Positions 1-40,384 of a DNA stretch of 40,384 nucleotides are shown here, piece by piece. The stretch lies in assembly GCF_000332355.1 (NCBI RefSeq), contig NZ_KB235958.1, positions 2,701,250 to 2,741,633 on the forward strand, given 5' to 3'. The DNA comes from Baaleninema simplex PCC 7105. Lineage in GTDB: Bacteria; Cyanobacteriota; Cyanobacteriia; Cyanobacteriales; Geitlerinemataceae. Within the stretch, counting starts at the first letter, position 1, and every line of letters begins with the position of its first letter. The notes below the pieces were generated by a model. It saw only the letters and a list, made by a program, of their open reading frames with translations, searched no databases and was not told the DNA's origin. Both the position numbers and the translations under genes were made by a program.

Positions 1-166
1 TAACGGTTCGTGTTTGGTTAAGTTCGCCCGTCTTTTTGCCACAATGAGGACAGGCAACTTCCTCTTCTCTAAAGCCTAGCTGCAAAAATATTGCTTCGCG
101 TTCCCTGACCACGCTTCTCACTCTTACTTTGGGTAAGTTGATTAAGTCTTCTACAAAAAAGTTCAT
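1..166 (-). CDS. ISL3-family transposase, N-terminal fragment (cut by window edge)
   Basis: Reading the minus strand from an ATG at 166 gives 55 residues that begin MNFFVEDLINLPKVRV and contain CPHCGKKTGE, followed by NQTRTV. The N-terminal hydrophobic helix followed by a CxxC zinc-finger half-site is the layout of ISL3-type (IS204/IS1001-like) DDE transposases. The rest of the gene lies off the window, so its integrity cannot be judged. Upstream of the start (about 213-225) is the string CCGAAGACCCC, a possible terminal inverted repeat, but the partner end is not visible. Family assignment is from motif pattern only. Confidence 0.7.
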   Translation of the reverse strand, partial: MNFFVEDLINLPKVRVRSVVREREAIFLQLGFREEEVACPHCGKKTGELNQTRTV

Positions 167-402
167 CTTTAGATCCGCCTGCATTTGTTTTCTATTATAC
201 TATTATCACCTCAAACTCCGAAGACCCCAAGGAAATTTCGAGGGATTATCTGACGAAAAACGAGCGATCGCCTTTCTTCTCAAAGCGAAATGTTCTCCCA
301 TTGCTCGAACCTTGGGCGTCAAAACAGGGGCGATGGTATTTCGTGTTAAGATAGATTCATCAAACAAGCGATCGCTAACTTAAGTATAGAAAATCGTTCG
401 AC

Positions 403-1167
403 ATGAAATTTGACGAACTCGACAAAAAATTAAGACAATTTGAAAGTATCAACGATCGCTACGTCCTACCCGGAATTTACATAGTCGCACGACTCGACGG
501 TCGTTGTTTTACCAAACTCACTAAAGAAATCTGTCAGTTTGAAGCCCCCTACGATGCCAAATTTCGCGACTTAATGCTAGAAACGGTCAAACATTTAATG
601 ACCTGTGGCATTAAAATTACTTACGGCTACACCCAAAGCGATGAAATTTCGTTGTTGTTCGCCCTCAACGAAGCATCTTTTCAACGCAAAGAACGCAAAC
701 TCAATTCCATTTTAGCCAGCGAAGCCGGGGCGAAGTTTAGTTTGCTTATCGGACGAGTCGCCAGCTTTGACTGTCGAATTTGTCAGCTTCCAACCCCCGA
801 ACTCGTCGTGGATTACTTTCGCTGGCGCAACGAAGACGCTCATCGAAACTCTCTCAATTCTCATTGCTATTGGGCGTTACGAAAAGACGGCGTATCAGCC
901 CAACAGGTGGTCAAACAGCTCGATCGCCTCTCCGTCGCCCAGAAAAACGAGTTGTTATTTCAACACAACATCAATTTTAACGACTTACCCAACTGGCAAA
1001 AACGAGGAGTTGGGTTGTATTGGGAAACTTACGAAATCGAGGGAACGAATCCCAAAACGAGAGAAACCGCGAAATCGACACGAAGACGGCTCAAGGTCGA
1101 TTTAGACTTACCCATGAAAGACGAATACAGCCAATTTATTCGACAGTTGATAGGGAACAGGGAATAG
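403..1167 (+). CDS. thg1: Thg1-like tRNA 3'-5' nucleotidyltransferase
   Basis: The 254-aa product matches the tRNA(His) guanylyltransferase (Thg1) family, which adds nucleotides to tRNA 5' ends in the 3'-5' direction. Visible hallmarks are RLDGRCFTKLTK (metal-binding D32 and G33), TYGYTQSDEISLLF (catalytic D80 and E81) and FRWRNEDAHRNSLN (about 139-152). Bacterial members (Thg1-like proteins) generally repair 5'-truncated tRNAs rather than only add G-1 to tRNA-His; which applies here is inferred. The last residues (IGNRE) and the stop are supplied by a GGGAACA-type tandem repeat beginning at about 1151, so the original C-terminus may have been slightly altered. The gene is followed, convergently, by rimM. 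Confidence 0.9.
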   Translation: MKFDELDKKLRQFESINDRYVLPGIYIVARLDGRCFTKLTKEICQFEAPYDAKFRDLMLETVKHLMTCGIKITYGYTQSDEISLLFALNEASFQRKERKLNSILASEAGAKFSLLIGRVASFDCRICQLPTPELVVDYFRWRNEDAHRNSLNSHCYWALRKDGVSAQQVVKQLDRLSVAQKNELLFQHNINFNDLPNWQKRGVGLYWETYEIEGTNPKTRETAKSTRRRLKVDLDLPMKDEYSQFIRQLIGNRE

Positions 1168-1285
1168 GGAACGGGGAACAGTCACCAGTCACCAGTCACC
1201 AGTCACCAGTCACCAGTGAAGACAGCAAACAGATAACTGTTTCTCCCCTTCTCCCCTTCTCCCCCTCTCCCTCTCTCCCTTGCTC
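1151..1285. repeat. Short tandem repeats between thg1 and rimM
   Basis: Three simple repeats lie end to end. GGGAACA/GGGAATA-like heptamers (1151-1180) are followed by about five copies of the heptamer CAGTCAC (1180-1217) and a C/T-rich stretch of CTCCCCTT-like units (1240-1285). The first array supplies the thg1 stop codon and the last ends just before the rimM stop. Similar arrays recur at 18244, 21332, 24985 and 33127. Confidence 0.9.
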
Positions 1286-1286
1286 C

Positions 1287-1895
1287 CTAAGCCTGAACTT
1301 CCAACAACCCCGGTGGTGGGACGATTTCAATACGTCCGGCGTCCAAATCCACTACGGGAACGATTTCCGTGACGAAGGGAACTAACACCGTGGGCGGTTT
1401 TGGGGGTTTGGGGCGTTTGGGTTTCTTGCGTCGGCTGCGTTTGGGTGGCGTGTCGGGAACCAGAAACGGGCGATCGAGTTGCACTTCCAAGAGGTCGTTT
1501 CCCGCTGAAAGAACGTCTGTGACGACACCCAAGCGATCGCCTGTCGTTCGATCGAACACTGCCAATCCCACCAAATCTAAAACGTGATATTCCCCCTCTT
1601 CCAATTCAGGGCGATCGTCGGCGGACACCAGCAACACCGCATCGCGCAAATCTTCCGCCGCTTCCCGCGTCTCGACGCCCTCGAGTTCCACCACGTACAA
1701 CCCTTTACCGGGAATGTCTCGCCCTCCCAGGAGTTCGACGGGGTGGGGATCGCGTTCCCCTTTCCGCCGCAACCATCGCGTTCCAGGTTCTAAAAAGCGT
1801 TCGGGAAAGTCGGTGTTGGGATACACCCGCAGTTCGCCCCGTAACCCCTGGGGGGCGACGATGCGACCGATTTCCAACCACTCCGATTCAGCCAT
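1287..1895 (-). CDS. rimM: Ribosome maturation factor RimM
   Basis: The 202-aa protein starts [20 protein letters not shown]. The [16 protein letters not shown] segment is the RimM N-terminal signature and [14 protein letters not shown] begins the PRC-barrel domain. It ends in the family-typical [13 protein letters not shown]. RimM binds the 30S head and helps mature 16S rRNA. Between PRC-barrel strands (about residues 150-172) there is a Lys/Pro-rich insertion ([17 protein letters not shown]), which makes it longer than the usual 170-180 aa. The ATG at 1895 was chosen because the frame remains open to 2066 but the upstream residues have no RimM similarity and overlap the kinase remnant. Confidence 0.93.
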
Positions 1896-1927
1896 AATCT
1901 CGTGCAATTTTCGTATCGTGAAGTCTT

Positions 1928-2059
1928 TTATTCTACCGAAACCGTCTGACGATCGCAGTTGGGAAGCGTCACGATAAGCGTCGTTCCCATCCCTTCGGTA
2001 CTTTCGACGGCGATCGATCCCCCGTGAAGATCGATGCTTTGCGTGATGACGTGCAGTCT
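1928..2059 (-). pseudogene. Histidine-kinase C-terminal remnant (HATPase G2-box tail)
   Basis: In one minus-strand frame the sequence between rimM and the M28 peptidase reads [20 protein letters not shown], then [13 protein letters not shown], and ends at a TAA at 1928-1930. This is the end of a GHKL ATPase domain (the usual form is GLGL..I...HGG.I.VES..G.GT.F.V.LP). No start, HisKA domain or N and G1 boxes are present, and homology begins directly at the M28 stop codon (2059-2061). I read it as the 3' stump of a sensor kinase whose body was lost by deletion. Only about 43 residues remain. Confidence 0.75.
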
Positions 2060-2979
2060 TAGGCATTTACGAGGGCGTCGAGGGTGCGTTGCAAACCCAT
2101 GACGACTCGAGCCAGGCGATCGAAATCGACTTTATCGGGGGTGTCTTCAGCGGTGTGGTAGTAGGGATAGCGAAACGGGGCAGTATCGGTCACCATGACC
2201 GCCGGATAGTTGTATTGCCAAAACGCCCAGTGATCGGACCATCCCGCTCCCGCAACGCTACCGGGAAGAATCGCACCTTCGCAGGGAAATTGGGTGCGAT
2301 CGCGAAATTCTCCCACCACCTGACGCACTAAAAAGGCCGAGTCTAAATTGCCCACGACGCTAAGAAAATTTCCGGTGATGGGATAGATGTTTTCGAGCAA
2401 TCCCATAGGATAGTTTTGGCTTCCCGGTGCGTCGTCGTAGTAGCCGATGGTTTCTAAGCAGAGCATGGCGACGATGTTTTCGTTGCTTTGGCGACATCGT
2501 TTGGCATAGACGACGCTTCCCATTTCTTCGGTTTGGAAAAAGGGCGGTTCTTCGTTGGCAAATGCGACAAACCGAAGGGTGCGTTTGGGGCTGACGTGGG
2601 CGAACGCACGGGCTAAGGCTAAGATGGCAGCGACGCCACTGCCATTATCGTTCGCACCGGGAGAGACGACGACGGAGTCGTAGTGAGCGCCGACGATGAC
2701 GATCGATTCGGGGGTTTCGGTCCCGAGACGTTCGACTTCTAGGTTGCGGAAGGTTTGGCCTTCGATGTCGTAGGCTTGCGATCGCACTTCGTATTCAGCT
2801 TTGGCAAATTCGTCTTCGATGAAGTCGGCCACCGCGAGCAGGTTATCGTAAGCGATGTAATTGTGTTCGCCGTTGGCACTGATGCGCTCGATATCGGCTT
2901 TGAGGCGATCGCGCAGGGCGATTTCCTCGGGAGTTAAGGGCGGGAGCGGCCCGCTATGGCTGGTTCCGGGCATTAACAC
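2059..2979 (-). CDS. M28-family zinc aminopeptidase-like protein
   Basis: The 306-aa product has the full co-catalytic zinc set of M28 peptidases: GAHYDSV (H99, D101), GANDNGSG (D111), FANEEPPFF (catalytic E143 with E144), ETIGYY (E176) and [11 protein letters not shown] (H275). GWSDHWAFW (246-254) is also typical. It should be a metallo-aminopeptidase or carboxypeptidase; the substrate is unknown. No clear signal peptide is seen, so it is probably cytoplasmic. The start is GTG at 2979, about 10 nt after an AGGAGG; an ATG two codons downstream (2973) is the alternative. Its stop abuts the histidine-kinase remnant. Confidence 0.9.
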
Positions 2980-3406
2980 GAGCGATCGTCCTCCTGTTCT
3001 CGACAGTCTAAGTTTTTAAGCTTTTACCTACCTAAAACTAACCGATCGGCTCGTACACGATCGAAAATATTTCAAGATATTTAAGAATTGCGATCGCTCT
3101 CAAAAGTTTGAGTTAAAGTATTCTAAAATTTAGAAATTTTCCAGGCGCGGGATTTTATGAAACTCCAAGGTGCTTCGAGCGGCAACTGGATGCGATCGCA
3201 CTCGACTTCAAATTTTATAAAACTAACAATAAACTCTCAGTTTTTTGTTCGCCAAATATAGCAATTGCAAGTAATTCTTCAATAAAACACCCAAAAAATC
3301 GATTTCCTGTTGTTCTTTACTTTTTGTTTCCGATTTTGTTACACAACCGATTTGGAATTGCCATAGATTTTCTTGTCGTTTTACAAGTCATCTGACCTAA
3401 AAGATC
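2980..3406. other. AT-rich intergenic region without a recognisable gene
   Basis: About 427 bp of AT-rich sequence separates the divergent M28 peptidase and SMR genes. It contains scattered HIP1 sites (for example near 3091 and 3192) and short A/T tracts. I see no coding frame, RNA gene or convincing hairpin. Both flanking promoters presumably lie here. Confidence 0.6.
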
Positions 3407-3736
3407 GTGTCGAATTTGTTGTTGATTCTTTTAACAGTTGCCTTAAATACCACTGCCCAGCTTTTTCTGAAACTCGGATCGGGAAAAGAGGCGATTTTAA
3501 ACTTATTCCTAATAGGCGGAGTCGCACTCTACGGACTGAGTACGATAATTTATATCACCGTCTTGAGCAAGCTCAATCTTTCGATCGCCTATCCGATGGT
3601 TATTGGTTTAACCGTTGCCGCAACTACGATCGTCGGTGCGATCGCACTTCAAGAAAAGGTTACGACAACAAGTTGGATTGGAGTAGGATTGTTACTCAGC
3701 GGTATTTTTGCTATTGCAATGAGTAAAAATCAGTAA
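3407..3736 (+). CDS. Small multidrug resistance/EmrE-like four-helix membrane protein
   Basis: The 109-aa protein has four predicted membrane helices (about 2-20, 31-50, 58-79 and 88-105). Length, topology and the pattern AQLFLKLGSG...LSIAYPMVIGLTVAATTIVGAI match the SMR/EamA half-transporters such as EmrE and the ArnE/ArnF flippase subunits. It lies 48 bp upstream of a GT39-type glycosyltransferase in the same orientation. That pairing resembles ArnE/F with ArnT, so a role in flipping a lipid-linked sugar is more likely than drug efflux (inference). The start is GTG; an in-frame ATG is not available nearby. Base composition is more AT-rich than the surroundings. Confidence 0.8.
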   Translation: MSNLLLILLTVALNTTAQLFLKLGSGKEAILNLFLIGGVALYGLSTIIYITVLSKLNLSIAYPMVIGLTVAATTIVGAIALQEKVTTTSWIGVGLLLSGIFAIAMSKNQ

Positions 3737-3784
3737 AAATCAATCCGGTTTTTTGCAGTTAAATTTCATGTTTGGCAAATCATC

Positions 3785-5368
3785 ATGAATCGCAATTCAA
3801 ACGATCTAAAAACAAAAAAACATTCAATCGCGACAGCAATAAATAAGCTCAAAACGATCCGATACTATTTTATAATATTTTTATTTTGGGTGTCTTTATT
3901 CGCCCTAACAAATAGTGGATTCGATACGTCAGAAGGAACAGAACATTATTTTTTAGCCGAACATATCGTACGAACGGGGCGTTTGGGCTACACACCCGAC
4001 GAAATTCCAATTCGTTTGTCTTACACAGCACCGAACGGAAACAGTTACGGATCTCACGAGTTCGGAAATGTCTTGTTTTTATTACCGACTGCAACCCTGA
4101 ATTTAGCGATCGGTGCAGTTTTAAGTCCGTTCGTGTCGTCAGAGACGATCGATCGCCTCCATCAGTTTGTCATTTCGTTTCAGCCGGGAATTTATTCGGC
4201 TGTTACCGCAACAGCATTTTTTGCCATCTTACAAATTGGGTTCGATCGATCGAAAAAGTGCGCTCTTATTGGGATGTTTTCTCTGGTTTTTACCAGCTTT
4301 TTTTGGACGTATTCCCGAAATTTATACGACGGCGTTCTATGTGGAATGCTACTCACCTTATCGCTCTTATATTTGATGTTATATAAAAAACAAGAACAGA
4401 CACGATGGTTGATTTTAGTATTCATTTTTCTGGGATTGAGTTTTATCACAAGACTTTCAGCGATCTTACCCATATTTGCCACAGCATTTTATCTCATTTT
4501 ACATCATCGATTTTCGATTCCTAGAATTTTACGAGTTGCTGGAATCTCTAGCGCGACTATTTTACCGTTCGTTCTTTGGCAATCTTGGTACAATCACCTG
4601 AGAACGGGGTTATTTTATAAATCTCCCGTCCAAACGGAGGTTTACGCTCATAACAACAGCTTGGACGGCAACATCTGGGTGGGCTTGAGTGGGCTACTGC
4701 TCAGCCCTGGAAAAAGTATATTTATTTACGTTCCCTTAGCCGTTTTATCAGTTTTACTCTTTCGTCGATTTTACCGACACTATCGCAACGAAGCGCTGTA
4801 CGTTTTAGTTTTAGTTAGCACTTGGTTGTTACTTCACAGTAAATTACAAAGTTGGTACGGAGCTTGGGGCTGGGGACCGCGACACTTTATTTCGATCGCG
4901 CCGATTTTGTTGTTACCCTACGCCGTCAACATAAAGGCGATCGCTCGCAAAACCTATCTCAAACGTTTAACCCTAGGTTTAGCCGCTTGGGGCGTCTTAC
5001 TTTCACTATCCTCAATAATTTCTAACTGGCATTTTCGGATGGCCTACGCCAGAGAACAAAACCGTCTCGACGACGAAATTTTTGTCTGGGGCTTCTGGAA
5101 CAGTCAAGCGATCGATATGGTCAAAGCCGCCGTCGGTAATCTCTGGCGAATGGCGACCGGAAGTCCCGTCATTACCCTCGCCACGGATTACTCCGCCGCC
5201 AACGAGTACGTTAGCAGTACCCTAAATATCTGGCCGAACGCCTTTATCGCAGTCGGTATTCCGTGGTACGTGGCGATCGCAGCTACAATTCCCCTTTGGA
5301 TATTGCTGTTTTGGTCGGGACGACAGGTGTTTCGCATTGGGTTCGCCGAGACGAACGCAAACCGCTAA
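3785..5368 (+). CDS. GT39/ArnT-like integral membrane glycosyltransferase
   Basis: The 527-aa polytopic membrane protein has a first periplasmic loop reading FDTSEGTEHYFLAEHIVRTG (about residues 46-65), which carries the acidic residues typical of dolichyl-phosphate-mannose-mannosyltransferase-like (GT39/PMT, ArnT, RgtB) enzymes. These transfer a sugar from a polyprenyl-phosphate carrier to lipid, glycan or protein. About ten to twelve hydrophobic helices follow, with a WGWGPRHF motif near residue 360 in a large loop before the last helices. The upstream SMR-like gene probably supplies the flippase. Donor and acceptor are unknown. The 5' part is AT-rich with few HIP1 sites, consistent with acquisition from elsewhere. 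Confidence 0.8.
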   Translation: MNRNSNDLKTKKHSIATAINKLKTIRYYFIIFLFWVSLFALTNSGFDTSEGTEHYFLAEHIVRTGRLGYTPDEIPIRLSYTAPNGNSYGSHEFGNVLFLLPTATLNLAIGAVLSPFVSSETIDRLHQFVISFQPGIYSAVTATAFFAILQIGFDRSKKCALIGMFSLVFTSFFWTYSRNLYDGVLCGMLLTLSLLYLMLYKKQEQTRWLILVFIFLGLSFITRLSAILPIFATAFYLILHHRFSIPRILRVAGISSATILPFVLWQSWYNHLRTGLFYKSPVQTEVYAHNNSLDGNIWVGLSGLLLSPGKSIFIYVPLAVLSVLLFRRFYRHYRNEALYVLVLVSTWLLLHSKLQSWYGAWGWGPRHFISIAPILLLPYAVNIKAIARKTYLKRLTLGLAAWGVLLSLSSIISNWHFRMAYAREQNRLDDEIFVWGFWNSQAIDMVKAAVGNLWRMATGSPVITLATDYSAANEYVSSTLNIWPNAFIAVGIPWYVAIAATIPLWILLFWSGRQVFRIGFAETNANR

Positions 5369-5408
5369 CAGGAGTTTCTGACACCGCGATCGCCCGACCT
5401 CTCGTAAA

Positions 5409-5933
5409 CTAGCGATCGACGAACTGACTCGCCAAGCGCAACGCATCCCCCATATCCACATCGCCGTCGCCGTCGGCGTCGAGAAATCCCGACAACACTG
5501 GATTCGTCTCAGAAGCTGGGTTTTGAGCGTTGCTTCCCGTTTTCAGGAAGTTCAACACCAACGGAACCAAAATCGGTAACAACGCCTGTACCGTACTCGC
5601 GTTCGCCCCCGTTTGACGCGAAGCTTCTTCGGCGACAGTTTCTTGACGCTGCGGCGAAAACAAAGCTTGCACCGCTTGTAAACTGGCGTCCGTTCCACCA
5701 AACCGATCGACGATCGCTTTCACCGTTCCTTCCCCCTCATCTTGGCGTTTTTCCTGCAACGCCTTCCGTACCTGCGTTCCCACCACCGACATCACCGCTT
5801 GAGTAGTTGCAGGATCGAGACCCTGGCTGTCGCTGCTTTGTCGAACCGTGTTGACGATACTTCCGAGTTGTCCGACGCTGGCTTGCAGGTTCGGATCGTT
5901 GATGGCGTTGGTAATTTTGTCGAAAAGTCCCAT
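5409..5933 (-). CDS. DUF937 family protein with a C-terminal EF-hand/dockerin-like loop
   Basis: The 174-aa protein begins MGLFDKITNAINDPNLQASV and continues with the Gln/Ala-rich helical DUF937 pattern (LGSIVNTVRQSS...TQAVMSVVG...LLPILVPLVLNFL). DUF937 function is unknown. The C-terminus carries FLDADGDGDVDMGDALRLAS (about 149-168), which has Asp at alternating positions as in a calcium-binding EF-hand/dockerin loop. The ATG at 5933 is preceded by GGAG at 8 nt. The open frame runs further upstream, but those residues are non-family. The gene converges on the GT39 gene with a 40-bp gap. Confidence 0.8.
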   Translation of the reverse strand: MGLFDKITNAINDPNLQASVGQLGSIVNTVRQSSDSQGLDPATTQAVMSVVGTQVRKALQEKRQDEGEGTVKAIVDRFGGTDASLQAVQALFSPQRQETVAEEASRQTGANASTVQALLPILVPLVLNFLKTGSNAQNPASETNPVLSGFLDADGDGDVDMGDALRLASQFVDR

Positions 5934-6162
5934 AGAACAGTCTCCAATACAGTCTATCGAGTCATACTTTGGTTTTAACGCGGTTCTCACCCAAAATGAC
6001 AACTTCGCCGCAAACTCTTCCTCCACCCACAACCCCGCAACACCAGCGGATGAGATACCCTGATGAAGAGACGATGCGCTGACCGAGTAGAGCGATCGCC
6101 AACTGTCCACCGAACACTACTCCCACTGTTCGCTGCTCGCTGCTCGCTGTTGACTGTAAAAG

Positions 6163-7854
6163 ATGCCCCTTTCTCGCCTACTCACCCTCGTCATCGGAAT
6201 CGTCATCATCCTCGCGATGGCGATTTGGTTGGTGACGTCGTTAGGTTGGCTCTACAGTCAGATTACCTGGTCGGCGAATCCCTTTCTCGCCAATCTGCTG
6301 CTGTTGCTGTTGATTGGCTTGGTGGCGTTACTCCTGGGAACGTTTTTCTACTACCTGCGGCTGTTGTGGACCCCTGCAAAACAACGCCGACAACGCCGAC
6401 GTCCGACGGTCAAACCCCCGGAAACCAAAAGCGAAGCCGCCTCGGAATATCTCAGTTCGGTACGCCAGCAAGTTCAGCAGATTCAAGACGAGGTCGCCAA
6501 AAAAGCCCTGCTGAGTCGCTCTCGGGAAATCGAGGCGACGATGTCTCGCGGGAACTTGCAAATCGTCATTTTCGGAACTGGTTCTTCAGGGAAAACTTCG
6601 GTGATTAACGCACTTCTGGGGCGCGTGGTGGGACGCGTCAGCGCACCGATGGGAACCACGGAGGAGGGGGAAACCTATACGCTGCATTTACAAGGTCTCG
6701 ATCGCGATATTTTAATCACCGACACGCCGGGAATTTTGGAAGCGGGAACCGACGGAAGCCAGCGGGGACAAATTGCGCGACAGTGGGCGACGGAGGCGGA
6801 TTTGTTGCTGTTCGTCGTCGATAACGATCTGCGTCGGTCGGAGTTCGAACCGTTGGGGGTGTTGGCAGAAATCGGCAAACGGTCGATCGTGGTCTTTAAT
6901 AAGATCGATCTCTATTCCGAAGGCGATCGCGAAACCATTTTAGCCCGGTTGCGATCGCGCCTGCGAGATTTCGTTCCCCCCAGCGATATCGTTCCCGTGG
7001 CGGCCAATCCCCCCGTCGTGCGTCTCCAAACCGGGGAAGCCTTCAAACCCGACCCGGATATTATGCCGTTAATTCGTCGTATCGTGGCGGTGTTGCGGGC
7101 GGAAGGGGAAGATTTAGTCGCCGATAATATTTTATTGAAATCCCAGCGGTTGGGAGACGAAGCCAGACGCCTGGTGGACGCACAGCGACGCCGACAAGCG
7201 GTGAAAGTGGTCGATCGCTATCAGTGGATAGGGGCCGGTGCGATCGCCGTGACGCCGCTTCCTGGGGTGGATTTACTGGCGACCGCCGCCGTCAACGCTC
7301 AAATGGTCGTCGAAATCGGTAAAATTTACGGGTGCGAGTTAAACCTCGATCGCGGGCGAGAACTGGCGGTATCTCTCGGAAAAACCCTGGCCAGTTTGGG
7401 AATTGTCAAAGGGGTGGTGCAGTTAGTGGCGACGGCGTTACAGTTCCACGTGGGAACCCTCGTCGTGGGGAAAGCGATTCAGGGAATTAGTGCGGCGTAT
7501 CTGACGCGCATCGCCGGAAAAAGCTTTATTGAATATTTCCGCCAGGATCTCGATTGGGGAGATGGGGGAATGTCGGAAGTGGTTCAACGTCAGTTTCAGT
7601 TGACGCGGAAAGACGAGTTCGTGAAAGCTTTTGTTAAAGATGCGATCGCCCGCGTCGTCGAACCGTTAAAGTTGAACCAACCCGATGCTGAAGACGACGT
7701 TTCTCTCGACTATTACGACGAATACGAAGAACGGGAGAAGATCGGGATATCGCGCACGCCTCCCCCATCTCCTCGGTCTCGAGAACCGTTTCCCCTCGAC
7801 GACAATATCCCCGATTGGGACGAAACCCCACGCCGCTACAACGACGACTGGTAA
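6163..7854 (+). CDS. Membrane-anchored Era-like GTPase with DUF697 domain
   Basis: The 563-aa protein has two N-terminal membrane helices (about 6-29 and 42-66) and a basic linker. A TrmE-Era-type GTPase domain follows: P-loop GTGSSGKTS (138-146), G3 DTPG (187-190) and G4 NKID (246-249). The second half (about 345-470) contains the hydrophobic PLPGVDLLATAAVNAQMV segment characteristic of DUF697, seen in YcjF-like proteins. The C-terminus is acidic and low-complexity. Such proteins are common in cyanobacteria and their role is not established. The start is ATG 6163 with a weak ribosome site. It is followed 9 bp later by a CPBP protease gene, probably cotranscribed. Confidence 0.88.
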   Translation: MPLSRLLTLVIGIVIILAMAIWLVTSLGWLYSQITWSANPFLANLLLLLLIGLVALLLGTFFYYLRLLWTPAKQRRQRRRPTVKPPETKSEAASEYLSSVRQQVQQIQDEVAKKALLSRSREIEATMSRGNLQIVIFGTGSSGKTSVINALLGRVVGRVSAPMGTTEEGETYTLHLQGLDRDILITDTPGILEAGTDGSQRGQIARQWATEADLLLFVVDNDLRRSEFEPLGVLAEIGKRSIVVFNKIDLYSEGDRETILARLRSRLRDFVPPSDIVPVAANPPVVRLQTGEAFKPDPDIMPLIRRIVAVLRAEGEDLVADNILLKSQRLGDEARRLVDAQRRRQAVKVVDRYQWIGAGAIAVTPLPGVDLLATAAVNAQMVVEIGKIYGCELNLDRGRELAVSLGKTLASLGIVKGVVQLVATALQFHVGTLVVGKAIQGISAAYLTRIAGKSFIEYFRQDLDWGDGGMSEVVQRQFQLTRKDEFVKAFVKDAIARVVEPLKLNQPDAEDDVSLDYYDEYEEREKIGISRTPPPSPRSREPFPLDDNIPDWDETPRRYNDDW

Positions 7855-7863
7855 CGAGTTTCT

Positions 7864-8649
7864 ATGAAAGAGCGATCGGTTGTCTTGCGGATTTTGGCGT
7901 TTTTGGGGTTGCTATTGTTGTGCTGGCTTCCCCTGGCGATTCCCATCTACAGCTTAATTCCCGACGCCAACACCGCCAGCATTCTGGGAACGTTGCTGTT
8001 ATATGTCGAATTTCTCTATCTCGTTCGCTGGTGGGGACGCCGGTTTTACGGCGAACCTCGGGTTTTTCAACGCTACGGTTTCGTTCTCACTCGTCAAAAT
8101 GGAATCGAGTTCGGTCGAGGATGGATAGTCGGATTGCTGGGGTTGGCGGTTCTCTTCGGTGTAGAAACGGTATTTGGCTGGGTTCGTTGGATACCGACTG
8201 AAATGGCGATTCCCCGTTTGGTTGTAGAAGCGATTTTAGTGGGGTTTGCGGTGGGATTGGCTGAGGAGTTGCTGTTTCGCGGTTGGTTGTGGGACGAGTT
8301 GCGTCGGGATTACCGGGTGGTTGTGGCGACGGTGGCGAACATTTTAATTTTTGCAGTGTCGCACTTTCTCAAACCCGTTTCGGAGATTTTCCGCACCTTT
8401 CCGCAGTTTGTGGGATTGGTGGTGTTGGGGTTGGTGTTGGTGAAGGCGAAACGCCGCAATCAAGGACGTTTGGGATTTCCCATCGGTTTACATGGGGGAC
8501 TGGTGGGAGGGTATTATCTGGTCAATGTGGGACAGTTGGTGACGTACACTGACGCGGTTCCTTCTTGGGTGACGGGTATCGATAACAATCCCTTGGCTGG
8601 GGTTTTGGGGGTTTTGGTGTTGTTCGGACTTTCGATCGTCGATCGTTGA
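7864..8649 (+). CDS. CPBP-family intramembrane metalloprotease (Abi/Rce1-like)
   Basis: The 261-aa membrane protein has about seven hydrophobic segments. The CPBP motif 1 is AEELLFRGWLWDELRR (E134, E135, R139) and a downstream VSHFLKP supplies H167. These residues form the active site in Rce1-type glutamic/metallo intramembrane proteases. The natural substrate is unknown; bacterial members include bacteriocin self-immunity proteins, but nothing here indicates a bacteriocin. It starts 9 bp after the GTPase gene stop and is probably its operon partner. Confidence 0.87.
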   Translation: MKERSVVLRILAFLGLLLLCWLPLAIPIYSLIPDANTASILGTLLLYVEFLYLVRWWGRRFYGEPRVFQRYGFVLTRQNGIEFGRGWIVGLLGLAVLFGVETVFGWVRWIPTEMAIPRLVVEAILVGFAVGLAEELLFRGWLWDELRRDYRVVVATVANILIFAVSHFLKPVSEIFRTFPQFVGLVVLGLVLVKAKRRNQGRLGFPIGLHGGLVGGYYLVNVGQLVTYTDAVPSWVTGIDNNPLAGVLGVLVLFGLSIVDR

Positions 8650-8677
8650 GAGTTGATATTTTGAGGAAAGTTACCGA

Positions 8678-8797
8678 GATCGCGTTCTCCTGAAAAGTAT
8701 CGACCTCGAAATGGCGATCGAGGTCTGCGATCGCGGCGTCGATCTATAAAATTGACAGCAAGAACGGGAACAGTTGCAAGCTGAAGGATTGGCGATT
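8678..8797 (+). pseudogene. Scrambled duplicate of the uma2 3' end and peroxiredoxin-like gene
   Basis: Positions 8678-8720 are identical to 12793-12835 (3' part of the Uma2 gene). Positions 8735-8758 match the end of that gene and its stop, with two substitutions. Positions 8761-8797 match 13063-13099 inside the peroxiredoxin-like gene with one mismatch. About 190 bp of the intact locus (12874-13062) is missing. Between the blocks, a stretch of about 19 bp is the reverse complement of its counterpart, a micro-inversion bounded by CGAT/ATCG. No open frame is retained. The fragment runs straight into the truncated MITE at 8793 through the shared string CGATT. Confidence 0.85.
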
Positions 8798-8895
8798 AGC
8801 ACTTCCGGTATAAGATCCCCGGCATCTCCAAGATGCCGGGGATCTGGAAATTGAGTGCGCCCAATTCGATGAATTTACATTTTTGAGATGCACCC
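8793..8895. mobile_element. Truncated MITE copy (left end missing)
   Basis: These 103 bp are identical to 30259-30361, the right two thirds of the complete 152-bp MITE at 30210. It holds a perfect 13-bp stem, GATCCCCGGCATC / GATGCCGGGGATC, with a 5-nt loop (8814-8844) and ends with the terminal repeat TGAGATGCACCC. The left terminal repeat is absent and is replaced by the duplicated uma2/peroxiredoxin fragment. No target duplication can be recognised because one end is lost. Confidence 0.85.
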
Positions 8896-8900
8896 ATGTC

Positions 8901-9122
8901 ATGACTTCAATTCGAGCGATTTCTCAAGCCCTCACGAGCATGGCACAACTCGAAGCGCGATTCGATTTAGCGGCGGCGCAGAGCGATCGCTTCTTCCCAG
9001 AATGGTATGAGGATTTACCGTCACTGACCGCAGAAGAACGCGCGAGTTTGGATAAGATTCGCCATCGCTGGATGCGACATCGCGATTCACTTCTACTACT
9101 TAATTCGTGTAGCCTCTTCTAA
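8901..9122 (+). pseudogene. N-terminal fragment of a cyanobacterial restriction-like protein
   Basis: The frame starts MTSIRAISQALTSMAQLEAR and continues FDLAAAQSDRFFPEWYEDLP, then LTAEERASLDKIRHRW. This recalls the N-terminus of cyanobacterial proteins annotated as putative type I restriction enzymes, in which FF.EW...LP.LT.EE...LD.I is conserved before a larger domain. Only about 65-70 residues survive. The similarity stops around 9095, exactly where the oppositely oriented GmrSD-like gene ends, so the body was deleted or replaced at that junction. It begins 5 bp after the truncated MITE. Family memory is the only basis for the name. Confidence 0.5.
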
Positions 9123-10225
9123 GAGCTTTGAAACTTCATTCATCCACTTTTCTGATGTAGGTTCCGTCCATTCATCATCTTCATTAAATAATTTCAAAAA
9201 TTTATCAACCGTCTTAAATTCAGATTCTTGATATCGTCTTTTCTTATCTGAAAATAGTAATTGGGAAGGAATTTTATTATTTATAGATTCATCTAGTGGG
9301 AGGAGGTTGCCAATCTTATTTATCCAACTAGCACCTGCACTTTGATCTTTTATATGTTCTAAAGAAAAAACAGCAACGTTTAACTCACCTGTCGATCTCA
9401 AAAAATGCTCTATTTTTTCAAATATAATTTGTGATAATCTTTTGTCATCCTTATCTCGATAGTTAACTTTAGTTAGTGAATCTTCAATTTTTTGTAGGCT
9501 TGGGCGCTTGCTTCTAAGATAATCATTTAAGTCATCAATAATTTTTGCAATTTTATTTGCATCATTGCCCGCCCGGTGCAGTGCTCTTGCAGAGCTTGAA
9601 TATTTATTTGCTAAGCCTGACGCACGCTCCTGACAAAGACGCGAGAATATTAAATGGAAATTTTCTAGATTTGTAATTGTGTTAATTAGCCTTGTTTCAT
9701 TGAGATTTTTTTGATTACGACATTCTAACAAAGAAAGCAGGAAGGGACGAACTATCGTAACTTGATACTGATTGAGTAACTCAATAGATTTTTTGATTGA
9801 ACGCTGCTTCTGAATTGTCCAGTCTTTTTCGCTGGGTTTTCCAATTTTTCTATATATCTCAGAAGATTGTTTTACCTCTAAAAGAAACAATTTTGCATCT
9901 GGTATTTTACCGTCTTTATGAAATTTCTTGAAGCTTTTATATAAGTGGCTTCCAGACACAAAAGAGTATTTTGAATTCCAGTAATGACGAAAAAAAGTTT
10001 CCATATCTGAAAATTCATTGATAGTTTTCCTGATTTCACGCCAATCATCTTTGGCGTTGTCATTTGGATGTATTTGATTATAGTTTTTGAATATCCAGTT
10101 TTTTATAAGATCGACAGATGAAAGGCTTATTCCTCTAGCATTTAATGTCTCAAAAATGGTATAAGCATCGTCTTCATTCTTCGCTGTTACGCGAATAAAT
10201 TTTAGATAGCGTAATAGAAGGTATC

Positions 10226-11054
10226 TATAAAGAAAAAATTAAGAGGTGAGGCGTTTGAGCATCAGAGCTGTCATGGCTTGATATACAAAGCACTCACTCA
10301 TCTGAGGAAGACGCTCGTAATCCTTACTCAAACGTCGGTGCTTTCCTAACCAAGCTAAGGTGCGTTCGACGACCCAGCGTCTTGGCAAAACGACAAAACC
10401 CGGTTCAGTCCGTTCGACGACCTCCAACTCCAAGTCACAGCCTTGAGCGACTCGCTGTAACCTCTCACCACGATAGCCTTGGTCAGCCCAGACCTGCCCC
10501 AGAGTTGGCTCACACCAGGTACTCTCCGTCAGCAGCATTCGGGCCGAGGTGGAATCGGCGAGATTCGCGGCATGAGCGAAGACTACAATTATCAATCCCA
10601 GGGTATCTACCAGGATGTGTCGCTTGCGGCCGTTGACTTTCTTTCCGCCGTCGTACCCTCGGCCTGTACCCCCCACGTCTGTCGTTTTGACCGATTGACT
10701 GTCAATGATGCCAGCGCTGGCTTTTGCCCCTCGCTGTTTTTTTTTCGCAGCGCCTCTCTCAAGTGGTCGTGGATATACTGCCACACCCCTTTCTTCTCCC
10801 ATTTACGCCAATATCCATAGACGGTTTTTGCGGGGGGGAAGTCATGGGGCAAGTATTCCCAGGCACAGCCCGTTCGACACACGTATCGGATGCCGTTGTA
10901 GACTGCCCTCATATCCACGGTTCTTTTTCTGCCTCGACCTGATTCTGACTTAGCTCGAGGCAGAAGGGGTTCCACGATTTTCCATTCGGCGTCACTCACG
11001 TCGCTGGGATATCCTTGTCGAGTCATGGCTCTGTCTAACTGGCTTCTTCTCTTT
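10226..11054 (-). mobile_element. IS5-family insertion sequence (about 829 bp)
   Basis: The element contains a two-frame IS5-type transposase and interrupts the GmrSD-like gene. The boundaries were placed by restoring the host reading frame: TATC (GATA on the coding strand) occurs at both 10222-10225 and 11055-11058 as a candidate 4-bp target duplication. The terminal inverted repeats are imperfect (AAAGAGAAGAAG against TATAAAGAAAAA), so the ends are uncertain by a few bases. The GC-rich element contrasts with its AT-rich host gene. Confidence 0.8.
10239..11026 (-). CDS. IS5-family transposase, two overlapping frames (probable -1 frameshift)
   Basis: Frame A (11026-10607) begins MTRQGYPSDVSDAEWKIVEP and carries the IS5 N-terminal domain. 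Frame B (10802-10239) carries the catalytic core: IIDSQSVKTT (first Asp), WADQGYRGERL (second Asp) and RRWVVERTLAWLGKHRRLSK (Glu). The frames meet at a run of nine A on the coding strand (10737-10745), where LRKK in frame A becomes KKQRGAKASAG in frame B after a one-base backward slip. Many IS5 relatives make their transposase by such slippage, so the element may be functional rather than broken. Confidence 0.85.
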
Positions 11055-11729
11055 TATCCTTCCTCTCTTCCCTCTTCCTTCCCTCTCTTTATCTTTTCTT
11101 CACAGATATCCTCTATCTGAGTTCGTATTGCCTTAACAATCTCTACGTCTGTAAAACCATTAATTTTTACATCGTCTACTTTTGTTTTGAAAAATTCAAA
11201 AGCTTCCTTGATTAGCTTTTCTTCATCACTTTTAGGACTTCCTAAATTTTCAGGTGAAAAAGCCTGTATTTCATTTTGAAAAAAAGGTTTAGGACTCTCA
11301 TTTTTTAGTTTAAAAAACTTATCTCCATCGTCGTTTACACCTTGAATAACATTTTGATGTAAACCTTGAGCGGCAGACTCTTCCTTCAAATCCTTAAATC
11401 TTTCTACAATTGCTCTAAGCAATATTGTTAAAGTTGTCAATCTTTGTTGTCCGTCAACTATTAAGTATTCTGGCTTAGATTCATCTCCGACAAGCACTAT
11501 ACATCCAATAAAATATTCATTGTGCTTGATTTCATTTTTTTCTTCATCAATCTCGAGTTGCTGAAAAATATCTTCCCAAAACTCTTTGATTTCTTCTTGA
11601 CCCCATGAGTATTCTCTTTGAAAACGAGGAACTACATAACGATTGTTTAAGGACAGAATTTCATTAACAGACTTGGTTTCAGCATTTAATTCCATATTTT
11701 CACTCAAATTATCGATCGTCCTTATTACT

Positions 11730-11943
11730 ATAGCAGAATCATTTGAGTTGTGAACACTCTCTGTAGTTGGGATCGCCGTGTTACAGTACTTTCAGATTGC
11801 AAGAGTTCACGAATCAGTTGGGCTGGCTATATATCATATATAGCAGAATCATTTGAGTTGTGAACGCCCTCTGTAGTTGGGATCGCCGTGCTACAGTACT
11901 TTCAGATTACAGGATTTCACGAATCAGTTGGGCTAGCTATATA
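11730..11943. repeat. Two-copy 110-bp tandem repeat
   Basis: The unit starting TAGCAGAATCATTTGAGTTG at 11731 recurs at 11841. The two copies differ at only a few positions (for example TGAACACTCT and TGAACGCCCT, GTGTTACAG and GTGCTACAG). Each copy contains GGGATCGCCGTG and ends in GGGCTRGCTATAT. It lies just upstream of the GmrSD-like gene start. I see no coding frame in it. It may be a duplicated promoter-proximal segment or a remnant element. Confidence 0.85.
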
Positions 11944-12035
11944 GCGGGTTTCGCAACTATGCGATACATCTCGAACGATACGTAGCAAGGCTTTTAGAAT
12001 TTCGTACGTTACTCTTAACTCCTGAACCCGCTGTA
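11941..12035. repeat. Possible small inverted-repeat element
   Basis: ATATAGCGGGTTT (about 11939-11951) is roughly the inverse of GAACCCGCTGTAT (12023-12035), enclosing about 70 bp. This could be a degenerate MITE. The left arm also overlaps the tandem repeat edge and no target duplication is evident. The remaining 12036-12300 holds no recognisable feature except the probable promoter of the Uma2 gene. Confidence 0.35.
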
Positions 12036-12300
12036 TTCAGGATTAATGCACCTTTTGTGGCATACATCTTCATAATTTATTCTTGTTTTAATCTATCGAT
12101 CACAGCTCATCAAACGCCAATCTCAGTCTATCAAAAGAAAATCTGATTGCCATCGTGCCGATCTCAACACGCTCGACTCGGCTGGCTGTTCTAAACCCAA
12201 CGGTACAATTGAGATAGTCATGTCGTCCAGACTCACCAACTCAGCTTCTATATATACAACGTTAGGCTAGAAGCAAACCAACTTCAGCCAGCTTCCTGCA

Positions 12301-12864
12301 ATGGTTGCCATTCCCGGTGGATTTACCCCTGAAGAATATCTCGCCATCGAACGGGAAACCCCCATTCGCCACGAATACCGCCACGGACTCGTCTACGCGA
12401 TGGCAGGTGGAAGCGGCAACCATAGCCGCATCGCCATAAACCTCCTCACGGCGTTCAACCTGCACTTCACGGACGACACTTGCCAGTTTTTCTCTGGCGA
12501 TGTCAAACTCAACTATGCCGATCGCTTCTTCTATTACCCCGATGCTTTCGTGACTTGCGATCGCCGCGATCGCACCGACCCCTACATCAAACGCTATCCC
12601 AAACTCATCGCCGAAGTCCTATCTCCCTCCACGGAAGACTTCGATCGAACCACGAAATTCGAGGACTACCAACAACTCGACAGCCTCGAAGAATACGTTC
12701 TCCTGTCTCAAGATACGATGCGCGTCGAATGTTTCCGCCGCGTCGAGACAGCCGACGGTACAACTTGGGAAAGCGTCACTTACACCGCAGGCGATCGCGT
12801 TCTCCTGAAAAGTATCGACCTCGAAATGGCGATCGCAGACCTCTATCGCGGCGTCGATTTATAA
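12301..12864 (+). CDS. Uma2-family (DUF820) PD-(D/E)XK nuclease-like protein
   Basis: The 187-aa protein shows the Uma2 pattern: FTPEEYLAIERETPIRHEY, then YAMAGGSGNHSRIAINL, YYPDAFVTCDRRD (Asp of the PD motif) and PKLIAEVLSPSTEDFDR (the E-containing strand). DUF820/Uma2 proteins are very numerous in cyanobacteria and have a restriction-endonuclease fold; their cellular role is unresolved. The length is typical and the gene intact. A scrambled copy of its 3' end is present at 8678. The peroxiredoxin-like gene follows 34 bp downstream. Confidence 0.88.
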   Translation: MVAIPGGFTPEEYLAIERETPIRHEYRHGLVYAMAGGSGNHSRIAINLLTAFNLHFTDDTCQFFSGDVKLNYADRFFYYPDAFVTCDRRDRTDPYIKRYPKLIAEVLSPSTEDFDRTTKFEDYQQLDSLEEYVLLSQDTMRVECFRRVETADGTTWESVTYTAGDRVLLKSIDLEMAIADLYRGVDL

Positions 12865-12898
12865 AATTAACAGTTAAAGCAGCCTCAAATCGCCAGCC

Positions 12899-13717
12899 AT
12901 GAATCCCTACAACATCTTCCAAAACACCCAACGCCAGCGAGTCAGCGACGGAACCACTCAACCCATTCTCAAAAACTGTGAAACTGCGCCACTTACTCTC
13001 GTCCTCGTCTGGCCGCAACTTGGCGATTTCGACAGTCTCGAATATGCTTGGTGGATGCAGCGAGAACGGGAACAGTTGCAAGCCGAAGGATTGGCGATTC
13101 GCGCCGTCGGTATTGGCGATCGCGCCTCGGGGGAAAAGTTCTGCGACTACACGGGATTTCCCGCTGAGGAGTTATTCGTCGACCCCGAGGCGGAACTTCA
13201 CCGACAACTCGACCTCTATTCCGGACTTTCCGTCAAAGTTCCCGGCTTGTCCGAGGGTCAAAAAGCCTGGTTAAACCTACTGTTAATGTGTGCTGGCATT
13301 GGCAGTCCCGGCACCTTAGCAGAAGTGTTTCGCGGCTATCGCGGCGACCGCAACGCACCCCAACTCATCGGTGACGACGAGGTGGTCAAAGCGCCTCCCC
13401 TACCGCCGCTGAAAGGCTCGTTTTTCAACTTTGCGGGAGGCCGTGGCTTTCAGCGTCCGTTCGAGTTGGCTACCTTGCGATTGCGAAACATGGCGGAAGT
13501 GCTGCGCCATTGGAACGCCTACGTTCCCAATCCGGCGTATTTAACGCAGCGAGGGGCGACTTTTCTGTTCGATCGCCACGGAACTCTACACTACGAACAT
13601 CGCGATCGCTCCATTTTGGGATTTGCCGAAAACCCCAGCAATCCCCTTTCGTTTTTGTCGGAATATCGCGATGCAGAGAAACCCGCGATACAACCAGAAA
13701 CCGCAAAAAATCCATAA
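12899..13717 (+). CDS. Peroxiredoxin-like (AhpC/TSA superfamily, PRXL2-type) protein
   Basis: The 272-aa product contains TLVLVWPQLGDFDSLEYAWW in the place of the thioredoxin-fold strand and active-site loop, then LAIRAVGIGDRASGEKFCDY and ELFVDPEAELHRQLDLY. This matches the AhpC/TSA-like PRXL2 proteins common in cyanobacteria. No CxxC or peroxidatic T/SxxC is visible at the expected loop (WPQLGDF), so peroxidase activity is doubtful. C-terminal residues about 170-240 form a family-specific extension. Its stop overlaps the start of a HIP1-armed terminator. A 37-bp piece of it is duplicated at 8761. Confidence 0.7.
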   Translation: MNPYNIFQNTQRQRVSDGTTQPILKNCETAPLTLVLVWPQLGDFDSLEYAWWMQREREQLQAEGLAIRAVGIGDRASGEKFCDYTGFPAEELFVDPEAELHRQLDLYSGLSVKVPGLSEGQKAWLNLLLMCAGIGSPGTLAEVFRGYRGDRNAPQLIGDDEVVKAPPLPPLKGSFFNFAGGRGFQRPFELATLRLRNMAEVLRHWNAYVPNPAYLTQRGATFLFDRHGTLHYEHRDRSILGFAENPSNPLSFLSEYRDAEKPAIQPETAKNP

Positions 13718-13756
13718 AAAAGCGATCGCCTCGAGTCCGAAACTTAAGGCGATCGC
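13716..13756 (-). terminator. HIP1-armed intrinsic terminator of the ribosomal protein cluster
   Basis: On the minus strand GCGATCGCCT and AGGCGATCGC form a 10-bp stem with a 15-nt loop, followed by TTTTTT (13716-13721). It lies about 55 bp after the rplL stop. Both arms are extended HIP1 octamers. A second hairpin, GGGATTTCA/TGAAATCCC, at about 13772-13798 has no T tract. Confidence 0.75.
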
Positions 13757-13809
13757 ATTGACGAGATAGAGGGATTTCAATCGTAAACTGAAATCCCCTC
13801 GACCCAACC

Positions 13810-14217
13810 CTACTTGACGGACACTTTCGCGCCAGCGTCTTCGAGTTGTTTCTTGGCATCTTCGGCAGCGTCTTTTGCCACAGCTTCTTTGATGGCTTTG
13901 GGAGCGCTTTCGACCATTTCTTTGGCTTCTTTGAGACCCAAGCCGGTCAAGCTGCGAACCACTTTGAGAACCGCAATTTTCTTGTCGCTGGGGACTTCTT
14001 CCAAGACCACGTCGAATTCGGTCTTTTCTTCGACTTCTTCAGCCGCAGCAGCAGCGCCACCCGCCATCATACCGGGAGCCATCATCATCATGCCGCCGCC
14101 AGCGGAAGCAGAAGCGTCCACGCCGAAGGCTTCTTCGATTTGTTTGACTAATTCGGAAGCTTCCAGCAGAGACAGAGTTTTGAGCTGTTCTAAGATTTGT
14201 TCGGTTTTTTCGGACAT
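13810..14217 (-). CDS. rplL: 50S ribosomal protein L7/L12
   Basis: The 135-aa protein begins [20 protein letters not shown] (dimerisation domain), has an Ala/Gly/Met-rich hinge ([19 protein letters not shown]) and the conserved C-terminal domain [12 protein letters not shown]...[22 protein letters not shown]. It forms the ribosomal stalk that recruits translation factors. The ATG at 14217 has AAGGAG nine nt upstream and was chosen over an upstream in-frame start. It follows rplJ by 66 bp and is the last gene of the cluster. Confidence 0.97.
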
Positions 14218-14283
14218 TGTAGAGAACTCCTTGTGTGTTGACAAAAAATCCAGAGTTGAGAAAAAATCGGCATACGATCGAGC

Positions 14284-14844
14284 TTATTGCTCTTCTTTTT
14301 CGGATACCGCTTTGACGGCGCGAACCAAAGAAGACGGCACTTCTTTGATACCCACAGCCAGTTTTGTCGGAACGGCGTTGAGGCCGACTGCCAGTTTCGT
14401 CGGAATCGAATTGATGGCACCGGCGATGCGGGCGATCAGTTCTTCCTTCGTCGGCAGTTCGGTCAGGGCTTTAACCTGGTCTGCTTCCAGTTTTTGCCCT
14501 TCCATGACACCACCGCGAAGCTCGGTTTTTTTAGTGTCTTTTTGGAAGGCTTGGTAGGCTTTAATCGCGCTACCGAGATCGTCTTGAACGAATAGGAATG
14601 CCGAAGATCCTTTCAAAAAGGCGGTCATCGGTTCCCAGGTTTCGTCACCCTCAATGGCAATTCGCATCAGGGTGTTTTTCGTTACCTTACAGGTTGCGTT
14701 GGCTTCGCGCAGGCGTCCCCGCAAGTCAGTAATTTCGGCAACTGACAGCCCTTGATAATCGATGACGACGGCTAACTGAGTGTCTTTCAGTTGTTCCTTA
14801 AGTTCGGCAACGATTTCTTTTTTGTTTTCTAATGTTCTGCCCAA
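14284..14844 (-). CDS. rplJ: 50S ribosomal protein L10
   Basis: The 186-aa protein begins MGRTLENKKEIVAELKEQLK. It shows the L10 core AVVIDYQGLSVAEITDLRGR and KVTKNTLMRIAIEG, and the LPTKEELIARIAG end that binds L7/L12. A short internal duplication, IPTKLAVGLNAVPTKLAVGI (about 146-165), extends the C-terminus. The start is preceded by AAGGAGG. L10 anchors the L7/L12 stalk and in bacteria represses its own operon by binding the leader. Confidence 0.97.
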   Translation of the reverse strand: MGRTLENKKEIVAELKEQLKDTQLAVVIDYQGLSVAEITDLRGRLREANATCKVTKNTLMRIAIEGDETWEPMTAFLKGSSAFLFVQDDLGSAIKAYQAFQKDTKKTELRGGVMEGQKLEADQVKALTELPTKEELIARIAGAINSIPTKLAVGLNAVPTKLAVGIKEVPSSLVRAVKAVSEKEEQ

Positions 14845-14931
14845 ACGGATTCACCTCCTTTACGGCTGGGCCATACCTTGGGAGACACGCTCGAACCAGT
14901 TCTATATACTCCAGAACTCCGCTCTCCCATC

Positions 14932-15067
14932 CCTCGAGCGAACAGGTCACGAGTTCCGAAACACTCTTCACTCTGCCCTCTTCACTCTTCACTGTCTTCT
15001 CCCCCCCTCCCCCCTCAAGCGAACAGGGTCTGAGTGCCGAAACACTCTGCCCTCTTCACTCTTCCCT
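14932..15067. repeat. Degenerate direct repeat in the rplA-rplJ intergenic region
   Basis: A block reading AGCGAACAGG...CGAAACACTCT...CTTCACTCTTC occurs at about 14937-15000 and again at about 15017-15066, separated by a C-rich run. The block resembles the TTCACTG/TTCCCTG heptamer repeats elsewhere in the window. It lies in the likely rplJ leader, where an L10-binding RNA would be expected, but I cannot recognise the conserved L10 leader fold. Confidence 0.6.
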
Positions 15068-15069
15068 GC

Positions 15070-15100
15070 AAAAAATTCCCCCGACGGACTGCCGGGGGAA
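15070..15100 (-). terminator. Intrinsic terminator or attenuator between rplA and rplJ
   Basis: On the minus strand TTCCCCCG pairs with CGGGGGAA around a 9-nt loop (15076-15100), followed by six T (15070-15075). Its position between rplA and rplJ suggests it separates the L11-L1 unit from the L10-L7/L12 unit, or partly attenuates readthrough. The remaining 14845-15274 holds no gene. Confidence 0.75.
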
Positions 15101-15274
15101 AGCGTGATTTTGGGGGCGATCGCGTTTTTTCGATCTTCCAAAATCGGAATGCTTCTCACCTCGGCAGGACGTTACGCTTTCCAGCAGCCTACTGTCTTTG
15201 GCGTGAGGGGATATTCAGTTTTAGGTCTGTTTCATTGACAAACTGAATGTTTTGTGCTATGGAATTCTGTCTGT

Positions 15275-15994
15275 TTACGCAGCCGCTTCGGCCAGTTTCA
15301 GGTCGCGCAGAGCGGTCACGTCCACTTCGATCGACGGTCCCATGGTCGAAGAAACGTAAACCGTGCGCCAGTAACGACCTTTCGCCCCCGAAGGACGGTT
15401 GCGATCGATACATTCTTGCAGGGCTTTCAAGTTCGTCAGTAAATCTTCCACGGAGAAGTCGGCTTTCCCAAACATCACGTGAACGATTCCAGTGCGATCG
15501 GCCCGGAATTCTAGTTTACCAGCTTTGAACTCAGAAATGGCCTGTTCGAGATCGAACGTGACGGTTCCCCCTTTGGGCGAGGGCATCATCCCTTTGGGAC
15601 CCAGCAAGCGACCGAGTTTCGCCACCTGGGGCATCATGTCCGGCGTCGCGATAACTAAGTCGAAGTCGAGGCGACCTTGCTGGATTTCTTGAATCAACTC
15701 TTCGGAACCGACGACGTCAGCACCGGCATCGGAGGCTTCTTGTACCTTCTCGCCTCGGGCGATGACAGCAACTCGCACTTCCTGTCCGGTTCCCTTGGGT
15801 AGCGCTACAGTAGTTCGCAGTTGTTGGTCGGTGTATTTCGGATCGATCCCGAGCCGAATGTGGGCTTCGGCAGATTCGGGAAACTTCGCCGTTGCCGTCT
15901 CTTTGAGGAGTTGGAGGGCTTCGGTCGGTTCGTAGGGACGATCTTCAACTTTCTGTTGAAGTTCTTGTAATCGACGAGAAATTTTCTTTGGCAT
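15275..15994 (-). CDS. rplA: 50S ribosomal protein L1
   Basis: The 239-aa protein begins [20 protein letters not shown] and contains the L1 signatures [20 protein letters not shown] and [20 protein letters not shown]. It binds 23S rRNA at the exit-site stalk and commonly autoregulates the L11-L1 mRNA. The ATG at 15994 was preferred to an upstream in-frame start because family similarity begins there. It lies downstream of rplK with a gap of about 110 bp. Confidence 0.97.
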
Positions 15995-16104
15995 TCGCTT
16001 GTGTGGGGTCGCTAACGAAGTATTTGACCTCTCCCCCATTCAATAGTTCGACAAACAATTGAAGTGTCGTACGAGATCTCTCAGGCAATTGTGAAGACGC
16101 GAGA

Positions 16105-16530
16105 TTAGTCTTCAACTTTCACGCCCATGTTGCGGGCGGTTCCTTCGATGATGTTCATGGCCGCCTCGATGTCGTTGGCATTGAGGTCGGGCATTTTCGT
16201 CTCGGCAATTTCTTTCAACTGCGCCCGCGAAATCGAACCGACTTTGGTGCGGTTGGGTTCTCCCGAACCTTTCTCGATACCGGCCGCTTTCTTAATCAAA
16301 ACTGAAGCGGGGGGCGTTTTGAGAACGAAGGTGAAACTCCGATCTTCGTAAACCGAGATTTCGACGGGGACGATGGTTCCGGTTTGGTCGGCAGTTTTGG
16401 CGTTGTACTCTTTGCAAAACTGCATGATGTTCACGCCGTGCTGACCCAACGCCGGACCGATGGGCGGTGCGGGGTTCGCTTTACCCGCCGGAATCGCGAG
16501 TTTGATAAGCGCGACTACTTTTTTAGGCAT
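16105..16530 (-). CDS. rplK: 50S ribosomal protein L11
   Basis: The 141-aa product begins [20 protein letters not shown], followed by the invariant [20 protein letters not shown] and, near the C-terminus, the typical [20 protein letters not shown]. It sits at the GTPase-associated centre of the large subunit. The start is 3 bp after the nusG stop, so the two are probably translated from one message. Confidence 0.98.
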
Positions 16531-16533
16531 TCG

Positions 16534-17187
16534 TTAACTCTGTTTTTCGACTTGATTGAACTCTAGTTCGACAGGCGTGTCCCGTCCGAAAATCGATAGC
16601 AGTGCTTTAAGCTTGCTCCGTTCGGGACTCACTTCAATGACTTCGCCTTCAAAGTCTTTGAACGGTCCCGACAGCACGACAATCTTGTCGCCCGTCTCCA
16701 TATCGACTTTGACGACCGGTTCTTGCTCTCCGGTTTGCTTGAAGATGCGTTCGACTTCAGATGGACTCAGTGGCATCGGTTTGACGTGACCGCGGCCGCG
16801 TCCGTAGCGGCGCCGTTGCTCTGCCCCGACAAAGTTAATCACATTGGGGGTATTTTTGACAACCTGCCAGACGTCGTCGTCGAGGATCATCTGAATCAGC
16901 ACGTAGCCGGGAAAGACTTTTTCCTCGATGTTTTGACGAGAGCCGTCTTTGCGGATTTTGACGGCCGGCGTTTGGGGAATCGCGATCTGCAAAATGCGAT
17001 CGGCAACGTCAAGGGTTTCCTTGCGCTGTTCGATGTTGGCTTTGACCCGCTTTTCGCAGCCAGATGCCACCTGCACGGCATACCAACGCGCTCGCGCCGG
17101 TTTCCGTGGAGCCTCTTCTACGTCCTCTGAATCGGTGTCGTCCCAACGTTCGTCGGGTTCGTATGGTTCGTTCGATGAAAAAGTCAT
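16534..17187 (-). CDS. nusG: Transcription termination/antitermination factor NusG
   Basis: The 217-aa protein has an acidic N-terminal extension (residues 1-32) before the NGN domain WYAVQVASGCEKRVKANIEQ. It continues with EEKVFPGYVLIQMILDDDVW and a KOW domain containing GDKIVVLSGPFKDFEGEVIE. It couples RNA polymerase to the ribosome or Rho. The start ATG (17187) overlaps the secE stop as ATGA, which indicates translational coupling. Confidence 0.97.
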   Translation of the reverse strand: MTFSSNEPYEPDERWDDTDSEDVEEAPRKPARARWYAVQVASGCEKRVKANIEQRKETLDVADRILQIAIPQTPAVKIRKDGSRQNIEEKVFPGYVLIQMILDDDVWQVVKNTPNVINFVGAEQRRRYGRGRGHVKPMPLSPSEVERIFKQTGEQEPVVKVDMETGDKIVVLSGPFKDFEGEVIEVSPERSKLKALLSIFGRDTPVELEFNQVEKQS

Positions 17188-17408
17188 CCGAATATTTGCT
17201 TTGCAGCCCAACCGAACAAGTTATCGACCAAATAAATGGCCGTCGCCAGCAGCGTTACCATCAGCAACACGGCGGCTGACTCGCTGATGACTTGTTGTCT
17301 CGACGGCCAAACGACCTTAGCGAGTTCTTCTTTGGTTTCTTGGAGAAACTTTAGGGGATCGAACCCTTTGCTCGTCTCTTGGGCGTTGGCTCCGTTTTTC
17401 TTCGCCAC
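17184..17408 (-). CDS. secE: Preprotein translocase subunit SecE
   Basis: The 74-aa protein has the SecE signature FLQETKEELAKVVWPSRQQV followed by a single membrane helix (about 45-66). Length and position between tRNA-Trp and nusG match the usual bacterial arrangement. It clamps SecY in the translocon. Confidence 0.97.
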   Translation of the reverse strand: MAKKNGANAQETSKGFDPLKFLQETKEELAKVVWPSRQQVISESAAVLLMVTLLATAIYLVDNLFGWAAKQIFG

Positions 17409-17622
17409 GACGATTCACCTCTGTTGACGGATTGCGTCTCGATCGATTCGAGTGCCGACGAATCGATTGTGTTGCCCGATGGTTGGCAAGACCGTTTTGT
17501 CTGTGGCCTCGATCCGCCTATCAGACAAACTCACCCGAAAGCTATCTTGTTTTTCCGACCGTTCGATCGGCAACTGAGTAGCTTTCGGGTAGAGCGTCTC
17601 TCAAAGAAATTAGGTGGTTCAA

Positions 17623-17695
17623 CGCGCCCTGGAGGACTCGAACCCCCGACATCGGGTTTTGGAGACCCGCGTTCTACCAACTGAACTAAGAGCGC
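17623..17695 (-). tRNA. trnW: tRNA-Trp (anticodon CCA)
   Basis: On the minus strand the acceptor arms GCGCTCT and AGGGCGC pair (one G-T), the anticodon arm is GGGTC-TCCAAAA-CCC with CCA in the loop, and the T arm is GGGGGTTCGAGTCC. The discriminator base is G, as usual for tRNA-Trp. CCA is not encoded. It lies between rplS and secE. Confidence 0.97.
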
Positions 17696-17764
17696 ATCCC
17701 GTCTCGTTCAGACGTCGAACCCCTTCTTAAAGAGTGTACCACACGGCTACCGTACTCGAGCAAG

Positions 17765-18175
17765 TTATTTTTTAGATTTCTTTTTGGTTTTGGTTTTGGT
17801 TTTGAGAGCTTTTTCGATGGGGCGATCGAAACGCTGTTTGAGTCGGGTTGCTTTACCGACGCGATCGCGCAGGTAGTAGAGTTTGGCACGGCGGACTTTA
17901 CCGCGACGGAGAACTTCGATGTAGCTGATTCTCGGGGAGTGCGGCAGGAACACCCGCTCGACACCCACGCCTTGGAAAATTCGGCGGACGGTAATGCTTT
18001 GGTTGATACCGCCATTTTTCATGGCGATGACGGTTCCCTCGTAAGGCTGAACCCGCTCTTTTCCACCTTCTTGGATGACTACGCCGACCCGGACGGTATC
18101 GCCGACGTAAATGGTTGGGATATCGGACTTAATATATTCCGATTCGATCGATCGGATGAGTTCTTGACCCTTCAT
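17765..18175 (-). CDS. rplS: 50S ribosomal protein L19
   Basis: The 136-aa protein begins [20 protein letters not shown] and contains [20 protein letters not shown] and [20 protein letters not shown], diagnostic for L19. The C-terminus is a Lys/Thr-rich tail ([12 protein letters not shown]). It forms an intersubunit bridge. It is the most upstream gene of the translation cluster; tRNA-Trp follows 69 bp downstream. Confidence 0.97.
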
Positions 18176-18243
18176 AGCTGCCTCGATACGTTGCAGCCTT
18201 CTATCGTAGATCGGACTTCCCCGTCAAGTCAATTTTTGGAGTA

Positions 18244-18329
18244 AGGGAATAGGGAACAGGGAACAGGGAACAGGGAACAGGGAATAGGGAATAGGGAACG
18301 GGGAATAGGGAACAGGGAAGAAATAATCA
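18244..18329. repeat. GGGAACA/GGGAATA heptamer array
   Basis: About eleven imperfect copies of a 7-bp unit (GGGAACA, GGGAATA or GGGAACG) run from 18244 to 18329, between rplS and the methyltransferase gene. They match the arrays at 1151 and (inverted) 25030. Confidence 0.92.
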
Positions 18330-18365
18330 TCAATTGTCTTCCCCTCTCATCACATCATCCCCTCA

Positions 18366-19316
18366 TCAGGCTCTGGCGACGATCGCTCGGTGTCGGGGAT
18401 CGCTGGGGGCGGTTTCGAGATGCTCGAAGCCTAGCTTTTGTAGGGTGGCTTCGACGTCGAAGGTGTAGTATTCGTCGCTCCAGGGTTCGGTACTCTTCAT
18501 TAAGACGAATAACGCCGGAGGTAGGTTCTGAATCACTTTTGATTTTGGGTTGTTGTCCGCGATCGCGATGATTCCGCCGGGACGCAGGATGCGACGCGCT
18601 TCTTTAAAAATGGCTTCTGTGGCAGCGTTGGGGAGTTCGTGCAAAATAAATTGCAGTGTTACGAGATCGAAACTGTTGTCGGGAAATTCGGTGGCTTCGG
18701 CTAATCCGTGAACCCAGCGATCGATCTCGTTGTCGCTATCGAGATGTTGCGCCACCGCTAGCATTTGCGGCGATAAGTCCAAACCGATGATGTTCGCGGG
18801 TTCGCTTTGACGCGATCGCAGGTAACGATGCAGCGATCGCGTGGACATTCCAATCGAACATCCCACGTCTAATACGTCGCGAACGGGATAGCAGAGGTGT
18901 TTGTCTACAATGTCGTAGAAACTCGTCCGCAGGCGATCGTAAGCTACGTCAGGGGACAGGTTCTCTTTTGGCGTCACGCGCAACGCCATCGCGTAAGTGG
19001 CGGGTTCGGCTTCAAAGGCTGCCAACCAACAGAGGTTTCCCTCGTCGTAGGCGTGAAACGGAACGTTGTAATAGTCGGGATAGGTAACGTTGGCATTCGT
19101 CAGGCGATCGGCTAATGCTTTCACGTCGGAGGTTTCTAACGCGGCTACGCGATCGCGCCAGGGGATACCGTTACGTTCGGCCGTACGAATCATAACCCGC
19201 CGCGCCTGCTGTTTCATGACACGATACAGAAACGGCGTTTGAATCAGTTGGTTGACCAGGCGAGAGAGCCAGTCGTCTCCAGCCCATGCGGGTTTGTTTA
19301 AGGTTTGGCTTGTCAT
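18366..19316 (-). CDS. Class I SAM-dependent methyltransferase
   Basis: The 316-aa protein carries the methyltransferase motif I VLDVGCSIGMSTRSL (148-162), motif II GLDLSPQMLAVAQ (178-190) and LRPGGIIAIADN (post-II), so it belongs to the methyltransferase-11 type. The N-terminal 140 residues (DWLSRLVNQLIQTPFLYRVM ... PDYYNVPFHAYDEGNL) form an extension shared with cyanobacterial homologues. The substrate is unknown. It is divergent from cpcS, with about 170 bp between. Confidence 0.87.
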   Translation of the reverse strand: MTSQTLNKPAWAGDDWLSRLVNQLIQTPFLYRVMKQQARRVMIRTAERNGIPWRDRVAALETSDVKALADRLTNANVTYPDYYNVPFHAYDEGNLCWLAAFEAEPATYAMALRVTPKENLSPDVAYDRLRTSFYDIVDKHLCYPVRDVLDVGCSIGMSTRSLHRYLRSRQSEPANIIGLDLSPQMLAVAQHLDSDNEIDRWVHGLAEATEFPDNSFDLVTLQFILHELPNAATEAIFKEARRILRPGGIIAIADNNPKSKVIQNLPPALFVLMKSTEPWSDEYYTFDVEATLQKLGFEHLETAPSDPRHRAIVARA

Positions 19317-19488
19317 CGTATGATTGTTTTATATCGCTAGAGCGATTTTATCTGATTTCTTCTCAATATCTCGAAGATACGGTGTTAGAGAGCAGTTCGG
19401 CAGACCGGCAACTGGCCGCGAACCCGCGATCGTCTAGAATTGCAAGAATATACGAAACCTTAGAAACGTCGATCGAATTGAACTAAAA

Positions 19489-20118
19489 ATGAATCAAGCG
19501 ACCCCAGCCAAGCCTCTCGATGCGATGGCGTTCTTCGAGCAGAGTGCGGGAACTTGGCATTCTCAACGAACCACCCACCACCTCCCCTTCCGTCGCGCCG
19601 AGTTAGGCGGATCGGAAATTTACGTCGAAACCCTCGCCGCCAACGATCCCCGCGTCGTAGAAATCTGCCAAATGCACGATATCGATCCCGCCGATGCTTC
19701 CGGTGGGGCGTTCGTGCGCTGGAACGGTTCGATGCAATGGGATCGCGAGAACGACGAAAACCACGCCGGATCGACGGTATTCGCGATCGTTCCCGACTCC
19801 AACGATCCCCGCCAAGGGAAAATGTTGCGCGAACGGGGCTATGCTGAAGTGGTTCCCGTCGCCGGACGCTACGAACTCGACGACGACGGCGGCATGATTT
19901 TGATTACGGAATACGAAACCATGAGTTCGATCGAGCGGTTTTGGTTCCCCAGTCCCGGCGTGCGGATGCGAACCAGTACGGTAAAACGGTTTGGTGGGTT
20001 TAGTACCGCGACGTTCTGCACCGAAAGCCGCCTCGAAGACGACACGGACAATTTAGATACGAATCCCGATGCCAGTTCTGAAGCCAGTCAGCCGTTTTAT
20101 TCGGTTTTGGGATGGTAA
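19489..20118 (+). CDS. cpcS: Phycobiliprotein bilin lyase, CpcS/CpeS type
   Basis: The 209-aa protein matches the CpcS lipocalin-like lyases throughout: FFEQSAGTWHSQRTTHHLPF, GSTVFAIVPDSNDPRQGKML, RGYAEVVPVAGRYELDDDGG, SSIERFWFPSPGVRMRTSTV and FGGFSTATFCTESR. These enzymes attach phycocyanobilin to Cys-82/84 of phycocyanin beta and allophycocyanin subunits. Its C-terminus (about 185-209) is a variable acidic tail. It precedes cpcG, also a phycobilisome gene, but a hairpin with T tract at 20153 suggests separate transcripts. Confidence 0.93.
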   Translation: MNQATPAKPLDAMAFFEQSAGTWHSQRTTHHLPFRRAELGGSEIYVETLAANDPRVVEICQMHDIDPADASGGAFVRWNGSMQWDRENDENHAGSTVFAIVPDSNDPRQGKMLRERGYAEVVPVAGRYELDDDGGMILITEYETMSSIERFWFPSPGVRMRTSTVKRFGGFSTATFCTESRLEDDTDNLDTNPDASSEASQPFYSVLGW

Positions 20119-20152
20119 GCTTTAACACGAAATAGAAAGCGATCGCAAAAAT

Positions 20153-20174
20153 GTAAACAAAGTTTACGTTTTTT
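20153..20174 (+). terminator. Probable terminator after cpcS
   Basis: GTAAAC-AAA-GTTTAC forms a 6-bp stem followed by G and six T. It lies 35 bp after the cpcS stop. The stem is short and AT-rich, so the terminator is probably weak. Confidence 0.55.
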
Positions 20175-20293
20175 GTTAAAAATTGTTGCTGGCATTCATA
20201 AAAATGAGACTGGGAGAAACCCGATCCCCTACTCTAAAAGTTGGCTAGTCCATGGTTGAATAGCAAATCGTTTAAGCGTAGGGAGATATTAAC

Positions 20294-21049
20294 GTGGCAC
20301 TTCCCTTACTCAATTACACGCCGAAAAGCCAAAACGTGCGTGTAGCCGGATATGAAGTTCCCGGTGACGAGCAGCCCTACATCTTCGATACCGAAAACCT
20401 GCCTTCGGGCGGTGGCATGGAAGAAGTGATCTGGGCTGCTTATCGCCAAATTTATAGCGAACACCAAATTCTCAAAAGCAACCGTCAATCGGCTTTAGAG
20501 TCTCAACTCAAAGACGGTCGCATTACGGTGCGCCAGTTTATTCGCGGCTTGTTGTTGTCCGATCCGTTCCGTCGTCGGAACTTCGACGCCAACAGCAACT
20601 ATCGCTTCGCGGAGTTGTGCGTGCAGCGCGTTCTCGGACGCGACGTGTACAGCGAACGCGAGAAAATCGCCTGGTCGATCGTCATCGTCAACGAAGGCGT
20701 TCAGGGCTTCGTCGATAAACTGCTCGGCAGCGACGAATATCTCGAAAACTTCGGCGACACCATCGTTCCGTTCCAACGTCGGCGCAACCTGCCGCAACGG
20801 GAACGGGGCGAAACGCCGTTCAACTTGAAAACGCCCCGTTACGGCGCGTACCACCGCGATTTGTTGGGCTTCCCTCAAATCGTCTGGCAAAACGCGATTC
20901 GTCGCTTCCGTCCTCAAGAAAAGCAACCCGTCGAGGGCAATCCCGAACGGTTCTTGGGTATGGCGCGTTCGATGGCACCGCAGCAAAACCCCGTTCCTCG
21001 GGTGTCGCTGCAAACTCTCAACTATCTGTCTGCCGTACCTCGTCGCTAA
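20294..21049 (+). CDS. cpcG: Phycobilisome rod-core linker polypeptide CpcG
   Basis: The 251-aa product begins [20 protein letters not shown], diagnostic of CpcG, and contains the linker domain (about 20-150) with [40 protein letters not shown] and [20 protein letters not shown]. The C-terminal part has the usual VPFQRRR and PRYGAYHRD segments. CpcG joins phycocyanin rods to the allophycocyanin core. The start is GTG with GGGAG about 9 nt upstream. A leader of about 170 bp and a strong downstream hairpin suggest a monocistronic message. Confidence 0.96.
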
Positions 21050-21093
21050 GCGAGGGTTGGGCGGCCAGTTTGGTTGTATTTCACTAAACCAAA

Positions 21094-21166
21094 GAATTGG
21101 GGCGAGTGCGTCCGCGTTCCGATCGCTTCGGCGATCGAGGCGTGGAAAGGGTCGCCCCAATTTTTC
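21094..21166 (+). terminator. Large hairpin terminator after cpcG
   Basis: AATTGGGGCGA and TCGCCCCAATT pair as an 11-bp base stem followed by TTT; inside it GATCGCTTCGGCGATC forms a second stem with a TTCG-type loop. It starts 45 bp after the cpcG stop. Confidence 0.85.
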
Positions 21167-21327
21167 AAGGAGACAAGGAAGAAACTGTTACCTGTTCGCT
21201 GTCTTCATACGGAATCCGCACACCATAGCCCCTTTTAACGCGATCTCCCAAAATCGATTTAAGTCCCGGCGTACAGGGAATTTACGACGGAGGCCGCAAA
21301 ACAGGTTTTTCAAAACTGGATTCCGTA

Positions 21328-21921
21328 TCACTGGTGACTGGTGACTGGTGACTGGTGACTGAAAAGCAACCAGTGGGTATAGCTGTAGGAGTGAGATGGG
21401 GAGAGGTTGCTGTCGGGATAGGAAGTGAGAGTCTCGTTGAGAATTTCGATAAGGTGCGATCGCGCGTTGGGGTGGGGAAGGTCTAACTCGTAAGCTAAGC
21501 TCCAACTGGTGCGATGGGAGGTTTGCAGTTGGGTCAGTTCGTAGCGCACGCCACGATATTGCCGCTGCCATCGGGTTTTGAGAACCTCGACCCACCACTG
21601 CTCAGATAACTGCTGGAGATAGCAGGGGGGAAAATCTCCGTCTTCAATCCACTTACACCAGCATTCGACTCGTCCGGCATCGTCTCCGACAGGCCAAACC
21701 CCTAACGCCGATTCTCGCCACTTCAGCTCGAGACTGTCGCCGTGGCGTCGTTTGATGTTGATGGCTTCGCTTTCGGGAACCATTAAGTAAACGTCGGTTC
21801 GGGAATCTCCACAGGAGAGCCAGTTGCCGGGACAGTCTTTGAAAAACCACCGTTTGACGGATTGGGGCAGTTCTCCATCGAGAAACCAACGAACTTCTTG
21901 TGTGATGAGGGGAGCGGACAT
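21328..21921 (-). CDS. Uncharacterised cyanobacterial protein, CYTH-like pattern
   Basis: The 197-aa protein begins MSAPLITQEVRWFLDGELPQ. The alternation of TDVYLMVPESEAINIKRRHG and DSLELKWRESALGVW resembles the charged beta-strands of CYTH/triphosphate-tunnel proteins, but the ExExK signature is not clear, so function is not assigned. The ATG at 21921 was chosen because similarity-like, well-ordered sequence starts there; the upstream open frame is low quality. The last residues (HQSPVTSHQ) and stop come from a GGTGACT heptamer array. The protein lies convergent with cpcG. Confidence 0.65.
   Translation of the reverse strand: MSAPLITQEVRWFLDGELPQSVKRWFFKDCPGNWLSCGDSRTDVYLMVPESEAINIKRRHGDSLELKWRESALGVWPVGDDAGRVECWCKWIEDGDFPPCYLQQLSEQWWVEVLKTRWQRQYRGVRYELTQLQTSHRTSWSLAYELDLPHPNARSHLIEILNETLTSYPDSNLSPSHSYSYTHWLLFSHQSPVTSHQ
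21332..21361. repeat. GGTGACT heptamer array at a gene 3' end
   Basis: Four copies of GGTGACT at 21332-21361 encode the C-terminal SPVTSHQ residues of the preceding minus-strand gene and sit directly at its stop codon. The same heptamer occurs at 1181-1217 (inverse) and 33211-33248. Confidence 0.92.
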
Positions 21922-22286
21922 GGCAGCGCGATCGATAATACCGTTCGTGTTCTCTATATCGATCGTTGCAGGGGCGATCGCTCCTTGTCTTCCGTCCTGA
22001 GATAGAAAAACGCCCCATGCTCCCCGAGAAAGCGATAAAAACCCTCTGTTTTGAGGAGGCGATCGAAGTTGACGCCAAGGCGATCGAGGTTTTATGCTCG
22101 AAAGGTTGACGAGTCGTTCGTCCAAACTTCACCAAGGCGCGATCGCAGTTCGCTGCGTTTTCTAGAATGCGTTCTCTCTTCACCGCGAGGGGAGGGCGAT
22201 TGTGTTTTTTTAAGACGTTTTCTCGCAGAAGTTGGTCGGACAACAACTGTTCTATCCTCGATCGCTATCCTATCCGAAACGCTCTC

Positions 22287-23438
22287 ATGAAACTGGTTTG
22301 CACCCAAGGGGATTTTAACGCCCATTTGTCTCTGGCCACCCACGCCGTCCCCTCTCGTCCCACTCACCCGGTTTTAGCCAACGTGCGCCTGACGGCGGAC
22401 GCGGACAACCAACGCCTACAACTGACTGCCTTCGATTTAAGCTTGGGCATTCGCGTCAGTCTACCCGCCCAAATCGAAGAAGGGGGCGAAATCGCACTTC
22501 CGGCAAAACTCCTCAACGACATCGTATCGCGTCTTCCTGACGGTGAAATTACCCTGGAAAACGAATCCGATACGACGCAAACGACCCTCACATCTGCTTC
22601 AGGACATTACCAAGTTCAGGGGATGAGTTCGGAAGAATTTCCCGAACTTCCTGCGATCGAAAATGGCAAAGTCGTGCGACTCAGTACCGAAGCCCTCATC
22701 GAAGGCTTGCGGGGAACCCTCTTCGCCACCAGTTCCGACGAAACCAAGCAAGTCCTAACGGGGGTTCACCTCATGATGAAGGCGGACGGGTTAGAATTCG
22801 CCGCCACGGACGGCCACCGTCTCGCTGTAGTCGAAGCAGTGAATTTAGAAGACGAAGATACACCCAACCCGGAAGTCGAAGAAGAAGCCTTTGAGGTGAC
22901 GGTTCCAGCCCAGGCGTTGCGGGAATTAGAGCGGATTATCGGCAAACGCGCCGGAACTGACCTCATCGCGTTACATTTCGATGAGGGTCAAGCGGTGTTC
23001 GAGATTGAAGACCGACGGCTGACGAGTCGGACGCTAGAAGGATCGTATCCGGCGTACCGTCAGTTAATCCCCCGTCAGTTCGAGAACCAGGTCAACGTGG
23101 AACGACGCCAACTGTTAGGGGCGTTAGAGCGTATCGCCGTGATTGCCGATCGCAAAAATAATATTGTGAAGTTTAGCTTTGATGCCGAGGCGCAACAGTT
23201 GACGTTGAGCGTGGACGCCGCCGATGTGGGAAGTGCCAACGAAAAGCTGACCGTGCAGGTATCCGGCGACAGTATCGAAATTGCGTTTAACGTGAAGTAC
23301 GTGATGGAGTCGCTGCGAAACCTTCAATCGACGGAGATTCAGATGCAACTCAACACCCCCGTTTCTCCGGTGATTTTAACGCCGCTGGGTGGAACGAAGA
23401 TGACGCATTTAGTGATGCCGGTGCAAATTCGCGATTGA
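22287..23438 (+). CDS. dnaN: DNA polymerase III beta subunit (sliding clamp)
   Basis: The 383-aa protein begins MKLVCTQGDFNAHLSLATHA and shows the three-domain clamp layout, with RPTHPVLANVRLTADADNQR, ATDGHRLAVVEAVNLEDEDT and the C-terminal LGGTKMTHLVMPVQIRD. It tethers the replicative polymerase to DNA. The ATG at 22287 is the family start; the frame stays open upstream to 22167 without similarity. Its neighbour is not dnaA, as is common in cyanobacteria. A hairpin terminator follows. Confidence 0.97.
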   Translation: MKLVCTQGDFNAHLSLATHAVPSRPTHPVLANVRLTADADNQRLQLTAFDLSLGIRVSLPAQIEEGGEIALPAKLLNDIVSRLPDGEITLENESDTTQTTLTSASGHYQVQGMSSEEFPELPAIENGKVVRLSTEALIEGLRGTLFATSSDETKQVLTGVHLMMKADGLEFAATDGHRLAVVEAVNLEDEDTPNPEVEEEAFEVTVPAQALRELERIIGKRAGTDLIALHFDEGQAVFEIEDRRLTSRTLEGSYPAYRQLIPRQFENQVNVERRQLLGALERIAVIADRKNNIVKFSFDAEAQQLTLSVDAADVGSANEKLTVQVSGDSIEIAFNVKYVMESLRNLQSTEIQMQLNTPVSPVILTPLGGTKMTHLVMPVQIRD

Positions 23439-23453
23439 TGTCGGCATCAAAAA

Positions 23454-23480
23454 GGGACGCGTTCGAGCGTCCCGGTTTTT
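23454..23480 (+). terminator. Intrinsic terminator after dnaN
   Basis: GGGACGC and GCGTCCC form a 7-bp stem with loop GTTCGA, followed by GGTTTTT. It begins 15 bp after the dnaN stop. Confidence 0.88.
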
Positions 23481-23537
23481 GTATCCCAAGTTTTTCGAGT
23501 GGTGTCGTGCGTTGGCGGCTGCGTTAACGTAGTTTGG

Positions 23538-23930
23538 TTAACGGGAACACACGAGCTGTTCGCTTTCTTGCTCGAGAATTTCGAGCAGTTGTTGGTTGCC
23601 CTGTGCTTTGGCTGCGGCGATGCGTTCGGACAGTCGTTGGCACAGGTTGTCCCGGTGAATGCGGGCAACTTCGCTCAGGCTGATTTCCGTTGCGGTCGTC
23701 GGCGTTGCGGCGACTGGGCGGCCGTCGGCGGTTTCGATACGCCCGGTTTCCGTCGTCCGGTAGGGAACGCCGCGATATTTAAACTCTGCAACCGGTTGCA
23801 GAACCGTCATATGGCGCGGATAGGTCACGTGATAGGATTGTCCGCGATAAGTGGCTAGAATTTCGCTTTCGGTCATTTCTAGCGTTGGGGGGGTGGAGTC
23901 GTAGCGGACACCGCGATAACAGAGTTTCAT
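23538..23930 (-). CDS. DUF4278 domain protein
   Basis: The 130-aa protein begins MKLCYRGVRYDSTPPTLEMT, and the YRG(x)xY motif recurs as YRGQSYHVTYP (29-39) and YRGVPYRTTE (about 52-61), the pattern of DUF4278, a small family of unknown function largely confined to cyanobacteria. The C-terminal half (about 85-127) is a charged helix containing LCQRLSERIAAAKAQGNQQL. The ATG at 23930 was chosen because the upstream open frame has no family character. Confidence 0.85.
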   Translation of the reverse strand: MKLCYRGVRYDSTPPTLEMTESEILATYRGQSYHVTYPRHMTVLQPVAEFKYRGVPYRTTETGRIETADGRPVAATPTTATEISLSEVARIHRDNLCQRLSERIAAAKAQGNQQLLEILEQESEQLVCSR

Positions 23931-24176
23931 ATTTTTCGAGTTCCTGAGTCCGAGACAACAAAGATGTTTGCTTAGCGGTCGAGACTTCGTTGCTGAAATC
24001 TGGACTTTTATGCTATTAACAGAGTTTATTCTGTATCTATTTTTACATTTTTGGGTTAGGTATGTCAACTTAAGTCGATATAAATCTTTGCAATTCCGAC
24101 CGGCGATCGCGATTCTTCTGTCTAGCGTGTACACTAGAGTTTTAGTGTTTGGTGACACAAAACAGCGAAAGTGTGA

Positions 24177-24980
24177 ATGAGGCTCGCACCCCGCCCCGAT
24201 TCTGAAAAAACGTCTCGAACTCTGCCCCATCGAGAAAAACTCGGCGCGATCGCGCCCAAATCCCGATTGTATTATTTACGACAGCGACGGCGACGACAAA
24301 AACAGGTCGTCCGACTCTTGCTCGAGCGAACGTTGCTCGTTACGCTCGTCGCAGTACCGATCGCAACGATCCTGTTTCCGGGGTTGCGGTGGTTGCTCCT
24401 GCGCGAATTCGACGGAGTCGTGGGGTTGATGTCGCGAGAAGTCAATTACGTCGTGCATCTGATGAAACTCGATCGCAAAACGCGATCGCGATCGAATGCC
24501 TTCGTCGAAACTGCCTCTCGAGATTTATCACCCGAACTCCGCGCTCTCCTCGACACGATCGCCTTTGCAGAAGGGACTCACGACGCCCTAGGCTACCAAA
24601 CTATTTTTACGTTCGACGAATTTTCTAACTTTAACGATCATCCTCGGCGAGTACGTTGTGCGAAATATTACGGACAACATCTGTGTTCCGACGCAGCCGG
24701 ACGCTACCAAATGCTCAGTTCCACGTACGATTCGGTGGTTGAAACCACGGGACTAAGTGACTTTTCCCCCATTTCTCAAGACCTAGCGGCCGTCGAACTC
24801 ATCCGCCGTCGCGGAGGGTTAGAAAAGATAGAGAACGGTGATTTTTACGGCGCAATGCGGGCGATAAAAAAAGAGTGGGCGAGTTTGCCCGGCTCGGGTC
24901 ACGGACAACCAGAGGTCTCGTTGGAGGAGTTAAAACAGGTTTACCAACGACGGTTGAAGCATTACCGAAACCGGAGTTGA
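24177..24980 (+). CDS. Membrane-anchored lysozyme-like glycosidase (GH104-type)
   Basis: The 267-aa protein has a basic N-terminus, one membrane helix (about 50-72) and a periplasmic muramidase-like domain. LLDTIAFAEGT (catalytic E132), FTFDEFSNFNDHPRRVR and SDAAGRYQMLSSTYD (172-186) match lambda R-type lytic transglycosylases and related GH104 enzymes. SPISQDLAAVELIRRRGGLE and ASLPGSGHGQPEVSLEEL follow. It probably trims peptidoglycan at the cell envelope; a phage origin is not indicated by its neighbours. The stop is followed at once by a GGGGGAGA-type repeat array. Confidence 0.87.
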   Translation: MRLAPRPDSEKTSRTLPHREKLGAIAPKSRLYYLRQRRRRQKQVVRLLLERTLLVTLVAVPIATILFPGLRWLLLREFDGVVGLMSREVNYVVHLMKLDRKTRSRSNAFVETASRDLSPELRALLDTIAFAEGTHDALGYQTIFTFDEFSNFNDHPRRVRCAKYYGQHLCSDAAGRYQMLSSTYDSVVETTGLSDFSPISQDLAAVELIRRRGGLEKIENGDFYGAMRAIKKEWASLPGSGHGQPEVSLEELKQVYQRRLKHYRNRS

Positions 24981-24984
24981 GGAG

Positions 24985-25157
24985 CAAGGGAGAGGGGGAG
25001 AGGGGGAGAGAGGGAGAGGGGGAGCAACTATTAACTGTTCCCTGTTCCCCGTTCACTGTTCCCTGTTCACTGTTCACTGTTCCCTGCTAACTGTCTTCAC
25101 TGGAGACTGGAGACTGTTTTCACTGGAGACTGGAGACTGTTTTCACTGGAGACTGTT
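24985..25157. repeat. Composite short tandem repeat block
   Basis: Three arrays lie together. Units of GGGGGAGA (24985-25023) are followed by about seven TGTTCCC/TGTTCAC-type heptamers (25037-25086) and copies of GGAGACT (25101-25157). The last array overlaps the 3' end of the minus-strand PEP-synthase-like gene and supplies its final residues (ANSLQ) and stop. Confidence 0.92.
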
Positions 25158-27437
25158 CGCTGTAAAAGCTAAGTCTAACAACACCCGTCGTTCGGCGCGG
25201 ACGATGGCGTCGTGCGATCGCGCGATCGCGTCGCGGCGTACTGAAATTCCGGTAACGCCACAGCGAACGAAACGCTCGAGAACGTCGGGTTCGACTGAAA
25301 CAGTATCGGCACAAACCGTACAGGGAATTCCCAAGCGGCGAGCTGTTTTGGCCAACTGAGCGATCGCCTTCAACACCGCCGGACGGCGCAACTCGAACGA
25401 CTGCGCCATCGAACTGTCTTCGCGATCGACCCCTAACAGTAACTGTGTCAGATCGTTGGTGCCGATGGCAATTCCCGAGACGCCCGCCTCGACGTAGGCA
25501 TCTAACAAAAACAGCACGGACGGTACTTCCGCCATGATCCAACATTGAAACGCCGGTCGATCGGTCAACCCAACGCGATCGCAACGTTGGCGACAAAACC
25601 GAAATTCCTCGAGCGATCGCACGAACGGTAACATCAACTGTACGTTGGTACATCCCGCTTCCCAGACCCGTGCCAGTGCTGCTAACTCGCAATCGAACGT
25701 TCTGGGATCTTTCACGTAGGCGAGAGTTCCTCGGAGACCTAAAGGCGACCCCGCCATACTATCGACCGTCCGATAGTACACCGGACGCGGGGCGAAGGCT
25801 CGCGCGAATTCTAACATCCCTTCCGTCAAGCGATCGACCAACGCCGCAGTCCGACCGTCGCGCACCCACTGTACTGGGGAATCGCCGTTTAGTACTTCGA
25901 CTGCCATCAACTCCGATCGCACGAGTCCCACACCGTCAACGAGTCTCATCGCCTCAGACGACATCGTTTTCACAGAACTCGGCTGGCTCAACATCACCAT
26001 TAACTGCGTTCCCCGTACCTCAGACCGTTCTTCCAACGGCGGTACGGACGGTTTCAGTGTATCCGAGATGGGGATTCGGACGTCCGAGGTTAACTCACCG
26101 CGATCGCCGTCGAGACGCATCGATCGCCCCGTTTGCAGTCGATCGGTAGCAGCCGTCACGCCAACGATCGCCGGAATTCCCAACTCTCGAGCTAAAATTG
26201 CGCCGTGACTGGTCAAACTTCCCGTTTCAGTCACTAACCCCACAGCTTGCTTTAACAAGGGAAAATCCGTCGGTTCCAAACTCGACACGACGACAATGCA
26301 ATCGGGAGGAGGTGCGATCTGAGTTCGATTGGAGGAGCGCACCACGAAAACAGGCGCGATCGCTTGTCCCGAGGAGGCGGGAAGACCTCGCAGCGTCAGC
26401 AGATCGGCTGTCGAATCTGGGGGACTGGCCGCTGGCGACGACTTCGGTTCTTGGGCTATTTCGACCGTCCAATCGTCTCGCCAGAGCCGTTCGTCAGGAT
26501 AAACTTGGCTCAAATACAGTTCCGTTCCGTTTTCAGTCTGTACGAATTGCCATTGAGCCGAAAACGAGCGATCGAAGGTTTCGCAGAGTTTGCGTCCCCA
26601 ATGCTTTAAGGTGTCGAGTTGTGCGTCGTCGAGAACGGCCTCACGTTGTCGTTCGGGGGGAATGCCGACGACTCGCACTTCTGCCGTTGCCGGATCGAAG
26701 TCGTAGCGACAGAGGCGAACTCCCACCCGTCGCGCGATCGGGGTGTCGCGATCGCTAGCGAGACGGTAGAGATCGGGAACGACGACCCCTTCGACGAGGC
26801 TCTCGATCTGTCCCGAGGTGGCGGCGATATCGAAGCCAGTTTTGCCACCGCGTAGAACACCCGTGACCGCGATGCGATCGAGCGGTTGTACGAGAACTGA
26901 GAGATAGAGGCGATCGAGGGAAATGCGGGACTGTTGCCAGCATAGGAGACTGCGGGCCCGAAACAGTTCGGCCCAGGTGCGTTTCAAGGCGAGGGCGATC
27001 GAGGAGGGGTCGTTGAGGCTCGTTTGGCTGTCGAGGAAGTCAGCATAGTCGAAGCTGTTGCGATCGCCATCTATATATAAGGACGGGTGCAAAACGATCC
27101 CCGCACTCGAGAGGGAGGAAACCGCCTCGGTCAGTCGATCGAACCAGGGGGCAGGGAGTTCGGCCGCGAGGAGAGCTTCGCGAATTTGTCGGGCGATCGA
27201 TTGCAGTTGGTGGGCGTCGTCAGCTTGTAAGTGAAGTGCTGTGTGAGAAATTTCAGCCAAAAGCGGATTATTCCAGGTGTTACTTTGCCAAAATTCTCGA
27301 AAAACGCGCGATGAAACCACAATTCCCCATAAAACGGGGTAATTTTCCCGTGCGAGTTGCCCCAAATAAAACCCACGCTCTCCGATCCAAGGGGATTCGA
27401 TCGCATCAAATCGATCGATAGGAAACACTTCTGTCAC
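25143..27437 (-). CDS. PEP-synthase-like protein with degenerate ATP-binding domain
   Basis: The 764-aa protein has the order of PEP-utilising enzymes. The N-terminal PPDK/PpsA-like region is degenerate. It is followed by a phosphohistidine domain with ETGSLTSHGAILARELGIPA (H411) and a C-terminal PEP/pyruvate-binding barrel with DGVGLVRSE (501-509), GIAIGTNDLTQLLLGVDRED (655-674) and C709 in CTVCAD. The usual ATP-binding RSS/glycine-rich loop is not visible; the matching segment reads LHPSLYIDGDRNSF. Full PEP synthesis from pyruvate is therefore uncertain and a regulatory or partial phosphotransfer role is possible. The start is GTG. The C-terminus runs into a repeat. Confidence 0.8.
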   Translation of the reverse strand: MTEVFPIDRFDAIESPWIGERGFYLGQLARENYPVLWGIVVSSRVFREFWQSNTWNNPLLAEISHTALHLQADDAHQLQSIARQIREALLAAELPAPWFDRLTEAVSSLSSAGIVLHPSLYIDGDRNSFDYADFLDSQTSLNDPSSIALALKRTWAELFRARSLLCWQQSRISLDRLYLSVLVQPLDRIAVTGVLRGGKTGFDIAATSGQIESLVEGVVVPDLYRLASDRDTPIARRVGVRLCRYDFDPATAEVRVVGIPPERQREAVLDDAQLDTLKHWGRKLCETFDRSFSAQWQFVQTENGTELYLSQVYPDERLWRDDWTVEIAQEPKSSPAASPPDSTADLLTLRGLPASSGQAIAPVFVVRSSNRTQIAPPPDCIVVVSSLEPTDFPLLKQAVGLVTETGSLTSHGAILARELGIPAIVGVTAATDRLQTGRSMRLDGDRGELTSDVRIPISDTLKPSVPPLEERSEVRGTQLMVMLSQPSSVKTMSSEAMRLVDGVGLVRSELMAVEVLNGDSPVQWVRDGRTAALVDRLTEGMLEFARAFAPRPVYYRTVDSMAGSPLGLRGTLAYVKDPRTFDCELAALARVWEAGCTNVQLMLPFVRSLEEFRFCRQRCDRVGLTDRPAFQCWIMAEVPSVLFLLDAYVEAGVSGIAIGTNDLTQLLLGVDREDSSMAQSFELRRPAVLKAIAQLAKTARRLGIPCTVCADTVSVEPDVLERFVRCGVTGISVRRDAIARSHDAIVRAERRVLLDLAFTANSLQ

Positions 27438-27714
27438 GATACTTTGCGCCCCTCAATCGCACTATACCCGGATTTTATCGTTCCCAGCGAGCTGACGCGA
27501 CAAACCGACCCACCTCTCGAAGATATGGCGATCGATGTTCCTCAGCGCGAGCGAATTTTGAGAACTCTACATATTATCGGTAAAAAAACGGTACTTATTT
27601 AAAGAAGACGTGAAGTTTTGCGTGAAAGTACTCAGTGGTTTGAAGAAAATGTCTATACTAAACACAAGGAAATAACCAAGTATATTTACGTAAAATCAAG
27701 GCAAGGGCAACCGT

Positions 27715-28542
27715 ATGAAGATGCATTTTTCCAACAACACCTTAACGGCGGCCGCGGGTACTGCACTCTTGCTCGGAAGTGCGATGTTCAGTTCGTCACC
27801 CGCATCCGCCGTAACCTTTGGCACGTCGCTCGATTGCGACCCCGCTTTATCGGGCGATCCCCTCGATCAAACCTGTTCGTTGCAAAGTCTGCTCGACGAC
27901 ATCACAGTGAGTGGTGGCATCGATACAACGAACGATACGGGATTCGAGTATTTCACCAACACCGCCACCGGTGGTTCCCTCGCTCGCTTTATGTTTGAAG
28001 TCGCGGGATTTGCCTCCGGTAACAAGTTCGGTCTGTTCAATAAAGACGGCGTTAAAGCCGAACTGTTCGACGGTTCGAACGACGACGCCGATCGCGCGAT
28101 CGTCGATTTCCTCGACAATGGCGATATCTCGATTTCGACGAAAGCCTTCGATCCCATCGGCTCGACGGTCGATAACCTCATTTCCGATTTTGGCAACGTC
28201 TTCGGATTCTATCTCGAAAACCCCGCCGGACATACGTTCTTCTCCGATGCGTCTCTCAACTTTGACGGACGACAACACAGTGCGATTTATCAAGGCGATA
28301 ACTCGACGGTCTTAGATTTACCTGGCGTTCAGCCTGGTGTTTTTACGGATAACGAATTTATCATCGCCTTTGAAGACTTACCTGAAGGACATCCTTACGA
28401 AGATTTCGACTATAACGATCTCGTCGTCATGATGGAATCGATCGAACCGACAGATATTCCCGAACCCTCTACATTACTCGGTTTGGGGGTTGTCGTAAGT
28501 GCTGCTCTGGTTACTCGTCGTCGCCAAAGACGTTCTAACTAA
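27715..28542 (+). CDS. Exported PEP-CTERM protein with DUF4114 domain
   Basis: The 275-aa protein has a signal peptide (about 1-32, ending SSPASA) and a C-terminal sorting tail PEPSTLLGLGVVVSAALVTR followed by basic residues (249-275). This is the PEP-CTERM signal recognised by exosortase. FTDNEFIIAFEDLPEG...DYNDLVVMME (about 210-240) is the DUF4114 pattern. It is expected to be a surface or matrix protein; the ligand is unknown. A 277-bp gap separates it from the divergent PEP-synthase-like gene. It is followed by a clear terminator. Confidence 0.88.
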   Translation: MKMHFSNNTLTAAAGTALLLGSAMFSSSPASAVTFGTSLDCDPALSGDPLDQTCSLQSLLDDITVSGGIDTTNDTGFEYFTNTATGGSLARFMFEVAGFASGNKFGLFNKDGVKAELFDGSNDDADRAIVDFLDNGDISISTKAFDPIGSTVDNLISDFGNVFGFYLENPAGHTFFSDASLNFDGRQHSAIYQGDNSTVLDLPGVQPGVFTDNEFIIAFEDLPEGHPYEDFDYNDLVVMMESIEPTDIPEPSTLLGLGVVVSAALVTRRRQRRSN

Positions 28543-28625
28543 CCTAGAAAATTATGTTCGTTCGGTTCGAACGAGGGGTTGAAAGCCTGACGATTCTACC
28601 GATTTTTTTCTGTATATAAGTGAAG

Positions 28626-28681
28626 GAGGCGTGCGATCGCCTAGGGAAACACAGTTTTTCGTCCGGTCGCACGCCTCTTTT
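28626..28681 (+). terminator. Terminator after the PEP-CTERM gene
   Basis: GAGGCGTGCGA and TCGCACGCCTC form an 11-bp stem enclosing about 30 nt, followed by TTTT. It lies about 84 bp after the PEP-CTERM stop and just before comF. Confidence 0.75.
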
Positions 28682-28709
28682 ATCGTTGTTTTTTCTACAA
28701 TAAAGGTCG

Positions 28710-29405
28710 TTGCTTCACGTCAGCGAAAAAGTGCGTCTACTCGCTCGATTCCTCGACCTCTTTTTAAATCCCAACTGTCCCCTGTGCGATCGCCCCACAG
28801 ATCGCGAACTCTGTCCCGCTTGTTTCCAACAACTTCGACACTGTCGCCGCTCTCATCCCCAAAATTTACGGTGTGGGAGCTTACCCGTTTTCGCCTGGGG
28901 TCATTACAGCGGAACGCTCAAACGCGCGATCGCCGCTCTCAAGTACGAAAACCACCCCCAACTGGCTCGACCCCTCGGACACCACATCGGACGAGCCTGG
29001 CAGAAAAAGCCCCTTCTCTCGGACGCGCAACTTACTGTCGTTCCCATTCCCATGCACCCCGACAAACAACGCAAACGGGGATTTAACCAAGCCGAACTCC
29101 TGGCGCAACACTTCTGCAAGATCGCGCGTTTTCCCTTACAAGCGCAGGGTTTAGCACGAATCAAAAATACTCAAGCCTTGTTCGACCTCAACCCCGAACA
29201 ACGGCGTCAAACCCTCGATGGTGCGATCGCCCTCGGAAAAGCCTTTCGCCGCCATCCTCCCAAACATCCAGTGTTGCTGTTCGACGACATCTACACCACT
29301 GGAACCACAGTCCGCGAAGCGACTCGTACCTTGAACAACGTGGGAATTCCCGTCGTCGGTGTGGCCGTTTTGGCCAAAGCCGGAGAAGACAAAGTGAGGC
29401 GTTGA
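28710..29405 (+). CDS. comF: ComF-family phosphoribosyltransferase-like protein
   Basis: The 231-aa product begins with a double zinc knuckle, CPLCDRPTDRELCPAC (C23, C26, C35, C38). It continues with FAWGHYSGTLKRAIAALKYE, VVPIPMHPDKQRKRGFNQAE and the PRPP loop VLLFDDIYTTGTTVREATRT, all typical of ComFC. In competent bacteria ComFC acts in DNA uptake. The start is uncertain: TTG at 28710 or GTG at 28731 (seven codons later). Confidence 0.9.
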   Translation: MLHVSEKVRLLARFLDLFLNPNCPLCDRPTDRELCPACFQQLRHCRRSHPQNLRCGSLPVFAWGHYSGTLKRAIAALKYENHPQLARPLGHHIGRAWQKKPLLSDAQLTVVPIPMHPDKQRKRGFNQAELLAQHFCKIARFPLQAQGLARIKNTQALFDLNPEQRRQTLDGAIALGKAFRRHPPKHPVLLFDDIYTTGTTVREATRTLNNVGIPVVGVAVLAKAGEDKVRR

Positions 29406-29460
29406 GGGTCAGAATGGTTAGAGTGGACGGGAAGCACCTTCGACGCAGATTGAAAGCTGT

Positions 29461-30096
29461 ATGCAGAATTTCGATGTCAAACCCATGACAGACTTCCTCA
29501 GATCGGCGGCTTTACTCCTCGTCCTGCTGAACCCATTTCTCGTCATTATCTATATCATCGACGTCGTGCAAAAACTGTCGCTGAAACCCTTCACCTTGGT
29601 TTTGATGCAGGCGGGTTTAATTTCCACGGCAGTCTTTTGCTGTTTTGCCATTCTCGGCGACGCCATATTTTCCCACGTTTTACAGGCAAATTTCGCCTCG
29701 TTTCAGATTTTTGGAGGAATTGTGTTTCTCCTTATCGGTCTTGAATTTGTATTTCAAGGTCCGACGGCAATTTCTATTTTACGAGGCGAATCGAAAAACC
29801 TCGCGGGGGCGATCGCCATGCCCATCTTTATCGGGCCGGGAACCATTAGCGCCAGTGTAGTCATCGGGGAACGACACGATCCCCTTGTCGCTTGCATGGC
29901 GGTAGTCGTGGCTGTTTGTGTCTCTATCGCATTTGTCGTCCTGCTCAAGTTAGCCCACGATCTCGTTCGTCCCCATCGAGAACCCTTCATCGAACGGTAC
30001 ATCGAAGTGGTCGGACGAATTGCCGCTTTGTTTATCGGCACGATTTCGGTGGAAATGATTATGCAGGGACTCATCGTGTGGTTCGAGAAGTTTTGA
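29461..30096 (+). CDS. MarC-family integral membrane protein
   Basis: The 211-aa protein has six predicted membrane helices. It shows the MarC/UPF0056 pattern: LLVLLNPFLVIIYIIDVVQK, FQIFGGIVFLLIGLEFVFQG, GAIAMPIFIGPGTISASVVI and RIAALFIGTISVEMIMQGL. MarC was first linked to multiple antibiotic resistance, but its transport role remains unclear. Two start codons are possible (29461 and 29485). Its 3' end abuts a truncated xisI in the opposite orientation. Confidence 0.88.
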   Translation: MQNFDVKPMTDFLRSAALLLVLLNPFLVIIYIIDVVQKLSLKPFTLVLMQAGLISTAVFCCFAILGDAIFSHVLQANFASFQIFGGIVFLLIGLEFVFQGPTAISILRGESKNLAGAIAMPIFIGPGTISASVVIGERHDPLVACMAVVVAVCVSIAFVVLLKLAHDLVRPHREPFIERYIEVVGRIAALFIGTISVEMIMQGLIVWFEKF

Positions 30097-30104
30097 GGAT
30101 TCGC

Positions 30105-30173
30105 CGATGGAGGGGTGGCGTAATCTTCCAAGATTTCAACAACGATTTTACGGTAAATCTCTAGTTTATCCAT
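30105..30173 (-). pseudogene. xisI: xisI, 5' stump only
   Basis: The frame starts MDKLEIYRKIVVEILEDYAT, the recognisable beginning of XisI proteins, which are about 110 aa. After about 23 codons the similarity ends and the sequence becomes the 3' flank of marC. Its ATG overlaps the end of the xisH frame, as is usual for xisH-xisI pairs. The remaining 80% of the gene is deleted. Confidence 0.8.
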
Positions 30174-30739
30174 TGTTCGATAACCTCTTGTTCTGGATTA
30201 TAGGTGATGGGGTGCATCTCACTTTTGCAAAAACATCAGTTTGGGGTGGCAAAATTCCCGATTAGCACTTCCGGTATAAGATCCCCGGCATCTCCAAGAT
30301 GCCGGGGATCTGGAAATTGAGTGCGCCCAATTCGATGAATTTACATTTTTGAGATGCACCCTAGGTGATGAGCTTTAGTTGTTGTTCTCCGATGATTTCT
30401 TGAATAAGAGGGCGACAAAAAAACGTTGAATAGATTTCGGTGGAAATAGCAAGATATAAAACGAGATCGGGTTCAACTTGACGGAGACTAAATCGATAGT
30501 TAATAAATTGGCCGAGTGCGGTATGAAATTCCGAAATTGCTGAATCCCCAACGAAGCTTTTGATTTCAACTGCAATTTTTTTGGCGATCGCGCTCGGCAG
30601 CGATGAGGCGATCTGCTCCAAGGTCAATATATATCTCGTAGTCGTTGAGGTCGAAATGTAAAGGATCGTGAGTAATTATCCAGCCATCTTTCTGGAGAAC
30701 ATTCTTAACTGAATCATGAAAAAGGTCGCGGGTTTGCAT
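30161..30739 (-). pseudogene. xisH: xisH, broken by frameshift and MITE insertion
   Basis: The gene starts at ATG 30739 with MQTRDLFHDSVKNVLQKDGW and IDLGADRLIAAERD. It then loses frame at a run of seven A (coding strand, 30576-30582), after which the correct sequence resumes as KKIAVEIKSFVGDSAISEFH and LGQFINYRFSLRQVEPDLVL. The tail ...QLKLIT is cut by the MITE at 30361. On the far side of the MITE (30209-30161) the frame continues as TYNPEQEVIEQWIN and a stop, completing a normal XisH of about 140 aa. XisH was named as an fdxN-element excision controlling factor; its VEIK motif suggests a PD-(D/E)XK fold. Two independent lesions make this a pseudogene, unless the A7 tract is a sequencing error or slippage site. 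Confidence 0.9.
30210..30361. mobile_element. Complete 152-bp MITE with 9-bp target duplication in xisH
   Basis: The element has perfect 12-bp terminal inverted repeats, GGGTGCATCTCA and TGAGATGCACCC, and is flanked by TAGGTGATG on both sides (30201-30209 and 30362-30370). Removal of the element and one repeat restores the XisH reading frame. Inside is a perfect 13-bp hairpin, GATCCCCGGCATC / GATGCCGGGGATC. The left end GGGTGCATCTCACTTTTGCA matches the end of the ISKra4-type element at 40236 (GGGTGCATCCCAGTTTTGCA) with two differences. It has no coding capacity. The 103-bp right part is identical to 8793-8895. Confidence 0.93.
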
Positions 30740-30813
30740 ATCGGTCGGGTTTTACAAATTGGCGCACAACTTTTAGATCGACTTTTAGATCGAGATCGTT
30801 CGATTCTCGAACT

Positions 30814-31740
30814 TCAATCAACATCTTCCACCCCCTGAAGGGCCTCTTCCACCGCCGCCAAATCCGGCATAGATGGCTGCGCCCCCACCTTCGTCACCGA
30901 GAGCGCCCCCGCCGTCATCGCCCAACGCAACGTATCCAACCAGGGTAAACCTCGATCGATCGCCGCTGCCAACGCCCCGTTAAACGCATCTCCCGCCGCA
31001 GTGGTATCCACCGCCTCGACCGCAAACGCCGGAACAAAGGCTGCATCCTCCGCCGTGGCGTAAGCGACGCCCCGCGCCCCCAACGTCACGATCGCTCGAT
31101 CGACCCCCCGACGCCGAAACGCCGACGCCGCCTGAAGAGCAGTTTCGGGATCGTCCACCGATGCCCCCAGCAGTTGACTGGCTTCGATTTCGTTGGGGGT
31201 CAGTATATCGACGTACTCGTACAGAGACTCGGAAAACTCTGACGCGGGAGCCGGATCGAGAATTACCGTTACCCCTGCATCTCGTGCCACTCGGGCCGCT
31301 GCTTCGACGATGGGTGTCGGAACTTCCAACTGTAACAACAGTACCGTCGCATCGGCTAAAAATGCTTTCAGGCGATCGACATCCGACTCGTCCACTCGTC
31401 CGTTAGCACCGGGAACGATAACGATCGCATTTTCTCCAGCGAGATCGACAGATACCACCGCGACCCCGGAATGAGTACTTTCGTCAACCCGTACCCCCGA
31501 CGCATCGACTCCGCTGTCCCACAGTCCCTTCAGCAGTTGCTCGCCAAAGCGATCGCCCCCCACGCACCCGATCGCTCTCGTCGATGCACCCAGACGTGCC
31601 GCCGCCACAGCTTGATTGGCTCCTTTGCCTCCCAAGCCCGTAAAAAAGTTATCCCCTCGGATCGTTTCTCCCGCTACGGGCAATCGCGGGGTTTGCGTCA
31701 CGAGATCGACATTGAGACTTCCGAAAACAACGACAGCCAT
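30814..31740 (-). CDS. rbsK: Ribokinase (PfkB family)
   Basis: The 308-aa protein has the PfkB signatures GLGGKGANQAVAAARLG (35-51, substrate binding) and DTTAAGDAFNGALAAAID (245 onward), with D251 as catalytic base. LDPAPASEF and TPNEIEASQLLG are typical of ribokinase. It phosphorylates ribose at O5. The start ATG is at 31740. No ribose transporter is present nearby, so it may serve nucleoside salvage. Confidence 0.92.
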   Translation of the reverse strand: MAVVVFGSLNVDLVTQTPRLPVAGETIRGDNFFTGLGGKGANQAVAAARLGASTRAIGCVGGDRFGEQLLKGLWDSGVDASGVRVDESTHSGVAVVSVDLAGENAIVIVPGANGRVDESDVDRLKAFLADATVLLLQLEVPTPIVEAAARVARDAGVTVILDPAPASEFSESLYEYVDILTPNEIEASQLLGASVDDPETALQAASAFRRRGVDRAIVTLGARGVAYATAEDAAFVPAFAVEAVDTTAAGDAFNGALAAAIDRGLPWLDTLRWAMTAGALSVTKVGAQPSMPDLAAVEEALQGVEDVD

Positions 31741-31821
31741 AGGTACGGGGCGATAAACTATACAGATACAAAGAACATCGTATCGCCCTTTTGTCCAGTC
31801 CTCAAACCGTCAATTTCTCAG

Positions 31822-32208
31822 TCAATCTTCGTATTCGACCCAAGAATTTGGCGTTTCGGACACGCTCACTTTTAAGGTGACGCCTTCAGGAACGCGCTGT
31901 TTCGTTTCGTTGTAAATATAACGAGCGATCTCTTCAGCAGTCGTGGCGTATTCTTTCGGTAACAACTCGTTGAGAACCCCGTGATCTAACCCGCCTTTCG
32001 TCGAGTCGCGTTTCGCCCAACGCAAACTGCGGAAATCTGCCACCATCACGGGATGCGGACAGTATTCCGAAGGATGAAGCGTCGTCGAACTGGCGGTGAC
32101 ACGCACGCGATAGGTGTGGCCGTGCAACCGTCCGCAGGGGCCGTTGTAATCTTCGATGTAGTGAGCGCTATCGAAGGTGAATTCTGTCGTTAACGTCCAT
32201 TTGGGCAT
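31822..32208 (-). CDS. queD: 6-carboxy-5,6,7,8-tetrahydropterin synthase (QueD/PTPS family)
   Basis: The 128-aa protein carries the zinc ligands H16 (FDSAH), H29 and H31 (RLHGHTY), the catalytic Cys in PCGRLHGH (C25), D75-H76 (LDHGVLNELLP) and a C-terminal Glu (SVSETPNSW). The cysteine and length agree with QueD, which converts dihydroneopterin triphosphate in queuosine synthesis. A PTPS for biopterin is an alternative in cyanobacteria. The start ATG is at 32208. Confidence 0.9.
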   Translation of the reverse strand: MPKWTLTTEFTFDSAHYIEDYNGPCGRLHGHTYRVRVTASSTTLHPSEYCPHPVMVADFRSLRWAKRDSTKGGLDHGVLNELLPKEYATTAEEIARYIYNETKQRVPEGVTLKVSVSETPNSWVEYED

Positions 32209-32281
32209 GGTCGTATCCTGTGGGTCTTACTCCTATTTTGACGTGGATTTTAAAGAGGGAACTTTTTTCAGAGGCGAAGGA

Positions 32282-33121
32282 TTACAGTTCGTCGCGACAG
32301 TATCCTCCTAACTCGAAGATATCCGCACATTCTCGTTCGATATCGCGAATTTGCGGTGCAGTGAGAACCTCACGGTAACGTCCGATGCTGTTGGCGGAGA
32401 GAGCTTTGCCGTACAGTGGAGTAGACCACCAAGGGCGATAGCGTTCGGGGAGGCGATCGAAGTCGAGACGACTGCGGTTCCAGGTTCGGTCGGGGTCGAA
32501 GTCCTTCAGCGACAACCCGGTAAAGGCTTCGAGTTGCGCGATCGCCGCTTGGGGGTGTCGCACCAATCCCTCATACTGGACGTAACGCGTCCGATTCCAA
32601 AACTCGGAATCTTGGCAACGTTGACAGGGGCGGTAATAGGCGTTGTAAAACTGCGCTAACCCTGCCATGTCAGAGGTTTCCAGCATTCGCACTAAAGTAG
32701 GATTCTCTCCTTTGTTTTTGAGTTTGTCCCCCACTTGCAGCAGCGAGGCGATCGCGTCTCGGGGATCGCGCAGCAACATCAGAAACTTGGCCTCGGATAC
32801 CAACTCGAACAAATCGGGAAAGTATTTCGTGAGTTCCGGAGATTTGAGAACCAGATGTTTGGCGTTACCGTAGCGACGAGCAGTTTTGTCTAAAAACGCC
32901 GTCACCCAAGGACGGGAAAACTCGGCGTAATCCTGCAAATCGTCGAAATAGGTGTCGCCTTCGACTTTCCACAAATATTTTCCGCGAGAGTACGTCGAGA
33001 GTACGTAAGCGAAATAGTTGGCTTCGGCGATAAACGGATTCGTATTTGGCGCGTTACAGAGAATTCCGTTTAACACCGTCGTTCCCGTTCTGGCTGCACC
33101 TCCAATGAAAAAGTAAGTCAT
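32282..33121 (-). CDS. Sulfotransferase family protein
   Basis: The 279-aa product starts with the PAPS 5'-phosphosulfate-binding loop FIGGAARTGTTVLNGIL (5-21) and has the 3'-phosphate motif LLRDPRDAIASL (116-127). These two motifs define the sulfotransferase-3 group. It would transfer sulfate from PAPS to an unknown acceptor, perhaps an exopolysaccharide or lipid. It is preceded by a repeat block at 33127-33248. Confidence 0.88.
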   Translation of the reverse strand: MTYFFIGGAARTGTTVLNGILCNAPNTNPFIAEANYFAYVLSTYSRGKYLWKVEGDTYFDDLQDYAEFSRPWVTAFLDKTARRYGNAKHLVLKSPELTKYFPDLFELVSEAKFLMLLRDPRDAIASLLQVGDKLKNKGENPTLVRMLETSDMAGLAQFYNAYYRPCQRCQDSEFWNRTRYVQYEGLVRHPQAAIAQLEAFTGLSLKDFDPDRTWNRSRLDFDRLPERYRPWWSTPLYGKALSANSIGRYREVLTAPQIRDIERECADIFELGGYCRDEL

Positions 33122-33126
33122 GTTTT

Positions 33127-33248
33127 GGCAAGGGAGAGGGGGAGAGGGGGAGAGGGGGAGAGGGGGAGAGGGGGCGCAGGGGAGAAGCTGTTATCTGTTA
33201 ACTGTCTTCACTGGTGACTGGTGACTGGTGACTGGTGACTGGTGACTG
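33127..33248. repeat. GGGGGAGA and GGTGACT tandem arrays
   Basis: About five to six units of GGGGGAGA (33129-33175) are followed, after about 35 bp, by five copies of GGTGACT (33211-33248). The block separates the sulfotransferase and the methyltransferase-like gene. Confidence 0.92.
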
Positions 33249-33269
33249 CTCACTGTCTTCATCTCTTCA

Positions 33270-34601
33270 TCACAACTGAACGGGTTCCGAAGAGGAGGGT
33301 TCGGCGTCAGAAGTGCGATCGCACGTTATCCAATGTAGGGAAATCGGCGGCTTGGCTGTCGCGAAAACCTGTTGTCCCGCCGCCCAACGCACGTACCAGG
33401 GATCGAGTTTGGGGGCGTCTTCGGGGCGATGTTGGCGTTCGTAGTCGAGAACGGGGATTTCGTCAGTTGGGGTCAGGGGTAAATCCGCCAAGACTTCCTC
33501 GAGTTGCGATCGCGTCACGATGGTCGAGTTGGCGGCTCTGGCGGCTTCTAACGCCACGCGATCGAATTCCACGCCGTCGTCGGCTAAAAATAGGTTAAAC
33601 AGCAGCGTTCCACCGGGAACGAGGGCGTTGGCGAGCTTGGAGAGCAACGCTTTTAAGGCGTCGCCGTTTTGCAGGCGAGACGCGACTTCGCTAACCACCG
33701 CCAAACGATAACCACTCGGTTTCAGCGACACCAACGGATCGAGAATGTCGTCCGTCGTGACGGAAACGGCGAGGTTGTCCGACTCCACCAGATCTCGCAA
33801 TTTCGCCGCGAAAGGCGTCGCTAACTCAAACGCGTCTACGGCGAACCCATGACGCGCCAGGGGGAGAGCGTGTTGGGCGGTTCCCACCGTCGCCACGAGA
33901 GCGGTACTGTCTTGGGGATCGATCGCCGTACCGACGTCGGTTACTTTCGTCAGAGACGGCAGTTTTTCTAAGTAATCCGGCGTTTTCGCCAGGATGTCTC
34001 GGGCTTGCTCGGAAAGCGATCGCGCTGCGACGGAGACTTTACAGTTCAATCCAGTTTGGGGGGGCGTTCCCGTTCCGTACACCACCCGAATTCGCGATTG
34101 AGGTGAGAGAACGAAGCCTTTCTCTAACTCCCGCTGTAACATTTGACGCAGGCGATCGCGCTGTTCTTCGTTCAGCGGATACGTCAACCCCGCGAACAAG
34201 TTCGCCAACTGCTTCAAATAAGCATCGCACAACGCCGGAACGCAGGGTAAGACGAGCTGTCCTTGAGTCAAGAGCGCGTTAATGGGCGCTTCCGTTCTCG
34301 CCACCTGCACGCCGTACACCAAGCCCTGACGGGGAAACGGTGCTGGTTCGTAACTGACGAGTAGCTGTGTCGGCGAGTCCTGGGCGGCGGCGGTTTCCAG
34401 ACTTTTGGCCAGGTTTTCGCACAACTGCACCAGTTCCTTGGCCGAAAACGGTTTTCCCAAATGGGCGAACAGTCGCTCTAACCGTTTGGCGTAGGGTTCG
34501 ACAGCTCCTGTGACTCCCGGTAGAGCCACCCGTCCGCGTGCGGACATATTAAAACTGATGGCGTTGGCGATCGCTCGTTGTAACGTTGCTGAATTCGTCA
34601 C
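33270..34601 (-). CDS. Large protein with C-terminal SAM-methyltransferase-like domain
   Basis: The protein is 443 aa from GTG 34601. Residues about 230-380 show a Rossmann methyltransferase outline: ALVATVGTAQHALPLARHGF, VDAFELATPF, VTTDDILDPLVSLK, and LANALVPGGTLLFNLFLADD. Motif I is GTAQHAL rather than the usual GxGxG, so activity is uncertain. The N-terminal 230 residues match no family I know. The frame stays open upstream to a GTG at 34676, but that region is the terminator hairpin of the upstream PSRP-3 gene, and AGGGGAAAAC precedes the GTG at 34601, so the shorter start is preferred. Confidence 0.6.
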   Translation of the reverse strand: MTNSATLQRAIANAISFNMSARGRVALPGVTGAVEPYAKRLERLFAHLGKPFSAKELVQLCENLAKSLETAAAQDSPTQLLVSYEPAPFPRQGLVYGVQVARTEAPINALLTQGQLVLPCVPALCDAYLKQLANLFAGLTYPLNEEQRDRLRQMLQRELEKGFVLSPQSRIRVVYGTGTPPQTGLNCKVSVAARSLSEQARDILAKTPDYLEKLPSLTKVTDVGTAIDPQDSTALVATVGTAQHALPLARHGFAVDAFELATPFAAKLRDLVESDNLAVSVTTDDILDPLVSLKPSGYRLAVVSEVASRLQNGDALKALLSKLANALVPGGTLLFNLFLADDGVEFDRVALEAARAANSTIVTRSQLEEVLADLPLTPTDEIPVLDYERQHRPEDAPKLDPWYVRWAAGQQVFATAKPPISLHWITCDRTSDAEPSSSEPVQL

Positions 34602-34638
34602 GGTTTTCCCCTCTCGCGTTTCCCCTCTCACAACAATT

Positions 34639-34668
34639 GAAAAACCCGCTTTCGACTCGAAAACGGGT
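34639..34668 (-). terminator. Terminator after the PSRP-3 gene
   Basis: On the minus strand CCCGTTTTCGA pairs with TCGAAAGCGGG (one G-T), followed by TTTTTC. It lies about 57 bp after the ycf65 stop and overlaps the upstream open frame of the next gene. Confidence 0.78.
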
Positions 34669-34724
34669 CGCGACACGAAAGCCGCAGTTGCGATCTTATC
34701 GTGCGATGGCTTCGGGTGCGATGG

Positions 34725-35024
34725 CTATTTGCTGCCCGTAAACCCGACTTCGGGAAATTGGCTTTGCGCCTCAGCCATCGATTTTTTCTTGCCTTCTTCT
34801 TGCCAGTAGTTGATGACCTCGGTGGCTTTGTTGAGCAGTTCCACACGCTCGACCTCCGAAATCCAGTGCTTGGCTTCCAGTTCGTTTTTGAGCTGTTCCC
34901 AAGCGTCGTTTCGCGGCCAGAAGAAGTAGGTCGTCAAGGGGCTGGTTCCTTTGCCCACCACTTGGTCAACTGCAATGGCAACGTTGTCCTCTAACCAGAG
35001 GACTTTCAGCATGAATCGGGACAA
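34725..35024 (-). CDS. ycf65: Ribosomal protein PSRP-3 (Ycf65)
   Basis: The 99-aa protein reads [20 protein letters not shown] and [20 protein letters not shown], then [16 protein letters not shown]. This matches PSRP-3/Ycf65, a small-subunit ribosomal protein of chloroplasts and cyanobacteria. The TTG at 35024 has GGAGG six nt upstream; an ATG four codons downstream (35012) is the alternative. The gene is divergent from the HAD hydrolase, with about 90 bp between. Confidence 0.95.
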
Positions 35025-35114
35025 TATAGACCTCCCAATACGGTGTCAAAACTTTGCAAATTATCATTATACTGTGTTCTACGAACCAGCACCAACGCCG
35101 AACGAGGAATTGTC

Positions 35115-35939
35115 GTGACCGATCGCATTCGTCCCGAACCCCCCGCCCCCTTTGCCATTGCTGTCTTCGACATCGATGGCGTTATCCGCGATGTGGGCGG
35201 CTCTTACCGCCGCGCCTTAGCTGATACGGTCGAACGCTTTACCGACGGGGCGTATCGTCCGACCCCTGAAGATATCGATCGCCTCAAAGCCGAAGGGATT
35301 TGGAACAACGACTGGGAAGGTTCGCAGGAGTTGGTATGGCGTTATTTCGAGTCTCAAGGAACGGATCGATCGCGCGTTTCCCTCGAGTTCGAGGCATTGG
35401 TCGATTTTTTTCAGTCTCGCTATCGCGGTGAAGATGCGGAGAACCCGGACAATTGGACGGGATACATTTGCCAAGAACCGCTTTTAGCCGATCTCACCTA
35501 TTTCGATCGCCTCACGAGCGATCGCGTTCTCTGGGGCTTTTTTAGCGGTGCGACGCGCGGCTCGGCCAGTTACATCCTACAACGGCGCATCGGCTTGCCC
35601 AATCCGGTATTGGTCGCGATGGAAGACGCCCCCGGAAAACCCGATCCCACGGGACTGTTCGATACGGTCGCGCAGTTGGAAGATCGGGCTGGGGTTTCGA
35701 CGCCCCTGCCGACGATTTACGCTGGAGATACGGTCGCCGATTTGTACGCCGTGCGTAAGGCCGCCGAAGCCGATTCGTCTCGTCCTTGGATTGGCGTCGG
35801 CGTGTTACCGCCTCACGTGCAAACCACTCCAGACCGTCAGGCGCAATACACGCAGTTATTAACGGAGGCGGGGGCGAAATTCGTCGTGAAGACCGTTCGA
35901 GAGTTAACCGCCGCACGAATTCGAGATGCGATCAGTTAA
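35115..35939 (+). CDS. HAD-superfamily hydrolase (TIGR01548-like)
   Basis: The 274-aa protein has HAD motif I VFDIDGVIRDVGGS (D19, D21), motif II FSGATRGSAS (143-152), K175 in GKPDPTG and motif IV YAGDTVADLYA (D205, D209). A cap domain occupies about 30-120. The arrangement is that of a cyanobacterial HAD family known as TIGR01548; the substrate is unknown. The GTG at 35115 has GAGGA eight nt upstream, whereas the longer open frame starts within the region between the divergent genes. The stop overlaps the next gene's stop by four bases. Confidence 0.85.
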   Translation: MTDRIRPEPPAPFAIAVFDIDGVIRDVGGSYRRALADTVERFTDGAYRPTPEDIDRLKAEGIWNNDWEGSQELVWRYFESQGTDRSRVSLEFEALVDFFQSRYRGEDAENPDNWTGYICQEPLLADLTYFDRLTSDRVLWGFFSGATRGSASYILQRRIGLPNPVLVAMEDAPGKPDPTGLFDTVAQLEDRAGVSTPLPTIYAGDTVADLYAVRKAAEADSSRPWIGVGVLPPHVQTTPDRQAQYTQLLTEAGAKFVVKTVRELTAARIRDAIS

Positions 35940-36319
35940 TACTGTTCGAGAACGCGATCGACCCCGACGAGGCGATTGTGTTGCCACACCTCGATTTCGT
36001 AGGGCGTGACGAGGTAGGTCGTCGCGTCGTTTCCTTCTAGACAGTAACTGTTTCCGTTGATGGGGCGCACGTCGCTAAAGTGGATTTCGTCGTCGCCCTC
36101 TTTCGATCGCACCGAACCTATCAGGTCGCCGTTAGTTTGTTGGCAAATGTTGATATAAAACTGTTCGGTTTCAAACGCTGCGATTTCACGATCGCACTGA
36201 TTCCAGCTTTGTACTCGGTATTCTGGTCGATTATCGGAGGTCGCGATCGCACTCGCCGAACCGACGAGGAGACTTCCGCCCCACAACACCGCTACCATCG
36301 CACACAACCCAAAACGCAT
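35936..36319 (-). CDS. Small exported hypothetical protein
   Basis: The 127-aa protein has a signal peptide (MRFGLCAMVAVLWGGSLLVG, cleavage about residue 24 after SASA). The mature part has three cysteines (NQCDREIAAF, INICQQTNGD, GNSYCLEGND) and is acidic. I do not recognise the family. It is convergent with the HAD hydrolase and overlaps it by 4 bp at the stop. It is probably periplasmic. Confidence 0.65.
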   Translation of the reverse strand: MRFGLCAMVAVLWGGSLLVGSASAIATSDNRPEYRVQSWNQCDREIAAFETEQFYINICQQTNGDLIGSVRSKEGDDEIHFSDVRPINGNSYCLEGNDATTYLVTPYEIEVWQHNRLVGVDRVLEQY

Positions 36320-36408
36320 TGCGAGTTCCCAGGTTCCAACTCAACTCGATCTTATGGTGACGCTGGAGACCGTGCGATCGCGGCGATCGCGTGACAATTT
36401 TAAAGCTG

Positions 36409-37404
36409 TCAAAGGGGGGTTTCGGTCGACGGCGATTTTTCCAACCACTCGATTTGTCGGGCGAGATCGGGAAGCTGCGCCTCGGCCTGACCGAGCGATC
36501 GCGCCCGCATAATATACATCGTAATCGGTGGCGTCAGCAGGTCTACGAGGGTCGTTCGCCCCCCCAACAGCTTCGCACTGTCTCGAGGCAGTTCTTTTAA
36601 CATCCATCGCGCGATTTGTTTGAGATGGGCGGCGGCTGATTTGTCGGGTTTGAGTTCGACGCCGTGTAACTCGTGAAGGTAGCGGTTAGACTGTCCGTAT
36701 CGTCGCCATTGTTTGTAGAGTTCTTCCCAAGTGGCGCGATGGCGGTGGCGGACGATCGCCGTTTCCGCGAATTCTAACGTCCAATCCGTTTGACGCAAAA
36801 TCCGCCAACACATATCTGCATCTCCGCCCGTAGTGAGATAGGGACGAAACAGCCCGACTTTGACAAACGCTTCGCGACGGACGGCTAAATTGGCGGTTTG
36901 GCCGTAGGGACAAAAGGGATGCTCGAGGGTGTAGGTTTGAGATAGGATCTTGTGGCGTTCGGCGTACCGCTCGAGAAAGGTTTCGGGGGGGAGAGCTTTG
37001 ACTTCTCCGGCGACGAGTCCCACCTCGCTCTTTTGAAAGGGTTTCACGAGGTTTTCGAGCCATGTCGGTTCCGGGCGACAGTCGGCGTCGGTAAACGCCA
37101 GCAGAGCGTGACGGGCGGCGCGAATTCCCGTGTTTCGGGCGGCGTAGGAACTTTGAATTTCGTTTTGAGACAGGGGACGCAGGGGAAACTCTCGCTCTCG
37201 TACGGCGTTTTTCAGCAGCTCGAAGGTGCGATCGCCGCTGTTATTATCCACCAGTAGATATTCGACCCTTTCTCGGGGATAAGTTTGCCCTTGCAAACAG
37301 GAAATTAACTCCGGCACGTCTCTCTCACCGTTATAAATTGGCACGATGACAGATACCGGAGGACATGAAGGTTCGGTCGAACTCGAACGAAACTTGTCTA
37401 CCAC
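36409..37404 (-). CDS. Glycosyltransferase family 2
   Basis: The 331-aa protein has an N-terminal GT-A fold: VSVIVPIYNGERDVPELISC (17-36), LLVDNNSGDRTFELL and AFTDADCRPE (DxD-like D106/D108). It continues with VRREAFVKVGLFRPYLTTGG, DADMCWRILRQ and a C-terminal helix about 270-310. It transfers a sugar from a nucleotide donor to an unknown acceptor. The start is GTG, 3 bp after the stop of the upstream 77-aa membrane protein, suggesting coupling. Confidence 0.9.
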   Translation of the reverse strand: MVDKFRSSSTEPSCPPVSVIVPIYNGERDVPELISCLQGQTYPRERVEYLLVDNNSGDRTFELLKNAVREREFPLRPLSQNEIQSSYAARNTGIRAARHALLAFTDADCRPEPTWLENLVKPFQKSEVGLVAGEVKALPPETFLERYAERHKILSQTYTLEHPFCPYGQTANLAVRREAFVKVGLFRPYLTTGGDADMCWRILRQTDWTLEFAETAIVRHRHRATWEELYKQWRRYGQSNRYLHELHGVELKPDKSAAAHLKQIARWMLKELPRDSAKLLGGRTTLVDLLTPPITMYIMRARSLGQAEAQLPDLARQIEWLEKSPSTETPL

Positions 37405-37407
37405 GGG

Positions 37408-37641
37408 TTAACGCAATAAAGCGTCTCGACGACGCTGCTGCTCGATGTAAACGCGCTCTAACAGCATTAGAGCAGTTACGATCCCGACTTGAACCGGCCA
37501 GGGGGCGGTGGCAAACCCTAAAATTAAACTGATTAAGGCCGTTCCACCTGCTAGGATGCAGTAGATGTCTTCAGAGGTTTGGCGGAACCACCAGACCGAG
37601 CTGCCTGCGATCGCTAGTGCGATAACGTAGACTGGTATCAT
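37408..37641 (-). CDS. Small two- to three-helix membrane protein
   Basis: The 77-aa protein has hydrophobic segments at about 3-19, 27-45 and 47-61 and ends with a charged tail, ERVYIEQQRRRDALLR. I do not recognise a domain. It directly precedes the GT2 gene in the same orientation and may assist it at the membrane (inference from spacing alone). Confidence 0.65.
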   Translation of the reverse strand: MIPVYVIALAIAGSSVWWFRQTSEDIYCILAGGTALISLILGFATAPWPVQVGIVTALMLLERVYIEQQRRRDALLR

Positions 37642-37878
37642 ATCGATTACCTCTGACTGAATTCGGGCGTTCTGCGGACTTTCACGCTATACCGAGGAAA
37701 TCCCGGCTCGTTCCTACACACTCAAGAGTTAGAAGGTCTCTTTATATCGTATATTAACATCCACAACTTGAGAGTTATGTATACGCGATCGCTTTCATCT
37801 AAAAAACTAATCTCGCTCGCTCGATAAAAGTCCCCATAAAATAAAGAACTGTAAACCGTCTATCGAGGAGATTAAATC

Positions 37879-38160
37879 GTGTCTGTTGAAACTATCGAAA
37901 AACGTTCGACCGTTCGCAAACACGCCCCCCGCTATCGAGTTTTGTTGCATAACGACGATTTCAACACGATGGAATACGTCGTACAAACCCTCGTGAAGAC
38001 GGTTCCGGGCTTGACACAACCTCAAGCCGTCAGCATTATGATGGAAGCCCATACAAACGGTATGGCGCTCGTCATCACTTGCGCCCAAGAACACGCTGAA
38101 TTTTACTGTGAAACGCTACGACGCCACGGTTTGAGCAGTTCGATCGAGCCAGACGATTGA
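37879..38160 (+). CDS. clpS: ATP-dependent Clp protease adaptor ClpS
   Basis: The 93-aa product contains the ClpS core YRVLLHNDDFNTMEYVVQTL, PQAVSIMMEAHTNGMALVIT and EHAEFYCETLRRHGLSSSIE. ClpS delivers N-degron substrates to ClpAP/ClpCP; the HNDDFNTMEYV segment forms the N-degron pocket. The start is GTG with GAGGAG upstream. Cyanobacteria often have two ClpS paralogues, and which one this is cannot be told here. Confidence 0.95.
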   Translation: MSVETIEKRSTVRKHAPRYRVLLHNDDFNTMEYVVQTLVKTVPGLTQPQAVSIMMEAHTNGMALVITCAQEHAEFYCETLRRHGLSSSIEPDD

Positions 38161-38258
38161 AGCAGAGAACTCTCACGGCGATCGATCGCCCGATAACGAG
38201 ACAGTCCGACACTCCAGAGGCATCTCATCACCGGTGCGTGTCTCGAAAAACCGATGCT

Positions 38259-39929
38259 CTACAGCTCGATCTCGCCAAAGAAAACGCCGTAAGCCGGAAG
38301 CTCGATCGTCTCGTCGTACTGTCGCACGGAAAAGTCTGGCTCTTTGGCTTCGCGACAGTTCGGATACGTCGACACATCGAAATGAACGGCTTTAGGACTG
38401 AGGTTAAACAAACACAACAAACGTTGTTCGTCACAGTATCGCTCGATGCCAAACAGAGGTTCGGGGGTTTCGAGCAGGTGCAGCTTGCCCCGAATCAAGG
38501 CCGGTTGCTGTTTGCGCCAGTGCAACAAACGACGGTACTTGTTCAGTAACGAGTTGGCGTGGCGCTCTTGTTCGTCCACCGCCTTTTCGAGATGTTCGTC
38601 GGGAATCGGCAACCACGGCTCTTTTGCGGTGGTAAATCCCGCGTTGACCCCTTCTTTTTCCCAGGGCATGGGCGTGCGAGACCCATCTCGTCCTAAAACT
38701 TTAGGATATCCTGCCAAACCGAAGGGATCTTGCATTTTATCGTAGGGAATCACCGCCTGAGTCAGTCCCAGTTCGTCCCCTTGATAAATGCAACAACTTC
38801 CCCGCAACGACAGTAACAATGCTGCGAACATATGGTCGAAGGCTTCGTGCGTGAAGGCGTCGTCGATGAGAAACTTCATCCACCGGGATTTCAAGCGGGG
38901 GAAGTCGTGGGTGCCTCCCGTCCAACAAATCACGCTGTCGCCGAAGCGCTGTTCGACGGAACGGACGATGTCGCACAACCGTTGGTAATCGAGAGGTTCG
39001 GGGGTCATGAGCGAGGAGTTGTACGCCATGTGCAAGCGCTTGTTCCCTCGGACGTACTCGCTAGAGATGCCGACGGTATCTTCGGCGGAACTGATTTCGG
39101 CTAGGGTCGTGGTGCCGGGGTAGCGATCGGTGAGGCTGCGAATTTTTTCGAGCAACTCCAGGGTTTTGGGCTGACAGAAGTTGTAGAGGTTGATGCGATC
39201 GAAAAAGGGATCGTTGATATCGGCACCGGCTGGACGAGGGACGCTGTCCGGCCGGGGGGGATTGTCTCGCAGTTGTCGATCGTGGGTAAAGAAGTTGACC
39301 ACGTCGAGGCGAAATCCGTCGACTCCCATGTCGAGCCAAAATCTCGCGACGTCGAGAATGGCATCGATAACCTCGGGGTTGTACCAGTTGAGATCGGGCT
39401 GTTCGGCAAGGAAATTGTGGAGGTAATATTGTTGTCGCCCTTCGTCCCACGTCCAGGCACGACCGCCAAAGGTCGATAGCCAGTTGTTGGGCGGGCTGCC
39501 ATCGGGTTTGGCGTCTGCCCACACGTACCAGTCGGCTTTGGGATTGTCTCGACTGCTGCGACTTTCGAGGAACCAAGGGTGTCGATCGGAGGTGTGATTC
39601 CAAACTTGGTCGATGAGGACTTTGAGACCTCGTTGGTGGGCTCGATCGAGGAGGGTTTTGAAGTCGTCCATCGTTCCGAAAATCGGATCGACGGCACGAT
39701 AGTCTGAGATGTCGTAGCCGAAATCTTTCATAGGGGATTTGAAGAACGGCGACACCCAAACGGCATCGACTCCAAGATCGGCGATATAGTCGAGTTTGTT
39801 GACGATTCCCTGTAAGTCCCCGATTCCGTCGCCGTTACTGTCGGCAAAACTGCGGGGATATACTTGATAAACGGTCGCGCTGCGCCACCACTCTCGGTTC
39901 GCTTCTCGATTCGTCTCTCGGTTCGTCAT
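38259..39929 (-). CDS. GH13-family alpha-glucosidase/oligo-1,6-glucosidase
   Basis: The 556-aa protein contains the GH13 regions DQVWNH (107-112), GFRLDVVNFF (nucleophile D209), TTLAEISS (acid/base E278) and GGTHDFPR (D342). The N-terminal WWRSATVYQVYPRSFADSNG is typical of alpha-glucosidases and oligo-1,6-glucosidases that cleave terminal alpha-glucosyl units. Before the HD of the last motif is Thr instead of the usual Asn. ATG 39929 follows AGAGG by 7 nt and was preferred to an upstream TTG. Confidence 0.9.
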   Translation of the reverse strand: MTNRETNREANREWWRSATVYQVYPRSFADSNGDGIGDLQGIVNKLDYIADLGVDAVWVSPFFKSPMKDFGYDISDYRAVDPIFGTMDDFKTLLDRAHQRGLKVLIDQVWNHTSDRHPWFLESRSSRDNPKADWYVWADAKPDGSPPNNWLSTFGGRAWTWDEGRQQYYLHNFLAEQPDLNWYNPEVIDAILDVARFWLDMGVDGFRLDVVNFFTHDRQLRDNPPRPDSVPRPAGADINDPFFDRINLYNFCQPKTLELLEKIRSLTDRYPGTTTLAEISSAEDTVGISSEYVRGNKRLHMAYNSSLMTPEPLDYQRLCDIVRSVEQRFGDSVICWTGGTHDFPRLKSRWMKFLIDDAFTHEAFDHMFAALLLSLRGSCCIYQGDELGLTQAVIPYDKMQDPFGLAGYPKVLGRDGSRTPMPWEKEGVNAGFTTAKEPWLPIPDEHLEKAVDEQERHANSLLNKYRRLLHWRKQQPALIRGKLHLLETPEPLFGIERYCDEQRLLCLFNLSPKAVHFDVSTYPNCREAKEPDFSVRQYDETIELPAYGVFFGEIEL

Positions 39930-40235
39930 GGTTGACCTCTTCTTCAATTTTTGTTGGGCAATGCTGCGCGGAACGCTCGGAGGGCAGACCGGGAAGACAA
40001 GGTTGCTGCTGTCTGGACGATCTGCTCGATCTGCCGTCCGAAGTCGCTGTTTTCAAGTTAACACTGGATGCGGGTTCGGTCGATCGGATGGGAACGCGAT
40101 CGCGGCTGAGGCTTCTATCGACTACGATCGCCGCGTTTCGGTGACGGTTCGAGATCGGTTTTCTCTCCTTCTCGGACGAGAGCGCGTTTTGACGAATTCG
40201 CGGTGGTGCGAAAGACCGCTTCGGAGATCTCGAAC
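39930..40235. other. Intergenic region before the ISKra4-type element
   Basis: About 306 bp with no recognised coding sequence. It contains the promoter-side leader of the GH13 gene and two HIP1-like sites (around 40096 and 40126). The right limit is the terminal repeat GGGTGCATCCCA at 40236. Confidence 0.5.
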
Positions 40236-40384
40236 GGGTGCATCCCAGTTTTGCAAGTGTTAGGCGTAAAAGTCTCCATTGAGATAAGCACAGCGTTGCT
40301 TGAGGACTTGTGGAACGTTCTGACGTTCCCACTGAGCGCCGGAAATCTTGAGACGCCGACCAATCTGCTTGACCGTCGATTCAA
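40236..40384 (-). mobile_element. ISKra4-type insertion sequence, terminal part
   Basis: The element starts with the terminal repeat GGGTGCATCCCAGTTTTGCA at 40236. A minus-strand frame ending in TAA at 40260-40262 reads ESTVKQIGRRLKISGAQWER, then QNVPQVLKQRCAYLNGDFYA, the C-terminus characteristic of ISKra4-family transposases. The rest lies beyond the window. Its end matches the left end of the 152-bp MITE at 30210, so it, or a relative, is the probable autonomous partner. Confidence 0.8.

Follow-up and report, generated by a model that had tools for sequence, protein, structure and literature searches.

What interrupts the 3' end of xisH in this genome, what moved the interrupting DNA there, and what did its arrival mean for the gene? 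The window, by which we mean the whole 40,384-nt stretch analysed here (C4:2701250-2741633 of a 6.15-Mb genome in 8 contigs), contains between two fragments of xisH a short element that had been predicted, from the letters of the sequence, to be a MITE. We conclude that it represents a recent MITE insertion into the xisH 3' end, the ends of which would be recognised by an ISKra4-family transposase acting in trans, a reading to which we assign a probability of roughly 93%. The features on which the argument draws are collected in Table 1.

Table 1. Features of the xisH-xisI locus and of the inserted element (window positions)
Feature	Position	Strand	Remark
marC	29461-30096
xisI remnant, first ~25 codons	30098-30173	-	sub-cut-off Pfam XisI match, E 0.014
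xisH tail past the MITE, ITYNPEQEVIEQWIN then stop	30161-30208	-
Target-site duplication copy 1, TAGGTGATG	30201-30209	.	copies 100% identical
MITE, subfamily A, non-coding, 152 bp	30210-30361	+	152-bp identity with copies L002, L003 and L004
Left terminal inverted repeat, GGGTGCATCTCA	30210-30221	+
Perfect hairpin module, 33 bp, separate dispersed repeat	30279-30311	.	pattern at 110 genome places
Right terminal inverted repeat, plus strand reads TGAGATGCACCC	30350-30361	-
Target-site duplication copy 2, TAGGTGATG	30362-30370	.	copies 100% identical
xisH middle part, second frame	30361-30588	-	Pfam XisH 1.7e-26 (ORF 30361-30627)
xisH N-terminal part, frame departs from XisH at an A7 run with an extra A	30566-30739	-	Pfam XisH 2.2e-19

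The insertion at the tail of xisH

The anatomy of the element is as the original prediction described it in its main points, with TAGGTGATG repeated exactly on both sides and the outer 12 bp of the ends perfectly inverted; the inverted arms (30210-30245 and 30326-30361) extend to 36 nt at 72% complementarity. Among the ORFs listed, none of at least 50 aa lies wholly inside the 152 bp, as expected of the short non-coding element that had been proposed; a 52-aa frame at 30107-30265 enters from the flank, and the frame at 30361-30627 touches the last MITE base. The interior does contain a perfect hairpin with 15-nt arms (30279-30293 and 30297-30311), but this had been taken for a sign of a non-autonomous element and is not a MITE hallmark, being a separate repeat dispersed through the genome. 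The 170-bp stretch, folded as DNA, reaches -39.9 kcal/mol, shuffled sequences averaging -20.1 (z -6.4), and none of 200 shuffles did as well.

Insertion is also visible in the reading frame. The frames abutting the element read ITYNPEQEVIEQWIN and then stop on one side and end in QLKLIT and stop on the other, the TAG stop of the xisH middle part being composed of the last two duplication bases and the first MITE base. The claim that excision would rejoin a complete XisH tail is borne out by these matching sides and by the relatives: a scan for XisH ORFs covered 19 loci, 3 of which gave no ORF by the motif used, and in 15 of the 16 ORFs displayed the tail runs through uninterrupted (L153 stops early). 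Further copies with duplications exist, as described below, and neither of the findings that had been named in advance as counting against the prediction was made. An empty site at the same locus was not seen at the DNA level among the 59 genomes compared, of which only the window's own belongs to the genus. The DNA matches to xisH in relatives are 65-96% identical, cover partial stretches and come from no member of the same genus, and therefore allow no same-site comparison.

We also weighed whether the 152 bp might serve the xisHI operon as a structured RNA or regulatory hairpin and not be a transposon at all. The internal hairpin is indeed strong, but dozens of copies with target duplications lie elsewhere, 15 of the 16 XisH ORFs of relatives have the uninterrupted tail, and an Rfam search of 29900-30800 gave a single match, mir-492 at E 0.089, whose 19.7 bits fall far short of the gathering score (76); this explanation is barely credible. 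An assembly artefact has just as little to commend it. High-copy repeats are prone to misjoining, but an exact 9-bp duplication together with a tail frame that matches on both sides could hardly have come from a misjoin, and the contig is 3.98 Mb long.

The xisH fragment that holds the element is, on the other hand, not otherwise intact. A second lesion shifts the frame: an A7 run contains an additional A, which could be either real or a sequencing error. The neighbouring xisI is truncated as well: its start overlaps the xisH end and its remainder is missing where it meets the end of marC, and the Pfam XisI match is weak (E 0.014 as a 28-aa fragment covering positions 1-24 of 110, 0.17 as the longer ORF, both sub-cut-off). 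The overlapping start has parallels among relatives, since in 15 loci shown xisI starts at -13, as in the window, in five (L152, L159, L160, L161 and L163) and at -31 in one (L167), the other nine giving none by the motif used. The xisH-xisI pair is, with its frameshift, MITE and truncated xisI, a dead remnant.

This raises the question of whether the MITE dealt the first blow to a working xisH or arrived in a locus that had already decayed, the latter being compatible with our main reading. We lean modestly towards late arrival. There are two other lesions, the extra A and the loss of xisI beyond about 25 codons, and the MITE copy in the window is young, given that it is identical to three others. 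Against this, the xisH coding sequence has no further stop besides the frame change and the MITE, so that the decay of xisH is young too, and the extra A may be a sequencing error.

Copies, target duplications and the dispersed hairpin

Counting the one in the window, near-full copies with 95-100% identity number at least 40 in the genome, a lower bound because scoring covered 40 of the 368 candidates from the first look. Exact pairs of the terminal inverted repeats (TIRs) number 57 at spans of 134-164 bp and 24 at spans of 104-134 bp, a 134-bp element at C4:889209 being counted in both, and the reversed-pattern control gave 0 in each case; they represent several subfamilies with common ends. 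A whole-genome search for copies and TIR pairs with zero in the controls rules out chance for the window element. The 28 copies of exactly 152 bp have a mean pairwise identity of 0.979 (lowest 0.928), and four of them, the window copy included, are identical.

For subfamily A we assembled 41 copies of 140-160 bp, with ends of at most 2 mismatches, that differ from one another when the element is taken together with its 20-bp flanks. Exact flanking duplications are present in 30 of the 41, of 8 bp in 19 and of 9 bp in 11, while 11 have neither; pairing the flanks at random gave a mean of 0.74 exact duplications, about what self-pairing alone produces. The check proposed with the MITE reading, a search for further copies and their flanks, accordingly gave dozens of copies with duplications. 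The 9-bp duplication is exact at the window copy, as claimed, but the family makes 8-bp duplications too, and more often, which makes 9 bp one of two duplication sizes and not the rule. At two of the 11 copies without duplication (L014 and L017) an exact 8-bp duplication flanks a longer pair of ends, which is what nesting of insertions would produce.

Several single copies merit mention. The window holds a second, left-truncated MITE copy at 8793-8895 (103 bp) in which the right end and the hairpin are intact. At L002 1504-1655 a MITE with a 9-bp duplication sits within the end of another MITE, a nested event, and the copy at L115 501-666 has a doubled 13-bp right end inside a single 9-bp duplication. 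The plasmid and phage collections searched contained no match at E 0.01.

Across the genome there are 110 places with the hairpin pattern. By our own count 54 of these have been sorted, 20 lying in subfamily A copies and 34 others having been fetched, and by reading we assign the 34 to subfamily A fragments or variants (3), to a second MITE family, D (14, two of them partial), and to places elsewhere (17). Five of these 17 have a left flank like that of A or D (L174, L178, L187, L196 and L201), and some hairpin copies are assignable to neither family. Family D, seen among L169-L202 in G000, contains the hairpin too, next to a left flank resembling that of A, and has ends (CTTAGTGGTGCAGAAAA) unlike those of A. 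It is 202 bp long in seven of the nine copies in which both ends were found, and those nine have an exact duplication of 9 bp in one case, of 10 bp in four and none exact in four. The hairpin is therefore an independent repeat that also rides inside a second MITE family.

Among the 59 genomes the pattern is present in seven (G000 with its 110, G047 18, G026 15, G023 9, G044 3, G050 3 and G002 1; the reversed-pattern control gave 0). In the hairpins listed from G023, G026, G044, G047 and G050 the arms are different yet complementary (GACTTCT with AGAAGTC), and hairpin pairing has thus been kept. The loop, for its part, exists in two orientations: in the 41 subfamily A copies it reads TTGGA in 21, the inverse TCCAA in 15 and another form in 2, with 3 unscored. 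Among 11 A copies identical outside the hairpin it is TTGGA in seven and TCCAA in four, and two family D copies (L185 and L197) that are alike outside the hairpin except at one base have opposite loops. The simplest reading of these flips is inversion of the palindrome centre, which we infer to have come about, probably, via template switching at the palindrome.

As a short palindromic dispersed repeat the hairpin resembles REP/REPIN and other palindromic repeats (PMC3116915 and PMC3733652), from which it differs in being carried in two MITE families with inverted ends.

Ends of the ISKra4 type

Which transposase might move an element without a gene of its own? The ISKra4 transposase model (NCBIfam NF033572) matches the genome at 50 places, 17 of them marked as over the cut-off. 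Nineteen longer elements (454-2246 bp) have ends at most 3 mismatches from those of the MITE and an exact duplication of 8 bp (10) or 9 bp (9), a count that has no denominator, as the output it comes from was limited to exact or nearly exact duplications. The 1178-bp element L078 has the 12-bp sequence of the MITE at both ends without a difference, and of 29 positions compared by eye between its right end and the left end of the MITE, 26 agree. None of the copies with the exact end is whole: the L078 transposase has one stop inside the ISKra4 match, that of L087 has three and that of L088 is partial; five copies of the L073-L077 type, which score alike, have no stop in the match and one base different in the 12-bp end (GGGTGCATCCCA). 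The ISKra4-family elements (NF033572) are thus like the MITE in having ends that read GGGTGCATCTCA or differ from it by 1-3 bases, with 8- or 9-bp duplications, and the 152-bp element is unlike them in having no transposase gene, with only the ends in common by eye.

The same association is found outside this genome. A scan of named genomes for the closest transposases confirmed 93 stretches, of which 80 loci were kept, all cyanobacterial by title except L264 and L265; these titles, together with the xisHI genes, point to a cyanobacterial source for the window as well. By a criterion that favours pairs with a duplication, a recognisable TIR pair is present at 33 of the 80 and at 47 there is none; an exact duplication, of 8 or 9 bp, accompanies 20 of the 33 pairs. 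The exact MITE 12-bp end stands on both sides at seven of the 33 (L209, L210, L211, L212, L241, L242 and L259), for instance with a 9-bp duplication in Moorena sp. SIO3H5 (L209) and an 8-bp one in Tychonema sp. LEGE 07203 (L211).

Elements of 358, 454, 510 and 658 bp that have lost internal parts and kept intact duplications look like intermediates linking the IS to the MITE. The window itself ends in such an element: from 40236 to the window end (L289 486-843), and continuing past it, lies an L073-type ISKra4 element reduced by internal deletion to 358 bp, its 8-bp duplication exact.

Matching ends together with the 8- or 9-bp duplication length make ISKra4 the likely source of the transposase. 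In the mechanism we propose, the 12-bp ends would be recognised by an ISKra4-family transposase supplied in trans, the element would be copied or cut out and then joined to a target cut with an 8- or 9-bp stagger, and fill-in of the staggered cut would give the flanking duplication. Both the role of an ISKra4 transposase and the copy from which it would come are inferred, as likely, from the sequences.

Alternatively, the MITE might be mobilised by a transposase of another family, such as IS4 or ISL3. An intact full-length ISKra4 transposase with the exact MITE 12-bp end was not found in the genome, other IS families are abundant (62 DDE_Tnp_1 matches), and a Microcystis MITE with 8-nt direct repeats has been placed with ISL3 by its authors (PMC11448079, in the passages considered). 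End sequence and duplication length, however, are both common to the ISKra4 elements and the MITE, and we consider a partner from another family quite improbable.

The partner search covered the DDE_Tnp_1 and ISKra4 models. IS4/DDE_Tnp_1 candidates were rejected: 30 of the 62 loci were fetched, and a TIR pair around the transposase occurs only in L063, where an IS4 element sits within another element that has TIRs, and in L069, whose ends are of the ISKra4 type of L079. We note that at L063 929-2410 the IS4-family transposase (NCBIfam 2.6e-86) belongs to an element inserted inside a copy with MITE-type ends. The window has its own DDE_Tnp_1 transposase frame of 187 aa at 10260-10724 on the minus strand; the genome holds three such similar matches, this one among them (L045-L047).

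Among published elements, the 187-bp MITE of Microcystis aeruginosa PCC 7806 is, in the passages of PMC11448079 considered, like the window MITE a high-copy cyanobacterial element with a stem-loop that is found inside genes, likewise with direct repeats (8 nt) and an IS partner identified by matching ends. Unlike the window MITE it has ends starting GGCTCTTCG and ISL3 as its proposed partner, and it is another family. Anabaena sp. 90 is described in passages of PMC3542288 as having 147 MITEs of 77-541 bp, 15 of them in disrupted ORFs; compared by description only, they differ from the window MITE, whose ends match ISKra4, in that their authors saw no resemblance to the ends of that genome's ISs (type II). 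MITEs are a well-known kind of element (PMC11448079, PMC3542288 and PMC10969869, as far as their passages go), and the present family, a MITE with ISKra4-type ends, is ordinary biology of that kind. In the titles and passages of the literature on ISKra4 or cyanobacterial MITEs, and on MITE plus xisH, we came across no account of the present family, and searches of main texts for the end and hairpin strings listed matches that are unrelated by title.

Common ends around different middles

The subfamilies differ in a particular way. Compared with 15 sister-subfamily copies, the MITE has 25-31 of its last 34 bases in common, and with the 10 sisters that have a CTTTT-type left end it has 32-34 of the first 38 in common, against 19-21 of 38, ungapped, with the five whose ATGG-type left end is one base longer. 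Over the middle 68 positions 11-20 agree ungapped, which is chance level, and the gapped score of one middle tested was lower than the shuffled mean. The subfamilies thus appear, from their common ends and different middles, as if the middle had been swapped. The same ends surround other middles in relatives, exact TIR pairs of 134-164 bp being found in six of the 59 genomes (G000 57, G053 27, G002 5, G007 4, G009 3 and G005 1).

Just inside the 12-bp left end, 27 of the 41 subfamily A copies read CTTTTGC and 10 read ATGAGTGC; forms similar to the latter (ATGCATGC) occur in G005, G007, G009 and G053 with other interiors. By eye, the alternative left-end form pairs with the end as an inverted repeat, and is perhaps a template-switch product.

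These patterns lead us to a tentative speculation, which we think less likely than not: ISKra4-type ends may serve as a reusable frame, beyond which the transposase would need little else, and new MITE families might arise by swapping the middle for a resident repeat, here a hairpin taken up by at least two families with different ends and with duplications of 8-9 and 9-10 bp, the hairpin loop inverting often. In G002, which belongs to another genus, the same 12-bp ends surround a related hairpin in elements of 212 bp (L206, without duplication) and 106 bp, and the pairing of ends and hairpin may therefore be old, not a fresh capture.

For the xisH locus, the insertion is a passenger in a dead gene pair or one among its several lesions. 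The element documents a MITE family of high copy number with a tie to ISKra4-type ends, in a single genome that holds the IS, internal-deletion derivatives and MITEs whose ends are common and whose middles differ. A hairpin common to two MITE families, with a loop that flips, further offers a natural data set on the replacement of MITE interiors and on the inversion of short palindromes.
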